A DNA stretch of 64,000 nt, taken from positions 62,001 to 126,000 of the forward strand of contig NZ_VTXI01000003.1 in the NCBI RefSeq assembly GCF_013114545.1, read 5' to 3'. Source of the stretch: Vibrio sp. RE86. GTDB lineage: Bacteria > Pseudomonadota > Gammaproteobacteria > Enterobacterales > Vibrionaceae. Positions 1 to 64,000 of the stretch are shown here, piece after piece (within the stretch, counting starts at the first letter, position 1; every line of letters begins with the position of its first letter). The translations under genes and the position numbers were made by a program. Below the pieces are notes generated by a model. That model saw only the letters and a list, made by a program, of their open reading frames with translations, made no database searches and was not told the origin of the DNA.

Positions 1-1541
1 AAACACTCAATACGCTGTGTGTTGAACTCTGTTGATTTATCAGCAAGGTGAGCGTTCTTCAGACGTTCACGAATCACTTTCAGCTCTTCTAGGCCTTTCG
101 CCATTGCATCACCTTCACGGAATACCGAGAAGTTGTTCTGCATACATTGCTGTAAGTCTTTACGGATTTGAGCAGGGTCTTCACCCTCAGTGCTGTTTTC
201 CCAGCGGTTGTAACGTTCTAGTGAACGCTCAATGTCTGCTTCAGTTGCTGGCTTAGCATCAGCTTGCTTAGCTAGAGTTTCACCTAGGTGTAAACCTGTC
301 GCACGGCCAAATACCACCAAGTCTAGTAGCGAGTTACCACCAAGACGGTTAGCACCGTGTACTGATACAGAAGCAATTTCACCACAAGCGAATAGGCCTT
401 GTACTTCAACGTCAGCGCCGTTTTCGTCTTGCTTAATAGCCTGACCAGAAACCTGAGTTGGTACACCACCCATCATATAGTGACATGTAGGGATTACAGG
501 GATTGGCTCTTTCACTGGATCAACGTGAGCGAATGTACGAGACAGTTCACAAACACCAGGTAGGCGTGACTCTAGCGTCTCCTTACCTAGGTGGTCCAGT
601 TTCAGTTTAATGTGTGGCCCCCATGGACCATCACAGCCACGGCCTTCACGGATTTCGATCATCATTGAACGAGCAACAACGTCACGACCAGCTAGGTCTT
701 TCGCGTTAGGCGCGTAGCGCTCCATGAAGCGTTCGCCATCTTTGTTAAGAAGGTAACCACCTTCACCACGACAACCTTCTGTTACAAGAACACCTGCACC
801 AGCGATACCCGTTGGGTGGAACTGCCACATTTCCATGTCTTGCATTGGAACACCTGCACGTAGCGCCATACCAACACCATCACCAGTATTAATGTGCGCA
901 TTCGTTGTCGATGCGTAAATACGACCAGCACCGCCTGTAGCAAGGATGGTTGCTTTAGACTTGAAGTAACAAACTTCGCCAGTTTCCATACATAGAGCAG
1001 TACAACCAAGCACTACACCATCTTCATTCTTAACGATATCTAGTGCATACCACTCTGAGAATACGGTTGTTTTGTGCTTGATGTTCTGTTGATAAAGCGT
1101 GTGTAGAAGTGCGTGACCTGTACGGTCAGCCGCCGCTGCTGTACGAGCCGCTTGCTCACCACCAAAGTTCTTTGACTGACCGCCGAAAGGACGTTGGTAA
1201 ATAGTACCGTTGTCGAAACGAGAGAATGGGAGGCCCATTTTCTCAAGTTCAATAACTGATTCAGGGCCGTTCTTACACATGTATTCGATAGCGTCTTGGT
1301 CACCGATGTAGTCAGAACCTTTAACCGTATCGTACATGTGCTGTTCCCAGTGGTCTTCGTGCGCGTTACCTAGAGCAACCGTAATACCACCTTGAGCAGA
1401 AACAGTATGTGAACGTGTTGGAAATACTTTAGAAAGCAATGCACATGATAGGCCTTGCTCAGAGATTTGTAGTGCAGCACGCATACCTGCACCACCAGCG
1501 CCGATTACAACGGCGTCAAATTCGCGAACTGGAATAGACAC
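1..1541 (-). CDS. sdhA: succinate dehydrogenase flavoprotein subunit (3' end cut by window)
   Basis: This is the FAD-binding catalytic subunit of succinate dehydrogenase (complex II), which oxidises succinate to fumarate at the inner face of the cytoplasmic membrane. The reading frame starts at a GTG directly after the sdhD stop codon (TAA-GTG with no gap) and opens with [15 protein letters not shown], the FAD dinucleotide-binding glycine motif. About 513 codons are visible; the family is about 588 residues, so only the C-terminus, and sdhB beyond it, lie outside the window. The last visible residues read [19 protein letters not shown], which is typical of the SdhA C-terminal domain. It is co-transcribed with sdhC and sdhD. 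Confidence 0.97.
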
Positions 1542-1886
1542 TTACGCACCCCACAAAATAAATAGACCAGAGAAGAAGTAACCAAACAGCACAGCAATAA
1601 CCGCTAACTGTAGGCCGCCACGAAGCTTAGCGCACTTAATGTAGTCAGTAAGAACCTGCCATAGACCAATCCATGCATGAATCAGAACAGATACAAGTGC
1701 CAGCATCGTGAACACTTTGGTGAATGTGCCACCAAAGAACTGAGTCCAAGATACGTAAGAGATATCGGTGAAAGCACAAAAGCTCACCAGATAAATTGTG
1801 TATAGCGTCATAATGATCGCTGTAGCACGAATCAACAAGAAATCGTGTACACCATTACGACCAAAAGATGAAATATGTTTTACCAC
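1542..1886 (-). CDS. sdhD: succinate dehydrogenase membrane anchor subunit SdhD
   Basis: This is a 114-residue hydrophobic membrane anchor of complex II that, with SdhC, binds quinone and haem b. Three transmembrane segments can be seen (about residues 16-37, 55-78 and 90-112), and the N-terminal part is the usual one (SSFGRNGVHDFLLIRATAI). The length matches the family (about 115). It overlaps the end of sdhC by 7 nt, and its stop codon abuts the sdhA start, so the three genes are one translationally coupled operon. Confidence 0.95.
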   Translation of the reverse strand: MVKHISSFGRNGVHDFLLIRATAIIMTLYTIYLVSFCAFTDISYVSWTQFFGGTFTKVFTMLALVSVLIHAWIGLWQVLTDYIKCAKLRGGLQLAVIAVLFGYFFSGLFILWGA

Positions 1887-2272
1887 ACCATGATCCCCGC
1901 TAGTAGTGACAGAACGGCTGTCGCTGCGAATGCAACCTTAGCGCTCATTGCGCCAGATTCCAGCTCTTCAAAATGACCTAAATCCATCAGAAGGTGACGG
2001 ATACCACCTGCAATGTGATAGGCCAATGCCGTTAGAATTCCCCACAAGATAAACTTCACGAAGAAGCCGTCGACGATGTCAACTGCTTGTGTGTAACCAA
2101 CAGGAGAGGATAAGGAAATGGATAGTAACCAAAGTAGGATCCCGACCGCGACAAACGTAATCACACCGGATACACGGTGTAAAATAGATGCGATTGCTGT
2201 GATCGGAAAGCGGATGGTCTGTAAATCTAAATTAACAGGTCTTGACTTTCTTTCTTTCACGGGCTTGCTCAC
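1880..2272 (-). CDS. sdhC: succinate dehydrogenase cytochrome b556 subunit SdhC
   Basis: This is a 130-residue membrane subunit of complex II. The conserved HRVSG motif (IASILHRVSGVITF) is the quinone/haem region of SdhC, and a second conserved histidine lies in AYHIAGGIRHLLMDLGH, a haem-ligand region. Three transmembrane helices are evident. The start is GTG, preceded by GGAG at good spacing; no ATG is better placed. It is the first gene of the leftward sdhCDA operon, with two ArcA-like repeats upstream. Confidence 0.95.
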   Translation of the reverse strand: MSKPVKERKSRPVNLDLQTIRFPITAIASILHRVSGVITFVAVGILLWLLSISLSSPVGYTQAVDIVDGFFVKFILWGILTALAYHIAGGIRHLLMDLGHFEELESGAMSAKVAFAATAVLSLLAGIMVW

Positions 2273-2329
2273 TCAGCTCCATTGAGCATTTATAGTTATG
2301 AACGAATTTTGGTTGCAAACCTGCAAAAG

Positions 2330-2346
2330 TTAACATTTATTTAACA
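2330..2346 (-). promoter_or_regulatory. ArcA-like direct repeat upstream of sdhC
   Basis: On the minus strand this reads TGTTAA-ATAAA-TGTTAA. These are two perfect copies of the ArcA half-site at 11-bp centre spacing, the known ArcA direct-repeat arrangement. It lies about 60 bp upstream of sdhC. ArcA repression of sdh under low oxygen is established in enterobacteria; its action here is inferred. Confidence 0.6.
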
Positions 2347-2374
2347 TCCAACCCCATCAAATGACCAGGTATTT

Positions 2375-2391
2375 TGTAAAAATTTTGTTAA
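2375..2391 (+). promoter_or_regulatory. second ArcA-like direct repeat, sdhC-gltA intergenic
   Basis: The plus strand reads TGTAAA-AATTT-TGTTAA, again two ArcA-type half-sites at 11-bp spacing, one with a mismatch. It is in the opposite orientation to the site at 2330. The rest of the 395-bp divergent region (2273-2667) is AT-rich and must hold both promoters, but I cannot place a convincing -35/-10 pair for either gene. Confidence 0.5.
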
Positions 2392-2667
2392 CAACAAGGA
2401 TTAAAACTTCACCTCACAATTGTTTCAAGCCTTGAATTTATAAGGTTTCCACCAAAATTGACGGTGCCACTATACGGCTGGCAACATTCTAATACAATTG
2501 ATGTAACAATTTTTGCTACACAGACCAGATTTTTAACGTTTTACATTTAAAAAATAATAACAAGTGCACACATCAGAGGAGAAAAATTGACTTTGATAAC
2601 GAAGACACGTACAAAAATGTCACACAAACATCCTGGACGGATTAAATAATAAACAAAGGAGATTGTT

Positions 2668-3957
2668 ATGGCAGATAAGAAAGCTATCCTTCATGTTGAA
2701 GGTCAAGCGCCTATCGAGCTGCCGATTATGGAAGGTGCCCTAGGCACACCTGTGATTGATGTTCGTAAACTGGGAGCAAATGGATATTTCACTTTCGACC
2801 CAGGTTTTCTTGCCACTGCATCTTGTGAATCCCAAATCACCTACATTGATGGCGGTAAAGGCATCCTTCTGCACCGCGGTTACCCTATTGATCAGTTGGC
2901 TAACAATGCTGATTACTTAGAAGTATGTTACATCCTTTTATACGGTGAAGCCCCTACACGTGAACAGTACGAGCAGTTCAAAACAACCGTGACTCGTCAC
3001 ACAATGGTCCATGAGCAAATTGCAAGTTTCTTCCACGGCTTCCGTCGTGATGCTCACCCAATGGCCGTTATGTGTGGTGTCGTTGGTGCACTGGCTGCGT
3101 TTTACCACGATTCATTAGATATCAACAACGACGAGCACCGTGAAATTGCTGCTTACCGTCTGCTTTCAAAAATGCCGACGCTTGCAGCAATGTGTTACAA
3201 GTACACTATCGGTCAGCCGTTCATTTACCCACGTAATGATCTGAACTATGCAGAAAACTTCCTGCACATGATGTTCGCAAATCCATGTGAAGAGTACGAC
3301 GTTAACCCTGTTGTTGCTCAAGCAATGGATAAGATCTTTACTCTTCACGCAGACCACGAGCAAAACGCCTCAACGTCAACTGTTCGTCTATCTGGTTCAT
3401 CTGGTGCAAACCCATTTGCGTGTATTGCAGCAGGTATCGCTTCTCTTTGGGGCCCAGCTCACGGCGGCGCAAACGAAGCATGTCTGAAGATGCTGGAAGA
3501 GATCGGCAGCGTAGAGAATATTCCAGAGTACGTTGCACGTGCGAAGGATAAAGAAGACCCATTCCGTTTGATGGGCTTTGGTCACCGCGTTTACAAGAAC
3601 TACGACCCGCGTGCGACAGTAATGCGCGAAACGTGTCACGAAGTTCTTAAAGAGCTAAACATCAAAGATCCACTACTAGACGTAGCTATGGAACTTGAGC
3701 GTATTGCTCTATCTGACGAATACTTCGTTTCTAAGAAGCTATACCCTAACGTAGACTTCTACTCAGGTATCATTCTTAAAGCAATCGGTATCCCTGTTTC
3801 AATGTTTACGGTTATCTTCGCGATTTCTCGTACTATCGGTTGGATTGCTCACTGGAACGAAATGCACAGCGACCCACTAAACCGTATCGGTCGTCCTCGT
3901 CAGCTATACACTGGTGAAGTTCAGCGTGAGTTCTCACCTCTTCATGAGCGTGAATAG
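2668..3957 (+). CDS. gltA: citrate synthase (type II, hexameric family)
   Basis: It condenses oxaloacetate and acetyl-CoA to citrate, the entry step of the TCA cycle. At 429 residues it has the standard length of the Gram-negative NADH-sensitive type. Visible motifs include the catalytic-histidine regions ([20 protein letters not shown] and [14 protein letters not shown]) and the C-terminal [13 protein letters not shown] segment with the catalytic aspartate region. A strong ribosome site (AAAGGAG) sits 7 nt before the ATG. It is transcribed away from sdhCDA and followed by its own terminator. Confidence 0.98.
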
Positions 3958-3984
3958 TCAGTAATACGTTTTCGTAAATACAAA

Positions 3985-4013
3985 AAAAGCCCTTTATAGG
4001 GCTTTTCTTTTTT
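3985..4013 (+). terminator. rho-independent terminator of gltA
   Basis: An 8-bp stem AAAAGCCC/GGGCTTTT with a 6-nt loop is followed by a T-rich tail, 27 nt after the gltA stop. Confidence 0.85.
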
Positions 4014-4033
4014 ATATCACTAGTTTCTTAGTC

Positions 4034-4690
4034 TTATACGATAGGACTATGTTCTGTTAACTGATCGACCGCAGATTGGCATGACAAGACGATGTGTGAC
4101 GTTAACACTTCAACAGCTCCCTCTATATCTCTGCTTAACGCCAGATCCAACAATTGCTTGTGTTGCCTATCGAGCTGAGCGCGCACTTCTGTATCCGGAT
4201 CAGAAATTCGGCGATATTTATCAAGTGCCGTTCCAAGCCTTTTAGAGAAATCGATAAGATAAGTGGAATCAGCTCCCGACAGCAAAATTGAATGAAACTC
4301 TTCATGCGCTTCACTCCACGCATCAAGATGATCAACCGATAGTCGAAGTCGTTCTAAACGGTAGTGAGCAGCCACTAATTTTGACTCCCAATCCATATCG
4401 CCACTGTTCAATGACAAACGTAATGCTTCGGTTTCAACCAGTATACGGGTTTGTCGAATCTCTAGAATATCTCGATAACTCAATTTAGGGACCGAAAACC
4501 CTTTATTGATTTGCTGTTCAAGTAACCCCTGGGCAGATAGCTGGCTCAATGCTTCTCTCAGCGGTGTCAAGCTTACATCATACTCATTCTTCAAATGCGA
4601 GATATTGAGCTTTTGCCCTGGCTGCAGTACTCCTTCAGATAATTCACGTTTGATACGTTCATAAATGATTGCGCTTTTAGTTTGTGACAA
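4034..4690 (-). CDS. GntR-family transcriptional regulator (FCD subfamily)
   Basis: A DNA-binding repressor or activator of about 218 residues. The N-terminal winged helix (about residues 8-70) contains YERIKRELSEGVLQPGQKLN and SLTPLREALSQLSAQGLLE, the standard GntR signature. The C-terminal half is an all-helical FCD ligand domain with HEEFHSILL and RQHKQLLDLA, which fit the usual metal-binding histidines. No ATG is well placed: TTG codons at 4696 and 4690 are the candidates, and the ribosome site AAGGA favours 4690. It is divergent from the tctC gene, so it probably controls the transporter-hydrolase operon in response to the imported carboxylate (inference). Confidence 0.85.
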   Translation of the reverse strand: MSQTKSAIIYERIKRELSEGVLQPGQKLNISHLKNEYDVSLTPLREALSQLSAQGLLEQQINKGFSVPKLSYRDILEIRQTRILVETEALRLSLNSGDMDWESKLVAAHYRLERLRLSVDHLDAWSEAHEEFHSILLSGADSTYLIDFSKRLGTALDKYRRISDPDTEVRAQLDRQHKQLLDLALSRDIEGAVEVLTSHIVLSCQSAVDQLTEHSPIV

Positions 4691-4743
4691 AGGCAATTTC
4701 CTTATTGACTAGTTACACACCATGTGGTTTATTTGTTGCACAC

Positions 4744-4769
4744 TTTAAAAATAATCGATTATTTTTAAA
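4744..4769. promoter_or_regulatory. 26-bp perfect palindrome, candidate operator of the GntR regulator
   Basis: A perfect, AT-rich palindrome centred on TCGA at 4755-4758 (arms TTTAAAAATAATC/GATTATTTTTAAA) lies 30 bp before the tctC start and about 54 bp before the regulator start. The position between divergent genes suits an autoregulatory operator. It is not a terminator, since it has no T tail and neither gene ends here. Confidence 0.5.
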
Positions 4770-4798
4770 AAGTACATAAATACAAGGATGATGTGTTA

Positions 4799-5767
4799 AT
4801 GAAATTTAAATATTCTTTCGCGATTGCTGCTATTTTGGGTTCTGTTTCAACAATTTCTTTTGCTCAAGACGACGTTAAACTACCGTGTAACACCGCTAAA
4901 CTGATTGTTCCATGGGGTGCAGGTGGTGGTACCGACATTATCTTTCGCACAATCGTAGAAGAAGCAAATGCTCAAGGTGCGAAGCCAAAATTGCAAGTTG
5001 TTAACATGCCAGGACGCAGTGGCAACAAAGGTTCCAAGAAATTCTTAAAATCTCGTAAAAATGGCTGTGAGCTACTTGCCATCCACCAATCGGTTATGAC
5101 GAGCTACCTTGGCGGTCAGGCTAAAGTAAATTGGGATGGATATCAACCAGTTGCGCAACTTACTGAGACTGCTGAGTACATCGGTGTAAATGGTCAGCAG
5201 CCGTATTCTACGCTGGCTGAACTTCAATCTTACGCAAAACAAAATCCAAACTCCGTCGTTGCAGCCGGTTCGTTGGGCTCGACTTCTCACTACACCATGC
5301 TAATGCTAGAAGATGCACTAGGCGTTAAATTCCGCCATGTCTCTTACGATGGTACACGTGAGCGTACCACTGCCCTACTTTCAGGTAATGCTCATATCGG
5401 TCTAGCGAACTTAACTTCTTCTCGTAAAAACGTAGAAACAGGCGCGATCAAGCTGCTAGCCACTACGTCTGAAGGCCGTCAAAGCCAACTTCCAGAAGTT
5501 CCATCAGCGAAGGAGCAAGGCTTCGATGTTGAATTCGGCGTTCGTCGTGGTATCGCACTTCCAAAAGGAACTGACTCTAAAATCGTTACTCATTACGAAG
5601 AATTATTCGAAAAGGCAGTAAATAGCCCTAAGGTACAAGAAACGCTACGTGTTAAAGGTACTGAGGTGAAATTCCTAGCTTCGAATGATTATGCTGCAGC
5701 ACTAGGTAACGAGTTTGGTTCATGGGAAGCGCTTGCAAAGCAAGTTGGTATCTACAACGTTAAGTAA
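4799..5767 (+). CDS. tripartite tricarboxylate transporter substrate-binding protein (TctC/BugT family)
   Basis: The periplasmic solute receptor of a TTT-family importer, 322 residues. An N-terminal signal peptide (MKFKYSFAIAAILGSVSTISFAQ) is followed by the family motif IVPWGAGGGTDIIFR, which forms part of the ligand pocket. Two cysteines in the mature protein (PCNTAK and KNGCELL) could form a disulfide. A GTG six bases upstream is also possible, but the AAGGA ribosome site is correctly spaced only for the ATG at 4799. It is the first gene of a rightward operon with tctB, tctA, a GGT-family enzyme and two CHR genes. The substrate is unknown; the family carries di- and tricarboxylates and related acids. 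Confidence 0.9.
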   Translation: MKFKYSFAIAAILGSVSTISFAQDDVKLPCNTAKLIVPWGAGGGTDIIFRTIVEEANAQGAKPKLQVVNMPGRSGNKGSKKFLKSRKNGCELLAIHQSVMTSYLGGQAKVNWDGYQPVAQLTETAEYIGVNGQQPYSTLAELQSYAKQNPNSVVAAGSLGSTSHYTMLMLEDALGVKFRHVSYDGTRERTTALLSGNAHIGLANLTSSRKNVETGAIKLLATTSEGRQSQLPEVPSAKEQGFDVEFGVRRGIALPKGTDSKIVTHYEELFEKAVNSPKVQETLRVKGTEVKFLASNDYAAALGNEFGSWEALAKQVGIYNVK

Positions 5768-5775
5768 CTCTTTTA

Positions 5776-5795
5776 AGGGCGGGGAAATCCGCCCT
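5776..5795 (+). terminator. intercistronic hairpin between tctC and tctB
   Basis: A 7-bp GC-rich stem AGGGCGG/CCGCCCT with a 6-nt loop is followed only by a weak T run. In binding-protein operons such hairpins usually protect or attenuate the mRNA so that receptor is made in excess over the membrane subunits. I infer the same here. Confidence 0.6.
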
Positions 5796-5828
5796 CTTTA
5801 ATTCGATTACTTGTTAGGGAGAGCAGGT

Positions 5829-6311
5829 ATGAATCTTATCAACAAGGATAGCGTTGTTAGTTTAATGCTACTGTTGGGCTGTGGTGTGTTTATCAACGCA
5901 TTAGGTGATATCGAACGCACAAACTACGGCACTATCACCTCAAATATCTGGCCAACCATCGTATTGTCTGTTCTGACAACTTTATGTGCTATCTACTTTC
6001 TAACTTCTCTTAAGCCGACTCAAGAAGAAAAAGAGTCCTTCAACTGGAAAACCTTTTTCCCTCGTAATGTTGTGATTGTTTTTGCTTTGTTTGCAGGTTT
6101 TGTTTATTCACTTCCTTTCCTTGGCATGCTAATCGGCGGAAGTACATTTGTGTTTCTTGTACTTACTGCAATTGGTCATAAGACAATGAAGTATGTGTTT
6201 ATTCACTTAGGTATTGCCATTGGCAGTGTTGCTGTTATGTACGGCGTATTCACTTATGGATTGAGTGTAATGCTACCTGAAGGCGAGTTGTTGTACTCAC
6301 TCATGTATTAA
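5829..6311 (+). CDS. tripartite tricarboxylate transporter small membrane subunit (TctB family)
   Basis: A 160-residue integral membrane protein with four hydrophobic segments (about residues 10-27, 39-60, 78-100 and 115-150), the expected shape of TctB. The start at 5829 has GGGAGAGCAGGT before it; an in-frame TTG at 5811 is less likely. It sits between the receptor and TctA, 11 nt before tctA. Sequence conservation in TctB is low, so the assignment rests on topology and context as well as residues. Confidence 0.85.
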   Translation: MNLINKDSVVSLMLLLGCGVFINALGDIERTNYGTITSNIWPTIVLSVLTTLCAIYFLTSLKPTQEEKESFNWKTFFPRNVVIVFALFAGFVYSLPFLGMLIGGSTFVFLVLTAIGHKTMKYVFIHLGIAIGSVAVMYGVFTYGLSVMLPEGELLYSLMY

Positions 6312-6322
6312 AGGAAAAATCC

Positions 6323-7990
6323 ATGTTTGTAGATGTATTAGAAGCTGCAAATCAGCTATTCACACTCGACACTATGATGTTGATGGCAGCAGGTACTTTT
6401 GGTGGCTTGCTCGCGGGTTCGGTTCCGGGCTTTACCATCACAATGGCGATTGTATTAACACTACCGTTCACATTCGGTATGACTCCAATTCAAGGCTTAG
6501 CAACGATGATTTCTGTCATGGTTGGTGGCCTATCAGGCGGTTTAATGTCTGGCATGCTAACAGGTATTCCAGGCACACCGTCTTCCATTGCAACCACATT
6601 TGATGGTTTTCCTTTAGTACGTAAAGGGAAACCGGGCTTAGCTCTTGGCCTTGGTGTTTGGGCTTCGTTTTTTGGCGGTATTTTCTCAGCCGTAGTATTA
6701 GTGGTACTCGCTCCGCAGCTTGCAAATATAGGCCTAGAATTTGGCCCATGGGATTACTTTTCTCTGGTTCTTTTTGCCCTAACGATTACCGCAAGTTTAT
6801 CTAACGACAGCCTCGTAAAAGGTTTGATTGCAGGTGCCTTAGGTCTCCTAGTTGCCTGTATAGGTACTGATGATCTTAATGGCGTAGAACGTTTTACTTT
6901 TGGCACTGAGTTTCTAGTCGATGGTTTCGCGTTTCTCCCTGTTCTGATTGGTCTGTTCGCATTCTCTCAGCTACTAGGAGACATCTCTGATCGCAATAAA
7001 GCGAAAGAGCCTTTAATGAAAGAGACAGGACAAGCGACTAAAATCAATCACTTCGCGGCTATCAAGCAAGTATTGTCTAGCTGGGTTAACCTATGTCGTT
7101 CAAGTGCAATTGGTGTATTTACCGGTATTCTTCCAGCTGCGGGCAGTTCTATCTCAAACGTTTTGGCATATGACCAAGCTAGGAAGTCTTCTAAAGAAAA
7201 AGAAGAGTTTGGTAAGGGGCACCCTGATGGTATCATCGCACCTGAAGCTTCAAACAACGCAACGGCTGGCGGTTCTCTTATCTCAATGATGGCACTTGGA
7301 ATCCCAGGTGATGTGGTTACAGCAGTAATGTTAGGCGCATTGATGGTTCATAACATTGTTCCAAGCCCTGGTTTCATCAGTGAACAACCTGTATTGGCAA
7401 ACGGTATTTTCATTGCCTTCTTTATTGCCCACTTCTTTATGGTTGGTTTGCAGTCTCTATGCCTTAAAGCGTTTGTTCAGGTGACCCGTGTCCCAATGTA
7501 CACTTTGGCGTCAGTAATCCTACTTTACTGCTCAGTTGGCGTATTTTCGCTAAACAACTTAGAAGCAGATATATGGACGCTATTCATCTTTGGTGTAGTT
7601 GGTTTCGTATTAAAGGGGCTTGGCTTCCCACTCGCACCTATGATTTTGGGTGTAGTCCTTGGACACATCGCTGAAGTGAACTTCTCACGAGCGCTGTCTA
7701 CCGACTCAGATCTAATGGTGTTCCTAACTCGCCCATGGTCGGCATTCTTCATTGTATTGGCACTGTTCTCTTCATGCTTCCCTGCGTACCAAAAAGGTAA
7801 ACGCACTAATGCAGCGTGGGCAGGTTACTTTATGCCAATCATGATGTTCTCTCTTTCTGTTCCTCTATTCATGATGGATGGTGTTGTTCGCTCGGTTATC
7901 GCTGCAATTATCGTTGCAGCTGGCATTTATAACCTTTACCAACACATGAGTAGCTTAAAAGTTGTAAAAAAGGAAATTAACAATGCTTAG
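6323..7990 (+). CDS. tripartite tricarboxylate transporter large membrane subunit (TctA family)
   Basis: The main transport channel of the TTT system, 555 residues with about a dozen membrane segments. Conserved family stretches are visible: the N-terminal GTFGGLLAGSVPGFTITMAIVL, then GGLMSGMLTGIPGTPSSIATTFDG, and the repeat-related GILPAAGSSISNVLAYDQARKSS and GGSLISMMALGIPGDVVTAVMLGALM. The start has AAAGGAA before it. Its end overlaps the next gene by 8 nt, so translation of the GGT-family enzyme is coupled to the transporter. Confidence 0.95.
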   Translation: MFVDVLEAANQLFTLDTMMLMAAGTFGGLLAGSVPGFTITMAIVLTLPFTFGMTPIQGLATMISVMVGGLSGGLMSGMLTGIPGTPSSIATTFDGFPLVRKGKPGLALGLGVWASFFGGIFSAVVLVVLAPQLANIGLEFGPWDYFSLVLFALTITASLSNDSLVKGLIAGALGLLVACIGTDDLNGVERFTFGTEFLVDGFAFLPVLIGLFAFSQLLGDISDRNKAKEPLMKETGQATKINHFAAIKQVLSSWVNLCRSSAIGVFTGILPAAGSSISNVLAYDQARKSSKEKEEFGKGHPDGIIAPEASNNATAGGSLISMMALGIPGDVVTAVMLGALMVHNIVPSPGFISEQPVLANGIFIAFFIAHFFMVGLQSLCLKAFVQVTRVPMYTLASVILLYCSVGVFSLNNLEADIWTLFIFGVVGFVLKGLGFPLAPMILGVVLGHIAEVNFSRALSTDSDLMVFLTRPWSAFFIVLALFSSCFPAYQKGKRTNAAWAGYFMPIMMFSLSVPLFMMDGVVRSVIAAIIVAAGIYNLYQHMSSLKVVKKEINNA

Positions 7991-9596
7991 TAATGACGGA
8001 TTATCTTATCCATACTCGTCACAACGTATGGCTACCTACGCTAAAAATGGCATGGTGGCGACTTCCCAGCCACTAGCAGCTCAGATCGGTGCAGACATTT
8101 TAAAGCAAGGTGGTAATGCCATTGATGCTGCGATTGCTACAGCCGCCGCGCTTACCGTCGTAGAACCAACAGGCTGTGGTATCGGTGGTGATGCATTTGC
8201 CATTGTATGGGTTAAGGACAAGCTCTACGGACTAAATGGCTCAAGCTTTGCGCCTGAAGCACTGACACCAGAACTAATGGAGCAACAAGGTCATGACAAG
8301 ATGCCTCTTTACGGCTGGACACCTGTCACCGTACCTGGTATCCCAGCATCTTGGGCTGCATTGAGTGAGCGTTTTGGTAAACTGCCTTTTGCTGACCTGA
8401 TGGAACCTGCTGCCAAGCTGGCAGAAGAAGGATTCCCTGTTTCACCAACAATCAGCTTCCTATGGAATAAAGCTGCACAAACATTCGATGCAGAGCTAGA
8501 AGGTGAGGTAAAACAAGCTTGGTTTGATATGTTCACAAAAAGTGGCAACGCACCAACTCCCGGTGAACTTTTCACAAGCCCAGGTCATGCCAGCACTCTA
8601 CGTTCGATTGGCCAGACTAAAGCAACCAGCTTCTACCACGGTGATATCGCAGATAAAATTGATGCCTTTTCACAAAAGACAGGCGGTTTGATTCGTAAGT
8701 CTGATTTAGAGCGCTATGAAGTTGAGTGGGTTGACCCAATCAAGGTTAACTACAAAGGCTACGACGTGTGGGAGATCCCACCAAATGGTCAAGGCATGGT
8801 CGCGTTAATGGCGCTCAACATGCTAAAAAATGATGAATTCAAGAGCCGTGATGACCTAGAAACTATCCATAAACAGTGTGAAGCGATGAAGCTTGCCTAT
8901 GTTGATGGTCAAGCGTACATCACGCAACGCGATAAGATGTCTGTATCTGTTGAAGGTTTACTGTCTGACGAATACGCACAGACACGTCGCAACTTAATTG
9001 GCGACAATGCGATTAAACCAACGATTGGTAAACCACCAGCTGGCGGTACGGTGTATCTAGCCGTTGCAGACAACGAAGGCAACATGGTGTCGTTTATTCA
9101 AAGTAACTACCACGGATTCGGTTCTGGTGTTGTAGTTCCAGATACTGGTATTGCGTTGCAAAATCGTGGAGAAAACTTCTCACTCGATCCAAATCACGAT
9201 AATTACCTACAGCCAAATAAAAAAACCTACCATACCATTATCCCTGGATTTATCACTAAAGGTGATCAACCTGTTGGCCCGTTTGGTGTAATGGGCGGTT
9301 TTATGCAGCCTCAGGGGCATATGCAGGTCGTCATGAACATGATCGACTTTGGCTTAAACCCGCAAGCTGCGCTTGATGCCCCTCGCTGGCAGTGGATGGG
9401 TGATATGAATATCGGCTTAGAACAAGCGATGCCGAATCATATTGTGACAGGCATGCTGCGCAAAGGGCATAAGGTCCAAGTCGCATCAGATTACACCACT
9501 TATGGCCGTGGTCAGATTATCGTAAAAGATCCACTGACAGGCGTATTGTGTGGTGGCACAGAAGCTCGTACTGATGGCTCAATTGCAGCATTCTAG
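7983..9596 (+). CDS. gamma-glutamyltransferase-family amidohydrolase (YwrD/oxamate-amidohydrolase-like), cytoplasmic
   Basis: An Ntn-hydrolase of 537 residues. The N-terminal half has QGGNAIDAAIATAAALTVVEP and GCGIGGDAFAIV. The likely self-cleavage and catalytic threonine is Thr356 in AGGTVYLAVADNEG, where other GGTs have the TTH-type motif. There is no signal peptide, unlike classical periplasmic GGT, so it resembles the YwrD group, whose members include oxamate amidohydrolases. Overlap with tctA and the surrounding transporter genes suggest that it hydrolyses an amide or gamma-glutamyl bond in the imported compound. The true substrate is unknown; glutathione transferase activity should not be assumed. 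Confidence 0.85.
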   Translation: MLSNDGLSYPYSSQRMATYAKNGMVATSQPLAAQIGADILKQGGNAIDAAIATAAALTVVEPTGCGIGGDAFAIVWVKDKLYGLNGSSFAPEALTPELMEQQGHDKMPLYGWTPVTVPGIPASWAALSERFGKLPFADLMEPAAKLAEEGFPVSPTISFLWNKAAQTFDAELEGEVKQAWFDMFTKSGNAPTPGELFTSPGHASTLRSIGQTKATSFYHGDIADKIDAFSQKTGGLIRKSDLERYEVEWVDPIKVNYKGYDVWEIPPNGQGMVALMALNMLKNDEFKSRDDLETIHKQCEAMKLAYVDGQAYITQRDKMSVSVEGLLSDEYAQTRRNLIGDNAIKPTIGKPPAGGTVYLAVADNEGNMVSFIQSNYHGFGSGVVVPDTGIALQNRGENFSLDPNHDNYLQPNKKTYHTIIPGFITKGDQPVGPFGVMGGFMQPQGHMQVVMNMIDFGLNPQAALDAPRWQWMGDMNIGLEQAMPNHIVTGMLRKGHKVQVASDYTTYGRGQIIVKDPLTGVLCGGTEARTDGSIAAF

Positions 9597-9604
9597 AGGC
9601 AGTA

Positions 9605-10174
9605 ATGAAAACACAAATTGATTTGTTTAATGCATTCTTCCGCATTGGAATTTTTGGCTTTGGCGGCGGACCAACCATGATTCCATTGGTGCATAAAGAG
9701 GTAGTCGATAATTACCAATGGATGGAAGACGAAGAGTTTTCTAACGTGCTCGCCATTGGTAACACCCTTCCAGGGCCAATCGCTACAAAAATGGCAGGCT
9801 ATATCGGTTATAAAGTTGGCGGTGTTACGGGGTGTATCAATGCAGTGATTGCCACCATTGTTCCACTGATCATTGTTATGATTGCGGGGCTTGGCCTTCT
9901 TAATGAATATCGAGATACCCCTTGGGTATCGGGTATGGCGCAAGGTGTCGTACCCATCGTTGCTTGGATGATGGCCAAACTTTGTTATGACTTTTTCCTC
10001 AAAGGTCACAAAGCTGTCGGCGCAGTCGCCACTGGGCTACTAGCGGTTGGTTCTCTAGGATTGATCCTCGGCTTTGGCGTTCACCCAGGTTTAATTGTTG
10101 CAGCGGTTTTGGTTGCTGTATTAATAAAACCTGAAAAGAAGTCTGAACTAGAAACCAACGAGCAGAAGGGCTAA
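9605..10174 (+). CDS. CHR-family transporter, half-size (chromate-transporter domain), first of a pair
   Basis: A 189-residue membrane protein made of one CHR domain. The signature GFGGGPTMIPLVHKEVV near residue 18 and GNTLPGPIATKMAGYIGYKVGG near residue 57 are those of the ChrA/CHR superfamily. Bacteria commonly carry such single-domain forms as adjacent pairs that act together. It is co-transcribed with the GGT-family gene (8-nt gap) and has its partner 2 nt downstream. Chromate efflux is only one known activity of the family; within a carboxylate operon another anion may be carried. Confidence 0.88.
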   Translation: MKTQIDLFNAFFRIGIFGFGGGPTMIPLVHKEVVDNYQWMEDEEFSNVLAIGNTLPGPIATKMAGYIGYKVGGVTGCINAVIATIVPLIIVMIAGLGLLNEYRDTPWVSGMAQGVVPIVAWMMAKLCYDFFLKGHKAVGAVATGLLAVGSLGLILGFGVHPGLIVAAVLVAVLIKPEKKSELETNEQKG

Positions 10175-10176
10175 TT

Positions 10177-10707
10177 ATGCAGGTTTATATTGATATCTTT
10201 TTAGCGTTCTTTATTCCGAACATCGTTGGCTACGGTGGTGGTCCTGCGATTATTCCACTTATTGAGGCTCAAGTCGTTGGTCATTACGGTTGGATGGATG
10301 CTAACCGCTTTGCAGAAGTTCTCGCGCTAGGCAATGCACTACCAAGCCCAATCGCAACCAAAATGGCGGGCTACATAGGCTATGAAGTCGGTGGTAGCCT
10401 AGGTGCGTTTATTGCTGTGTTTGCAACTGCAGCACCAACGATTCTTATCATGATCGTAGCGATGAGTATCTTATACAAATATCGCAATGCGCCTAAAGTG
10501 AAAGCGCTGAGCGCATGGGTTTTGCCCGTGATAGCAGCGCTGATGGTCATTCTTAGCTACAAACTGGTGCTTTCTGGCATTGAGTCTGGCGTCGTGCATT
10601 TTGCTTTGCTGTTTGTGTTTGCAGCCATCGCACTCGAAAAACTAAAGATTCACCCGACTTGGGTCATCTGCAGTGGTTTAGCGTATGGTGCGATATTCAT
10701 GGGTTAA
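10177..10707 (+). CDS. CHR-family transporter, half-size, second of a pair
   Basis: A 176-residue CHR-domain membrane protein. It repeats the signatures of its neighbour, GYGGGPAIIPLIEAQVVGHYGWM and GNALPSPIATKMAGYIGYEVGG, with clear but partial similarity, so the pair arose by an old duplication. It is the last gene of the operon and is followed by a strong terminator. Probably it forms a heterodimer with the preceding product in the cytoplasmic membrane (inference from the family). Confidence 0.88.
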   Translation: MQVYIDIFLAFFIPNIVGYGGGPAIIPLIEAQVVGHYGWMDANRFAEVLALGNALPSPIATKMAGYIGYEVGGSLGAFIAVFATAAPTILIMIVAMSILYKYRNAPKVKALSAWVLPVIAALMVILSYKLVLSGIESGVVHFALLFVFAAIALEKLKIHPTWVICSGLAYGAIFMG

Positions 10708-10729
10708 CCTCTTTATCAACCCACAGAGT

Positions 10730-10760
10730 AAAAGCGCCACTCAAGTCGAGTGGCGTTTTT
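10730..10760 (+). terminator. rho-independent terminator of the tct-GGT-CHR operon
   Basis: An 8-bp stem CGCCACTC/GAGTGGCG flanked by A and T runs lies 23 nt after the last CHR gene. Confidence 0.85.
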
Positions 10761-10938
10761 ATACCAATCTGGATAAATAGGTGATCAGATAATTGCACAG
10801 AAAAAATCGCTTAGAGCAAGGCATAGATTGCCGCTAGCTAGTTGACCTACCTACACCATTCTTTCAAAACATAGCTATAACGAAGCTATTAGCGATTTTA
10901 GCAAGCAAGAATGACCAGATATTTATTTAGGTTGGTAT
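10761..10938. repeat. 178-bp MITE-like element with imperfect terminal inverted repeats
   Basis: The element starts ATACCAATCTGGATAAATA and ends with the near inverse TATTTATTTAGGTTGGTAT. Pairing continues inward: AAAAATCGCTTAGAGC on the left matches GCTATTAGCGATTTTA on the right. It codes for nothing and could fold into a long hairpin RNA. It fills the gap between the operon terminator and the end of the Nif3-family gene. From memory, dispersed elements with ATACCAATC-type ends are common in Vibrionaceae; no second copy occurs in this window. Confidence 0.6.
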
Positions 10939-10943
10939 TACTT

Positions 10944-11702
10944 TTAAACTGGGTTATCGATGTCGATAAACTCAACTTCTAAGTCATGCTCTTTTGCTAA
11001 CCATTCCCCTAACGCTTTAATACCGTAACGTTCTGTTGCGTGGTGACCTGCTGCAAAGTAATGAATATCCTGCTCTCGAGCGGAATATGTCGTACGCTCT
11101 GAAATCTCACCAGAGATAAACGCATCTAAACCATACTGAGCAGCAAGCTCTATATAATCTTGGCCGCCACCAGTACACCAGCCAACCGTTTCAATCATCT
11201 TATCTGAATTTTCTGGGGCAATATGCAGCGGTTGACGATTCAAAACTCTATTGATTCTTTCTGAAAACTCAGCGCCAGTCACAGGGTTCTTTAAACGACC
11301 GAACATAGCCACCGATTGAGGGTGACCTTCAAGTCCACCTTCGACTTCGATCTCTAGCAGTCTTGCCAACTCTGCGTTATTACCAAGCTCAGGGTGAATA
11401 TCTAACGGTAAGTGATAGCCCAACAAGTTAATGTCATTTTTGATTAATGTGCGGATTCGTTTGCCTTTCATGCCGCGAATAGGCTCAGGTTCACCTTTCC
11501 AAAAGTAACCATGGTGAACAAGCAATGCATCGGCATTTAACTCAACAGCTTTATCAATCAACGCCTGAGAAGCGGTCACACCTGTCACAACTCGCTTTAT
11601 CTCTTGCGCCCCTTCAACTTGTAATCCATTCGGGCTGTAATCTTTAATCAGTTGAGGAGATAACTTCTCGTTAATTATCTTTTCCAATTGCAGGTTATTC
11701 AT
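10944..11702 (-). CDS. Nif3-like dinuclear metal centre protein (YbgI family)
   Basis: A cytoplasmic protein of about 252 residues of the Nif3/YbgI family, once annotated as GTP cyclohydrolase I type 2; the physiological role is not settled. Metal-binding motifs are present: LLVHHGYFWKG and LLGYHLPLDIHPELGNN in the N-terminal part, and the C-terminal FAAGHHATERYGIKAL. The ATG at 11702 has GGAAG before it; a TTG 12 nt upstream is a poorer start. It reads into the MITE-like element and is divergent from the DUF1853 gene. Confidence 0.9.
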   Translation of the reverse strand: MNNLQLEKIINEKLSPQLIKDYSPNGLQVEGAQEIKRVVTGVTASQALIDKAVELNADALLVHHGYFWKGEPEPIRGMKGKRIRTLIKNDINLLGYHLPLDIHPELGNNAELARLLEIEVEGGLEGHPQSVAMFGRLKNPVTGAEFSERINRVLNRQPLHIAPENSDKMIETVGWCTGGGQDYIELAAQYGLDAFISGEISERTTYSAREQDIHYFAAGHHATERYGIKALGEWLAKEHDLEVEFIDIDNPV

Positions 11703-11792
11703 GGTCACTTCCAATTAATTATTTTTGCCAAAGTGTATACCTATCTGAGTTCTAGGTACAATGGCCCCAATGCAGAATCAATAGGAATCAGG

Positions 11793-12548
11793 ATGAACCA
11801 ACTACAACGCTTTTATCAATGGGTAGCTACCTCCCCTTCCCTATTTGAACTGCACCCACCAATGGTTGATTTTTTAAACGACACAATTCCTCCTCTCAGC
11901 GACTCTCTTCAATATGATGGGAACCCACGATTAGGCTTTTTATACCAGTACTTATGTACTCACGTTATCGAAAACACCGAATATTTAAAGATTGAACTTG
12001 AGGAGATCCAGCTCAATGCTGCCTGTGGTCGCACATTGGGTGCCATTGATTTAATCCTTCATAATCAACAGAAGCAACGTTTTGAGCATTGGGAAGTTGC
12101 AATCAAATTCTACCTGCTTCATAACGGCATTTGGTATGGCCCGAATGCTCATGACCAATTAGATAAGAAACTAGACCGTATGCTGAGTCATCAGCTAAAA
12201 ATGAGTCACACCGATGAGTTTCGTAACGAGCACTCTCAATATGAGTCATTGACTGAACAACTTTTAATGCAAGGCCGGCTCTATATAAACCCATTCTCTC
12301 CCGAACAAGTACCGAATGAGTGCTTGGGCTATCCGCTCAATCCAACTCAAATTAATGGCTATTGGTGTTACCAGAGTCAATGGAATTTGCTTGAAGAGCC
12401 ACTTTATGAACTCGAAAAGCCTTTGTGGGCGATTGGACGAGAGGAGTTTACGACGCCTATTGAAAAACCAGATGGAAGGTTTGTGCACGCACAAACAAAA
12501 AGTGGTCAGTTTTGGTTTGTTGTGCCAGATAGTTGGCCGAACAAATAA
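11793..12548 (+). CDS. DUF1853 family protein
   Basis: A soluble protein of about 251 residues that I place in DUF1853 by the N-terminal LQRFYQWVATSPSLFE, the GFLYQYLCTHVI stretch and GAIDLILHN...HWEVAIKFYLL. The acidic residue in AIDLIL followed by a Glu and a Lys in WEVAIKF resembles a PD-(D/E)XK nuclease core, but this is only a pattern. The ATG at 11793 has AGGAATCAGG before it and fits the family N-terminus better than starts farther upstream. No function is known to me. Confidence 0.7.
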   Translation: MNQLQRFYQWVATSPSLFELHPPMVDFLNDTIPPLSDSLQYDGNPRLGFLYQYLCTHVIENTEYLKIELEEIQLNAACGRTLGAIDLILHNQQKQRFEHWEVAIKFYLLHNGIWYGPNAHDQLDKKLDRMLSHQLKMSHTDEFRNEHSQYESLTEQLLMQGRLYINPFSPEQVPNECLGYPLNPTQINGYWCYQSQWNLLEEPLYELEKPLWAIGREEFTTPIEKPDGRFVHAQTKSGQFWFVVPDSWPNK

Positions 12549-12574
12549 AAAGGGCCGACACAATGTCAGCCCTT
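12541..12574 (-). terminator. terminator of pgm (minus strand)
   Basis: The 11-bp stem AAGGGCCGACA/TGTCAGCCCTT has a 3-nt loop and one mismatch. Read on the minus strand it is followed by a T-rich run, so it ends the pgm transcript. It overlaps the last codons of the convergent DUF1853 gene. Confidence 0.75.
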
Positions 12575-12595
12575 AAGCGTATTTAGCTTAGAAAA

Positions 12596-14242
12596 TTACA
12601 AGCCCGCGTTGGCGAAAACCTGATTCACAATCTCTTGAGCTTCTGCTTCGATCTGTTTCAGATGCTCTGCACCTTTGAAGCTTTCACAGTAGATTTTATA
12701 GATATCTTCAGTACCTGATGGACGCGCGGCAAACCAGCCATTCTCCGTCGTTACTTTCAGGCCACCAATCGCAGCACCATTGCCAGGAGCATGAGTCAAA
12801 CGAGCCGTAATTGCGTCACCCGCAAGCATTTCAGCCGTTACCATGTCTGGTGAAAGCTTGGACAGTACGGCTTTTTGCTCACCGTTTGCGACCGCTTGGA
12901 TGCGATTGTACTCAGACGAGCCGTGCTTCGCAGCTAGCTCTTCATAGTACTCTTGAGGGTTCTTGCCCGTTACCGCTGTGATTTCAGCAGCAAGTAAACA
13001 TAGGATGATGCCATCTTTATCTGTAGACCAAGGAGTGCCGTCTTTACGTAGGAATGAAGCACCCGCAGACTCTTCGCCACCAAAGCCAAACTTGCCTTCG
13101 TACAAACCATCAACAAACCACTTAAAGCCCACTGGTACTTCACATAACTCACGACCAAGGTCTGCAACCACACGGTCAATCAACGCGCTTGATACCAATG
13201 TTTTACCAACTGCGACATCAGCGGCCCAGCCTTGACGGTGACGGTATAGGTAATCGATACATACCGCTAGGAAGTGGTTTGGATTCATTAAACCTTTTGG
13301 CGTCACGATGCCGTGGCGATCGTAATCTGGGTCGTTACCAAAGGCGAGCGCATACTCGTCTTTCAGCGCTAAAAGGCCAGCCATTGCGTATGGTGAAGAA
13401 CAGTCCATACGAACAACACCATCTTTATCTAGAGACATGAACTGGAATGATGGATCAATCGCTTCGCTCACCAGTGTTAGGTCTAGGTTGTATGCTTGAC
13501 CAATTTGACGCCAGTAATCAATACCACTGCCACCTAGAGGATCAACGCCCAGCTTCAGGTTTGCTTTTTGGATGGCTTCCATATCGATCACGTTCACTAG
13601 ATCATCGATATACGGTTTAACAAGATCTTTCTCGACAAACAATTCAGACGCTTTCGCTTTCGCTAAAGGCATACGTTTCACGCCTTGAAGCCCTTCAGCA
13701 ATAAGAACGTTAGCACGATCTTGAATAGCTTGAGTCAAACTGCCTTCCGCTGGACCACCATGCGTAGGGTTATATTTGATGCCACCATCTTGCGGTGGAT
13801 TATGTGATGGCGTGATGACAATGCCATCTGCCTTAGCGTCATTTTTAAGATTATGAGTCAAGATAGCGTGTGATACACCCGGAGTTGGCGTGTAGCCATT
13901 CTCTTTCTGAACAATAACTTGCACACCATTGGCAATCAGTACTTCAACAACGGTAGAAAATGCAGGCTCCGACAGTGCGTGAGTGTCTTTACCAACAAAT
14001 AGAGGGCCTGTTGTGCCTTTTTCTGCTCGAACTTCTGCTACCGCTTGAGCAATCGCCAAAATATGATGCTCATTGAACGTAGATTTATCTGCTGTACCTC
14101 GGTGGCCTGAAGTACCAAATTCGACTTTATGGTTTGAGTTAGCTGGGTCTGGTTGAAGTAAGAAGTAGTTCGCAACTAGGGCTGGAATATTGTGCAGGTC
14201 TTGCGGTTGAGCTTTTTGTCCCGCTCGTGGGTGCATAGCCAT
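12596..14242 (-). CDS. pgm: phosphoglucomutase (alpha-D-glucose)
   Basis: It interconverts glucose-1-phosphate and glucose-6-phosphate in the cytoplasm, linking glycogen and cell-envelope sugars with glycolysis. At 548 residues it matches E. coli Pgm (546). The phosphoserine loop reads [13 protein letters not shown], the metal loop is [10 protein letters not shown] and the sugar loop is [12 protein letters not shown], followed by the C-terminal [15 protein letters not shown] phosphate site. It lies downstream of seqA, as in E. coli, but a hairpin terminator separates them, so it probably has partly independent expression. Confidence 0.97.
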
Positions 14243-14271
14243 TTTGACATCCTTTCTTAAAATTATTAGAA

Positions 14272-14318
14272 ATAAAAAAACCTCATAATACGTTATCGAA
14301 ACAGTGCATTATGAGGTT
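14272..14318 (-). terminator. hairpin terminator between seqA and pgm
   Basis: On the minus strand an 11-bp perfect stem AACCTCATAAT/ATTATGAGGTT with an 18-nt loop is followed by seven Ts. It is a terminator or attenuator after seqA that limits read-through into pgm. Confidence 0.7.
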
Positions 14319-14332
14319 TAAATCAGAATTCT

Positions 14333-14875
14333 TTAAATTGAGTTAGTGACCTTCTCAATTAAGTCTGATGGGAAATTCATTCTCGCCATCAGCTGGTCGA
14401 CCATTTGCCTTTTCCTGCTGGTGTTGTTGTTGGTAATCACCCAGAACGGAGAACCTGGAATCGCCTTTGGCTTAGTCGTATTACCGTTTGCCAATAAGGT
14501 TTGCTCATTATTCGCGAAGTAAACGCGTTTGCGACCTTTCACTTGTGTCGCTTCAGAGAAACCATTCGGGTTAATGTGATGCAGTGTAGATAGAACCAAC
14601 ATAAAGCGATCAATCGCTTTTTTAAGGCCTGCAAACTCGTCAGAGATCAGCAATGAACGCATCTCTTTAACCGTGTCTACTGACTCTTCTTTAATTGCAT
14701 CTTTACTTACCACCACACCCTTTGGTTGCGCCATAACCTTTGGCTGAGCTGCTACTGGAGCCTTAGCATCTGTCATTAGTAGACGACGCAGGATGTCCGA
14801 AGCACTTTCGCCAATGTCCTGGGTTTGACTTGCGATGTAACGGTATAGATCCTCATCAACCTCAATTGTTTTCAT
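14333..14875 (-). CDS. seqA: replication initiation regulator SeqA
   Basis: It binds hemimethylated GATC pairs, sequesters oriC and so prevents re-initiation. The protein has 180 residues. The N-terminal oligomerisation domain (MKTIEVDEDLYRYIASQTQDIGESASDILRRLL) and the C-terminal DNA-binding domain (GRKRVYFANNEQTLLANGNTTKPKAIPGSPFWVITNNNTSRKRQMV) are both intact, joined by a longer linker rich in Ala, Pro and Lys. It is divergent from ybfF, as in E. coli. Confidence 0.97.
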   Translation of the reverse strand: MKTIEVDEDLYRYIASQTQDIGESASDILRRLLMTDAKAPVAAQPKVMAQPKGVVVSKDAIKEESVDTVKEMRSLLISDEFAGLKKAIDRFMLVLSTLHHINPNGFSEATQVKGRKRVYFANNEQTLLANGNTTKPKAIPGSPFWVITNNNTSRKRQMVDQLMARMNFPSDLIEKVTNSI

Positions 14876-14967
14876 TCGCTTTTCACAATCTCTATGTTTA
14901 AACTCTGGGGGATTATAGCGAGATCTTTAATGAGACTCTACGGTTTACCTGTAACGAATAAAATAAA

Positions 14968-15732
14968 ATGTCACAACTGCTCAACTACAAAGTCGAAGGT
15001 GAGGGTCACACCATTGTTTTGATCCATGGATTGTTTGGTAATTTAGATAACTTAGGTTTACTAGCACGAGATTTAAAGAAAGATCACCAGGTGGTCAGTG
15101 TCGATCTTCGTAACCATGGAATCTCGTTTCAAAGCGAACAGCATGACTATGCCTTAATGGCGCAAGATGTCCTTAACGTACTGGATCATCTCCAGCTCGA
15201 ACAATACAGCATTGTCGGTCACTCAATGGGCGGGAAAGTAGCAATGAAGCTGGCTGAGCTCGCCGGTGAAAAGGTGGTGAAGCTACTTGTCCTCGACATG
15301 GCTCCGGTTGAGTACACTCAGAGCCGACACGATAACGTTTTTAATGGTTTAAAAGCCGTCGAGTCCCAAAAACCTACCTCGCGTAAACAAGCGTTAGAGA
15401 TTCTCGCAGAGCACGTAGAGATTGAAGGTGTTAGACAATTCCTTGGCAAATCGCTTTACAACACGGGTGAGCACTTTGCATGGCGATTCAATGTCACTAG
15501 CCTTTGGGATAACTATTGGAACATTCTTGGCTGGAAGCGTATCGAAAAGATTGATACACCGACATTGTTCCTCAAAGGCGGTGATTCAGACTATTTAACG
15601 GCACAGCACCAACCTGAAGTTCAGCAACAGTTCAGCCGAGCAAAAGCACATGTCATTGCCAACACGGGACATTGGTTACATGCAGAAAAGCCCGCTGAAG
15701 TATTGCGTGCAATTCGTAAGTTCATTGGCTAA
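14968..15732 (+). CDS. ybfF: alpha/beta hydrolase, YbfF-type esterase
   Basis: A 254-residue cytoplasmic serine hydrolase. The oxyanion-hole motif HGLFGNLDNLG and the nucleophile elbow VGHSMGGKVA (Ser86) are present, with a late Asp (GGDSDYL) and the catalytic His in NTGHWLHAEKP. E. coli YbfF is an acyl-CoA/short-ester hydrolase sitting beside seqA, and the same divergent order is kept here. The natural substrate is not known. Confidence 0.92.
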   Translation: MSQLLNYKVEGEGHTIVLIHGLFGNLDNLGLLARDLKKDHQVVSVDLRNHGISFQSEQHDYALMAQDVLNVLDHLQLEQYSIVGHSMGGKVAMKLAELAGEKVVKLLVLDMAPVEYTQSRHDNVFNGLKAVESQKPTSRKQALEILAEHVEIEGVRQFLGKSLYNTGEHFAWRFNVTSLWDNYWNILGWKRIEKIDTPTLFLKGGDSDYLTAQHQPEVQQQFSRAKAHVIANTGHWLHAEKPAEVLRAIRKFIG

Positions 15733-15825
15733 ATGAGAATGAGAGGTCAGTTACGCGATCGCCGTTAACTTTATCTATTAACAGTGGTATAGTTCGGCGC
15801 AAGTAATTTGGCATAAAGGGATTCC

Positions 15826-16047
15826 ATGCTTTACGACTACATGAACATGCTTGAGTCTATTGGTCTCGATCTTCTTTTTGCGTCTATCTTTTTCTTAATT
15901 GGTATGGCGATTAAAGATGTCTTAAAAGCGGGCAATGTCCCACCTTTCGGTCGTCGCATTGTATGGTTAGTCCTATTCCTTGGCTGTGCTGGTTTTATCG
16001 CAAAAGGTATTATTCAGCTTAGTTGGGAAGGTGGTGGCATAGGTTAA
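15826..16047 (+). CDS. DUF2788 family small membrane protein
   Basis: A 73-residue protein with two transmembrane segments (about residues 10-28 and 43-63) separated by a short basic loop (KDVLKAGNVPPFGRRI). I recognise it as DUF2788, which in Vibrio lies between ybfF and fldA. AAAGGGA precedes the ATG. The function is unknown. Confidence 0.85.
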   Translation: MLYDYMNMLESIGLDLLFASIFFLIGMAIKDVLKAGNVPPFGRRIVWLVLFLGCAGFIAKGIIQLSWEGGGIG

Positions 16048-16091
16048 CTTGACCGAACCCACAACAGAAAATAGTTAAAGGTAACGAATCT

Positions 16092-16625
16092 ATGGCAAGT
16101 GTAGGCATCTTCTTTGGTAGCGACACAGGTAACACTGAAGCTGTTGCAAAGATGATTCAAAAGCAACTAGGTAAACAACTGGTTCACGTACAAGATATCG
16201 CAAAAAGCAGCAAGGAAGACATCGACAACTTCGATCTCCTTCTTCTTGGTATCCCAACGTGGTACTACGGCGAAGCACAATGTGATTGGGACGATTTCTT
16301 CCCAGAACTAGAGCAAATCGACTTCTCTACTAAGCTTGTGGCTATTTTTGGTTGTGGTGACCAAGAAGACTACGCAGAGTACTTCTGTGATGCTATGGGT
16401 ACTGTTCGCGACATCGTTGAAGCGAAAGGCGGTACTATCCTTGGTTACACTTCAACTGAAGGCTACGAGTTTGAAGCGTCTAAAGGTCTAGTTGAAGGCG
16501 ATGACAGTCAGTTTGTTGGTCTATGTGTTGACGAAGACCGCCAACCAGAGCTAACTGAAGAGCGCGTAAACAACTGGTGTAAGCAGATCCACGAAGAGAT
16601 GTGCTTAGCTGAGCTTGAAGGCTAA
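16092..16625 (+). CDS. fldA: flavodoxin FldA
   Basis: An FMN-containing low-potential electron carrier that serves reductive enzymes such as radical-SAM proteins and methionine synthase. At 177 residues it is a long-chain flavodoxin. The FMN phosphate loop is GSDTGNTEAVAKMI, and the isoalloxazine-binding loops are GIPTWYYGEAQCDW and FGCGDQEDYAEYFCDA. It stands one gene upstream of fur on the same strand, the order found in E. coli and other Vibrio, and has its own terminator. Confidence 0.97.
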   Translation: MASVGIFFGSDTGNTEAVAKMIQKQLGKQLVHVQDIAKSSKEDIDNFDLLLLGIPTWYYGEAQCDWDDFFPELEQIDFSTKLVAIFGCGDQEDYAEYFCDAMGTVRDIVEAKGGTILGYTSTEGYEFEASKGLVEGDDSQFVGLCVDEDRQPELTEERVNNWCKQIHEEMCLAELEG

Positions 16626-16641
16626 TACGCTGTGAGCGAAT

Positions 16642-16670
16642 AAAAACCTCCACCTGTTGGAGGTTTTTTT
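16642..16670 (+). terminator. terminator of fldA
   Basis: A stem AACCTCCA/TTGGAGGTT with a short loop is followed by seven Ts, starting 17 nt after the stop codon. Confidence 0.9.
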
Positions 16671-16688
16671 ATACCTGTACACGACCAG

Positions 16689-17189
16689 TTAGGCCGTATT
16701 TGGCTCCGCTTCTTCTCTATATTTCGGCTTTTTGCGCACATAGAGTTTGCGCTGAACTTCTGAGACAACATTCCCCTGACTGTCTTTTACATAGGTAACA
16801 AATTCCGGAAAACATTTATCTCCATCAGAGGTTTGCTCAAGAATGCTTTGTAACTGATCTTGTGTAACACAAAACTCAGCAAACAAATCACTCTGGCCCG
16901 GTTTAATGAAATTGATACTCGCCTCTTTGTCCCACACGTAGTACTGCTCTCCTAAAATCCCCATGAGCATCAAAGAATAAACGGGGTCTGTGAGGGAGAA
17001 TATGCTACCGCCATACTGCGTTCTATTAGCATTCTTATTCCACCAACGTAATTTAAGCTTCACCTTCACTTCACGAAAGTCATCACTGATAGACTCAATT
17101 TTAATACCCGCCCCCCAAAACGGCGGCCAAGCATTTAAAGCAAACCTAACGATGTTTGGCTTGTAAATTTTTGCCAATGATTTATCCAT
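16689..17189 (-). CDS. DUF4442 hotdog-fold protein (thioesterase-like)
   Basis: A 166-residue soluble protein. The pattern WWNKNANRTQYGGSIFSLTDPVYSLMLMGILG is the conserved core of DUF4442, a hotdog-fold family related to acyl-CoA thioesterases; the Asn/Gly segment lies where active-site residues occur. Substrate and role are unknown. The start ATG is preceded by AGGGATAG. It is divergent from fur, with about 200 bp between them. Confidence 0.82.
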   Translation of the reverse strand: MDKSLAKIYKPNIVRFALNAWPPFWGAGIKIESISDDFREVKVKLKLRWWNKNANRTQYGGSIFSLTDPVYSLMLMGILGEQYYVWDKEASINFIKPGQSDLFAEFCVTQDQLQSILEQTSDGDKCFPEFVTYVKDSQGNVVSEVQRKLYVRKKPKYREEAEPNTA

Positions 17190-17334
17190 TCTCTATCCCT
17201 GAGCAACAAAAAAGACTGAATTGTTAATCAATTGTAACTGGTCGGACATGAGTAATCAGTGACGCCGCACCACTTTATAAAAAAAGAGTAGTAACCCTTT
17301 GAACTTCGTGGTTTATTGTTAATGTCTACTACCC

Positions 17335-17340
17335 TATAAT
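17335..17340 (+). promoter_or_regulatory. -10 element of the fur promoter (candidate)
   Basis: A perfect TATAAT lies 52 bp upstream of the fur ATG. No good -35 is found at 16-18 bp spacing, so an activator may be needed or the promoter may be weak. I found no clear Fur box nearby. Confidence 0.4.
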
Positions 17341-17392
17341 GATAGGAATATTGAATTCTGTTAATTACTGCAGATCATCAACAGGAAAGTAT

Positions 17393-17842
17393 ATGTCAGA
17401 CAATAACCAAGCACTCAAGGATGCTGGTCTTAAAGTAACCCTTCCAAGACTGAAAATTTTAGAAGTACTACAGCAACCGGATTGCCAACATATCAGTGCT
17501 GAAGAACTGTACAAGAAGCTGATTGATCTTGGAGAAGAGATCGGTTTAGCAACAGTATACCGAGTATTAAACCAATTTGATGATGCAGGTATCGTGACTC
17601 GCCACCACTTCGAAGGTGGTAAGTCAGTGTTTGAATTATCAACTCAGCATCACCATGACCACCTAGTGTGTCTAGATTGTGGCGAGGTAATCGAGTTTTC
17701 TGATGACATTATCGAAGAGCGTCAGAAAGAGGTTGCAGCTAAGTACAACGTGACTCTTACTAACCACAGTTTGTACCTATACGGCAAATGTGCTGACGGC
17801 AGCTGTAAAGATAACCCTGATGCGCACAAACCTAAAAAATAA
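17393..17842 (+). CDS. fur: ferric uptake regulator Fur
   Basis: An iron-responsive global repressor that dimerises and binds Fur boxes with Fe(II). The protein has 149 residues. The winged-helix half includes LKVTLPRLKILEVLQQ and GLATVYRVLNQFDDAG (recognition helix). The metal-binding half contains HHHDHLVCLDCGEVIEF and the C-terminal GKCADGSC. The ATG at 17393 has AGGAAAG before it; in-frame codons farther upstream fall in the promoter region. It is followed by a terminator. Confidence 0.98.
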   Translation: MSDNNQALKDAGLKVTLPRLKILEVLQQPDCQHISAEELYKKLIDLGEEIGLATVYRVLNQFDDAGIVTRHHFEGGKSVFELSTQHHHDHLVCLDCGEVIEFSDDIIEERQKEVAAKYNVTLTNHSLYLYGKCADGSCKDNPDAHKPKK

Positions 17843-17868
17843 ATAAAATAGGTAGTCTCAACATGGTA

Positions 17869-17894
17869 AACGTCAGCGCAGGCTGGCGTTTTTT
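17869..17894 (+). terminator. terminator of fur
   Basis: A stem AACGTCAGC/GCTGGCGTT with a 4-nt loop, followed by a T run. Confidence 0.85.
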
Positions 17895-17921
17895 ATGCCT
17901 ACCAGATAAACAGACAAATAC

Positions 17922-17952
17922 AAAAAAGCCAGTCATCTCTGACTGGCTTTTT
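17922..17952. terminator. bidirectional terminator between fur and glnS
   Basis: A stem GCCAGTC/GACTGGC flanked by six As on one side and a T run on the other works in both directions. It is the terminator of the leftward glnS and a backup for fur. Confidence 0.85.
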
Positions 17953-17969
17953 ATCAATAACCGCGTTAC

Positions 17970-19640
17970 TTACTTAGCTTCAATCTTAGCCCAAGTATCA
18001 CGCAGGCCAACCGTGCGGTTGAATACTAGCGCTTCTGGCTTCGAGTCTTTCGCGTCTGCACAGAAGTAACCCATACGTTCGAACTGGTAACCTTTTTCCG
18101 CTTCAGCAGAGACTAGGCTTGGTTCAACAAAACCCTTCATCGTCACTAGCGAATCTGGGTTGATTGTTTCTGCGAAGTTATCCGCAGCAGCTGGATTAGG
18201 TACCGTGAACAGGCGATCGTATAGACGAATTTCTGCTGGTAGACCTTTATCCGCTGATACCCAGTGGATTACACCTTTCACTTTACGGCCGTCTTCTGGG
18301 TTCTTACCAAGCGTATCTGCATCGTAAGTACAGAAGATTGTAGTGATGTTGCCTTCAGCGTCTTTCTCAATACGCTCAGCTTTGATCACATACGCACCGC
18401 GTAAGCGAACTTCTTTACCTAGAACAAGACGCTTATACTTCTTGTTTGCTTCTTCACGGAAATCTTCACGCTCGATCCAAACTTCGCGAGTGAACGGAAC
18501 TTCACGTTCGCCCATTTCTGGTTTGTTAGGATGGTTAGCCACGTTTAGTGTCTCAACCTTACCTTCATCGTAGTTTTCGATAACAATCTTAACTGGATCA
18601 AGTACCGCCATCGCACGTGGTGCATTTTCATTCAGATCATCACGAATACAAGATTCTAGCGAACCCATTTCGATCATGTTGTCTTGCTTGGTCACACCAA
18701 TACGCTTACAGAACTCACGGATTGAGCCAGGCGTGAAACCACGGCGACGTAGACCAGAAATAGTAGGCATACGTGGGTCATCCCAACCGTTTACTAGGTT
18801 TTCAGTCACTAGTGTGTTGAGCTTACGCTTAGACATCACAGTGTACTCTAGGTTTAGACGGCTGAATTCGTACTGACGCGGCTGACAATCAATCGTGATG
18901 TTCTCTAGAACCCAATCGTAAAGACGACGATTGTCTTGGAACTCAAGCGTACATAGAGAGTGAGTAATACCCTCTAGAGCATCCGAAATACAGTGCGTGA
19001 AGTCGTACATTGGGTAAATGCACCACTTATCACCAGTCTGGTGGTGCTCGGCAAAACGAACACGGTACAGAACTGGATCACGTAGAACGATGAAAGAAGA
19101 CGCTAGGTCAATCTTCGCACGTAGACACGCTTTGCCTTCTTCGAATCCACCGTCACGCATTTTTTCAAATAGCGCTAGGTTTTCTTCAACACTGCGGTCA
19201 CGGTATGGGCTTGGTTTACCCGGCTCTGTTAGCGTGCCACGGTATTCGCGGATCTGCTCAGGACTTAGCTCTTCAACATACGCTAAGCCTTTGTTAATTA
19301 ATTCAACCGCGTACTCGTAAAGCTTATCGAAGTAGTTTGATGAGTAACAAATTTCATCATCCCATTCGAAGCCTAACCAGCTCACATCATTCTTAATTGA
19401 CTCAACGTATTCTACGTCTTCTTTCTCTGGGTTAGTGTCATCAAAACGAAGATTACACTTACCTTGATAGTCCTGAGCAATACCAAAGTTTAAGCAAATT
19501 GACTTAGCGTGACCGATATGCAGGTAACCATTCGGCTCCGGCGGGAAACGAGTATGCACGCTTGTGTGTGTACCATCCGCTAAATCTTTATCGATGATTT
19601 GGCGAATGAAATTCGATGGACGAGCCTCAGCTTCACTCAT
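17970..19640 (-). CDS. glnS: glutaminyl-tRNA synthetase
   Basis: A class I synthetase that charges tRNA-Gln. The protein has 556 residues, the usual length. The HIGH motif appears in [20 protein letters not shown] and the KMSKS equivalent in [11 protein letters not shown], with the acceptor-stem domain between them and C-terminal beta-barrels for anticodon recognition ([25 protein letters not shown]). It is transcribed leftward. A 263-bp leader separates it from the nagE stop; besides the nagE terminator I see nothing definite there. Confidence 0.98.
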
Positions 19641-19854
19641 CTATAGCACCTCAATTATTTTAGTATTGTCAGAGAAATTCTTGCATTGAACGTAATTAAG
19701 ACGCTCAAAGCATATAACGACTAATGATCCACAATTCTCTACCAATACACAACTACAACCGAAGGTTTATTCGTAAATAATGGTCGATTTCTTTTGATAG
19801 TCAGCAAAAGCTGGTTAGCTTTTCATCGAATCTCTTTTCTTTACTCTGAAACGC

Positions 19855-19880
19855 AAAAAAGCCTCCCGAAGGAGGCTTTT
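19855..19880 (-). terminator. terminator of nagE
   Basis: A perfect 10-bp stem AAAAGCCTCC/GGAGGCTTTT with a CGAA loop; on the minus strand it ends in a T run. Confidence 0.9.
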
Positions 19881-19903
19881 CAATTATGTTGATTAAAACT
19901 TGC

Positions 19904-21478
19904 TTATGGCAGTTTTACATCAGATAGGTCTTCGTTTGCACCGATTGCTTTCATTTCGCCAGCAACGATTTCTGCAAGAGGACCAAGGATAACTTGAAGG
20001 TTGTTTTCACCTAGTTTAACAACACCTTTAGCACCTAGTTTCTTCAGTACCGCTTCGTCAGCTACAGAGCGGTCTTTTAGAGTAAGACGTAGACGAGTGA
20101 TACAAGCGTCGATTGAAGTTAGGTTGTTGTGACCACCTAGAGCTTTTAGGTATTGACGAGCTAGGTCGCCGTTTTTAGCTTCACCAGCAGGAGCTGCGCC
20201 AGCTTCTTCGTCGTCATCTTCGCGGCCTGGAGATTTCAGGTTGAATGCGCGGATAGCGAATGTGAATGTGAAGAAGTATAGAGCACCGAAGCCAAGACCG
20301 ATTAGAAGTAGAGTCACAGGCTTAGTTGCTAGACCCCAGTTCAATACGAAGTCGATTAGACCAGCAGAGAAACCGAAGCCGTGTAGCGTACCAAACATGT
20401 TAGCAACAACTAGAGATAGACCAGTGAATACAGCGTGCATTGCGTATAGAGCTGGAGCTAGGAATACGAACATGAATTCTAGTGGCTCTGTAATACCTGT
20501 TAGGAATGAACAGAAACCTACTGAGAATAGTGCACCACCAACTTGGCTACGTTTTTCAGCTGGAGCTGCTAGGTACATAGCTAGAGCTGCACCAGGTAGA
20601 CCGAACATCATTACAGGGAAGAAGCCGTTCATGAATACGCCAGCAGACTTGTCGCCGCCAAAGTAACGGTGTAGGTCACCAGACTTAACTGTTTCAGTTA
20701 CTTCTTTAACAGTTGCAGTGATTTCTGGAGTTACAGAGTTAGCGAATTCAAATGTGTGAGATTGACCAGCAACAAGAGTCTTAGCTAGAGCTGGGTCTAC
20801 ACAAAGTTGTTGTAGAGCAGGAAGCGCTTGACCAGCAGCTTGAGCACCAGTAACTAGAACTTCTTGACACGTACCCATACCGAACCAGAAGTAAGAGTTA
20901 AGAACGTGGTGAAGACCTACAGGGATTAGTGCGCGGTTAAGAGTACCGTAAACGAACTGACCAATTGCACCAGAAGTAGAAACAGCGTGTGCTAGAGCGT
21001 CAAGACCGCCTTGGATAGTTGGCCAAACAACACCAGAAACAGCACCTGCAACTAGCGCGAATAGACCAGCCATGATTGGTACTAGACGTTTGCCAGAGAA
21101 GAATGCCAACCACTCAGGAAGACGTGTAGCATGGAAAGCGTTGTAAGAGTGACCAGCAATGATACCAGCGATGATACCACCGAAGAATGACATGTTAACG
21201 TCAGCGTTGATTGTTGTTGCTGTTGCTGTCAGTACAAAGTATGCAACCGCACCAGCTAGGCCTGCAGCACCTTGACCGTCTTTAGAAAGACCGATTGCGA
21301 TACCTAGACCGAATAGAAGTGGTAGTTGGCCGAAGATAGCACCACCAGCTTGCGCCATGAATGGGATATCAAGAAGGTCACCTTGACCTAAACGTAGTAA
21401 GAGCGCCGCAACTGGAAGCGTTGCGATAGGAAGCATAAGAGCTTTACCTAACTTTTGCGCATATCCAAGAATATTCAC
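19904..21478 (-). CDS. nagE: PTS N-acetylglucosamine transporter, IIC-IIB domains
   Basis: It imports and phosphorylates GlcNAc to GlcNAc-6-phosphate. The N-terminal membrane IIC domain (about residues 1-390) starts MNILGYAQKLGKALMLPIATLPVAALLLRLGQGD and includes GLPGAALAMYLAA. The IIB domain follows residue 440 with phospho-cysteine Cys459 in SIDACITRLRLTLKD. At 524 residues it lacks the fused IIA domain of E. coli NagE (648), so it must take phosphate from a separate IIA such as EIIA-Glc. It is divergent from nagA-nagC, with NagC- and CRP-like sites between. Confidence 0.94.
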   Translation of the reverse strand: MNILGYAQKLGKALMLPIATLPVAALLLRLGQGDLLDIPFMAQAGGAIFGQLPLLFGLGIAIGLSKDGQGAAGLAGAVAYFVLTATATTINADVNMSFFGGIIAGIIAGHSYNAFHATRLPEWLAFFSGKRLVPIMAGLFALVAGAVSGVVWPTIQGGLDALAHAVSTSGAIGQFVYGTLNRALIPVGLHHVLNSYFWFGMGTCQEVLVTGAQAAGQALPALQQLCVDPALAKTLVAGQSHTFEFANSVTPEITATVKEVTETVKSGDLHRYFGGDKSAGVFMNGFFPVMMFGLPGAALAMYLAAPAEKRSQVGGALFSVGFCSFLTGITEPLEFMFVFLAPALYAMHAVFTGLSLVVANMFGTLHGFGFSAGLIDFVLNWGLATKPVTLLLIGLGFGALYFFTFTFAIRAFNLKSPGREDDDEEAGAAPAGEAKNGDLARQYLKALGGHNNLTSIDACITRLRLTLKDRSVADEAVLKKLGAKGVVKLGENNLQVILGPLAEIVAGEMKAIGANEDLSDVKLP

Positions 21479-21560
21479 CTTAAGTTCCCCCTATAGGATT
21501 TTGTATTTTGGCTGAGCCACTTTTTTTAGTCGCTCAATTTAGTCATGCTCAGTTTATGAT

Positions 21561-21583
21561 ATTAATTTTGCTCCGCAAATTAA
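21561..21583. promoter_or_regulatory. NagC-like operator 1 (nagE side)
   Basis: This is an inverted repeat TTAATTTTGC-TCC-GCAAATTAA, with one extra base in the left arm, 82 bp before the nagE start. AT-rich dyads of this kind bind the ROK repressor NagC. Together with the site at 21657 (centres about 96 bp, close to nine helical turns) it could form a repression loop. Confidence 0.5.
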
Positions 21584-21595
21584 AACGTCATCATT

Positions 21596-21611
21596 TGTGA
21601 TCCTAATCACC
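21596..21611. promoter_or_regulatory. CRP-cAMP binding site between nagE and nagA
   Basis: The sequence TGTGATCCTAATCACC matches the CRP consensus TGTGA-N6-TCACA in nine of ten defined positions. It lies between the two NagC-like dyads. In E. coli the nagE-nagB region is likewise activated by CRP and repressed by NagC looping. Confidence 0.75.
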
Positions 21612-21656
21612 AGAAATTGGCAATAACCAAGGTTTTTGCTAGCGAGATCATAAAAC

Positions 21657-21680
21657 TTATTTTACAATTCAAAAAAATAG
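21657..21680. promoter_or_regulatory. NagC-like operator 2 (nagA side)
   Basis: An imperfect dyad with arms TTATTTT and AAAAATAG around a variable centre. It pairs with operator 1 at about nine turns. The next 280 bp up to nagA hold no gene that I can support; this is a long leader or contains an unrecognised element. Confidence 0.45.
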
Positions 21681-21959
21681 CAATCATTAGAGTGAAATCA
21701 GGGTACTCTTAAACAATATAAATAGGCGATGAGTATTGCTAGCACTAGGTCTAAGAAGAATGACCGCATACTAAATAAGTGTTAGTAATCCCAGTACTAG
21801 CCAGTGTTGATACCCAATTTTTAAGACTCATTTTTTCGTTTGCTAAAGATATTTTGCGACCTAATTGAAGCTCACAAATAAAGTACAACTATCCAATAGT
21901 TATGTTTCATTTAGGCGACTAGAAGTATTAAGAATCTAACCTATAAGGATTAGCTAACC

Positions 21960-23096
21960 ATGTATGCGCTAACTAACTGTAAAATTTTTACCGGCAGTGA
22001 CGTCCTCGTTGAACATGCTGTAATCATTAACAACAACCTCATTGAAGCTGTATGTCCAATTGCAGAGCTTCCTGAAGGAATTGAAACTCGTGATCTTAAC
22101 GGTGCAAATGTAAGCCCAGGCTTCATTGATTTACAGTTAAACGGTTGTGGTGGTGTCATGCTTAACGACGAAATCACCGCGGAAACCATGCAGATCATGC
22201 ACGAAGCTAACCTAAAGTCAGGTTGTACTAGCTTCCTCCCTACCCTAATTACCTCTTCGGACGAAGATATGCGTCAAGCGGTAGCGGCTGCTCGTGACTA
22301 CCATACGAAATACCAAAACCAATCGCTAGGTCTGCACTTAGAAGGTCCATACCTTAACGTTGCGAAAAAAGGCATCCACAGTGTTGATTTCATCCGCCCA
22401 TCGGATGACAGTATGATCGACTTCATGTGTGAGAACGCTGACGTAATCGCAAAAGTAACGCTAGCACCTGAACACAACGAAGCGGCTCATATTGAGCGCT
22501 TGAAAGAAGCCGGTATCGTAGTATCGATTGGCCACACCAATGCAACGTATGCAGAAGCACGCCAAGGTTTCGACGCCGGCATTACGTTTGCTACGCACCT
22601 TTTCAATGCGATGACACCAATGGTTGGCCGTGAGCCAGGCGTTGTAGGCGCGATTTACGACACTCCAGAAGTTTACGCTGGCATCATTGCAGATGGCTTC
22701 CACGTTGATTATGCAAACATTCGTATCGCTCACAAAATTAAGGGCGAAAAATTAGTATTAGTGACCGATGCCACAGCTCCTGCAGGCGCTGACATGGATT
22801 ACTTTATTTTTGTAGGTAAGAAAGTATATTACCGTGATGGTAAGTGTGTTGATGAAAACGGCACACTAGGCGGCTCAGCGCTTACAATGATTGAAGCAGT
22901 TCAAAATACTGTTGAGCACGTCGGTATCGCTCTGGACGAAGCACTTCGCATGGCTACTTTGTACCCTGCAAAAGCAATCGGTGTGGAAGAACAACTAGGC
23001 CGCGTTAAGAAAGGCATGGTTGCTAACCTTACTGTATTCGATCGTGACTTCAACGTTCAAGCGACTGTTGTTAACGGACAATACGAGCAAAGTTAA
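21960..23096 (+). CDS. nagA: N-acetylglucosamine-6-phosphate deacetylase
   Basis: It removes acetate from GlcNAc-6-P to give glucosamine-6-P in the cytoplasm. The protein has 378 residues of the amidohydrolase superfamily. Metal and catalytic motifs are [31 protein letters not shown] and [12 protein letters not shown] with the catalytic Asp. It is followed 2 nt later by nagC, forming one operon; nagB (deaminase) is not in this window. Confidence 0.97.
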
Positions 23097-23098
23097 GA

Positions 23099-24313
23099 AT
23101 GAATGGCGGACAAATAGGTAACGTAGATTTAGTAAAACAACTAAACAGTGCAGCTGTTTACAGACTGATCGATCAGCAAGGTCCTATTTCTAGGATACAA
23201 GTCGCTGATGTCAGTCAATTGGCACCTGCCAGTGTTACAAAAATAACCCGCCAACTTTTAGAGCGTGGCCTGATCAAAGAGGTCGCGCAACAAGCTTCAA
23301 CAGGGGGTCGCCGTGCGATCTCCCTGACTACCGAAGTAGAGCCTTTCCACTCTGTGGCGATTCGTCTGGGTCGAGACTACATTCAGTTCAGTCTCTTTGA
23401 TCTTGGCGGGAAAGAGCTTGCCTCTGACTACTGTGAATTCTTCTACACGACTCAAGAAGAGCTGATTGAAGGCTTACTTGAGCAACTCAAACAGTTTATT
23501 CACACCAACCAACCTAATATCAATCAACTGATCGCAATCGGTGTAACACTACCTGGTCTGGTAAACCCTGAATCAGGCGTCGTTGAATACATGCCTAACG
23601 TTTCGATTGATAACTTAGCACTATCAGAAATTATCCATAAATCATTCCACGTACAATGTTTTGTGGGTAACGATGTTCGTGGTATGGCATTGGCTGAGCA
23701 CTACTTTGGTGCGAGTCAAGATTGCCAAGATTCTATCCTAGTTAGCGTTCACCGAGGCACTGGTGCCGGTATCATCGTTAACGGTCAGGTCTTTTTAGGC
23801 TACAACCGTAACGTAGGTGAGATTGGTCACATTCAAATCGATCCTCTCGGCGAGCAATGTCAATGTGGCAATTTCGGTTGTCTAGAGACTGTTGCAGCTA
23901 ACCCTGCCATCGTTGAGCGAGTGAATAAGCTAATCAAACAAGGCTATGAATCGAGCTTAACGACATTAGACACCATTAATATCTCGGATGTTTGTGAGCA
24001 TGCAAATCTCGGAGATGAACTAGCCAAGCAAAGCCTAGTTCGCGTTGGTAATAAGTTAGGTAAAGCGATTGCCATCACCATCAACCTATTCAACCCACAA
24101 AAAGTGGTGATTGCTGGTGACATCACTCAGTGTGAAGACATCGTATTCCCCGCAATTCGTCGTAACGTGGAAAACCAATCTCTAACGACGTTCCATAGCG
24201 GCCTACCAATTGTGGCATCTGAGATCGACCACAAACCAACACTTGGTGCGTTCGCAATGATCAAGCGAGCAATGCTAAATGGCGTCTTGTTACAAAAATT
24301 GTTAGAAGATTAG
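23099..24313 (+). CDS. nagC: N-acetylglucosamine repressor NagC (ROK family)
   Basis: A transcriptional repressor released by GlcNAc-6-P. The protein has 404 residues. The N-terminal helix-turn-helix (SRIQVADVSQLAPASVTKITRQLLERGLIKE) is followed by the ROK domain with IAIGVTLPGLVNPESGVVEYMPN and the zinc motif CQCGNFGCLE. It is in the nagA operon, with NagC-like dyads upstream of nagA and nagE, so it probably regulates itself and the transporter. Confidence 0.95.
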   Translation: MNGGQIGNVDLVKQLNSAAVYRLIDQQGPISRIQVADVSQLAPASVTKITRQLLERGLIKEVAQQASTGGRRAISLTTEVEPFHSVAIRLGRDYIQFSLFDLGGKELASDYCEFFYTTQEELIEGLLEQLKQFIHTNQPNINQLIAIGVTLPGLVNPESGVVEYMPNVSIDNLALSEIIHKSFHVQCFVGNDVRGMALAEHYFGASQDCQDSILVSVHRGTGAGIIVNGQVFLGYNRNVGEIGHIQIDPLGEQCQCGNFGCLETVAANPAIVERVNKLIKQGYESSLTTLDTINISDVCEHANLGDELAKQSLVRVGNKLGKAIAITINLFNPQKVVIAGDITQCEDIVFPAIRRNVENQSLTTFHSGLPIVASEIDHKPTLGAFAMIKRAMLNGVLLQKLLED

Positions 24314-24353
24314 TCTTAGCTTACACAAGTAAGCAACTAATTGAGTTAGAATA

Positions 24354-24382
24354 ACGGGCTACGATATGTAGCCCGTTTTTTT
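24354..24382 (+). terminator. terminator of nagA-nagC
   Basis: A perfect 9-bp stem ACGGGCTAC/GTAGCCCGT followed by seven Ts. It lies just before the antiporter gene. Confidence 0.9.
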
Positions 24383-24401
24383 AGGACGAAACAACACACT
24401 C

Positions 24402-25991
24402 ATGGAACTCATCTTAATTTCAGCGGCATTTTTAGCTGGCTTTATTGCACTGAAATGCAACCTCCCTCCGCTCGTTGGATTTTTACTCGCAGGTTTTGGT
24501 CTGCATGCGTTTGGTTATCAAAGTAGTGACACAATTACCACATTGGCAGATTTAGGTGTCACACTGCTTCTGTTCACTATTGGTTTGAAGCTTGATATTA
24601 AGACCCTACTTTCCAAAGAAATTTGGGCTGGTGCAACCATACACAACCTTTTATCTACAGCGATCTTTAGTGTTGCCCTACTCTGCTTTAAATTCCTAGG
24701 TGTCAGCTCTTTAGCTGCAATGTCATTAGATCAACTGCTGTTACTCGGCTTTGCACTTTCATTTTCAAGTACCGTTTTTGCAGTGAAATCTCTGCAAGAG
24801 AAAGGCGAGATGAACGCAACTTACGGGACCATAGCAATTGGTATCCTCGTCATGCAGGACATCTTTGCCGTCGTGTTCTTGACCGCATCTACAGGTAAAA
24901 TCCCTGAGTGGTATGCCATTGCCTTGTTCGCTCTGCCTTTACTAAGACCCCTATTCTTCAAAATGCTCGATTGGGTAGGTCACGGAGAAATGCTCGTATT
25001 ACTCGGTATTTTCTTTGCCTTAGTCGCTGGTGCAGGCTTGTTTGAACTGGTTGGAATGAAACCTGATTTGGGCGCTCTGATCCTTGGCATGCTATTAGCC
25101 GGACATAAAAAAGCGTCTGAGCTGTCGAAGTCTTTGTTTAACTTGAAAGAGCTCTTTCTTGTCTGCTTCTTTCTCAATATTGGTCTGTCAGCCACGCCAA
25201 CGCTGTCGGGTTTTGCGCTGGCTATTCTGTTCCTATTGCTGTTACCGATTAAGGGTATCCTCTACTTCTTAGTACTTAACACATTCAAGTTCCGTGTTCG
25301 TACTTCTCTTCTTGCTTCGTTAAGCCTGTTCAACTTTAGTGAATTTGGCCTAATCGTTGGCGGTCTTGCTTTCAAGATGGGATGGATGAGCAGTGAAGTG
25401 ATGGTTGGGCTCGCCCTAGCGGTTTCGATCTCTTTCGTCTTAGCTGCCCCAATAAACCGACACGGCCATGCGCTTTATCAACGTTCTGGTAGATGGTTAC
25501 GTGAGCATGCTGCCGAAAAGCTCAACACACGAGATCAACTGATCAACCCTGGCCATGCTCAAGTTCTTATTTTAGGGATGGGACGCATCGGGACAGGTGC
25601 ATACGACGAACTTCGCAATCGCTACGGAAAAATCAGCTTAGGCATTGAAGTTCGTGAAGACGCCGCCCACCAGCATAAATCTCATGGCCGTAACGTCATT
25701 GCAGGCGATGCGACTGACCCAGATTTTTGGGAGCGAATTCTCGACACTGCTAACGTAAAGTTAGTCCTTTTGGCAATGCCCCACCACCAAGGTAATCAGG
25801 TAGCATTGGAGCAGCTAAAACGTCGCAATTTCAAAGGTCAAATCGCAGCAATTGCGGAATACCCTGATCAGTTAGAAGCACTAGTAGAAGGTGGCGTTGA
25901 CGCTGCATTCAACATTTATAGCGAAGCGGGTAGCGGCTTTGCTCGCCACGTTTGTGAGCAACTCAGTCCGCAATTTAACTCTCCTAAATAA
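24402..25991 (+). CDS. monovalent cation:proton antiporter-2 family protein with RCK/TrkA-N domain (Kef/YbaL-like)
   Basis: A 529-residue membrane protein. The N-terminal Na/H-exchanger domain (about residues 1-375) has many helices, including LVGFLLAGFGLHAFGY and LGFALSFSSTVFAVKSLQEKGE, the CPA2 core. A cytoplasmic Rossmann domain follows (HAQVLILGMGRIGTGAYDELR), which binds a nucleotide and gates the transporter. It probably exchanges K+ or Na+ for protons; the ion is not evident. It starts 20 nt after the nagC terminator and has its own terminator. Confidence 0.88.
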   Translation: MELILISAAFLAGFIALKCNLPPLVGFLLAGFGLHAFGYQSSDTITTLADLGVTLLLFTIGLKLDIKTLLSKEIWAGATIHNLLSTAIFSVALLCFKFLGVSSLAAMSLDQLLLLGFALSFSSTVFAVKSLQEKGEMNATYGTIAIGILVMQDIFAVVFLTASTGKIPEWYAIALFALPLLRPLFFKMLDWVGHGEMLVLLGIFFALVAGAGLFELVGMKPDLGALILGMLLAGHKKASELSKSLFNLKELFLVCFFLNIGLSATPTLSGFALAILFLLLLPIKGILYFLVLNTFKFRVRTSLLASLSLFNFSEFGLIVGGLAFKMGWMSSEVMVGLALAVSISFVLAAPINRHGHALYQRSGRWLREHAAEKLNTRDQLINPGHAQVLILGMGRIGTGAYDELRNRYGKISLGIEVREDAAHQHKSHGRNVIAGDATDPDFWERILDTANVKLVLLAMPHHQGNQVALEQLKRRNFKGQIAAIAEYPDQLEALVEGGVDAAFNIYSEAGSGFARHVCEQLSPQFNSPK

Positions 25992-26000
25992 CCACGCTAA

Positions 26001-26025
26001 AGTCGTTCAAAAGAACGGCTTTTTT
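26001..26025 (+). terminator. terminator of the Kef-like antiporter gene
   Basis: A stem AGTCGTTC/GAACGGCT (one G-T pair) with an AAAA loop and a T run. Confidence 0.8.
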
Positions 26026-26137
26026 GTTCTACTGTCTACTTTTTAAACCAAATGTAGATTACATTCACCAAAATAACATTTAAATTAGAAATAATTCACC
26101 CTTTAACCGATAAAACTATTTTTTTCATCAACACTGG

Positions 26138-26154
26138 TTGATTTTTTTAATCAA
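26138..26154. promoter_or_regulatory. inverted repeat upstream of asnB
   Basis: The perfect dyad TTGATT-TTTTT-AATCAA lies 50 bp before the asnB start. Half-sites resemble those of FNR, but the spacing is wrong for it. It may be an operator for an unidentified regulator. Confidence 0.3.
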
Positions 26155-26203
26155 GATGGCAAATTGAAGTCAGAAGGTTAAACAAAATTTAAAGGGAAGT
26201 TGT

Positions 26204-27868
26204 ATGTGTTCTATTTTTGGTATTTTAGACATTAAGAGTGATGCAGAAGCACTGCGTCCAATCGCATTAGAAATGTCTAAAAAACTGCGTCACCGTGGTC
26301 CAGATTGGTCTGGTATCTACTCTTCAGAGAAAGCAATTCTAGCGCACGAACGTCTTGCAATCGTTGGTCTTAACAGTGGTGCTCAACCACTTTACAGCCC
26401 TGACAAAAAACACATCCTTGCCGTGAATGGTGAAATCTACAACCACAAAGAGATCCGTGCTCGCTACGAAGATAAGTACGATTTCCAAACAGATTCTGAT
26501 TGTGAAGTTATTCTTGCACTTTACCAAGAGATGGGCGCTGACCTACTTGAAGAACTAAACGGTATCTTCGCTTTCGTTCTATACGATGAAGAGAAAGACA
26601 CATACCTAGTAGGCCGTGACCACATCGGTATCATTCCTCTTTACCAAGGCCATGATGAACACGGCAACTATTATGTTGCTTCGGAGATGAAAGCACTGGT
26701 TCCTGTATGTAAAACCGTCAGCGAATTTGCTCCTGGTAGCTACTACAGTTCAACAGATTCAGAACCACAGCGTTACTACATCCGAGATTGGAATGAGTAC
26801 GCGGCAGTTCAAGGCAACAGCACGAGCAAAGAAGAACTGACTGAAGCACTAGAAGCTGCAGTAAAACGCCAGTTAATGACTGACGTGCCTTACGGCGTTC
26901 TTCTTTCTGGTGGTCTAGATTCTTCAATCACTTCTGCTGTCGCAAAACGTTTTGCTGCAATGCGTATCGAAGATGATGAGAAGTCCGAAGCATGGTGGCC
27001 ACAACTGCACTCATTTGCGGTTGGCTTAGAAGGTGCGCCTGACCTAAAAGCAGCGCGAGAAGTCGCAGATCAAATCGGTACTGTTCACCATGAGATGACT
27101 TACACGATTCAAGAAGGCCTAGATGCAATTCGTGATGTTATCTACCACATTGAGACATACGACGTTACAACTATCCGTGCTTCAACACCAATGTTCCTAA
27201 TGGGTCGTAAGATCAAAGCGATGGGCATTAAGATGGTACTGTCTGGTGAAGGTGCCGATGAAATCTTCGGTGGTTACTTGTATTTCCACAAAGCACCAAA
27301 CGCAAAAGAGTTCCACGAAGAAACAGTACGTAAGTTACTTGCTCTAAACATGTTTGATTGTGCACGTGCAAACAAATCACTCGCAGCATGGGGTGTTGAA
27401 GGTCGAGTACCATTCCTAGATAAAGAGTTCATCGACGTTGCAATGCGCCTGAACCCGGAAGATAAAATGTGTGGCAACGGTAAGATGGAGAAGCATATCC
27501 TTCGTGAGTGTTTCGAACACTACCTACCAGAATCAATCGCATGGCGCCAAAAAGAGCAGTTCTCTGATGGCGTAGGCTACAGCTGGATCGACACACTTAA
27601 AGAAGTAGCAGAAGCGAAAGTGACTGATCAACAGATGGAAACTGCCGCGTTCCGCTTCCCGTACAACACGCCAACAACAAAAGAAGGTTACGTTTACCGC
27701 GAAATCTTTGAAGAATTGTTCCCACTGCCATCAGCAGCAGAGTGTGTACCTGGCGGTCCATCAGTGGCTTGTTCTTCTGCAAAAGCAATTGAATGGGATG
27801 AGTCATTTAAGAACATGGCAGATCCATCAGGCCGTGCTGTACAGAGCGTGCACAACGACTCGTACTAA
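26204..27868 (+). CDS. asnB: asparagine synthetase B, glutamine-hydrolysing
   Basis: It makes asparagine from aspartate with glutamine and ATP. The protein has 554 residues. The N-terminal glutaminase starts MCSIFGI with the nucleophile Cys2, with RHRGPDWSG and NGEIYNHKE for glutamine binding. The synthetase half has the ATP pyrophosphatase loop LLSGGLDSSITSA and later LSGEGADEIFGGYLYF. The length matches E. coli AsnB (554). It is a single-gene unit with its own terminator. Confidence 0.98.
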   Translation: MCSIFGILDIKSDAEALRPIALEMSKKLRHRGPDWSGIYSSEKAILAHERLAIVGLNSGAQPLYSPDKKHILAVNGEIYNHKEIRARYEDKYDFQTDSDCEVILALYQEMGADLLEELNGIFAFVLYDEEKDTYLVGRDHIGIIPLYQGHDEHGNYYVASEMKALVPVCKTVSEFAPGSYYSSTDSEPQRYYIRDWNEYAAVQGNSTSKEELTEALEAAVKRQLMTDVPYGVLLSGGLDSSITSAVAKRFAAMRIEDDEKSEAWWPQLHSFAVGLEGAPDLKAAREVADQIGTVHHEMTYTIQEGLDAIRDVIYHIETYDVTTIRASTPMFLMGRKIKAMGIKMVLSGEGADEIFGGYLYFHKAPNAKEFHEETVRKLLALNMFDCARANKSLAAWGVEGRVPFLDKEFIDVAMRLNPEDKMCGNGKMEKHILRECFEHYLPESIAWRQKEQFSDGVGYSWIDTLKEVAEAKVTDQQMETAAFRFPYNTPTTKEGYVYREIFEELFPLPSAAECVPGGPSVACSSAKAIEWDESFKNMADPSGRAVQSVHNDSY

Positions 27869-27884
27869 ATATTATTCATACCTT

Positions 27885-27913
27885 AAAAAGGCACCATCTA
27901 GGTGCCTTTTTTA
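27885..27913 (+). terminator. terminator of asnB
   Basis: A stem AAGGCACC/GGTGCCTT with a 5-nt loop and a long T run. Confidence 0.9.
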
Positions 27914-28160
27914 TTTCTTCTCTAACAACTCATCCCAAAAACTTATAGTCGTAACAACTTGGTAATTCCAACTCAATTTTGAAAACTAAGTTTGTAGCAC
28001 GATCATGACACCTACTGATCCACCAATTTATTCTTTCAATTCAACCAGTTAAAAACAAAACAAAGCTAAAGCTAAAATTTTCGTCATTTGCAGTGCATTT
28101 GCCCAAGGAGTATATGTAGTAACAAATAAAAAACTGTAATGATTACAATTAGTAAAACTT

Positions 28161-29552
28161 ATGACAAACCAACATCAACAATTCTTCGGACATCCTAGAG
28201 GCCTGTTCCTACTATTTGGTACAGAGCTATGGGAGCGTTTCTCATACTATGCAATGCGCGCCATCTTAGTGCTCTATTTAACAGATGCGACAATGAATGG
28301 CGGTTTAGGCTGGTCGACTAAAGATGCTCTAGATCTATACGGCATCTATACTGGACTTGTTTACATTACCCCAATGATTGGTGGTTACCTCGCAGATAAC
28401 TACCTAGGACAGCGCCGCTCAATTTTGATTGGTGGTGCTTTAATGGCTATCGGCCAGTTCACACTCGCTTTACCTGCTGACATGATTGGCCTTAGCGTGA
28501 CACACAGCTTTTATCTTGGTCTTGCGCTATTGATCGTCGGTAACGGCCTGTTCAAACCGAATATCTCAACAATGGTCGGTGATCTTTATGAAGAAGGTGA
28601 CAACCGTCGTGATGGCGCATTTACTATCTTCTACATGGGTATCAACTTGGGTGCCTTGATCGCAGGTGTTGCATCTGGCTCAGTAACCAACGAATTCGGC
28701 TGGAAAGCAGGCTTCTTAGTAGCAGGCCTTGGTATGTTGATCAGCCTAGTGATGCAGATGACGCTGGCTAAGTCATGGTTGGGTGACATCGGTGTTGTAC
28801 CAGCGGCGGCTCGTGATCTAGAGAGAAAGAAATCAGCGACTAAGCAGCCTTTAACGAAAAAAGAAATCGACCGATTAAAAGTGATCATGGTGATGGGCTT
28901 GTTCGTCATCGTTTTTTGGGCGGGCTTTGAACAAGCTGGCGGCTTAATGAATATTTACACCCAGCAATACACTGACCGCATGATTGGTGGTTTTGAAGTC
29001 CCTGCAGCTTGGTTCCAATCGCTGAACCCATTCTTCATTATTACCCTTGCGCCTGTTCTTGCTGCGCTTTGGGTTAAGTTGGGCCCTAAAGAACCGAACT
29101 CACCAGTGAAATTTGCGCTTGCCCTATTCTTCTTAGCTCTGGGCTTCCTATGTATGGTTGGTGCGGTGATGGAGCAAGGCGGCGATACGACAGTGAAAAC
29201 CTCAATGCTTTGGCTTGTCGGTGCGTTCTTCTTTCATACTCTCGGTGAACTTTGCCTATCACCTATTGGCTTATCGCTTGTCACTAAACTTGCACCACTT
29301 CGTCTCGCATCGCTAATGATGGGTGCGTGGTTTGGCTTCAATGCAATTGCTAACTACGTTGCAGGTCTTATCGGTTCACACGTTGGAGAGTTAGGTGCAT
29401 TACCTATCTTCGGTGGCATTGCCATTGCAGCGACTGTATCTGGGGTTATTCTTTTGATGTTCTCAAATACATTGGTACGTTGGATGCACGGAGCTGAAAC
29501 GCCAATCAGTAATGCCGAACAAGTAGAAGAACAACAAGCACAAGTGGCTTAG
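28161..29552 (+). CDS. proton-dependent oligopeptide transporter (POT family, DtpA-like)
   Basis: It imports di- and tripeptides with protons. The 463-residue protein has about 14 membrane helices. The POT signature ELWERFSYYAMRAILVLYL, containing the ExxERFxYY proton/peptide motif, and FTIFYMGINLGALIAG are clear. No good ribosome site precedes the ATG. A 13-bp dyad, TGTAAT-G-ATTACA, ends 13 nt before the start and may be an operator. It is a single gene followed by a strong terminator. Confidence 0.93.
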   Translation: MTNQHQQFFGHPRGLFLLFGTELWERFSYYAMRAILVLYLTDATMNGGLGWSTKDALDLYGIYTGLVYITPMIGGYLADNYLGQRRSILIGGALMAIGQFTLALPADMIGLSVTHSFYLGLALLIVGNGLFKPNISTMVGDLYEEGDNRRDGAFTIFYMGINLGALIAGVASGSVTNEFGWKAGFLVAGLGMLISLVMQMTLAKSWLGDIGVVPAAARDLERKKSATKQPLTKKEIDRLKVIMVMGLFVIVFWAGFEQAGGLMNIYTQQYTDRMIGGFEVPAAWFQSLNPFFIITLAPVLAALWVKLGPKEPNSPVKFALALFFLALGFLCMVGAVMEQGGDTTVKTSMLWLVGAFFFHTLGELCLSPIGLSLVTKLAPLRLASLMMGAWFGFNAIANYVAGLIGSHVGELGALPIFGGIAIAATVSGVILLMFSNTLVRWMHGAETPISNAEQVEEQQAQVA

Positions 29553-29579
29553 ATAGCTCAATCTACTCATTACAAAATA

Positions 29580-29612
29580 AAAACGCCCGACCATTATTGG
29601 CCGGGCGTTTTT
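29580..29612 (+). terminator. terminator of the POT transporter gene
   Basis: A stem AAAACGCCCG/CGGGCGTTTT with a T tail. It also lies about 30 bp beyond the stop of the convergent chitobiase gene and could serve both. Confidence 0.85.
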
Positions 29613-29642
29613 CCCTCTCTTAAAGATAAGAGGGAGGGGGAA

Positions 29643-32294
29643 TTATTTCACGCTAGTCACGCGGCTTGTCTTCTCGCCTGTTGCAGATACTGTGCGGATA
29701 AACACTTCACCTTTCACATTTGGACGAGCGTCGTCTGCGTAAGTTAGCCAGTTGTCACCATCTAGAGAGTATTGAAGCTCAACACCTGGGAACTGAACGT
29801 TCATTGATAGAGTGCCACCTTCTACTTTCGCACCTGGTACAGGTAGACGGTAATCGATTCCTGCTTTTTCTAGCTTCGCCAGTTCACGTTGGCCAAGTAC
29901 GTTCGCAAAGCGGTTGTAGTCTTGGTTTCGCGCAGCTTTGTCTACTAGGTTAGAGTTTTGCGAGTACTCAACACCCACTTTGTAATCGTTTTCCCAATCA
30001 GCACGGTGCCATGCACGCTCCGCTGCTGCTAATACGCGAGGGAATACCATGTACTCGTATTGCTCGTCGTTACGTACTGTCTCAGACCAAAGTTGTGCTG
30101 ATAGACCGTAGAAAGGTTTCGCTTCGATTTCACCTTTACCAGTAAAGCCGTTGCCATCGCGGTCTACAGAGGTCTCTGCGTTCTGAGGCATGTTCTCTGG
30201 AGCAAAGCCAAACATCTTACGAGTGTCTGTTGCACGCGTTGCCCAGTAGTAACCACGCTCTTTCGGGTCAACTTCGTATGGCATGTCCATGTACACGTAG
30301 TCTGGGTTAGAAACGATCACGTCGTAACCTTTCTTAGACCACTCGTACACAGATGATGTGCCACCCCAGTAAAGAACGTCCCAGAAGTTAACACGTGTGC
30401 TTTCTGTTGCGAACGCTTTCTCGCCTTCACTATATTTAAGACCATCTTGCCAAGCTTGGAAGTTTGGAATGCCCTTCTCTGCCACAATCTTCGAGACTTC
30501 TTGTGCAAAATAGCTTGGTAGGTGACCAAAATCGCTCACTGTCCCGTCTGTAATAAGTGTCTGACACTGCGGAGATTGTGCAAATGGCTTGTCTTGTTTA
30601 GACAGGTCAATCGTACCCTTCCAGCTTACTTTGTCTTCAGCGTTCACATCTTGGAAACCAGCGCCTAGCTTAATGTTCTTCGCTTCGTCACCACCAAAGT
30701 GCCATGTTGTTAGCGGTGCGCCTGCCTCAGCATGCATTGCTGCCACTTCTGAAATCACTTTATCAACAAAGCGAGTTGAAGATTCCATACATGGGTTGAT
30801 GAAGCTTTGCTTGTTGTAGAACTGAACCGTCGTTACATTCGATGTATCTTTAGGATCCATCAGGCGGTATTCATTCGCTTCTGCTTCTTTACCTTCTTCC
30901 ATTAGACGGTCGTAACGCGCTTCCATTGATACTACTGCTGCACGAGCGTGGGCTGGCATATCAATTTCAGGAATCACTTCGATGTTACGCGCTTTCGCGT
31001 ACTTCAAGATGTCCACGTAGTCTGCTTTGCTGAAGAAGCCAGAACCAAAGTTGTCTGTCGTTGCACCGGAGCCAAGCTGAGGCAGTAAACAGCTTTTCTC
31101 TTCCAAATCGAAACAACGGTTAGCACCCACTTCAGTCAGCTCAGGCAGACCCGGGATTTCTAAACGCCAGCCTTCATCATCTGTTAGGTGAAGGTGTAGT
31201 TTGTTCATCTTGTACGCTGCCATTTGGTCTAGCGTTGCAAGAATTGCGTCTTTAGAGTGGAAGTTACGAGCCACGTCCACCATCACACCACGGTAATCAA
31301 AACGCGGCGCATCTTTAATAGACAGTTGTGGTAGAGAATCAGCATTTTGGCTATCTACCAGGCCAAAGATAGATTGTACTGCGTAGAAAGCACCTGCTTG
31401 GTCAAACGCTTTAATCGCAATACCGTCGCCTTTGATGCTCATTTCGTAAGCACCAGATTTTGCTAATTCACCAGTGAAGTCTGCAGGAACAACAGTGATG
31501 CTTACAGGAAGATCACCACGAACATCCACACCTACCACTTCTGCACGATCTTGAATTGCTGCGTATTGAGTCGCATCGAATACGTCTTTAGGCAGCGCAA
31601 TGCCCGCCGCGATATCTACCGTACCTTTACCTGCTTCAACAGACATTGGTGTTGGTAGTAGCGTGGTTGATACGTCTTGTTTCGCTAGGTCTTCGTTCTT
31701 CTCGAAACGAGATACAGCGTTTGCAAATACGTTGTTGTCATCTGGCGTACGTTTTAGGTTGTTGCCCTCAAGGCCAGTAACGAAAGAGGCAACATCTTCA
31801 GTGTTAAGAGAAGCGATCATCTTAGGCTCTGCGTTCGGTGCAGCAACGAAAGCGCCTGGCATGAAGTCAGTTTCAAATAACTGCCAGTATTCACCCACCA
31901 GCGGAAGTTCCACTTCTTCGCCCGCTGCAAAGCCATCAAACCTATCGGTTGGTTCTAGCTTGTGAAGGTCACCTGTTACGCGAGTGATTTTGAATTGCTC
32001 GTTGTCTACATCCAAAATCAGACGAATACTATGGAAGTAAATAGCCCAATCTTTAGAGTCAACCGCTTCACCTTGGTTAACTAGCGTCATGTTTACTTTG
32101 TTACAAGACGCCCACTCAGCACCCATGTCTTGACATGCAAGACCTTCATTTGCGCCGTGGTTGGTGAGAACTTGATATTGGATATCAAGGTTGTCAGCTA
32201 AAGTATTTACTACTTGTTGCTCGTTTGATTGAAATGATGCGCAACCTGCTAATGTTGCTAATACTGATGCAGCAATGAGACTTTGTTTAAACAT
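29643..32294 (-). CDS. chb: chitobiase, beta-N-acetylhexosaminidase (GH20), lipoprotein
   Basis: It hydrolyses chitobiose and short chitin oligomers to GlcNAc. The start at 32294 gives 883 residues, the length of the known Vibrio chitobiases; upstream in-frame codons are not part of the protein. The N-terminus is a lipoprotein signal with lipobox LAGC (Cys19), so it is attached to a membrane, probably the outer one. After an N-terminal carbohydrate-binding domain and the GH20b domain comes the TIM barrel with the catalytic pair Asp536-Glu537 in HFGGDEAKN, then a C-terminal Ig-like domain. It acts upstream of NagE and NagA. Confidence 0.96.
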   Translation of the reverse strand: MFKQSLIAASVLATLAGCASFQSNEQQVVNTLADNLDIQYQVLTNHGANEGLACQDMGAEWASCNKVNMTLVNQGEAVDSKDWAIYFHSIRLILDVDNEQFKITRVTGDLHKLEPTDRFDGFAAGEEVELPLVGEYWQLFETDFMPGAFVAAPNAEPKMIASLNTEDVASFVTGLEGNNLKRTPDDNNVFANAVSRFEKNEDLAKQDVSTTLLPTPMSVEAGKGTVDIAAGIALPKDVFDATQYAAIQDRAEVVGVDVRGDLPVSITVVPADFTGELAKSGAYEMSIKGDGIAIKAFDQAGAFYAVQSIFGLVDSQNADSLPQLSIKDAPRFDYRGVMVDVARNFHSKDAILATLDQMAAYKMNKLHLHLTDDEGWRLEIPGLPELTEVGANRCFDLEEKSCLLPQLGSGATTDNFGSGFFSKADYVDILKYAKARNIEVIPEIDMPAHARAAVVSMEARYDRLMEEGKEAEANEYRLMDPKDTSNVTTVQFYNKQSFINPCMESSTRFVDKVISEVAAMHAEAGAPLTTWHFGGDEAKNIKLGAGFQDVNAEDKVSWKGTIDLSKQDKPFAQSPQCQTLITDGTVSDFGHLPSYFAQEVSKIVAEKGIPNFQAWQDGLKYSEGEKAFATESTRVNFWDVLYWGGTSSVYEWSKKGYDVIVSNPDYVYMDMPYEVDPKERGYYWATRATDTRKMFGFAPENMPQNAETSVDRDGNGFTGKGEIEAKPFYGLSAQLWSETVRNDEQYEYMVFPRVLAAAERAWHRADWENDYKVGVEYSQNSNLVDKAARNQDYNRFANVLGQRELAKLEKAGIDYRLPVPGAKVEGGTLSMNVQFPGVELQYSLDGDNWLTYADDARPNVKGEVFIRTVSATGEKTSRVTSVK

Positions 32295-32403
32295 CTTACT
32301 TACCCTTAAAAGTGGAGCGAAGCCGGAAATGTTCGGCGTCAAAATCAAGATGCAATCACAATAGCCCGAGTTATTTTTCATCGTAAAATTAATCCTTTGC
32401 GAA

Positions 32404-32419
32404 AGTGATCAAATTCAAA
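32404..32419. promoter_or_regulatory. weak CRP-like site upstream of chb
   Basis: AGTGATCAAATTCAAA matches the CRP consensus in eight of ten defined positions and lies 110 bp before the chb start. The rest of the 405-bp gap up to 32699 is AT-rich and must contain the promoters of chb and the divergent TraB-family gene; I cannot define them further. Confidence 0.3.
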
Positions 32420-32699
32420 CTTTATAAATACACACATTTTTAAATCTCGAATAAACAATCACTTACTCTCAACGTTAAATTTGTCGGACTTATTTTGACG
32501 AGATTACTGAGAAGTAAATCACAGCTTAGGAGCACAAACAGATGCAATACATGAATGATGATCACATTTGATTCAGGGTTGTCTTAAAATCAAATTTACG
32601 GGCAGAGCAAGAAACGTGATTATTCGCACACTTTTCTCTCGTCAAAATACGTTGATATTTTTGGTTTCGACAATTTTTCAGTAAGGCTCATTTCACTCT

Positions 32700-33569
32700 A
32701 TGCGTAACTTATTACTTATCCTGTTTGCTTTGTGTTTCGCTTCTGCAGTATCTGCAGAGCCTTTATTTTGGCATGCTCAGAAAGGGAAACTTCACTACTA
32801 CATCTTAGGCTCTGTTCACGTTGGCGATGAGAGCATGTACCCACTGCCTAAAAAGGTGATGGATAAACTCCAGTTAAGTGATGGGTTGATCGTTGAAACC
32901 GATATTCGAAAAAGCCAAGGAGTGACCTATCCCCCAATCAAGCTTTTGAGCAAAGATGTTTTGGATAAAAAGCAGCAAGACGAGTTAATCGGATTAGCCA
33001 ATTTACTTGAAATGGATGCCACTCAACTACTTAACTCCCCACCTTGGGCGACAGCACTCGCCGTTCAAATGAAGCAAATTGAGTATTTAGGCTATAAGGC
33101 GGCTCATGGCGTCGATAGCCATTTGGTGTATAAAGCCACTTTCCAAAACACCCCTGTGCTTAGTTTGGAATCATTACAATCGCAAATCGATCTTCTCACA
33201 GGGCAAAAAGAGTCAGGCAAAGAACTGCTCGTCAGTGTCATCGATGAGTTTGATCACTCTGAAGAAGCAACCGTCTGCTTAATAAAAAGTTGGCAGGCAG
33301 GTGATTTGGAAAAGCTGAATGAATTTGCGAACCTAACAGAGATGTCGCCTGAATTTGAGTACGCATTCCTGACAGAAAGAAACATCAATTGGGCTAAACA
33401 ACTTGCTACTCCTAGTTGGTCTAAAGAAAAAGAAGGCTCTTATTTGATGGTCGTAGGAACGCTGCACTTAGTTGGGGAAAACAGCGTGATTGATTTACTC
33501 AAGCAAGATGGATTTAAGGTGGCGCAACTTTCCAAAAGTGAACCCGCGCTTTGTGAGTTTGAGTATTGA
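32700..33569 (+). CDS. TraB/GumN family protein, exported
   Basis: A 289-residue protein with a signal peptide (MRNLLLILFALCFASAVSAE). The mature part starts with FWHAQKGKLHYYILGSVHVGDESMYPLP and ends with VVGTLHLVGENSVIDLLKQDGFKV. These are the paired GxxH motifs of the TraB/GumN/PrgY family (ChaN-like fold, possibly metalloproteases). The role in Vibrio is unknown. It is transcribed toward the tRNA-Pro repeat region. Confidence 0.85.
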   Translation: MRNLLLILFALCFASAVSAEPLFWHAQKGKLHYYILGSVHVGDESMYPLPKKVMDKLQLSDGLIVETDIRKSQGVTYPPIKLLSKDVLDKKQQDELIGLANLLEMDATQLLNSPPWATALAVQMKQIEYLGYKAAHGVDSHLVYKATFQNTPVLSLESLQSQIDLLTGQKESGKELLVSVIDEFDHSEEATVCLIKSWQAGDLEKLNEFANLTEMSPEFEYAFLTERNINWAKQLATPSWSKEKEGSYLMVVGTLHLVGENSVIDLLKQDGFKVAQLSKSEPALCEFEY

Positions 33570-33600
33570 TACACAGCTCTATCGGGCGGATGAACCAATT

Positions 33601-33642
33601 GGGGAACTCTAATACTCTGCACACAGTATTAAGGGATTCCCC
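33601..33642. repeat. REP-like inverted repeat downstream of the TraB-family gene
   Basis: The arms GGGGAACTCTAATACT and AGTATTAAGGGATTCCCC pair with a one-base bulge and an 8-nt loop. It looks like an extragenic palindrome of the REP type rather than a terminator, since no T run follows. Confidence 0.5.
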
Positions 33643-33687
33643 TACTCCTTCCTTCGTCAGTCTATGGAATGACAAATGTAAAAATGC

Positions 33688-33721
33688 AAAAAGGGCTCTA
33701 CATTCATGTAGAGCCCTTTTT
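33688..33721. terminator. bidirectional terminator
   Basis: A perfect 12-bp stem AGGGCTCTACAT/ATGTAGAGCCCT with a 2-nt loop, flanked by A5 and T5 runs. It ends the TraB-family transcript from one side and the tRNA-Pro transcript from the other. Confidence 0.9.
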
Positions 33722-33724
33722 GAC

Positions 33725-33837
33725 ATGGTCGGTGAAGAGACATTCTTTGAACATCAGGCGAACCCCATTTTGGTTCGAATCCTATTTCCATATCTCCAAA
33801 ACGACGAAAGCCTGCTTTAGAAGCAGACTTTCTTAAT
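33725..33837 (-). repeat. 113-bp tandem repeat copy 1 with tRNA-Pro 3' end fragment
   Basis: This copy begins with the inverse of CTCTTCACCGACCA, the exact last 14 bases of the neighbouring tRNA-Pro including CCA. It carries a degenerate GGTTCGAATCC-like T-arm trace on the plus strand and a terminator-like hairpin (AAAGCCTGCTT...AAGCAGACTTT). It is followed directly by copy 2, which differs at about ten positions. Confidence 0.75.
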
Positions 33838-33950
33838 ATGGTCGCTGAAGAGACATTCCTTGAACATCAGGCGAACCCCACTTTGGTTCGAACCCTATTT
33901 CTATACCTCTAAAACGACGAAAGCCTGCTTTAGAAGCAGGCTTTCTTGAT
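33838..33950 (-). repeat. 113-bp tandem repeat copy 2 with tRNA-Pro 3' end fragment
   Basis: The same 113-bp unit as copy 1, ending where the real tRNA begins. Its tRNA 3' fragment has one change (CTCTTCAGCGACCA). Its hairpin AAAGCCTGCTT-TAG-AAGCAGGCTTT is perfect and should be the first terminator of the functional tRNA-Pro gene. The fragments look like relics of duplicated tRNA-Pro genes or of integration events. Confidence 0.75.
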
Positions 33951-33951
33951 G

Positions 33952-34028
<77 letters not shown>

Positions 34029-34068
34029 AGATGTTTAACTGAGGAGTTATCCCCGTCAACGAAGGCGT

Positions 34069-34096
34069 ATATTACGGATTCTAATTTTTTACGCAA
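34069..34096 (-). promoter_or_regulatory. promoter of tRNA-Pro
   Basis: On the minus strand there is a -35 TTGCGT, a 16-bp spacer and a -10 TAATAT, followed by a G/C-rich discriminator (ACGCC) as in stable-RNA promoters. The start would be about 30 nt upstream of the mature tRNA. Confidence 0.6.
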
Positions 34097-34214
34097 GCCA
34101 TTTTAGGTAACTTTTTCAATTTTATTGTCCGTTTGTATAAAACATCATCTAACACGTATAAAGTGTGAGCATTAACACATCAACAAAAACTATTCCGCAA
34201 CCGAATAACAACAA

Positions 34215-34228
34215 TTGATCCAGATCAG
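34215..34228 (+). promoter_or_regulatory. FNR-like site upstream of the DUF3149 gene
   Basis: TTGATCCAGATCAG matches the FNR consensus TTGAT-N4-ATCAA in nine of ten positions. A candidate -10 (TATTTT, 34251-34256) would give a start near 34263, placing the FNR centre at -41.5, the class II activating position. This geometry supports activation at low oxygen; it is not proof. Confidence 0.6.
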
Positions 34229-34293
34229 TGTTGCATATTTAACCACGCTTTATTTTAGGTCTGTCATCTCATTTTGTATCCTTTGGAGGAATT

Positions 34294-34434
34294 ATGGACT
34301 TTTGGCTCGATCTCCTATTTGGTAATGCGGTAGGTCTATCTTCAATGATTGTGATCTTTGGTGCCTTCAGTCTTATGCTGTTTTATGGCGGTTACTTCAT
34401 ATACAAAGTGATGAACGACAAATCTCCTCACTAG
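34294..34434 (+). CDS. DUF3149 family small membrane protein
   Basis: A 46-residue protein starting MDFWLDLLFGNAVGLSS, with one transmembrane helix (about residues 15-37) and a short charged tail YKVMNDKSPH. I recognise it as DUF3149. TTGGAGGA stands at good distance before the ATG. It forms its own transcription unit, with an FNR-like site upstream and a terminator downstream. Function unknown; size and likely anaerobic control recall small accessory subunits of respiratory enzymes, but no partner gene is adjacent. Confidence 0.85.
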   Translation: MDFWLDLLFGNAVGLSSMIVIFGAFSLMLFYGGYFIYKVMNDKSPH

Positions 34435-34474
34435 AATCGCTTAGCTCTATTCCCTGAATAGACATTCGCTATGC

Positions 34475-34508
34475 ACCGAAGTAGATAACTTGTCTGCTTC
34501 GGTTTTTT
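34475..34508 (+). terminator. terminator of the DUF3149 gene
   Basis: A stem ACCGAAG/CTTCGGT, extended by a few inner pairs, followed by six Ts. Confidence 0.85.
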
Positions 34509-34590
34509 ATTTTGCTACAAGCAAATAGTGATCAATGACCACTGCCTTAGGTATAATAGTGTTATTGATTTCCTGCCTTGAGATGTCGCT

Positions 34591-35172
34591 ATGTCTCACG
34601 ATGACGATTTCGCCCTCTTCCAAGAAATGATGGGGGATGTTAAGCCAATCCAACAAGATACCGCTGAACATAAGAAGCAACACCAGATTACAGACGCCCA
34701 GCTTGCAAAAAGAGAAGCAGCAATTTGGCTGACCGAAGAAGACCCTGAGTACCTTTCGATTGATCATGCCGAAATGATAAAACCTGATGACATCATTGAG
34801 TTCAAACGCGATGGTGTACAAGATGGCGTTTATAAAAAGCTTCGTCTTGCTAAGTATCCAATTCAAGCGCGTTTAGATCTCCACAAACGCACCCTCGAAC
34901 AAGCCAGAGATGAAGTCGTGAAGTTTCTGAAACAGTGTATGCGTATGGATATCCGAACTGTCGTTATTGTTCATGGCAAAGGCGAGCGTTCTAATCCACC
35001 AGCAATGATGAAAAGTTTTGTCGCCCAGTGGCTCAAGCAGATTAAAGAAGTTCAGTGTGTACACAGCGCACAACGTTTCCATGGTGGAACAGGGGCTGTG
35101 TATGTCTTACTAAGAAAAAGTGCTGAGAAAAAGATAGAAACTCGTGAGCGTCATCAAAAACGATTGGGTTAA
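34591..35172 (+). CDS. smrA: Smr-domain nuclease SmrA (YdaL-like)
   Basis: A 193-residue protein with the C-terminal Smr domain. The motifs LDLHKRTLEQARDEVVKFL and VVIVHGKGERSNPPAMMKSFVAQWL, with HGGTGAVYVLLRK at the end, match the DLH and HGKG motifs of this MutS2-related nuclease fold. The N-terminal part (LFQEMMGDVKPI, then EFKRDGVQDGVYKKLRLAKYP) is like E. coli YdaL (SmrA), not the ribosome-rescue nuclease SmrB. It is preceded by its own gap and followed by rluF. Confidence 0.85.
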   Translation: MSHDDDFALFQEMMGDVKPIQQDTAEHKKQHQITDAQLAKREAAIWLTEEDPEYLSIDHAEMIKPDDIIEFKRDGVQDGVYKKLRLAKYPIQARLDLHKRTLEQARDEVVKFLKQCMRMDIRTVVIVHGKGERSNPPAMMKSFVAQWLKQIKEVQCVHSAQRFHGGTGAVYVLLRKSAEKKIETRERHQKRLG

Positions 35173-35263
35173 GTCACTCCCAGTGCTAGAATGCGCGCCC
35201 TCTGAGTGATGATACTTTCACCACTCCCGATTAACCGCCGTTGTGAAACGTTAGGAGAACAAC

Positions 35264-36295
35264 ATGTCACAAGATAACGCGAAACGCTTAAACAAATTTA
35301 TCAGCGAAACGGGCTTTTGCTCTCGCCGAGAAGCAGACCGATTGATCGAGCAAGGTCGAGTCACCATCAATGGTCATGTACCTGAGATGGGTACTAAAGT
35401 CATGCCTGGTGACGATGTTCGCGTCGACGACAAGCCTATCGCTGCAGCAACAGACAAACCGATTTATATCGCGTTAAACAAGCCAACAGGCATCACGTGT
35501 ACGACTGAACGCGACATTCCTGGCAACATTGTCGATTTCGTTGGTCATAAGAAACGTATCTTCCCTATCGGTCGCTTAGATAAACCTTCTGATGGTCTAA
35601 TTTTCTTGACCAATGACGGTGACATCGTGAACAAAATCCTGCGTGCAGGTAACAATCACGAGAAGGAATATGTTGTTCGCGTCGATAAACCTATTAGCGA
35701 TGAGTTCATCAAGAAGATGAGTTCAGGCGTCAATATCCTCGATACGGTTACTCTGCCATGTAAAGTTGAACGCGAGACCAAGTTCTCTTTCCGTATTACG
35801 CTGACTCAAGGCTTGAACCGTCAAATCCGTCGCATGTGTGAAGCACTAGGGTATGAAGTATTTAAGCTGCGTCGTGTTCGTATTATGAACATCACTCTCG
35901 ATGGCATTCCTAACGGACAATGGCGTTACATGAGCGACGCGGAAATGGCAGAGATCCTAGCCATGTGTGAAGAGTCGAGTGGCACAGAAGAAGCTTCAAA
36001 AGTTGACGCAAAAGGCAAACGCATTCGCCGTGCGACCGATGCAAAGCTTTTTGATAGCCGTGAAGAAAACCAAGAGTCAACAGCTCGCCGAAACCAAAAG
36101 CAGCGCACCTTTAAAGGTCGTAACGCTGATGAGTTCCGCCACGCACCCAACTCTAAAAAAGGTCGCAACAGTGACAAACAGCGTGACTCAAAAGACAAGC
36201 CGAACAAAGGTAAGGCGTTCTTTAAGCCAAAATCTGACGGTGCTTCACGCCCAAGTAAGCCAAAAACTGGCGGCACGTTAAGCCTTAAAAAATAA
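35264..36295 (+). CDS. rluF: 23S rRNA pseudouridine synthase RluF
   Basis: It isomerises a uridine in 23S rRNA helix 74 (U2604 in E. coli; also tRNA-Tyr U35). The N-terminal S4 domain ([30 protein letters not shown]) is followed by the RsuA-type catalytic domain with Asp106 in [19 protein letters not shown]. The motif [14 protein letters not shown] and [17 protein letters not shown] are those of RluF. A basic, low-complexity tail of about 100 residues (Lys, Arg, Ser) follows; such tails vary among family members and probably bind rRNA. Confidence 0.93.
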
Positions 36296-36304
36296 TTAGC
36301 TAAC

Positions 36305-36333
36305 AAAAAGGGAGCCAATCGGCTCCCTTTTTT
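36305..36333. terminator. bidirectional terminator between rluF and upp
   Basis: A stem AAAGGGAGCC/GGCTCCCTTT with a short loop and A/T runs on both sides, between convergent genes. Confidence 0.9.
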
Positions 36334-36353
36334 AATCATTCAACCTCGACAGC

Positions 36354-36980
36354 TTATAGCGTACCGAAGATCTTATCACCAGCATCGCCTAGACCAGGAA
36401 CGATGTAGCCTTTGTCATTCAACTTCTCGTCGATTGCCGCAGTGTAAAGCTCTACATCTGGGTGCGCTTTTTCAAGTGCTTCAATACCTTCAGGCGCCGC
36501 AACAAGAACAAGAACCTTAATTGCTTTACAACCTTTCTCTTTTAGAAGGTCGATCGTTGCGATCATAGAACCGCCAGTCGCCAGCATTGGGTCCACAACA
36601 AGTGCGATACGCTCGTCCATGTTAGACGCTAGCTTGTTGAAGTATGGTACCGGCTCAAGAGTCTCTTCATCACGGTAGATACCCACAACACTGATACGTG
36701 CGCTTGGCATGTGCTCAAGTACACCGTCCATCATACCTAGACCAGCGCGCAAAATTGGCACTACTGTTACTTTCTTACCTTTGATTTGATCAATCTCTAC
36801 TGGACCGTTCCAACCTTCAATGGTTACTTTTTCCGTTTCAAAGTCCGCAGTTGCTTCGTAAGTGAGCAGGCTACCAACTTCTGTTGCTAGCTCACGGAAG
36901 CGTTTTGTGCTGATATCACCTTCTCGCATTAGACCCAGTTTATGTTTAACTAGAGGGTGTTTCACTTCAACAACTTTCAT
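36354..36980 (-). CDS. upp: uracil phosphoribosyltransferase
   Basis: A salvage enzyme making UMP from uracil and PRPP. It has 208 residues, exactly the E. coli length, when started at the ATG at 36980, which has GGAG at good spacing. The N-terminus reads [19 protein letters not shown]. The PRPP-binding loop is [17 protein letters not shown], and the uracil site [17 protein letters not shown] is at the end. It is divergent from purM, as in E. coli. Confidence 0.98.
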
Positions 36981-37075
36981 TTCCATCTCCGGATATAAGG
37001 TAAAATTTAAACAAACCTCCAGATTATAAACGATTTCGTTCTCAAATACTGCTTTATTCCATAACAAAAAAAGTT

Positions 37076-37091
37076 GCGCAAACGTTTGCTC
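37076..37091. promoter_or_regulatory. PurR box upstream of purM
   Basis: GCGCAAACGTTTGCTC matches the PurR consensus ACGCAAACGTTTGCGT in 13 of 16 positions, including the whole core. It lies 68 bp before purM in the region shared with upp. Confidence 0.8.
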
Positions 37092-37158
37092 TTTATATTT
37101 AACCACTGTTAGAATAGCGCCGATTTCATATCCAACTTTCAAATTTGAGGACTTCCCT

Positions 37159-38199
37159 GTGAGTGCTGATAACACATCTCTTAGCTATAAAGACGCTGGC
37201 GTAGACATTGATGCAGGCAACGCTCTTGTTGACCGTATTAAAGGTGCTGTAAAACGTACACGTCGCCCTGAAGTCATGGGTGGTATTGGTGGCTTTGGTG
37301 CACTTTGTGAACTGCCAACGAAATACAAGCAACCGGTGTTAGTTTCTGGTACAGACGGCGTGGGTACAAAACTTCGTCTAGCTCTGGATATGAACAAGCA
37401 CGACACTATCGGTATCGACCTTGTTGCTATGTGTGTAAACGACCTTATCGTTCAAGGTGCTGAGCCACTGTTCTTCCTTGACTACTACGCAACAGGCAAA
37501 CTAGACGTAGATACAGCAGCAGACGTTGTTTCTGGTATTGCTGAAGGTTGTATTCAAGCTGGTTGTTCACTAATCGGTGGCGAAACAGCGGAAATGCCAG
37601 GCATGTACGAAGGCGAAGACTACGACGTTGCAGGTTTCTGTGTAGGTGTTGTAGAAAAAGAAGACGTTATCGACGGTACTAAAGTTGCTGCAGGTGACGC
37701 ACTTATCGCTGTAGGTTCAAGCGGACCTCACTCAAACGGTTACTCGCTTATCCGTAAGATCTTAGAAGTATCAGGTGCAGATAAGAATGAAGAACTAGCA
37801 GGTCGCACTATCGGTGAGCACCTACTAGAACCAACAAAGATTTACATTAAATCAGCACTTAACATGATTGAGAAACACGACATCCATGCGATTTCTCATA
37901 TCACAGGTGGTGGTTTCTGGGAAAACATCCCACGCGTTCTTCCTGAAGGTACCAAAGCGGTTGTTGATGGTAACAGCTGGGAATGGCCAATCATCTTCAA
38001 ATGGCTACAAGAAAAAGGCAACGTAACGACTCACGAAATGTACCGTACATTTAACTGTGGTGTTGGCCTTGTCGTAGCGCTACCTAAAGACCAAGCAGAC
38101 GCTGCGGTTGAGCTACTAAAAGCTGAAGGCGAAAATGCATGGGTTATCGGTGAAATTGCAAACGCTGAAGCCGGCGAAGAACAGGTAGAGATTAAGTAA
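37159..38199 (+). CDS. purM: phosphoribosylformylglycinamidine cyclo-ligase (AIR synthetase)
   Basis: The fifth step of purine synthesis: FGAM to aminoimidazole ribotide using ATP. The protein has 346 residues. The N-terminal [20 protein letters not shown], the ATP/substrate motifs [12 protein letters not shown] and [17 protein letters not shown], and [17 protein letters not shown] are diagnostic. The start is GTG with GAGG upstream. It forms an operon with purN two bases later, under the PurR-like box. Confidence 0.98.
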
Positions 38200-38201
38200 A
38201 C

Positions 38202-38843
38202 ATGAAGAGTATTGTTGTTTTAGTTTCAGGGAACGGTTCTAACCTGCAAGCCATTATCGATGCATGTGACAAAGAAATCACCGAAGGCCGTGTGACAGCG
38301 GTGTTTTCTAACAAAGCGAACGTCTATGCCTTAGAACGTGCTGATAAAGCAGGTGCTGCCGCACATTTCTTAGATCCTAAAGCATTTGATACTCGTGATG
38401 CCTTTGACCACGAATTGATGAAGCAGATCGATGAATACAAACCAGATGTCATCGTTTTAGCGGGTTATATGCGTATCCTAAGTGGTGAGTTTGTTCGTCA
38501 CTACATGGGACGTATGATCAATATCCACCCTTCTCTGCTTCCTAAATATCCAGGTCTTAACACTTATCAGCGTGCGATTCATGCAGGTGATGAAGAACAC
38601 GGAACGAGCGTCCACTTTGTTACTGAGCAATTGGATGGCGGTCCTGTCGTGCTTCAAGCGAAAGTGCCAATCTTCGATGGAGACACGGTAGAGACTCTGA
38701 CTGAACGTGTTCAAACTCAAGAGCACCGTATCTACCCAATGGTCGTGAAGTGGCTTGTCGAAGAGCGCTTAGTGATGAAAGATGGCAAAGAAGCTTATTT
38801 GGATGGCAAGTTACTGAGCATCCACGGATACGCTGAAGAGTAA
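38202..38843 (+). CDS. purN: phosphoribosylglycinamide formyltransferase (folate-dependent)
   Basis: It transfers formyl from 10-formyl-THF to GAR in purine synthesis. The protein has 213 residues. The N-terminal LVSGNGSNLQAIIDAC and the catalytic stretch INIHPSLLPKYPGLNTYQRAI (Asn-His) followed by GTSVHFVTEQLDGGPV with the catalytic Asp are standard. It is the last gene of the purMN operon. Confidence 0.98.
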   Translation: MKSIVVLVSGNGSNLQAIIDACDKEITEGRVTAVFSNKANVYALERADKAGAAAHFLDPKAFDTRDAFDHELMKQIDEYKPDVIVLAGYMRILSGEFVRHYMGRMINIHPSLLPKYPGLNTYQRAIHAGDEEHGTSVHFVTEQLDGGPVVLQAKVPIFDGDTVETLTERVQTQEHRIYPMVVKWLVEERLVMKDGKEAYLDGKLLSIHGYAEE

Positions 38844-38861
38844 TCTCTCTATCATGATTTT

Positions 38862-38889
38862 AAAGGCGAGCTAGATGCTCGCCTTTTTT
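38862..38889 (+). terminator. terminator of purMN
   Basis: A stem AAGGCGAGC/GCTCGCCTT with a 5-nt loop and a T run. Confidence 0.9.
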
Positions 38890-38965
38890 GTGTATGTGAA
38901 TCGATATTAATCTCCTATTCATATTCTCCTCGTTAAGCTACCTACTAACAGTTGCGGAGGTATGT

Positions 38966-39616
38966 ATGGATCTGAAAAGTTTACTCAATCAAGCGCTCAA
39001 CTCTGATTTGGTTCGTCAAGGGCAGAACCAATTGAAACAGAGTTCGAACTCAAACACGCTTAAATCTCTTGGTGCAGGAGCAGTTGGTGGCGGCTTAGTA
39101 AACCTATTAATGGGCTCGAAAAAGAGTAAAAAGCTTGGTAAAAAAGTCGGTAAGAATGCACTGAAAGTTGGTGGTATAGCGCTACTTGGTGGCCTTGCAT
39201 ACAAAGTATATAACGACTATCAAAGCAAACAGCCTGACTCTGCTCCCCAAGAAGAGTTCAACGCCAATGACACCATTCACCAAGAACTGATCATTAAGGC
39301 GATGATTGCCGCAGCAAAAGCAGATGGCCATGTCGATCAAGCAGAGATGGCACGTATTGAAGAAGCCATAAGGCAGGCAGATGCAGATCAAAATCTTCAG
39401 CAACTCGTTCACCGTGAGCTCAACAAACCACTGGATCCCCGCGATGTCGCTAACCTCGCCCGCTCACCTCAACAGGCTTCTGAGATCTACTTGGCCTCTC
39501 TAATCGTGATTGATGAGCAAAATTTCATGGAGAAGGCTTACTTACAAGAGCTTGCTAAGCAGTTACATTTAGCGCCAGAAGTGACTCAACAACTAGCACT
39601 GCAGCTGCAAAACTGA
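38966..39616 (+). CDS. DUF533 / TerB-like family membrane protein (YebE-like)
   Basis: A 216-residue protein. The N-terminal part begins MDLKSLLNQALNSDLVRQGQ and leads to a glycine-rich stretch with basic residues, then the membrane segment VGGIALLGGLAYKVYNDY. The C-terminal half (about 100-216) is a helical TerB-like domain with IKAMIAAAKADGHVDQAEMARIEEAI. This matches DUF533, as in E. coli YebE. Function unknown. GCGGAGG precedes the start. Confidence 0.85.
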   Translation: MDLKSLLNQALNSDLVRQGQNQLKQSSNSNTLKSLGAGAVGGGLVNLLMGSKKSKKLGKKVGKNALKVGGIALLGGLAYKVYNDYQSKQPDSAPQEEFNANDTIHQELIIKAMIAAAKADGHVDQAEMARIEEAIRQADADQNLQQLVHRELNKPLDPRDVANLARSPQQASEIYLASLIVIDEQNFMEKAYLQELAKQLHLAPEVTQQLALQLQN

Positions 39617-39739
39617 CGATGATTGTACAGATTGCGAGCATAGCAAAACGTTGCTTGAGCTAGGACAAGCTTAGACATTGAGTTGCTCAAATACTGTGTG
39701 TATATTTGAGAGCAGTTATCATTTATTGGAGTAATGCCC

Positions 39740-39946
39740 ATGCAAGTCTATGGCTGCTGTGACCTAGTTCGTGAACTATACGCTCAAATCGGTAGTGGCG
39801 ATCAAGCCTACGTTCCTCAAGCAATCTCTTGTGCCGTTCGTGCCCTGAATGACATCGCCGCTGATGAATCACTATCGAAAGAGACACGTGAAAAGGCTGC
39901 ATTTGCTGCGGCGAACCTTCTCATTTCAGACTTCGAGGATAAGTGA
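39740..39946 (+). CDS. yaeP: YaeP family (UPF0253) protein
   Basis: A 68-residue cytoplasmic protein beginning [20 protein letters not shown] and ending with [17 protein letters not shown], which matches the YaeP/UPF0253 family. The ATG at 39740 has TTGGAG eight bases before it; an ATG six bases upstream is too close. Its stop codon TGA shares its A with the next ATG. The function is unknown. Confidence 0.9.
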
Positions 39947-40137
39947 TGAACTTAGCGAACTTCGAATCGATGGATCCCGTCATGCTAATGAGTATCGTCA
40001 ACATGAAACTTCGTGATGACTTTGGTGGTGACTTAGACAAACTCGCAGCCTACTTTGATATCGATAAGTCGGCACTAGAAACGAAGCTTTCTACTGCGGG
40101 CTTCGATTTCTTACCTGAAGCTGGCCAGTTCCGCTAA
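39946..40137 (+). CDS. DUF4250 family protein
   Basis: A 63-residue acidic protein, [20 protein letters not shown] at its start and LAAYFDIDKSALETKLSTAGF in its second half, where a helix-turn-helix-like pattern can be seen. I assign it to DUF4250. The start overlaps the yaeP stop by one base (TGATG), so translation is coupled. The pair ends in a strong terminator. Function unknown. Confidence 0.85.
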   Translation: MNLANFESMDPVMLMSIVNMKLRDDFGGDLDKLAAYFDIDKSALETKLSTAGFDFLPEAGQFR

Positions 40138-40158
40138 TTCAGCAAACAGTTCAGATAC

Positions 40159-40186
40159 AAAAAAACCGCCTCACAGGCGGTTTTTT
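40159..40186. terminator. terminator of yaeP-DUF4250
   Basis: A stem AAAACCGCC/GGCGGTTTT with A and T runs on both sides; it could also serve the convergent DUF3622 gene. Confidence 0.9.
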
Positions 40187-40202
40187 ATTGGATGACGATT
40201 GA

Positions 40203-40553
40203 TTACTCTTCTTCGAAGAAATCTTCTTCATCTTCCAGTTCAGCTTGAACTGCAGCGGCTTTTTTCGCGTCTTCGTAACGCGCTTTCTTTTCTGCAGCTT
40301 CTTGAGCTAAACGCTCTTCACGCTCAACTCGAACTTTACGTGCTTCACCTTTACGCTCGTTACGAGCCGCTTGGTTCTGAATGAAGCCTGCTAGTTCTTT
40401 TTCAGCCCACTCTTGTGCTTGTGCTTCTGTTTCAAAACCTGTTTCACGCTTTGATACAGACGTCTTGCGTGAAGTTACTTGGCGAGTGATCTCTGCACAC
40501 CAACCGTTGCGCTTTTCAGTCACACGGATAGCAAATTTTTGATTTTTAGACAT
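40203..40553 (-). CDS. DUF3622 family protein
   Basis: A 116-residue, highly charged soluble protein. The N-terminal 50 residues (QKFAIRVTEKRNGWCAEITRQVTSRKTSVSKRE) form the conserved DUF3622 domain. The rest is helical with alternating basic and acidic stretches (about 55-105, probable coiled coil), ending in an acidic tail EDEEDFFEEE. Function unknown to me. AGGAAAT-type ribosome site precedes the ATG. Confidence 0.8.
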   Translation of the reverse strand: MSKNQKFAIRVTEKRNGWCAEITRQVTSRKTSVSKRETGFETEAQAQEWAEKELAGFIQNQAARNERKGEARKVRVEREERLAQEAAEKKARYEDAKKAAAVQAELEDEEDFFEEE

Positions 40554-40696
40554 TTACTAATTTCCTAAGGGATTAATCAGGGATTTGGTCAACTTGATAA
40601 CTCCATCTAAGCTGAGCTGTTTAACACCATCCCTTGGCAAGGGCGGTATTAAAACTTAAAAGCCACCATTTGGCTAATGGTTTCTTTCAAAGAATG

Positions 40697-40728
40697 AAAA
40701 AAGCGCAGATCTTTCGATCTGCGCTTTT
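40697..40728 (-). terminator. terminator of purL
   Basis: A perfect stem AAAAGCGCAGATC/GATCTGCGCTTTT with a TTTC loop; on the minus strand a T run follows. Confidence 0.9.
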
Positions 40729-40763
40729 ATTTATGCTGCTAAGCGAAAACTAAGGTCGTTGAA

Positions 40764-43700
40764 TTAACCTACATTCTTACGTGCGTTTTGGAACATACGC
40801 ATCCAAGCACCGTTCTCACCCCAACCTTCTGGAGACCATGAGTTCGCAACTGTACGGAATACACGCTCTGGGTGCGGCATCATGATAGTTACGCGACCAT
40901 CTTGAGTCGTTAGACCTGTGATTGCGTTTGGTGAACCGTTCGGGTTGTTCGGGTATTGCTGAGTCGCATTACCGTGGTTATCCACGTAACGAACGGCAAC
41001 AGTACCAGATGCTTCAATCGCCGCTAGGTGGTCCGCATCACGCACTTCTACGCGCCCTTCACCGTGTGATACTGCGATTGGCATACGAGAGCCTGCCATG
41101 CCGTCGAAGAATACAGAGTCAGACTTCTGAACTTCAACTAAGCTGAAACGAGCTTCAAAACGCTCAGATTCGTTACGAACGAAACGTGGCCATAGGTCTG
41201 CACCTGGGATTAGCTCTTTCAGGTTCGATAGCATCTGACAGCCGTTACATACACCTAGAGAGAACGTATCTTCGCGTTGGAAGAAGCCTTCAAACTGGTT
41301 ACGAGCTTGCTCATTGAACAGGATAGACTTCGCCCAACCTTCACCCGCACCTAGTACGTCACCGTAAGAGAAGCCACCACAAGCCACAAGGCCTTGGTAC
41401 TCTTCTAGAACCGCTTGACCGGTTAGGATGTCGCTCATGTGAATATCAGTCGCTTCAAAGCCAGCACGGTCGAACGCTGCTGCCATCTCAACGTGAGAGT
41501 TAACGCCCTGCTCACGTAGGATTGCCATCTTAGGCTTAGCACCTTTCGAGATGAATGGCGCTGCTATGTCTTCGTTCACATCAAAGCTTAGTTTAACGTT
41601 TAGACCTGGGTCAGAATTATCTTTCTTCGCTTCGTGCTCTTGGTCAGCACATGCTGGGTTATCACGTAGACCTTGCATCTTATGCGTTGTCTCAGCCCAG
41701 ATAGTACGTAGTTCAGTACGGTTACGCTCTAGAACCACTGTTTCACCAGAAGTAATCACTAGCTCATCAGATGCTTCAACGCTGCCGATTACGTGTGAGC
41801 ATGCTTCAAGGCCGTTCGCTGCTAGCGTTGAAAGTACAGAATCTAGGTCATCATTCTTAACTTGAAGTACTGCACCTAGCTCTTCGTTGAATAGCGCTGC
41901 TAGCGTATCTTCACCTAGTACTTCAATGTTCGCTTTAACACCACAGTGACCTGCGAATGCCATCTCAGCTAGAGTAACGAATAGACCACCGTCACCCTTA
42001 TCGTGGTAAGCCACTACTTGGTCGTTTGCTACAAGCGCCTGTACGCCTTCGTAGAAACCTTTAAGCTGTGCAGCGTTGTCTACGTCTGCTGGCTTATCAC
42101 CAAGCTGCTTGTATACCTGTGCTAGAGCCGTTGCGCCTAGACGGTTCTGGCCGTTACCTAGGTCGATAAGAACAAGTGATGTATCACCTTTGTCAGTACG
42201 AAGCTGTGGAGTAATTGTCTTACGAACGTCTTCAACACGTGCAAACGCAGTGATAACAAGAGATAGCGGAGAGGTTACTTCTTTCTGCTCGCCGTTCTCT
42301 TCCCACTTAGTCTTCATCGACATTGAATCTTTACCAACTGGGATAGTTAGGCCAAGTGCTGGACATAGCTCTTCACCTACCGCTTTCACCGCTTCGTAAA
42401 GACCTGCATCTTCTCCTGGGTGACCTGCTGGAGACATCCAGTTAGCAGACAGTTTAATGTGTTTGATATCACCGATGTTAGTCGCTGCAATGTTAGTGAT
42501 TGCCTCACCTACTGCTAGACGAGCTGAAGCACCGAAGTCTAGAAGAGCAACTGGCGTACGCTCACCCATAGACATCGCTTCACCATGGTAAGTGTCGTAG
42601 CTTGCGGCTGTTACTGCGCAGTTAGCTACAGGAACCTGCCATGGACCAACCATTTGGTCACGCGCTACAAGACCAGTCACCGTGCGGTCACCGATAGTAA
42701 TTAGGAATGTTTTCTCTGCAACCGTTGGTAGGCGTAGAACGCGATCTGCAGCTTCATTTAGCTCAATACCGTCACGGTTAACCGCAGGGTTGTTCGCTTT
42801 AAGCGTTGTCGCGTCACGGTGCATCTTAGGTGTTTTACCCAGAAGCACATCCATTGGCATGTCGATTGGCGTGTTGTCGAAGTGTGAATCTTCTAGTTTT
42901 AGATCACGCTCTTCCGTTGCCACACCCACTACTGCGTATGGTGCACGCTCACGCTTACAGATTGCATCGAATACTTCCATATTCTCTGGCGCAACTGCCA
43001 TTACGTAGCGTTCTTGAGATTCGTTACACCAGATTTCAAGTGGGCTCATGCCTGGTTCGTCGTTTGGTACGTCACGCAGTTGGAAGATACCACCACGCTC
43101 GCCATCGTCTACAAGCTCAGGAAGTGCGTTAGAGATACCGCCCGCGCCCACATCGTGGATGAATGCGATTGGGTTCTCGTCGCCAAGCTGCCAACAACGG
43201 TCAATAACTTCCTGACAACGACGTTCCATTTCTGGGTTTTCACGCTGTACAGATGCAAAATCTAGGTCTTCTGCTGATTGACCCGATGCCATTGAAGATG
43301 CTGCACCGCCACCAAGGCCGATGTTCATCGCAGGACCACCAAGTACGATTAGGCTTGCACCCACTGGGATCTCTTTCTTCTGCACGTGCTCATCACGGAT
43401 GTTACCCATACCACCAGCAATCATGATTGGCTTGTGGTAACCACGAACTTCTTCACCTGCATGAGAGTTAACTTTTTCTTCGTAAGTACGGAAGTAACCC
43501 AGTAGGTTTGGACGACCAAATTCGTTGTTGAACGCCGCGCCGCCAAGTGGGCCCTCTAGCATGATATCTAGTGCGTTAACGATGCGACCTGGCTTACCGA
43601 AGTCTGTTTCCCATGGCTGTTCAAAACCTGGAATACGTAGGTTAGATGTCGTGAAACCAACTAGGCCAGCTTTTGGCTTACCACCAATACCTGTTGCGCC

Positions 43701-44660
43701 TTCGTCACGGATTTCACCACCAGAACCTGTAGAAGCGCCCGGCCAAGGAGAGATAGCAGTTGGGTGGTTGTGCGTTTCCACCTTCATTAGGATGTGTGCT
43801 TTCTCTTGGTTGTAACCGTATTGGCGAGTTTCTGGGTTCGGGAAGAAACGACCTACATCAGAACCCACCATTACTGCTGCGTTATCTTTATATGCAGACA
43901 GTACGTTTTCAGGCGTTGTCTCGAATGTGTTCTTGATCATCTTGAACAGAGACTTCTCTTGCTTAACGCCGTCGATAGTCCAGTCTGCATTGAAGATCTT
44001 GTGACGACAATGCTCTGAGTTCGCTTGTGCAAACATCATTAGCTCGATGTCTGTTGGGTTACGATCTAGCTTATTTACGAACGCATCGTAAAGGTATTCA
44101 ATTTCGTCATCAGCAAGTGCAAGACCTAGGGTAACGTTTGCGTTTTCAAGCGCAGCGCGACCGCCTTTTAGTAGGTCAACGTCTGCTACTGGTGCAGGCT
44201 CTGCAACTTGGAAAAGTGCTGCTGCTGATTCGAAGTCAGTGAAGATAACTTCCATCATGCGATCATGCAGAATCGCTTTAAGCTCAACCAGTTGAAGCTC
44301 AGAAAGTTCAGCCGATGATTCGATGTAGTAAGCCGTACCGCGCTCAAGACGTGCGATCTTGTCTAGACCACAGTTATTTGCGATATCCGTTGATTTTGAA
44401 GACCAAGGCGAGATAGTGCCTGGGCGAGGAGTTGCTAGTAGAAGAAGACCTTCTGGTGCGTGCTCTTCAATTGTTGGACCGTAAGTCAGAAGTTTCTCTA
44501 GTTTCTCAACTTCTTGATCATTTAGGTCTGCAGTTAGATCTGCAAAGTGCGCAAATTCAGCGTAAATACCTGTTACAGGTAGGCCAAGTTCACGACAAAG
44601 CTCTAAAAGCTTGTTAACACGAAATTCAGATAGAGCTGGGGAGCCACGAAAAATTCTCAT
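40764..44660 (-). CDS. purL: phosphoribosylformylglycinamidine synthase (FGAM synthetase, large form)
   Basis: The fourth step of purine synthesis, converting FGAR to FGAM with glutamine and ATP. The ATG at 44660 ([15 protein letters not shown]) gives 1298 residues, as in other gamma-proteobacteria; an open frame continues upstream through the promoter but is not translated. The order is an N-terminal PurS-like part, two ATP-grasp-like synthetase halves ([32 protein letters not shown]), and the C-terminal glutaminase with nucleophile in [14 protein letters not shown] and [11 protein letters not shown]. It is divergent from mltF. Confidence 0.98.
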
Positions 44661-44801
44661 GTGCTTAGGTCTCTTATGCAATTGATTAAGGTGATATTGG
44701 AATAAATTCAGTGGGTTAAACTGTTTTTCTTCGAAGCTATTCCGGAAGTAAGCCCGAAGGTTTTCAAACCTATGCCGATTCCACCTCTTGGTTGCGAGCG
44801 C

Positions 44802-44830
44802 ATTATATAGCAATTGTTTTTGTGATGTAA
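44802..44830 (-). promoter_or_regulatory. purL promoter
   Basis: On the minus strand there is a -35 TTACAT, a 17-bp spacer and a perfect -10 TATAAT, giving a leader of about 135 nt before purL. A PurR-like box lies 6 bp upstream of the -35. I see no purine riboswitch in the leader. Confidence 0.7.
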
Positions 44831-44836
44831 CACCAA

Positions 44837-44852
44837 AAGCAACCGTTTGCGT
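44837..44852. promoter_or_regulatory. PurR box upstream of purL
   Basis: On the minus strand it reads ACGCAAACGGTTGCTT, 14 of 16 matches to the PurR consensus. It lies just upstream of the purL -35 element. Confidence 0.8.
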
Positions 44853-44973
44853 CATTTTTTTTGCCAATTTTGAAATTCGACAGAATTCGCTTGTTTTTGA
44901 TTAACTGCACGAAGAGTTACAGGGATTATCTTGCCTTGTTATGACACTTTGATATAAATGCCCTATTGGATGT

Positions 44974-46515
44974 ATGAGATTGCCATTAATGAAGAAGCAT
45001 TACCTAACCCAACTCAAAACTCTCTGCCTATTTATACTTGGGGCGACACTACTCACTGGTTGCCAGATTGAGTCAGAGCCGAAGAGCGAACTTGATCTCA
45101 TCAAAGAACGCGGCGTGCTACGAGTTGGGACTTTAAACAATCAATTGTCTTACTATATCGGTCCAGATGGCCCTGCGGGCTTGGACTATGAATTGGCTCG
45201 CGAGTTTGCCAACGAGCTAGGTGTACAGTTAGAGATGAAACCCGCTTATCGTATCTCTAGTCTCTACCCCGCATTAAAAAACGGTGAGATCGATATTATT
45301 GCAGCGGGCTTGAGTCAATCACCTGAACGCTTAAAGCAGTTTAGACCTGGCCCCGCCTATTATTACGTCAGCCAGCAAGTTACCTACAAAAAAGGCAACT
45401 GGAGGCCACGCAACCTTGAGCAACTTCTCGAAAGACAGCCAAAGTTGATTGAAGAGAACAACGGCGAAGATGTACTGAGCATTATTGGTGACTCTCACTT
45501 TAATCAGACTCTCACTGCGATCAAAGCAAAACACCCTGACTTTTCATACCACGTCAATCCAAATGCAGACGTGAATGACTTACTTAAAGCTGTTTCTGAA
45601 GGAAAGCTGCGTTTTACGGTAGCAGACTCAGTGGAAGTATCACTTTCACAACGCATCTACCCCGATATAGCCCTTGCTTTCGAACTGACAGAAGACCAAC
45701 CTATTTCGTGGTTCCTACGTCGCTCACAAGATGAGAGCCTATATGGACTATTGATTGAGTTTTTTGGTGCTGTTAAACAATCAGGCCACCTTGCTGCTTT
45801 AGAAGAGAAGTATATCGGTCATATCGGCAGTTTTGACTATGTCGATACACGCGCTTTCATCCGCGCACTTGACTCGAAACTACCAAAGTGGGCTCCGCTG
45901 TTTAAAAAGTACTCTGACGAATTTGACTGGCGTCTAGTCGCGGCATTGGGTTATCAGGAATCTCACTGGAATCCAATAGCAAAATCGCCAACTGGTGTCC
46001 GTGGCATGATGATGTTAACTCTACCGACAGCAAAAAGTGTTGGGGTAACGAATCGTCTAGATCCGGAGCAATCTGTCCGTGGCGGTGTCGAATATTTACG
46101 TCGAATGGTATCTCGCATTCCTGACTCAATTGATGAGCACGAAAAAATTTGGTTTGCACTCGCATCGTACAACGTTGGCTACGGCCACATGATGGATGCT
46201 CGCCGCCTAACAAAATGGCAAGGTGGAAACCCAGATGCATGGTCTGACGTTAAAGACCGCCTGCCGCTGTTACGTCAAAAGAAATACTACAGCCAAACCC
46301 GTTATGGTTTTGCTCGTGGCGATGAAGCGAGAAACTACGTTGAAAATATTCGTCGTTATTACCAAAGCATCATCGGCCATGTTGAGCAGCAAGCCCCAGA
46401 TGTAGAAGATGTCAGCGTTGATGATTTAAAAGTGATTGAAGCGCCCGACGTTGAACTTTCTGGCGCTCAAGCAGCATCTTCTGCAGAGGCTACTGACCCA
46501 GAAAACAAAGAGTAA
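44974..46515 (+). CDS. mltF: membrane-bound lytic murein transglycosylase F
   Basis: It cleaves peptidoglycan glycan strands from the periplasmic face of the outer membrane. The 513-residue protein has a lipoprotein signal with LTGC, an ABC-receptor-like domain (about residues 40-300, starting DLIKERGVLRVGTLNNQLSYYIGPDG) and a SLT domain with catalytic Glu329 in ALGYQESHWNPIAKSPTGVRGMMMLT. An internal ATG five codons later is an alternative start, but the upstream one has the better ribosome site. It is divergent from purL, as in E. coli. Confidence 0.95.
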   Translation: MRLPLMKKHYLTQLKTLCLFILGATLLTGCQIESEPKSELDLIKERGVLRVGTLNNQLSYYIGPDGPAGLDYELAREFANELGVQLEMKPAYRISSLYPALKNGEIDIIAAGLSQSPERLKQFRPGPAYYYVSQQVTYKKGNWRPRNLEQLLERQPKLIEENNGEDVLSIIGDSHFNQTLTAIKAKHPDFSYHVNPNADVNDLLKAVSEGKLRFTVADSVEVSLSQRIYPDIALAFELTEDQPISWFLRRSQDESLYGLLIEFFGAVKQSGHLAALEEKYIGHIGSFDYVDTRAFIRALDSKLPKWAPLFKKYSDEFDWRLVAALGYQESHWNPIAKSPTGVRGMMMLTLPTAKSVGVTNRLDPEQSVRGGVEYLRRMVSRIPDSIDEHEKIWFALASYNVGYGHMMDARRLTKWQGGNPDAWSDVKDRLPLLRQKKYYSQTRYGFARGDEARNYVENIRRYYQSIIGHVEQQAPDVEDVSVDDLKVIEAPDVELSGAQAASSAEATDPENKE

Positions 46516-46539
46516 CCTCTAGGGTCTGTAGATCCTAAT

Positions 46540-46573
46540 AAGTGCGCCGTCTTTGAACGAAGATTGCGCACTT
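46540..46573 (+). terminator. hairpin downstream of mltF
   Basis: The arms AAGTGCGC/GCGCACTT, extended inside by TCTT/AAGA, form a long stem without a T run. It may be a terminator that needs Rho or an mRNA-stabilising structure. Confidence 0.5.
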
Positions 46574-46738
46574 GAAATCCAATCCTGCTACCCATATATA
46601 ATATCGTGGACTGGATCACTTGCGAACTTTCTTAAAGTTGTAACAATTGGCCGGTATAAGACGTATAACGTCAATTATCAGGGGCTTTCAGAGAGAAAGT
46701 TACTGTTAGTGTATTAACTAGAAATAGGAGGTTGTTTT

Positions 46739-46876
46739 ATGACAAAGCGTAAACTGCAGTCAAAACGCCTTAATAAAACCGTTGCTGCAAACCGCCGTAA
46801 GCGCATGCTCAGCAACAACAAGAAAAAGGTGATTGCACGTCACCGAGCATTTATGCAGCTAATCTGTGCCGCATAA
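46739..46876 (+). CDS. small highly basic protein, 45 residues, unknown
   Basis: An ATG reading frame preceded by a near-perfect AGGAGG seven bases upstream encodes MTKRKLQSKRLNKTVAANRR at the start and IARHRAFMQLICAA at the end. Fifteen of 45 residues are Lys or Arg, so it is strongly cationic, with no signal peptide or membrane segment. I do not recognise the family; it could bind RNA, DNA or the ribosome. It stands alone between mltF and tadA and is flanked by structured hairpins at 46540 and 46885. The excellent ribosome site argues that it is real. Confidence 0.7.
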   Translation: MTKRKLQSKRLNKTVAANRRKRMLSNNKKKVIARHRAFMQLICAA

Positions 46877-46884
46877 CCCCTGAC

Positions 46885-46914
46885 AGCAAACATCTTGAAC
46901 ACAAGGTGTTTGCT
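46885..46914. terminator. hairpin between the basic-protein gene and tadA
   Basis: The arms AGCAAACATCTTG/CAAGGTGTTTGCT form a 13-bp stem with an AACA loop (one G-T pair). It begins 8 nt after the stop of the small gene and lacks a strong T run. It lies between convergent genes. Confidence 0.6.
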
Positions 46915-46926
46915 TGAAAATCTCCC

Positions 46927-47466
46927 CTACTCCTTTCTACCTTTCTTCGCTTCATGCATTCGAGTAAAACGAGTCGCCTTACGCTCTTTCTTCTTCTCTT
47001 TGCGTCGACGTTTAAAGAAGGATTGAAGTTGGTGTCGACACTCTTTCTCGAATAACCCTTGCTCGACATCCGCGTAGTGGTAAGCCGCTTGATGTTCGAA
47101 TAGATTCAATACTGTTCCAGCTGCTCCAGCTTTAAGATCTGGCGCACCAAAGACAATACGTTTCACACGGCTATGCAACAGTGCCCCAGCACACATTGGA
47201 CACGGCTCTAAGGTTACGTATAGCGTTGTATCAAGCAGTCGGTAGTTCTCTAATACTTGACCAGCCTTACGCAATACCTGCATTTCAGCGTGTGCTGTCG
47301 CATCATGTTGACCAATCGACTCATTCCAACCTTCAGCAATGATCTCACCATCTTTTACCAGCACTGCACCAACAGGGACTTCACCTTGCGCTTCTGCTTG
47401 AGCGGCCAGCTCCATCGCTCGGCGCATAAACAGTTCATCTTGAGGGGAAAATTGAGATTCAGACAA
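46927..47466 (-). CDS. tadA: tRNA(Arg) adenosine-34 deaminase TadA
   Basis: It converts A34 to inosine in tRNA-Arg(ACG) and is essential in most bacteria. The zinc deaminase motifs are DATAHAEMQVLRKA (His, catalytic Glu) and TLEPCPMCAGALL. A TTG at 47466 with GGAG six bases before it is the best start (179 residues); another TTG four codons upstream is possible, and no suitable ATG exists. The C-terminal tail is longer and very basic (KRRRKEKKKERKATRF), probably for tRNA binding. Confidence 0.93.
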   Translation of the reverse strand: MSESQFSPQDELFMRRAMELAAQAEAQGEVPVGAVLVKDGEIIAEGWNESIGQHDATAHAEMQVLRKAGQVLENYRLLDTTLYVTLEPCPMCAGALLHSRVKRIVFGAPDLKAGAAGTVLNLFEHQAAYHYADVEQGLFEKECRHQLQSFFKRRRKEKKKERKATRFTRMHEAKKGRKE

Positions 47467-47572
47467 AGAAAGCTCCAATTCGTTGAGTAAGCGACTAAGG
47501 ATAGCGAATTCTACCCGTATGATAGAGGAAGTGGAAGTAAGTTAGGTATGCACAACTTACACGCAGGGCATA

Positions 47573-47602
47573 AAAAAGCGCCAGTCTTTCGACCAGCGCT
47601 TT
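47573..47602 (-). terminator. terminator downstream of the AbgT-family gene
   Basis: The arms AAAGCGCCAGTC/GACCAGCGCTTT (two mismatches) with a TTTC loop are followed on the minus strand by six Ts. Confidence 0.75.
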
Positions 47603-47620
47603 CTACTCTCTAATATCGAA

Positions 47621-47660
47621 ATAGTTGGTGTTGTAGCTAAGCCGCTACAGCGCCAACTAT
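47621..47660 (-). other. long hairpin immediately after the AbgT-family gene
   Basis: The arms ATAGTTGGTGTTGTAGC and GCTACAGCGCCAACTAT pair over 17 bp with two mismatches, ending 8 nt from the stop codon. With the terminator at 47573 it makes two stem-loops in tandem at the mRNA 3' end; the upstream one probably stabilises the message. Confidence 0.5.
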
Positions 47661-47668
47661 GACGGTAT

Positions 47669-49228
47669 TTACATTGTGTAAGTGTATGGAGCTTGGATAC
47701 CTAGAGGAATACCTAGCATCCAGTAAGCCACTAGGAAGATTGACCAACCGATTAGCATTGCAATCGAGAATGGCATCATCAGTGATGCAAGCGTACCGAT
47801 ACCTGTCGACTTCACGTAACGCTGACAGTAAACAACCACTAGAGGGAAGAATACCATTAGAGGTGAGATGATGTTCGACACAGAGTCACCTACACGGTAT
47901 GCCGCTTGTGATAGCTCTGGAGAAATACCTACAGCCATTAGCATAGGAACTAGGATTGGACCAATCAGCGCCCATTTCGCCGATGCAGAACCGATTAGAA
48001 GGTTAACCGCAGCTGTTAGAAGGATCATACCAATGATGGTAGCTTCACCTGGTAGGTTCATCGCTTTCAGACCTTCTGCACCGTATAGCGCAAGCATAGT
48101 ACCGATATTTGACTGAGCAAATGCAGATAGGAACTGTGCACAGAAGAACGACATTACAATGTAGGCACCCATTGTCGACATTGTGTCAGACATGGCTTTG
48201 ATGATGTCGTTACTTGTTTTGAACGTACCTGAAACTTTACCGTAAACGTAGCCAGGGATGATGAACAGGATAAAGATCAATGGAACGATCGACTTCATCA
48301 GTGGCGCAGAGAACGCTGTGATTTCACCATCAGGAGAGCGAAGCGCTGAGTTTTCAGGAAGGATTGCTGCGATCAGTACTGCAATACCTGCCATCATAGC
48401 CCAACCCGCGTAGCGGAATGCTTTTGACTCAAGCTCAGTGAAAGAACCTAGATCTGGTGCTTGCTCTGCATCTTCATCAATTGGCGTATTCGCTAGGCGT
48501 GGCTCAATGATTTTCTCAGTCACATACCAACCGATAGCAACAATAAGCACTGAAGAAAGACCAGTGAAGAAGATATTCGCTAGAGGGTTGACGACATATT
48601 CTGGGTCAAGTACCTGAGCCGCTGTTTGCGTGAAACCAGCTAGTAGAGGGTCAATACCTGAAGGGATGAAGTTTGCAGAGAAACCGCCAGATACACCAGC
48701 AAATGCAGCTGCAATACCCGCTAGAGGGTGACGACCTGCTGCGTGGAAGATGATACCACCTAGAGGAATAACCAGTACGTAGCCCGCATCAGCAGCAGTG
48801 TGCGATACGATAGCCACTAGAATTAGCATTGGTGTCAGAAGCTTTGCTGGCGTGAAGTTCAGCATCTTCTTTAGACCCGTCGTGATGAAACCTGAAGAGT
48901 CAGCAACACCAACACCTAGCATCGCAACAAGAACGATACCTAAAGGCGCAAAACCTGTGAATGTTGTCACCATGTTCGCTAGGAAGCTTGCTAGAGATTC
49001 GCCAGTTAAAAGGTTGTTGATTGCAAGCGTTTCACCCGAACGTGGGTTAATAAGATCAAAACTAATGTTTGATAGTAGAGCAGATGCTGCCCATGTAATG
49101 ACAAGTGCCCAGAAGAACAAAATTGCAGGATCTGGGATCTTGTTACCTGCGCGCTCGATAAAGTTTAAGAAGCGATCCATCCCACTCGGCTTGTCAGATG
49201 GTGCTTTGTTTACTGCTTGGTTACTCAT
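47669..49228 (-). CDS. AbgT family transporter
   Basis: A 519-residue membrane protein with about a dozen helices. The N-terminal ERAGNKIPDPAILFFWALVI and the conserved VAIVSHTAADAGYVLVIPLGGIIFHAAGRHPLAGIAAAFAGVSGGFSAN-type region identify the AbgT family (E. coli AbgT takes up p-aminobenzoyl-glutamate; other members export sulfonamides). The substrate here is unknown. The start has AGTTACC-type weak context. A 274-bp gap upstream (49229-49502) shows no further gene. Confidence 0.93.
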   Translation of the reverse strand: MSNQAVNKAPSDKPSGMDRFLNFIERAGNKIPDPAILFFWALVITWAASALLSNISFDLINPRSGETLAINNLLTGESLASFLANMVTTFTGFAPLGIVLVAMLGVGVADSSGFITTGLKKMLNFTPAKLLTPMLILVAIVSHTAADAGYVLVIPLGGIIFHAAGRHPLAGIAAAFAGVSGGFSANFIPSGIDPLLAGFTQTAAQVLDPEYVVNPLANIFFTGLSSVLIVAIGWYVTEKIIEPRLANTPIDEDAEQAPDLGSFTELESKAFRYAGWAMMAGIAVLIAAILPENSALRSPDGEITAFSAPLMKSIVPLIFILFIIPGYVYGKVSGTFKTSNDIIKAMSDTMSTMGAYIVMSFFCAQFLSAFAQSNIGTMLALYGAEGLKAMNLPGEATIIGMILLTAAVNLLIGSASAKWALIGPILVPMLMAVGISPELSQAAYRVGDSVSNIISPLMVFFPLVVVYCQRYVKSTGIGTLASLMMPFSIAMLIGWSIFLVAYWMLGIPLGIQAPYTYTM

Positions 49229-49502
49229 GGTAACTCCATATGTGATGTTGTTGCCTTAGACCTTTATGGACTTATTTTCTCGGTCTATTTTCCACCAATC
49301 ATTTTAGTAAATCCGCCTAAAGAAAGCACAAGATTCTATAGTTTTTTCCATAATTGGAGACATATTTTGCAAAAACACCATCAACGTGCAACAAAAGATC
49401 CACAAATATAGCAGCAGTAAACCAACATTATTACAACCAATTTTCAATATATAACATGACGTTTTAAAAGCTACTCATTCAACCAACCAAAAATGCATCT
49501 GA

Positions 49503-49928
49503 TTACATATCAAATTCACTGTGAGATGAAAGCATGGTTTCTAAGGTTAGAGATTGACTCTCCCCTAAACGATCTGGCCATTCAACGTTGACTGAAATGC
49601 TTTTAAGTGAGGAGGAGAGCGTAGAAGATGGAGAGGCAACCTGCCAAGTTAACGAGTAAGGCGCATGAGAAGTTAGGTCTTGCCCATCAACAATGGTTGA
49701 AAATTCGCTCACCGCCATACTCGACATGGCAGATGACGCACCGCGAGTTCTAAACCATTCCAACTTTTGCTCAGCAATATTCATTGCCTGATTACTTTTT
49801 ACAGCAAAGTCTGCGCGTTGCTCAACAAAGGATTGCATTTTCACCAAGCCCAACGAAGCAACCCCTATCAACAGAAAGGCGATAAGAACCTCAATAAAGC
49901 TAAAACCAGACTGCTTACTACTGCACAT
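49503..49928 (-). CDS. pilV: type IV pilus minor pilin PilV-like
   Basis: A 141-residue prepilin-like protein. The class III signal is KQSG|FSFIEVLIAFLLIGVASLGLVKMQ, with Glu5 of the mature form and the hydrophobic helix. The family likeness is PilV (also MshD/PulI-like). The start is well placed after AGGAGG. It overlaps the upstream PilX-like gene by 11 nt and is last of the four-gene minor-pilin operon. Minor pilins prime pilus assembly and form the tip. Confidence 0.85.
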   Translation of the reverse strand: MCSSKQSGFSFIEVLIAFLLIGVASLGLVKMQSFVEQRADFAVKSNQAMNIAEQKLEWFRTRGASSAMSSMAVSEFSTIVDGQDLTSHAPYSLTWQVASPSSTLSSSLKSISVNVEWPDRLGESQSLTLETMLSSHSEFDM

Positions 49929-51165
49929 ACCAGCCTCCTGCGACCCATGAGAGCTCTTTGGGTTTATTGCTTAAACTGTTTGATGAAGAATAGTCGAGGT
50001 TATAGGAGCCGTTTAAAACCACTTCTCCCCCCTCGGAATCAAAATTCATCCCGCCCTTAGGGTGAAATGCACCATTATCAAAGTAGATGGTTTTAGGTCC
50101 TAGATGACTGGTGATTACGCCATGAAAAGAGACATCATTCCAATAGTCAGCGATCTTAGCAGTCGTAAAATCACTCAAGCTCATGTCCACCATGTGATAC
50201 ACAGAACCCTCAAAAGTTAGAGCACTATTGGCCGCAAAAATACCATTTTCGACCACCAGTGAATGAGGGCCGTAAACCACTAACGGCATATTCACAATGC
50301 AGTGACCTTCAATCCAAAGCTTTCTATTGGTTGCGGTAAAGCGCGTGTTAATAATATCAGTGCAATCATGGCCATCTGCGACAGTTGGCAACGACACAAC
50401 CTCATAGCCCGACTTAATCAGCGCAATGTTGCCCGGCGTTTTCTCCATATTGAAGTAGTTCTTAAAAGGGTCGAGTGAGGAGTCCTGTTTATAGTCATTA
50501 CCAAAATCGTTCGGTGAAGACGTTGTGTCACTGTTAGAAGCCAATGTCGTTTTATGATCTGTAGAGCACTCCCCAGAAAAGCCGTCAAATGGCCCGTTCG
50601 TCATGGGCTCTGTTGTCTGTAACTTGTCTGATGACGTTGTGGTTTCATAGGTCACGACACTTTTATAGCGCACAGCCACACAATCATATTTTCCATCTGA
50701 GTTGGGCGACCTAGGGGCATCAGGGGCGATATCTGCACTGCCTCTGATTCGTAAGTCAGCCGTGGTTTGGATAGCCCCAAAACCGGTCTTAGAGGCGAAA
50801 AGAACTTGTTTACTCAGCTTATGGGTATCGCTATTGGCATGAATCGCGTATTTATCACTCCCCAGAGATTCAGCATACAACTCGTCCAAATCAAGACGGT
50901 TTTTACATGTTGCATCCAATACGGTGTTCGATGCGCTAGAAAGTGCAGCGAGCTGAGAGGTGTCGTCCGCGATATAGGCATACAAACATTCGACTCCCCC
51001 TTCTGACTGCCAATGTGCTTGCTGAGCCTTTACCTCATTTTGAGCGCGTTTGAGCTGGTAAAAGGTCGTCTTGTATGCGCCCATCGTTAACATCAAAGCG
51101 ATAACCAGAAGCACTGACACGATAATCAAGGTCATGACACCTTGTTGCCTGCGTAACGATCTCAT
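49918..51165 (-). CDS. type IV pilus assembly protein, PilX-like with a large C-terminal domain
   Basis: A 415-residue minor-pilin-like protein. The N-terminus (MRSLRRQQGVMTLIIVSVLLVIALMLTMGAYKTTFYQLKRAQNEV) is a PilX-type prepilin signal and helix with a less standard cleavage site. The remaining 350 residues have cysteines (ECLY, TCKN, HDCTD, HCIV) and a repetitive beta-rich end (LWIEGHCIVNMPLVVYG, HSLVVENGIFAANS, LTFEGS), perhaps a beta-helix. The ATG overlaps the upstream stop (ATGA). It is much longer than typical PilX and may sit at the pilus tip. Confidence 0.8.
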   Translation of the reverse strand: MRSLRRQQGVMTLIIVSVLLVIALMLTMGAYKTTFYQLKRAQNEVKAQQAHWQSEGGVECLYAYIADDTSQLAALSSASNTVLDATCKNRLDLDELYAESLGSDKYAIHANSDTHKLSKQVLFASKTGFGAIQTTADLRIRGSADIAPDAPRSPNSDGKYDCVAVRYKSVVTYETTTSSDKLQTTEPMTNGPFDGFSGECSTDHKTTLASNSDTTSSPNDFGNDYKQDSSLDPFKNYFNMEKTPGNIALIKSGYEVVSLPTVADGHDCTDIINTRFTATNRKLWIEGHCIVNMPLVVYGPHSLVVENGIFAANSALTFEGSVYHMVDMSLSDFTTAKIADYWNDVSFHGVITSHLGPKTIYFDNGAFHPKGGMNFDSEGGEVVLNGSYNLDYSSSNSLSNKPKELSWVAGGWYVQ

Positions 51166-51809
51166 TGCCAATTCCTTTGCATCATTTGAATACTGGTTTG
51201 GTAAGAGACAGTCGGGTCGTCAACAAGGTGCCCATCAACAGAGACGGTTACCCATTGGCTTTTAGAAGTGCTTCCCTCAACTTGGCTAGTCGAAAAGTCG
51301 AAAGCCGTCACCGAAATCTGTTTGGTATCGAAGAGAGTAAAGCAATTGCCTCCAGGTCCCGACGTTGCAGCTGCGGAAACAGTGAGCAGCGCCGAGGAGT
51401 GCTTTTCACAGATTTTGAGAGAATCGCCTAGGGTCGAAACAGCTGAAGACTCACGTTTGTAGACAACATGCCTTATTGCACTTGTCCCAGAAGAGGCCAC
51501 TCGGTAAACATACCCGATCAAATCACTTTCGGTATGAACAATATTGGCGGCACCAGAAAGCATCAAAGAGCTCGAGCCTATACCATCGAAACCCGCGCGT
51601 TGAACGTCTTCTTTTATTTGCTGCATCGCACTCGACAAGTTTTGAACTAGCATCAGTGATTTGGCATTTTCAGCAACCAGCTTTTGCCCTGTGACGAACA
51701 CACTTCCCACGGTACCAATCGCCGCAAGCCCCAACATTGAGGCTACCAGTAGTTCAACCAATGAGGCGCCTTTTTGACGTTTCAACAACTTAACAGCTTG
51801 GGAATTCAT
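51162..51809 (-). CDS. pilW: type IV pilus minor pilin PilW-like
   Basis: A 215-residue minor pilin. The cleavage site is in LLKRQKGASLVELLVASMLGLAAIGTVGSVF; the mature protein starts at the residue after Gly and keeps Glu5. The C-terminal half is variable. The ATG at 51809 has GGAGG before it; an upstream in-frame codon at 51830 is less likely. It overlaps the end of the FimT-like gene by 20 nt and the start of the PilX-like gene by 4 nt, so all are co-translated. Confidence 0.85.
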   Translation of the reverse strand: MNSQAVKLLKRQKGASLVELLVASMLGLAAIGTVGSVFVTGQKLVAENAKSLMLVQNLSSAMQQIKEDVQRAGFDGIGSSSLMLSGAANIVHTESDLIGYVYRVASSGTSAIRHVVYKRESSAVSTLGDSLKICEKHSSALLTVSAAATSGPGGNCFTLFDTKQISVTAFDFSTSQVEGSTSKSQWVTVSVDGHLVDDPTVSYQTSIQMMQRNWQ

Positions 51810-52296
51810 AAACGGTTCCTCCCTCGCCACAGACTAAAATTCGGCTACCTCCAAATGATCCTTTTAGGCGTAACACTTTATCGGTCTGGTTTCGTACGTA
51901 AAAACGCAAATGACCGTCCTTGATCTTCCCTCTTACTCCATCGAACTTAATCTGCTCTGAGGTATAACCGGACACCATCACAATGTCTTTATAACTACTA
52001 CCATCCAAGACCATCAGTTTATTACCGCTATTTTCTGTATCCGAATCAGTCAAGGTGAAGGTCCACTCACCCGCAGGGCTTGGATTCGACGCAGTAGAAA
52101 GGTGAGCCCAGAGATCTTTGTTTCTCCATACGGCTTCAGATTTGGCGTAGATTAAGAAGCCTTGAAGCTCATCAGCCAGGCGCTTCATCTGAGAGGTATT
52201 GTTTATATTGGTAAAGCTCGGGACTGCCACAACAAGTAGAGTTCCCAGAACAATCAAAGTAATAACCAACTCAAAAAGCGTAAAGCCGCGAGACAT
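51790..52296 (-). CDS. fimT: type IV pilus minor pilin FimT/GspH-like
   Basis: A 168-residue pseudopilin of the GspH/FimT type. The short leader MSRG is followed by FTLFELVITLIVLGTLLVVAVPSF with Glu5; then QMKRLADELQGFLIYAKSEAVWRN, a typical FimT/GspH helix. The C-terminus has two cysteines (ILVCGEGG, FPSC). It is the first gene of the leftward minor-pilin operon. In other bacteria FimT binds DNA for natural transformation; that is only a possibility here. Confidence 0.85.
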   Translation of the reverse strand: MSRGFTLFELVITLIVLGTLLVVAVPSFTNINNTSQMKRLADELQGFLIYAKSEAVWRNKDLWAHLSTASNPSPAGEWTFTLTDSDTENSGNKLMVLDGSSYKDIVMVSGYTSEQIKFDGVRGKIKDGHLRFYVRNQTDKVLRLKGSFGGSRILVCGEGGTVYEFPSC

Positions 52297-52397
52297 TTCT
52301 CAGATTCCTATGCAATGCAGTGTGATGCGTATTTCTCTCTTGAATAGATGCTATCACCTAACAAAAATGGTAGGAAAATCATAAGGAAGCATTCGAA

Positions 52398-52826
52398 ATG
52401 ATTCGAAGAAATGTTTGCAATCAAAGCAAGAAGTCATGGCAAGGAATGACACTGATCGAATTAATGATTGCTGTTGCCATTATCGGAGTGCTTGGGGCGA
52501 TTGCTTATCCAAGCTATCAAGCTCACATACTCAAAGGACATCGAACGGTTGCGATGGCAGATTTAAGTAAAATTCAGTTTGAGTTAGAACGACAGTACCA
52601 AGGCAGTTATGCCTCTGCTGCCGCATCAGTATTATCAGGTGGTAGTTGCAGTTTCTGCGAAGTAGATAGTGACCAGTTTAGTCTAACTGTGTCCTCGTCA
52701 GTGACGAGTTACATGATTACAGCAACCGCTGAGGGTACACAGGCTAATGACAAATGTTCTAGCAACACATACTCAGCGTTGACTCTAGATCAACTCAACC
52801 AACGTGCACCTACTGACTGCTGGTAA
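52398..52826 (+). CDS. pilE: type IV pilin PilE-like
   Basis: A 142-residue prepilin. The long leader (about 16 residues, with KKSWQG) is followed by MTLIELMIAVAIIGVLGAIAYPSYQ. A disulfide region lies at SGGSCSFCEVDSD and near the C-terminus (DKCSSN, PTDCW). It is divergent from the FimT-PilW-PilX-PilV operon, 101 bp away, and probably belongs to the same pilus as a minor subunit rather than the major pilin. AAGGAAG precedes the ATG. Confidence 0.85.
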   Translation: MIRRNVCNQSKKSWQGMTLIELMIAVAIIGVLGAIAYPSYQAHILKGHRTVAMADLSKIQFELERQYQGSYASAAASVLSGGSCSFCEVDSDQFSLTVSSSVTSYMITATAEGTQANDKCSSNTYSALTLDQLNQRAPTDCW

Positions 52827-52854
52827 TAAAAAAGCCTGCATTATATGCAGGCTT
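52826..52854 (-). terminator. terminator of dnaJ
   Basis: A stem AAGCCTGCAT/ATGCAGGCTT with a tight loop; on the minus strand it is followed by six Ts. Confidence 0.8.
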
Positions 52855-52890
52855 CAAAATCGTTAATTATCCCGTCCTAAATAACGGTGA

Positions 52891-54036
52891 TTAGCTTGTT
52901 AGGTCATCAAAGAACTTTTTCACACCATTGAAAAAGCCTTCAGACTTTGGCTTGTGCTTAGTCGCAGCTTCGCCACCACATGACTCTTCAAACTCTTTCA
53001 GTAGTTCTTTTTGACGTGAGCTTAGATTAACTGGTGTTTCTACCACTAGCTTCACAATCAAGTCACCTACGCCGCCGCCGCGAACGCCTTTCACACCTTT
53101 ACCACGCATACGGAACATGCGGCTTGTTTGTGTCTCAGAAGGTACTTTCAGATTTACACGGCCATCAAGAGTTGGAACTTCAACTTCACCACCTAGTGCA
53201 GCCATTGCAAAACTTACCGGGACTTCGCAGTAAAGGTTGTTGCCGTCACGTTCAAAGATGTGGTGCTCTTTTACGTGTACTTGTACGTACAGATCGCCTG
53301 CTGGTGCGCCGTGCTCTCCCGCTTCACCCTCACCAGAAAGACGAATACGATCGCCTGTATCCACGCCTGCTGGGATCTTAACGTTAAGAGTTTTCGTTTT
53401 CTGTTTGCGGCCTTGACCATGACATGATTTACATGGGTTCTTAATGATCTTGCCTTTACCGTTACATGTCGGACACGTTTGCTGAACCGCAAAGAAGCCT
53501 TGACGCATTTGTACTTGGCCATGACCATGACAGGTGCTACAAGTCTCTGCTGAAGAGCCTTTCTCAGCACCGCTACCATCACAAGTATCACACTCTACCA
53601 GTGTTGGTACTTCGATCTCTTTAGACACACCACGAACCGCTTCTTCAAGCGTTAATTCCATGTTGTAACGTAGATCTGAACCACGCTGCGCACGATGACC
53701 ACCGCCACCACGACGACCACCACCGAAGATATCACCGAAGACATCACCGAAAATATCGCCAAAGTCAGCACCGCCGCCACCGAAGCCGCCACCGCCGCCC
53801 ATGCCACCTTGTTCAAAGGCAGCATGACCGTACTGGTCATAAGCGGCACGTTTTTGAGCGTCAGTAAGAATTTCGTACGCTACTTTTACTTCTTTAAACT
53901 TTTCTGCAGCGCTGTCATCACCCTGGTTACGGTCTGGGTGGTATTTCATCGCTAAGCGCTTGTACGCTTTCTTAATATCGCGCTCTGATGCATCGCGGCT
54001 TACGCCTAATACTTCGTAAAAATCACGTTTTGACAT
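52891..54036 (-). CDS. dnaJ: co-chaperone DnaJ
   Basis: An Hsp40 that stimulates the DnaK ATPase and delivers substrates. The protein has 381 residues from the ATG at 54036 ([15 protein letters not shown]); a few upstream in-frame codons are not used. The J domain has HPDRN, followed by the Gly/Phe region ([13 protein letters not shown]), four zinc-finger CxxCxGxG-type repeats ([32 protein letters not shown]) and the C-terminal substrate domains. It is downstream of dnaK. Confidence 0.98.
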
Positions 54037-54165
54037 GTTCTTCGTCACCAATGTAGTACTGCAAACAGTGGGTTAGTCGGCCACCGCTTGGTGTTTGTAT
54101 CATTCTAGATAAAGGCTTTAGCTTTAAGAAAAGTGCTTATCTGGAAGGACATTGTATTTACAAAC

Positions 54166-54199
54166 ATACGGGCGTGTGAGTTTCCCCAAACGCCCGTAT
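54166..54199 (-). other. hairpin in the dnaK-dnaJ intergenic region
   Basis: A 10-bp perfect stem ATACGGGCGT/ACGCCCGTAT with a 14-nt loop, in the 284-bp gap between dnaK and dnaJ. It has no good T run and could attenuate or process the dnaKJ message. Confidence 0.5.
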
Positions 54200-54250
54200 T
54201 TAAATTGTTAAAAAGACATTTATCTATGCTAGAACGCGTTAGTTCAAGGA

Positions 54251-54287
54251 GAAGGCACGGAGCTTACGGACGTAAGTGAGTACCTTC
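54251..54287. repeat. REP-like double stem in the dnaK-dnaJ gap
   Basis: The outer arms GAAGGCAC/GTACCTTC enclose an inner CTTAC-GGAC-GTAAG stem. It lies 34 bp after the dnaK stop. It has the look of an extragenic palindrome that stabilises upstream mRNA; it occurs once in this window. Confidence 0.45.
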
Positions 54288-54320
54288 GACGCAGACATCA
54301 CGTGTTATAGCGATGATAAA

Positions 54321-56234
54321 TTATTTTTTGTCGTCTTTAACTTCTTCAAACTCTGCATCTACAACATCGTCGTCTTGCTTAGGCTGTTCACCTGCATCCG
54401 CGCCTGCTTGTTGTGCTTGAGCTTGCTGCTGAGCGATTTCCATCAGTTTTTGAGCTGCTTGCATTAGCTCTTGAACTTTAGCGTCGATCGCTTCTTTGTC
54501 GTCGCCAGACTTAACTTCTTCTAGCGCCTTGATTGCAGCTTCAATCTTCTCTTTCTCGTCTGCAGGTAGAGCTTCACCAGCTTCTTCTACTTGCTTACGA
54601 GTACCGTGAATCATTTGGTCTGCTTGGTTACGTGCAGTTACTAACTCTTCGAACTTCTTGTCCGCTTCTTTGTTAGCTTCTGCTTCTTGTACCATTTTCT
54701 CGATTTCTTCGTCTGATAGACCGCCAGAAGCTTGGATAGTGATCTTCTGTTCTTTACCAGTCGCTTTATCTTTCGCAGATACGTTTAGGATACCGTCAGC
54801 ATCTAGGTCGAAAGTTACTTCGATTTGTGGCATGCCACGTGGTGCTGGCTGGATACCTTCTAGGTTGAACTGACCAAGAGACTTGTTGTAAGTCGCTTGC
54901 TTACGCTCACCTTGTAGTACGTGGATAGTTACCGCGCTCTGGTTGTCTTCAGCTGTAGAGAACACTTGGTCCGCTTTAGTAGGGATAGTTGTGTTTTTCT
55001 CGATTAGCTTAGTCATTACGCCGCCCATCGTTTCGATACCGAAAGATAGAGGAGTAACGTCTAGTAGAAGTACGTCTTTAACGTCACCTGCTAGTACACC
55101 ACCTTGAACTGCAGCACCCATTGCTACTGCTTCATCTGGGTTCACGTCACGGCGAGCTTCTTTACCGAAGAACTCAGCAACTTTAGCTTGAACCATTGGC
55201 ATACGAGTCTGACCACCAACTAGGATTACGTCAGTGATGTCGCCTACAGATAGGTCAGCATCCGCTAGAGCAACTTTTAGTGGCTCAAGAGAACGTTGAA
55301 CTAGGTCTTCAACTAGAGATTCTAGTTTCGCACGTGTCACTTTAACGTTCATGTGCTTAGGACCAGTTGCATCAGCTGTTACGTAAGGTAGGTTTACGTC
55401 AGTTTGAGTAGTAGAAGAAAGCTCGATTTTCGCTTTTTCTGCTGCTTCTTTAACACGCTGCATTGCTAGTGGATCAGTTTTAAGATCGATACCTTGCTCT
55501 TTCTTAAACTCTTCTACTAGGTAGTTGATCATGCGGTTATCAAAGTCTTCACCACCTAAGTGAGTATCACCGTTAGTTGCTAGAACTTCGAAAGTCTTCT
55601 CGCCTTCAACTTCATCGATTTCGATGATAGAGATATCGAATGTACCACCACCAAGGTCGTATACCGCGATAGTGCGGTCGCCGCCTTGCTTGTCTAAGCC
55701 GTAAGCTAGAGCAGCTGCAGTTGGTTCGTTGATGATACGTTTAACGTCTAGACCTGCGATACGACCAGCATCTTTAGTTGCTTGACGCTGAGCATCGTTA
55801 AAGTAAGCAGGAACAGTTACAACAGCGCCAGTTACTTCCTCACCAAGGAAGTCTTCAGCTGTTTTCTTCATTTTCTTCAGGATTTCAGCTGAAACTTGAG
55901 GAGCCGCCATTTTTTGGCCTTGTGCTTCTACCCAAGCGTCACCGTTGTCAGCCTTAACGATTCTGTAAGGCATGATTTCGATATCACGCTGAACTTCTTC
56001 ATCTTCAAAGCGACGGCCAATAAGACGCTTAATTGCAAATAGCGTGTTTGTTGGGTTTGTAACCGCTTGACGTTTAGCTGGTTGGCCTACTAGCGTTTCA
56101 CCTTCTGTGAATGCAACAACTGATGCTGTTGTACGCTCACCTTCTGCGTTTTCGATTACGCGTGGTTTGTCGCCGTCTAGTACAGCAACACATGAGTTAG
56201 TAGTACCTAAGTCAATACCAATGATTTTACCCAT
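54321..56234 (-). CDS. dnaK: molecular chaperone DnaK (Hsp70)
   Basis: A 637-residue Hsp70. The ATPase domain (1-385) starts [19 protein letters not shown] and contains [17 protein letters not shown] and [14 protein letters not shown]. The linker [16 protein letters not shown] leads to the substrate domain and a Gln/Ala-rich lid ending in the acidic tail [10 protein letters not shown]. It folds nascent and stressed proteins with DnaJ and GrpE and controls sigma-32. Two sigma-32-type promoters lie upstream. Confidence 0.99.
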
Positions 56235-56281
56235 CAGGCTATCTCCGAATAATTTTCTATTTTCGTTTTGCTATATCCCCT

Positions 56282-56309
56282 ATGTGGGGATGGAGAATCG
56301 GGTTTCAAC
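56282..56309 (-). promoter_or_regulatory. sigma-32 promoter of dnaK, proximal
   Basis: On the minus strand there is a -35 GTTGAAA, a 13-bp spacer and a -10 CCCCACAT, which agrees closely with the heat-shock consensus (CTTGAAA / CCCCATNT). It is about 50 bp upstream of the dnaK ATG. Confidence 0.85.
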
Positions 56310-56357
56310 CCTTGCTCACAAACAAAAATATGGATGTTTGCTTCTCGTATGCCACAT

Positions 56358-56385
56358 AGATAAGGGCGGCAAATGGCTTTTCAAG
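56358..56385 (-). promoter_or_regulatory. sigma-32 promoter of dnaK, distal (weaker)
   Basis: On the minus strand there is a perfect -35 CTTGAAA, a 13-bp spacer and a poorer -10 CCTTATCT. It would be a second heat-shock start, 76 bp upstream of the first. Confidence 0.6.
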
Positions 56386-56403
56386 GGAAGAAGTGAAAAA
56401 AAA

Positions 56404-56435
56404 TGAAAAAAAAGCGAACCCTTGGGCTCGCTTTT
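56404..56435 (-). terminator. terminator of the symporter gene
   Basis: A stem AAAAGCGA/TCGCTTTT with inner pairs, followed on the minus strand by eight Ts. It separates the symporter from the dnaK promoters. Confidence 0.85.
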
Positions 56436-56456
56436 GATATTTCGAAACTTTGCAGA

Positions 56457-57728
56457 TTAAGCTTGAGCAGTTTTAACTTCTACTTCCGCTTCTTCTTTAC
56501 CGATTTCACCTTCAGTTTTCGCAACGATTGTGTTCACCGCTGTGTCACCTACTACGTTAGAAGACGTACAGAACATATCGTTGATACGGTCTACTGCTGC
56601 GATAATTGCAAGACCTTCTGGTGGAAGACCTAGTTGGTGAAGAAGAACACCCACCATTACAACACCACCACCAGGAACACCACCAGCACCAATAGATAGA
56701 AGCAGGATAGTTAGACCAAGAGTAAATACATCAGCCGTGTTGATTGGTTGACCAAACGCGTTTGCTACAAAGATAGTTGCTAGTGCGATGTAGATAGATA
56801 CACCAGACATGTTCATTGTTGCACCTAGTGGTACACCGAAACCTGCCACTGACTTAGACACTTGCAGTTTTTCAGTCAAAGTGCGCATTGTAACTGGAAT
56901 TGTCGCGTTCGAGCTTGCTGTTGATAGAGAGAATAGGATCTGCTCACGAGTTGCACGTAGGAACGTTTTAGGAGAAGTACCTGTCGCAATACCTACCGCT
57001 GTTGGGTAGAACACGAAAATCCAGAACACAAGCATAGCAATAACCAGTGCTACGTAGCCCGCTACAGACATAAGCGTGTTTGCATCTAGTGTCGCACCTA
57101 GTTGAATCATTAGAGCGAATACACCGTATGGCGCTAGGCTCATTACTAGGCCAACCAGCTTCATCATGATTTCATTCGCCATCTTGAACGTACGGATAGC
57201 TGGGCCGCCACGTGAATCAAGCGCTTGAATTGCAAGACCTGTCAGGATTGCCATGAAGATGATTTGCAACATGTCGCCATTCGCAAACGCTTGAACTGGA
57301 TTGCTTGGTACGATGTTAACAACAAGAGAGAAAATGTCAGGTGTTTCAGTCGTTGTCAGCTTCACTGACTCTGAAATAGTACCCGCAAGGTTTGCATCTG
57401 CACCCGGTTGGAAGATCATGCCAATAGTTAGTGCAGCAGTAATCGCGATGATGGTGTTAATAATGTATAGAGCAAAGGTTTTACCACCAAGACGACCAAA
57501 TGCAGTGATGTCTTTTAGATCAACGATACCACACACAATCGATACGTAGACCAAAGGAACTACAAGCAGTTTAATCAAAGATACAAACATACCACCAGCG
57601 CCTTCCGCAGCACCAAGAAGGTAAGTATCAAAGATAGCAACGCCACTGAATAAGTACTGAATTGCTGTACCGATCAGTAGACCAGCAAACAAGCCTACAA
57701 AAATCTTGCTTGAAAGCGATTTATCCAT
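56457..57728 (-). CDS. dicarboxylate/amino acid:cation symporter (DAACS family)
   Basis: A 423-residue membrane transporter of the GltP/DctA/GltT family. Signatures are LIKLLVVPLVYVSIVCGI, the serine-rich hairpin-loop region FSLSTASSNATIPVTM, GVPLGATMNMSGVSIY (NMDGT equivalent) and VDRINDMFCTSSNVVGDT (substrate-binding helix). Which amino or dicarboxylic acid it carries is not evident. Two ATGs are adjacent; the second, at 57728, suits the GGAG ribosome site better. It has its own terminator and stands between grpE and dnaK, where many Vibrio have none. Confidence 0.92.
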   Translation of the reverse strand: MDKSLSSKIFVGLFAGLLIGTAIQYLFSGVAIFDTYLLGAAEGAGGMFVSLIKLLVVPLVYVSIVCGIVDLKDITAFGRLGGKTFALYIINTIIAITAALTIGMIFQPGADANLAGTISESVKLTTTETPDIFSLVVNIVPSNPVQAFANGDMLQIIFMAILTGLAIQALDSRGGPAIRTFKMANEIMMKLVGLVMSLAPYGVFALMIQLGATLDANTLMSVAGYVALVIAMLVFWIFVFYPTAVGIATGTSPKTFLRATREQILFSLSTASSNATIPVTMRTLTEKLQVSKSVAGFGVPLGATMNMSGVSIYIALATIFVANAFGQPINTADVFTLGLTILLLSIGAGGVPGGGVVMVGVLLHQLGLPPEGLAIIAAVDRINDMFCTSSNVVGDTAVNTIVAKTEGEIGKEEAEVEVKTAQA

Positions 57729-57957
57729 CATTCATCTCCAGAATGTTGTGTTTATAAATTATGTTTTTATAGATAATTCCGCCACTATTCTGGGCGGAGT
57801 TCGCACATAATACACACAAAAGTTACAAAATAAAGATTTTGTTTACGATAGTGTTACAACTTTCAAATTGGAAATAAATTTTATAGAACAACTTGATTAC
57901 AAGATTTATCCACTGCATCAACTAGTTAATTGGTTGAAATTCCCTTTACCGTACAAA

Positions 57958-57990
57958 CAAAAAAAGAGAGCCAATTTAGGCTCTCTTTTT
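57958..57990 (-). terminator. terminator of grpE
   Basis: A perfect stem AAAAAGAGAGCC/GGCTCTCTTTTT with a 6-nt loop, just after the grpE stop on the minus strand. Confidence 0.9.
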
Positions 57991-58011
57991 AAAAGTTAGA
58001 TCTCGGTTAGA

Positions 58012-58608
58012 TTATTTAGAAACCATAACCATTGCTGGGCGAATCACACGACCATTCAACTCATAACCTTTCTGCATCACGAACATAACCGTGTTTGGCT
58101 CATGATCTGGGCTTTCTTGAATAGACATCGCTTGATGCAGTTCAGGGTTGAATGCTTCACCTTCAGGGTTAATCTCTTTCAAACCGTTTTTGCTCAGCGT
58201 ATCTTGGAAAGTCTTGTGCGTAAGCTCAACACCTTCAAGAATCGGTTTAACCACTTCGTTTTCTGCGTCAGCCGCTTGAATAGCACGCTCAAGGTTATCA
58301 ATAACTGGCAGTAGTTCTTCAGCAAACTTGTTTAGTGCAAACTTGCGTGCTTTGTCGATTTCAGTTTCAGTACGACGACGCATGTTCTCTACTTCCGCTT
58401 TTGCACGTAGAACGCTGTCTTGCTGATCTTTCACTTTCGTTTCGCTTGAAAGAAGCGCAGCTTCTAGTTGAGCAATCTTAGCGTCTTTTTCATCACCAAT
58501 TTCTTCAAGCTCAGCTTCTGCTTCTTGTGCAGCCGCCTCTACTTTTTCAGCCTCTTCGATGATTTGATCCAGCTCTTCTTCTGTAACTTTGTTTTCTTCG
58601 TTGCTCAT
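58012..58608 (-). CDS. grpE: nucleotide exchange factor GrpE
   Basis: It releases ADP from DnaK. The protein has 198 residues from the ATG at 58608 ([22 protein letters not shown]), with TCTGGAG before it; upstream in-frame codons overlap the leader. An acidic N-terminal coiled coil leads to [43 protein letters not shown], the GrpE signature, and a C-terminal beta domain ([18 protein letters not shown]). It is under a sigma-32 promoter and is a single-gene unit here. Confidence 0.97.
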
Positions 58609-58703
58609 GATATCTCCAGAATTCATATCTACTGGTACCCAATACATCACGTTTATCGTATTGAGTTACACAAAAACTCGCATAAATAGCTAACTTGCCA
58701 TTA

Positions 58704-58731
58704 TTATGGGGATGAAGATTGTCGATTCAAG
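58704..58731 (-). promoter_or_regulatory. sigma-32 promoter of grpE
   Basis: On the minus strand there is a -35 CTTGAAT, a 13-bp spacer and a -10 CCCCATAA, a strong match to the heat-shock consensus, 95 bp upstream of grpE and 22 bp before the divergent nadK start. Confidence 0.85.
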
Positions 58732-58752
58732 CCTATTTGGTGCGGAAAACCT

Positions 58753-59637
58753 ATGAAAAAACCTTTTGAAGTGATCGCTATCATCGGAAAACCTAGAGAT
58801 CAGCAAGCAATCGCCACCCATAGAGAGCTCTATAGCTGGCTAACTGCAGAGGGTTATAAGGTTTACATTGATGATCGTTTGAGTGAAATTTTAGATGATA
58901 TTCCTCAAGATGACTTTGCGAGCTTAATTCAACTCGGTCGCAGTGCTGACCTAGCGATTGTCGTCGGTGGTGACGGGAACATGCTTGGTGCAGCGCGCGT
59001 TTTGTCACGTTTCGATATTTCAGTCATAGGTGTGAACCGTGGAAACTTAGGCTTTCTTACCGATCTCAATCCTGAAGATTTTCAATCTGCACTCAAAAAA
59101 GTGCTCGAAGGCGAGTTCATCGAAGAAGAGCGTTTCCTATTGGAAGCAGAAGTACATCGCCACGGCCAAGTAAAAAGCCACAACGCTGCCCTCAACGAAG
59201 CAGTCCTCCACCCGGGGCAAGTCGCCCACATGATTGAATTTGAAGTCTATATTGATGATAGCTTTGCGTTTTCATTGCGTGCAGACGGCCTAATCGTTTC
59301 AACACCAACAGGCTCTACCGCTTACTCATTATCCGGTGGTGGTCCGATTCTGTCGCCAAGCCTCAATGCGATTTCACTTGTCCCAATGTTCCCTCACACC
59401 TTATCGAGCCGTCCTTTGGTCGTTGATGGAAACCGCCGTATTAAACTGCTGGTCTCGCCAGATAATCGCGGTACACAAGAAGTGGGATGTGACGGCCAAG
59501 TCTCTTTACCTGTATCACCAGGTGATGAAGTGCATATTTACCAAAGCCCAAACATCTTAAAACTGATCCACCCTAAAGATTACAGCTACTACCATGTACT
59601 GCGTAACAAGCTTGGTTGGTCTAGTAAGTTGTTCTAA
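58753..59637 (+). CDS. nadK: NAD kinase
   Basis: It phosphorylates NAD to NADP. The protein has 294 residues. The motifs [16 protein letters not shown] (GGDG) and the NE/D and substrate loops [33 protein letters not shown] are diagnostic. It is divergent from grpE and precedes recN, as in E. coli. It ends in its own terminator. Confidence 0.98.
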
Positions 59638-59651
59638 ATCCTCACCATCTT

Positions 59652-59680
59652 AAAAAGTCGGCTATTTAGCCGGCTTTTTT
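59652..59680 (+). terminator. terminator of nadK
   Basis: A stem AAAGTCGGCT/AGCCGGCTTT with a 4-nt loop, followed by a T run. Confidence 0.9.
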
Positions 59681-59760
59681 CGTTAAGACATTAGAGACCA
59701 CCTAGTCACTTAAAACCTCAACTCTGATCCTTCTCACAAAAAATTCCACCTGTGACTTTA

Positions 59761-59776
59761 CTGTATAAAGAAACAG
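59761..59776. promoter_or_regulatory. LexA box 1 upstream of recN
   Basis: CTGTATAAAGAAACAG has the perfect CTGT-N8-ACAG core of an SOS box, 51 bp upstream of the recN ATG. Confidence 0.85.
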
Positions 59777-59782
59777 TATATA

Positions 59783-59798
59783 CTGATCTTATACACAG
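59783..59798. promoter_or_regulatory. LexA box 2 upstream of recN
   Basis: CTGATCTTATACACAG has one mismatch to CTGT-N8-ACAG. It lies 22 bp from box 1 (about two helical turns), so LexA may bind cooperatively, as at E. coli recN. Confidence 0.65.
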
Positions 59799-59826
59799 TA
59801 TTGTTCATTTAAACAGGTACAACAAA

Positions 59827-61491
59827 ATGCTGGCTCATCTAAGCGTTAATAATTTTGCAATTGTTAAGTCTCTACAGCTAGAGCTATCCAAAGGAATGAC
59901 AACCATCACTGGTGAAACTGGCGCGGGTAAATCCATCGCTATTGACGCTCTTGGTTTATGTTTAGGCGGGCGCGCGGAAGCCAGCATGGTACGACAAGGG
60001 GAAGAAAAGACCGAAGTAAGTGCGGCCTTTTCCCTAGAGAACAACATCAACGCAACACGTTGGTTAGAAGATAACGATCTACTTGACGGTAATGACTGCA
60101 TATTACGTCGTATCATCAGCAAAGAAGGTCGCTCTAGAGCATTTATCAACGGCAGCCCTGTTCCACTTTCACAGCTTAAATCACTGGGTCAGCTACTGAT
60201 CAACATTCATGGTCAGCATGCACACCACCAGCTAATGAAAAGTGAATACCAAATGGCAATGCTTGACCAATATGCAGGCCACTCTAATTTACTTAAGAGC
60301 ACTCGCAACGCCTACCAAACTTGGCGACAAGCAGACAACAGCTTAAAACAATTGAAAGAGAACAGCGCGGCAAACTTGGCTCAAAAGCAGCTACTTGAAT
60401 ACCAAATCAAAGAGCTTAACGAACTTTCTTTGGGAGAGGACGAATATGAAGAACTCGAACAAGAACACAAGCGACTATCCAACAGTGGCGAACTTGCCTC
60501 TACCTGCCAACAAGCCATCGAGCTTATTTACGAAGGTGAAGAAGTTAACGCGCTTGGTATTTTGCAAACAGCCAATCACTCCTTAATCCAATTAGCAGAG
60601 CTAGACGAAAAATTATCAGAACTACCGAACATGGTGGCAGAAGCGATTATTCAACTGGAAGAAGCCAACGCGGAGTTACGCAACTACCTCGATAACATCG
60701 ACGTAGACCCTGCGCGTATGGTTTATGTTGAAAAACGTTTTTCTAAAGTGATGTCGATGGCAAGAAAGCACCACGTTATGCCTGACGAGCTTTACCAACA
60801 CCATCAAGATCTATTGGCTCAAATTGAAGCCCTCGACTGTTCTGATGAAAGACTTGAAGAGATTGAGCAAGAGGTAGAAGCGAAGTACCAACACTTCTTA
60901 GTTACAGCGGAGAAACTGCATAAATCTCGCACTCGTTACGCCAAAGAACTTAATAAGCTGATCACTGCAAGTATGCACGAACTGAGTATGGAGAAAGCGC
61001 AATTTAGCATCGAAGTGAACAACGAAGGTATGCACCCATCACCACTAGGTATGGACGCTGTTTGTTTTGTGGTATCAACCAACCCAGGCCAACCAATGCA
61101 ACCTATCGCGAAAGTGGCGTCTGGTGGTGAGCTGTCCCGAATATCTCTCGCGATCCAAGTCATCACCGCTCAGAAAGTCGATACACCAAGTTTGATTTTC
61201 GATGAAGTGGATGTAGGTATTAGTGGCCCAACCGCTGCTGTTGTCGGCAAGATGCTACGCAAGCTAGGAGACTCGACGCAGGTACTTTGTGTGACTCACT
61301 TACCTCAAGTAGCAGGTTGCGGTCACCAACAATTGTTCGTCGCTAAGCAGACAAAAGCAGGAAAAACAGAAACTCAAATGCGTCGCTTAGACAATGAACA
61401 ACGTGTCTCTGAACTCGCGCGCTTACTAGGCGGCAGTGAAATCACCGATTCCACCCTAGCGAATGCCAAAGAGCTACTTATTGCCGCTTAA
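59827..61491 (+). CDS. recN: DNA repair protein RecN
   Basis: An SMC-like ATPase for repair of double-strand breaks. The protein has 554 residues from the ATG at 59827 ([20 protein letters not shown]); an open frame upstream spans the SOS boxes and is not coding. Walker A is [12 protein letters not shown]. Two long coiled-coil parts flank the centre, and the C-terminal ATPase lobe has [16 protein letters not shown] (signature) and [23 protein letters not shown] (Walker B). Expression should be SOS-induced through the two LexA boxes. Confidence 0.98.
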
Positions 61492-61666
61492 CTTCAATTT
61501 GAGGAGTCAAAGTTCCATTTGTTAAGAAATTTTGACTCCAGTTTGCAACCAAATTCAAAAATCATGGTCTGAAACAATTCAAAACGCTCTCAGCTTTTTA
61601 CTTTGGCGCCTAGCTTGTTTATTATCGGCTGAGTTTTAGAATTTATCAGTTACAAAGAATTTAAGT

Positions 61667-62026
61667 ATGCAATTTAAAAAGTGGCTTATCGCTGTTCCAC
61701 TCGCTATGACAATGCTGACAGGCTGCTCCCTTCTCGAAAAGCTGGTATATCGCATTGATATCAACCAAGGTAACTATGTCGAGCAGTCAGCTGTAGAACA
61801 GCTTAAGTTTGGTATGACTAAAGGACAAGTTCGTTATGTGATGGGCTCACCTATGCTCATTGAAAACGGCTACCCTGACACTTGGTACTACATCTACCAT
61901 CACACAGAAGGTCATAACGATTCTGTACAAAAGAACTTAATCGTAAATTTCAATGGCGAAGGGCAGCTAGTCGATATTTCTGGTGACTTCCCTGCAAGTA
62001 CTGAGTTTTTTGAGAGCATCAACTAG
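61667..62026 (+). CDS. bamE: outer membrane assembly lipoprotein BamE (SmpA)
   Basis: A small lipoprotein of the BAM complex that inserts outer membrane proteins. The protein has 119 residues. The signal ends in the lipobox LTGC (Cys20), followed by [44 protein letters not shown], the BamE core, and [12 protein letters not shown]. It keeps the standard place between recN and the convergent rnfH-ratA genes. Confidence 0.97.
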
Positions 62027-62043
62027 TACTAATGAAACACTAT

Positions 62044-62071
62044 AAAGGCTGACGCATGCGTCAGCCTTTTT
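62044..62071. terminator. terminator of bamE (bidirectional)
   Basis: A perfect palindrome GGCTGACGCATGCGTCAGCC flanked by AAA and TTTTT. It lies between convergent bamE and rnfH. Confidence 0.85.
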
Positions 62072-62120
62072 CATTTGAACTCGTAAAGCGTTTGAGTGAG
62101 TTTTTCAGAAATGAGGCTCG

Positions 62121-62477
62121 TTATGCCTCTTCCTTTCTCAATGGATTTTTCTTTCCACCCGTCACAGGATCAGCATTACCCGCCGCTTTTGCTTGTTCTG
62201 CGCGCTTTCTGCGAATCTCTTTTGGATCAGCCAGTAATGGCCGGTAGATTTCAATACGATCTTTATCTTGAATCGTCGCATCAAGCTTAACGTTGCGGCT
62301 AAATACGCCAACTTTATTCGTTTTCAGATCAATCTCAGGGTAAAGCTCCAAAACACCTGATTGTGCAATGATCTCTTCGACGGTCATTTCTTTGTTTACA
62401 ACCAAGGTAAACACACGTTGCTCTTGCGGAAGTGCATAAACCACTTCTACATGAATCATGTCAGACTCAATACTCAT
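62121..62477 (-). CDS. rnfH: RnfH family protein (RatB/YfjF)
   Basis: A small ubiquitin-like (beta-grasp) protein of 118 residues: [18 protein letters not shown], then [58 protein letters not shown]. The ATG at 62477 overlaps the ratA stop by 11 nt; an internal ATG at 62459 is equally usable. It is the partner of ratA. The role is unclear despite the name, which comes from some rnf loci. Confidence 0.9.
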
Positions 62478-62910
62478 AAACTGGGTACACCTGCTTAGCA
62501 CGTTTTGTAAAAGCATTAACCATGTTACTGGTCAGCTCGTTGAAAACCTTTCCAAAGGCCATCTCAATCATCTTGCTTGAGAATTCAAACTCCAATTTAA
62601 GTTCTACCTTACAAGCTTGATCATCCAGAGGGGTAAAGAACCAACCTCCTTTTAAGGTTTTGAACGGCCCATCAACAAGGTTCATGATAATGGCTTCACC
62701 ACTCACTAACTCGTTTGATGTGGTAAATGTTTTGCTAATCCCTGCTTTTGCTACATCAACCGAAGCGACCATGGCATTTGGGTTTGATTCAATCACACGT
62801 GAACCCGAGCAACCTGGTAAGAACTCAGGGTAACTCGCAACATCATTCACCAGATTGAACATCTGCTCGGCACTAAACGACACCAATGCAGAACGGCTGA
62901 CTTGCTTCAT
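62467..62910 (-). CDS. ratA: RatA family START/SRPBCC protein (YfjG, CoqD/Coq10-like)
   Basis: A 147-residue protein of the SRPBCC (START) fold: [37 protein letters not shown], and a C-terminal [36 protein letters not shown]. coli RatA was reported to block 70S formation, while homologues (Coq10) bind ubiquinone and help respiration; which applies here is open. It is divergent from smpB and overlaps rnfH. Confidence 0.93.
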
Positions 62911-63028
62911 ATTGATTCCTCTTCACATCTGCTTGAACCTCAAGCATGATGCAATTTTACTTTTATTTGCACTCAGCGCAAATAAAGGGATTTCCTAACT
63001 TAAATCCTAACCGTATAATGCAGCTATT

Positions 63029-63514
63029 ATGGCAAAGAAAAAATCTAAACAAAAAGCGGGTAGCAATACCATCGCTGTTAATAAGAAAGCTCGCCACGAA
63101 TATTTTATCGATGATGAAATTGAAGCCGGCATGGAGCTACAAGGCTGGGAAGTTAAGGCACTTCGCGAAGGCAAAGCAAATATCGCAGAAAGCTACGTCT
63201 TTATGCGTGACGGCGAAGCCTTTGTCAGTGGCATGACTATTACTCCACTTCAACAAGCATCGACTCACGTTGTCGCGAACCCGACACGTGTTCGTAAACT
63301 ACTTATGAGCCGTCGCGAGTTAGATAACCTGTTAGGTCGTATCAATCGCGAAGGTATGACGTTAGCTGCGCTTTCACTATACTGGTCTCGCTCTTGGGTG
63401 AAGATGAAAATCGGTGTGGCGAAAGGTAAGAAGCTGCACGATAAACGTACTGATCTTAAAGAAAAAGATTGGGCTCGTGAAAAAGCGCGCGTAATGAAGA
63501 GTTCACTGCGCTAA
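63029..63514 (+). CDS. smpB: SsrA-binding protein SmpB
   Basis: It binds the tRNA-like domain of tmRNA and brings it to stalled ribosomes. The protein has 161 residues. The oligonucleotide-binding core includes [37 protein letters not shown] and [14 protein letters not shown], and the C-terminal basic tail is [26 protein letters not shown], which mimics the tRNA anticodon arm. It stands 67 bp before its RNA partner. Confidence 0.98.
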
Positions 63515-63539
63515 TATTGAGCACTTAAACGCACAAGGC

Positions 63540-63567
63540 TAGACAGGTTACACTTTTCTGGTACTAT
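63540..63567 (+). promoter_or_regulatory. ssrA promoter
   Basis: A -35 TAGACA, a 16-bp spacer and a -10 TACTAT give a start near 63574, about 8 nt before the mature 5' end, fitting RNase P trimming. Confidence 0.6.
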
Positions 63568-63581
63568 GCGAAGAACACTTT

Positions 63582-63948
63582 GGGGCTGATTTAGGATTCG
63601 ACAGGAATTTTGCAGTCTGAGGTGCATGCCGTGGGGCGGTTGGCCACGTAAAAAGCCGCAAAAAAATAGTCGCAAACGACGAAAACTACGCACTAGCAGC
63701 TTAATAACCTGCTCAGAGCTCTCTCGCCCTAGCTTTCGCACGTAAGACGGGGACCAACGAGAGATCAAACCCAAACGCGCTAGCCCGGATTCTCCCGCCT
63801 GAGAGATGAACGGCGAAATTTAATTCAGGATAGTCATTTACTAGCGTGTCGGTTCGCAGGTACTTGGTGAATTTAAAGATCGACTAAGCATGTAGTACCA
63901 ATGATGAATGGTTTTTGGACGCGGGTTCAACTCCCGCCAGCTCCACCA
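63582..63948 (+). ncRNA. ssrA: transfer-messenger RNA (tmRNA)
   Basis: A 367-nt RNA that rescues stalled ribosomes and tags the nascent chain. The 5' end GGGGCTGATTTAGGATTCGAC and the 3' end GGGTTCAACTCCCGCCAGCTCCACCA form the tRNA-Ala-like part with encoded CCA. The tag reading frame starts with the resume codon GCA at 63672 and reads ANDENYALAA followed by two stop codons. Pseudoknot regions lie between. The 3' end of ssrA is a known integration site for islands in Vibrio; here it is followed directly by a terminator. Confidence 0.98.
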
Positions 63949-63957
63949 AACGTTTGG

Positions 63958-63992
63958 AAAGGCGCTAACTCTTTGAGTTAGCGCCTTTTTTA
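63958..63992 (+). terminator. terminator of ssrA
   Basis: A perfect 12-bp stem AGGCGCTAACTC/GAGTTAGCGCCT around a TTT loop, followed by a T run. Confidence 0.9.
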
Positions 63993-64000
63993 TTTTCTAT

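Follow-up and report, generated by a model that had tools for sequence, protein, structure and literature searches.

The window, i.e. the whole stretch of 64,000 nucleotides analysed here, comprises a block of seven genes in which a GntR/FCD regulator (4034-4696, minus strand; PF00392 and PF07729) is divergent from the plus-strand series tctC-tctB-tctA-GGT-CHR-CHR. The gene tctC (4799-5767; PF03401) encodes the periplasmic substrate-binding protein of a TTT importer, with 4x9t as its nearest solved chain; its likely start is the ATG at 4799, the GTG at 4793 being the program's call. The small membrane subunit TctB (5829-6311; PF07331; likely start at the ATG at 5829) and the large permease TctA (6323-7990; PF01970) complete the TTT set, with all three subunits in the order C-B-A according to Pfam. 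They are followed by a YwrD-type GGT-family amidohydrolase (7983-9596; PF01019, G_glu_transpept) and by two short, mono-domain proteins of the chromate-transporter family, CHR1 (9605-10174; PF02417, Chromate_transp, and tree placement) and CHR2 (10177-10707; PF02417). Every gene was confirmed by Pfam, in agreement with the identities and order given in the preliminary description, and the 8-nt overlap between tctA and the hydrolase gene (7983-7990) and the gaps of 8 and 2 nt ahead of the CHR genes were likewise recovered. The tight packing described for the operon applies from tctB onward, but not to tctC and tctB, which are separated by 61 nt with a terminator-like hairpin between them (5776-5795, plus strand) that may have a role in read-through or processing. 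Another terminator-like hairpin is located 3' of the operon (10735-10755); it was listed on the minus strand, and TTTTTA follows the same stem on the plus strand.

The block is flanked, as had been stated, by two backbone genes: the citrate synthase gene gltA on the left (2668-3957, plus strand; Pfam and NCBIfam) and a Nif3/DUF34 family gene on the right (10944-11714, minus strand; PF01784). The left edge coincides with a terminator-like hairpin of gltA (3985-4006), and similar hairpins are found 3' of gltA in block-free relatives. The mobile-type repeat reported at the right edge (approximately 10757-10938) is real, but its proposed role as the end of a mobile unit was not retained, since it is a common dispersed, MITE-like element that is not block-specific, with about 19 near-full copies in the genome (including this one) plus fragments; for the same reason it was rejected as the transfer vehicle of the block. 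The genes of 3958-10943 include no integrase, and terminal repeats were not noticed at the block ends.

In all nineteen congeneric genomes with a readable region downstream of gltA the gltA-nif3 junction is empty, nif3 being directly next to gltA at a spacing of 69-394 bp. Outside the genus, the order tctC-tctB-tctA-GGT-CHR-CHR was found on the Oceanisphaera plasmid pA, with IS66 pieces nearby; its TctA is only 36% identical to that of the window, and therefore the Oceanisphaera TTT system was probably recruited separately. Because the site is empty in relatives and related blocks reside on plasmids, the horizontal acquisition of the block suggested earlier is well supported. Foreign composition was considered as a further sign and rejected: at 0.446, the GC content of the block is close to the values of its flanks (0.455 and 0.439), so the acquisition is visible in the empty sites and not in the composition.

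A close ortholog of the hydrolase is present in only four of 148 congeneric genomes, and the three other copies are 59-60% identical to that of the window. In the hydrolase tree, the window copy groups with those of Oceanospirillaceae and Halomonadaceae (support 90-91), apart from the three congeneric copies; a direct transfer from the carriers of the genus with ABC-type importers was accordingly rejected, as their hydrolase branches elsewhere. A deleted version of the block was found in the congeneric genome G031, in which the GntR is 69% identical, the palindrome described below is kept, CHR1 and CHR2 are 91% and 90% identical, and only two fragments of the hydrolase are left (amino acids 226-245 and 490-537). 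The contig carrying it shares its gene layout with the Vibrio pelagius plasmid NZ_AP025505.1, and this layout recurs on a second V. pelagius plasmid.

The closest solved relative of the hydrolase is 2nlz (E=1e-226 over residues 5-536), a Bacillus halodurans protein labelled cephalosporin acylase, which belongs with YwrD of B. subtilis to the same GGT subfamily, likewise has no signal peptide, and carries active-site letters identical to those of the window enzyme. The protein begins with MLSNDGLSYPYSSQR, and a signal peptide is absent, in line with the original assignment as a YwrD-type member of the family. It has the PF01019 fold with an N-terminal Thr nucleophile of the small chain, aligned at Thr356 (nt 9048-9050) and invariant in 102 of 102 close relatives. 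The residues which we take to be the gamma-glutamyl-binding positions of the E. coli enzyme, Arg114, Asp433 and Ser462-463 (E. coli numbering), are absent from the window protein and from its 102 close relatives: the Arg114 position is Ser in 101 of 102 (Ser87 in the window), the Asp433 position is variable, with Asn in 60 of 102 (window Asn398), and Ser462-463 is replaced by His-Thr in every one (window His417-Thr418). Involvement of these residues in binding the gamma-glutamyl group is described in the literature (PMC8062742), and the gamma-glutamyl-linked substrate that had been offered as one option is not borne out. A cephalosporin-acylase reading, based on the change from Asp to Asn, was also rejected, because this Asn is unconserved in the clade.

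The relatives possess instead a set of new invariants (NRG, HT, MGG, QPQ and R529) which is common to the HpxW beta chain. The window beta chain is 41.7% identical to HpxW beta, compared to 28-31% for classical GGTs, whereas the identity of the whole protein to congeneric HpxW is only 27-29%. The hydrolase thus bears the active-site signature of HpxW while falling short of orthology over the whole protein, and for this reason a different amide substrate is possible.

HpxW itself provides a bridge to oxamate. It was reported to be active on this compound (Hicks and Ealick 2016, as cited in PMC5270733), and YwrD has been proposed to be very similar to HpxW and to co-evolve with purine degradation (PMC5270733). 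The second GGT-family group of the genus consists of HpxW orthologs, 55-60% identical to the beta chain of Klebsiella HpxW (5hft), which share NRG, HT and MGG..QPQ with the window enzyme but belong to an allantoate-type pathway without a TTT importer. Their operon encodes an AtzE/HpxY-like amidase, HpxW, a class V aminotransferase, the allantoate amidohydrolase AllC and, in most genomes, DUF5718; the transport genes that accompany these specify either an ABC system for polar amino acids or a permease of the NCS1 allantoin type. In six congeneric genomes this operon ends in CHR1-CHR2, located at most 73 nt 3' of DUF5718 in five of them and about 290 nt 3' of AllC in one; five HpxW operons have no CHR pair. 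The HpxW-linked proteins are 71-79% (CHR1) and 77-81% (CHR2) identical to those of the window and form the sister group of the window's in the CHR1 tree (98/88), being the nearest kin after V. pelagius. The same CHR lineage therefore stands beside two kinds of operon that share a signature-bearing GGT-family amidohydrolase. New here is this link to HpxW and oxamate, with a CHR pair common to the block and to an allantoate-type operon.

The association between hydrolase and CHR pair was surveyed by reading the neighbours of 80 loci, obtained by scanning genomes with the hydrolase as query, and of the three congeneric ones; linkage was counted within 7 kb in the 73 loci with at least 4.5 kb on each side. 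These loci were chosen by hydrolase similarity alone, so CHR linkage was not built in, and they are related to each other. A short CHR pair was present in 58 of 73; it may follow the hydrolase or precede it, lie on the far side of an Lrp gene, diverge from the hydrolase, or stand ahead of tctC. TctA was found in 16 and a family-5 ABC importer in 24 of the 73 loci, and no locus was scored for both. Importers are swapped between loci (TctCBA or Dpp/Gsi-type ABC, with a PotD-like system at the f186 loci), and the regulators resemble Lrp/ChrS in Bacilli, whereas those of Gammaproteobacteria belong to GntR/FCD. Given this linkage in several gene orders and with exchanged importers and regulators, the functional link between hydrolase and CHR pair is real. 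As had been expected, hydrolase, CHR pair and importer were thus found together in other genera, but TctABC proved to be one of several interchangeable importers and not an obligatory partner. YwrD-type loci of Bacilli have a short CHR pair nearby in many cases, as in the window, but differ in their Lrp/ChrS-like regulator and in their importer, which is mostly a Dpp/Gsi-type ABC system or absent. The Dpp/Gsi-type importers of many relatives and the PotD-like one are not obvious oxamate importers, an observation that weighs against oxamate as the common substrate. SulP proteins can carry oxalate, and a SulP anion transporter occurs in three hydrolase loci, once where the CHR pair is missing, which would suit a divalent product. 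Genes next to the hydrolase in one locus (L084), considered as xanthine dehydrogenase genes, were discarded when the family search gave RpiR, VanZ and a GAP1-domain protein.

The two CHR genes of the window encode adjacent mono-domain PF02417 proteins, as in short CHR pairs of the ywrB/ywrA type, from which they differ in their GntR/FCD regulator and amidohydrolase neighbour and in scoring 163 and 172 bits, below the ChrA/ChrB equivalog cut-off of 250 bits. To our knowledge, chromate tolerance is the sole activity reported for short CHR pairs. CHR genes are not a universal marker of the hydrolase: GntR-CHR stands alone in the genome G402, and CHR genes lie beside MesD/MesX in G064 and G402, in each case without a hydrolase. 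Such pairs, like the HpxW operons that lack one, speak against the model set out below.

The closest named family of the regulator is CsiR, with a score of 121 bits, below the equivalog cut-off of 218 bits. In each of seven carrier genomes examined, the best match of the window GntR is the one at their own hydrolase locus (129-153 bits, compared to at most 103 for any other GntR), both with TTT and with ABC importers. Between the regulator gene and tctC lies a 26-bp perfect palindrome, TTTAAAAATAATCGATTATTTTTAAA (4744-4769), proposed as the GntR operator. Its ATCGAT core is present at 23 of 24 GntR-linked loci (shuffles average 3.3) and at 6 of 35 Lrp-linked ones, and AATCGATT at 19 of 24 (shuffles average 0.3) and 1 of 35, counts that come from related loci, so that the comparison with shuffles overstates their independence. 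The motif also occurs in G402 where GntR-CHR stands alone, and together these occurrences suggest a conserved candidate operator at GntR-linked hydrolase loci, which is likewise new here. Local action of the regulator is probable, since the palindrome is unique in the window's genome at up to three mismatches.

The scheme put forward in the preliminary description, uptake followed by hydrolysis inside the cell and export of an anion, stands as the most economical reading of the operon, with the substrate and the direction of transport as we infer them here. We tentatively favour, with a little less than even confidence, an acquired nitrogen-scavenging module in which oxamate or a close amide is taken up and cut inside the cell and oxalate is exported by the CHR proteins. 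The GntR/FCD protein would control the block through the ATCGAT palindrome in answer to a pathway metabolite, and TctCBA would import a small carboxylate that bears an amide, oxamate or one of its close derivatives being the likeliest. The cytoplasmic YwrD-type Ntn-hydrolase would then cut the amide with Thr356, the catalytic residue by alignment, presumably yielding ammonia or an amine and a dicarboxylate, most likely oxalate, a dianion that the CHR1/CHR2 pair may export. Oxamate is suggested as substrate because the active site, the HpxW bridge, the lack of any above-cut-off match to oxalyl-CoA decarboxylase and the bulk production of oxamate by E. coli, in which it is a dead-end product (17.7 mM from 19.5 mM allantoin; PMC11326118), all fit. 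A search limited to the oxalyl-CoA decarboxylase route gave no member above the cut-off in ten carriers, and oxalate use through this enzyme was rejected; the window's genome shows no such member above the cut-off.

The same scheme could serve another dicarboxylic monoamide, such as malonamate, succinamate, or a glutaryl or N-acyl amino acid amide, with the diacid exported by CHR or used; we consider this unlikely, though deserving of attention. The nearest named regulator family fits it, as CsiR responds to glutarate, and the Gsi/Dpp-type ABC importers would suit peptide-like amides. The Asn of the window at the Asp433 position is that of class IV cephalosporin acylases, and E. coli GGT gains activity towards a glutaryl amide through D433N (PMC8062742), but the lack of conservation of this Asn in the clade, the HpxW-linked CHR pair, which points to oxalate, and the fact that no diacid-use gene was seen recurring beside the operon in the loci read argue against it. 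Inward transport or exchange (e.g., sulfate in, oxalate out) by the CHR pair, in place of simple export, is improbable: CHR proteins have been proposed as chromate/sulfate antiporters (Nies 1998, by its title, as cited in PMC8940164) and GntR-CHR can stand alone, but an inward CHR would be redundant with the TctCBA or ABC importers of the same loci.

Scavenging of glutathione or gamma-glutamyl peptides by a true gamma-glutamyl hydrolase is quite improbable. It would agree with the Pfam family, with a TIGR00066 score of 359.8, just over the cut-off of 357.85, and with the ABC importers of relatives, which score best to GsiB, though far below the cut-off. However, the residues holding the alpha-carboxylate and alpha-amino groups are missing throughout the clade, on which active-site grounds this reading was rejected, and the genome encodes a separate classical GGT. 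No role has been assigned to YwrD of B. subtilis (PMC8062742), which, according to the title of Minami 2004 (cited in PMC4568574), is unimportant for the use of extracellular glutathione. A cassette against chromate or sulfate stress, with chromate expelled by the CHR pair and with hydrolase and importer as passengers, is very improbable. In its favour, the B. subtilis short CHR pair ywrBA concerns chromate tolerance under ChrS (PMC8940164) and the Lrp regulators of Bacilli loci match ChrS best. Against it, the hydrolase is kept next to the CHR pair in different phyla and gene orders, the scores of the window CHRs are under the ChrA/ChrB cut-offs, and the inspected loci showed neither a chromate reductase nor a ChrB regulator.

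The CHR proteins owe their name to chromate, which need not be what the short pairs naturally carry. It is possible, if on balance doubtful, that short pairs of this type are primarily exporters or exchangers of oxalate (organic dianions) serving YwrD/HpxW-class GGT-family amidohydrolases, not chromate pumps, and that YwrD-type enzymes are oxamate or substituted-oxamate amidohydrolases. If true, two protein groups that lack a natural role would thereby gain one, and the recurrent pairing of hydrolase and CHR, with the HpxW operons as bridge, bears on both the role of YwrD and the cargo of CHR. Among known systems, E. coli iaaA-gsiABCD also combines a gene for an Ntn-hydrolase with those of a peptide-type importer in one operon, but with another hydrolase family, another importer and no CHR. 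TctCBA transporters consist of the same three subunits in C-B-A order, that of the window being coupled to an amidohydrolase and anion transporters.

A deleted version of the block is found on V. pelagius plasmids, at 7773-9801 of locus L203 (from the congeneric genome G031) and in loci L215 and L217, where it is flanked by katG and a molybdopterin oxidoreductase gene. These plasmid copies retain the GntR gene, the palindrome proposed as its operator and an intact CHR pair; the hydrolase has been reduced to two fragments and is annotated as a small hypothetical protein. Genes for MesX (and MesD-like) methionine synthases were observed near short CHR pairs in two genomes (L208, 6147-9477; L214, 5871-11860), and the hydrolase is absent at these MesX-associated pairs. 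The same CHR pair as in the block closes operons of the allantoate-to-oxamate type (loci L196-L201), which encode an amidase, the oxamate amidohydrolase HpxW, a class V aminotransferase, AllC and DUF5718, the last of which is not known to have a role in this type of pathway.

Other transporters also occur beside the hydrolase. Together with TctCBA, it is adjoined by a SulP-family anion transporter in L080 (11641-12942), a locus from which the CHR pair is absent, and in L111 and L116 (both at about 5000-6180). In Halomonas (L066, L068 and L085), an NhaC-type antiporter gene, assigned by a family search on L066 only, adjoins the GntR and hydrolase genes, just upstream of the latter. In another family (f186, loci L178-L184), the same hydrolase is coupled with an ABC importer, whose binding protein in L180 is PotD-like (SBP_bac_8).

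Within the block, tctC and tctB are separated by a GC-rich hairpin (window 5776-5795) whose T tail is weak; because of this hairpin, the genes that follow it may be expressed at a lower level than the binding protein. At window 10757-10938 there is a MITE-like dispersed repeat with inverted ends (TACCAATCTGGATAAATA...TATTTAGGTTGGTA), of which Vibrio sp. RE86 carries about 19 near-full copies.
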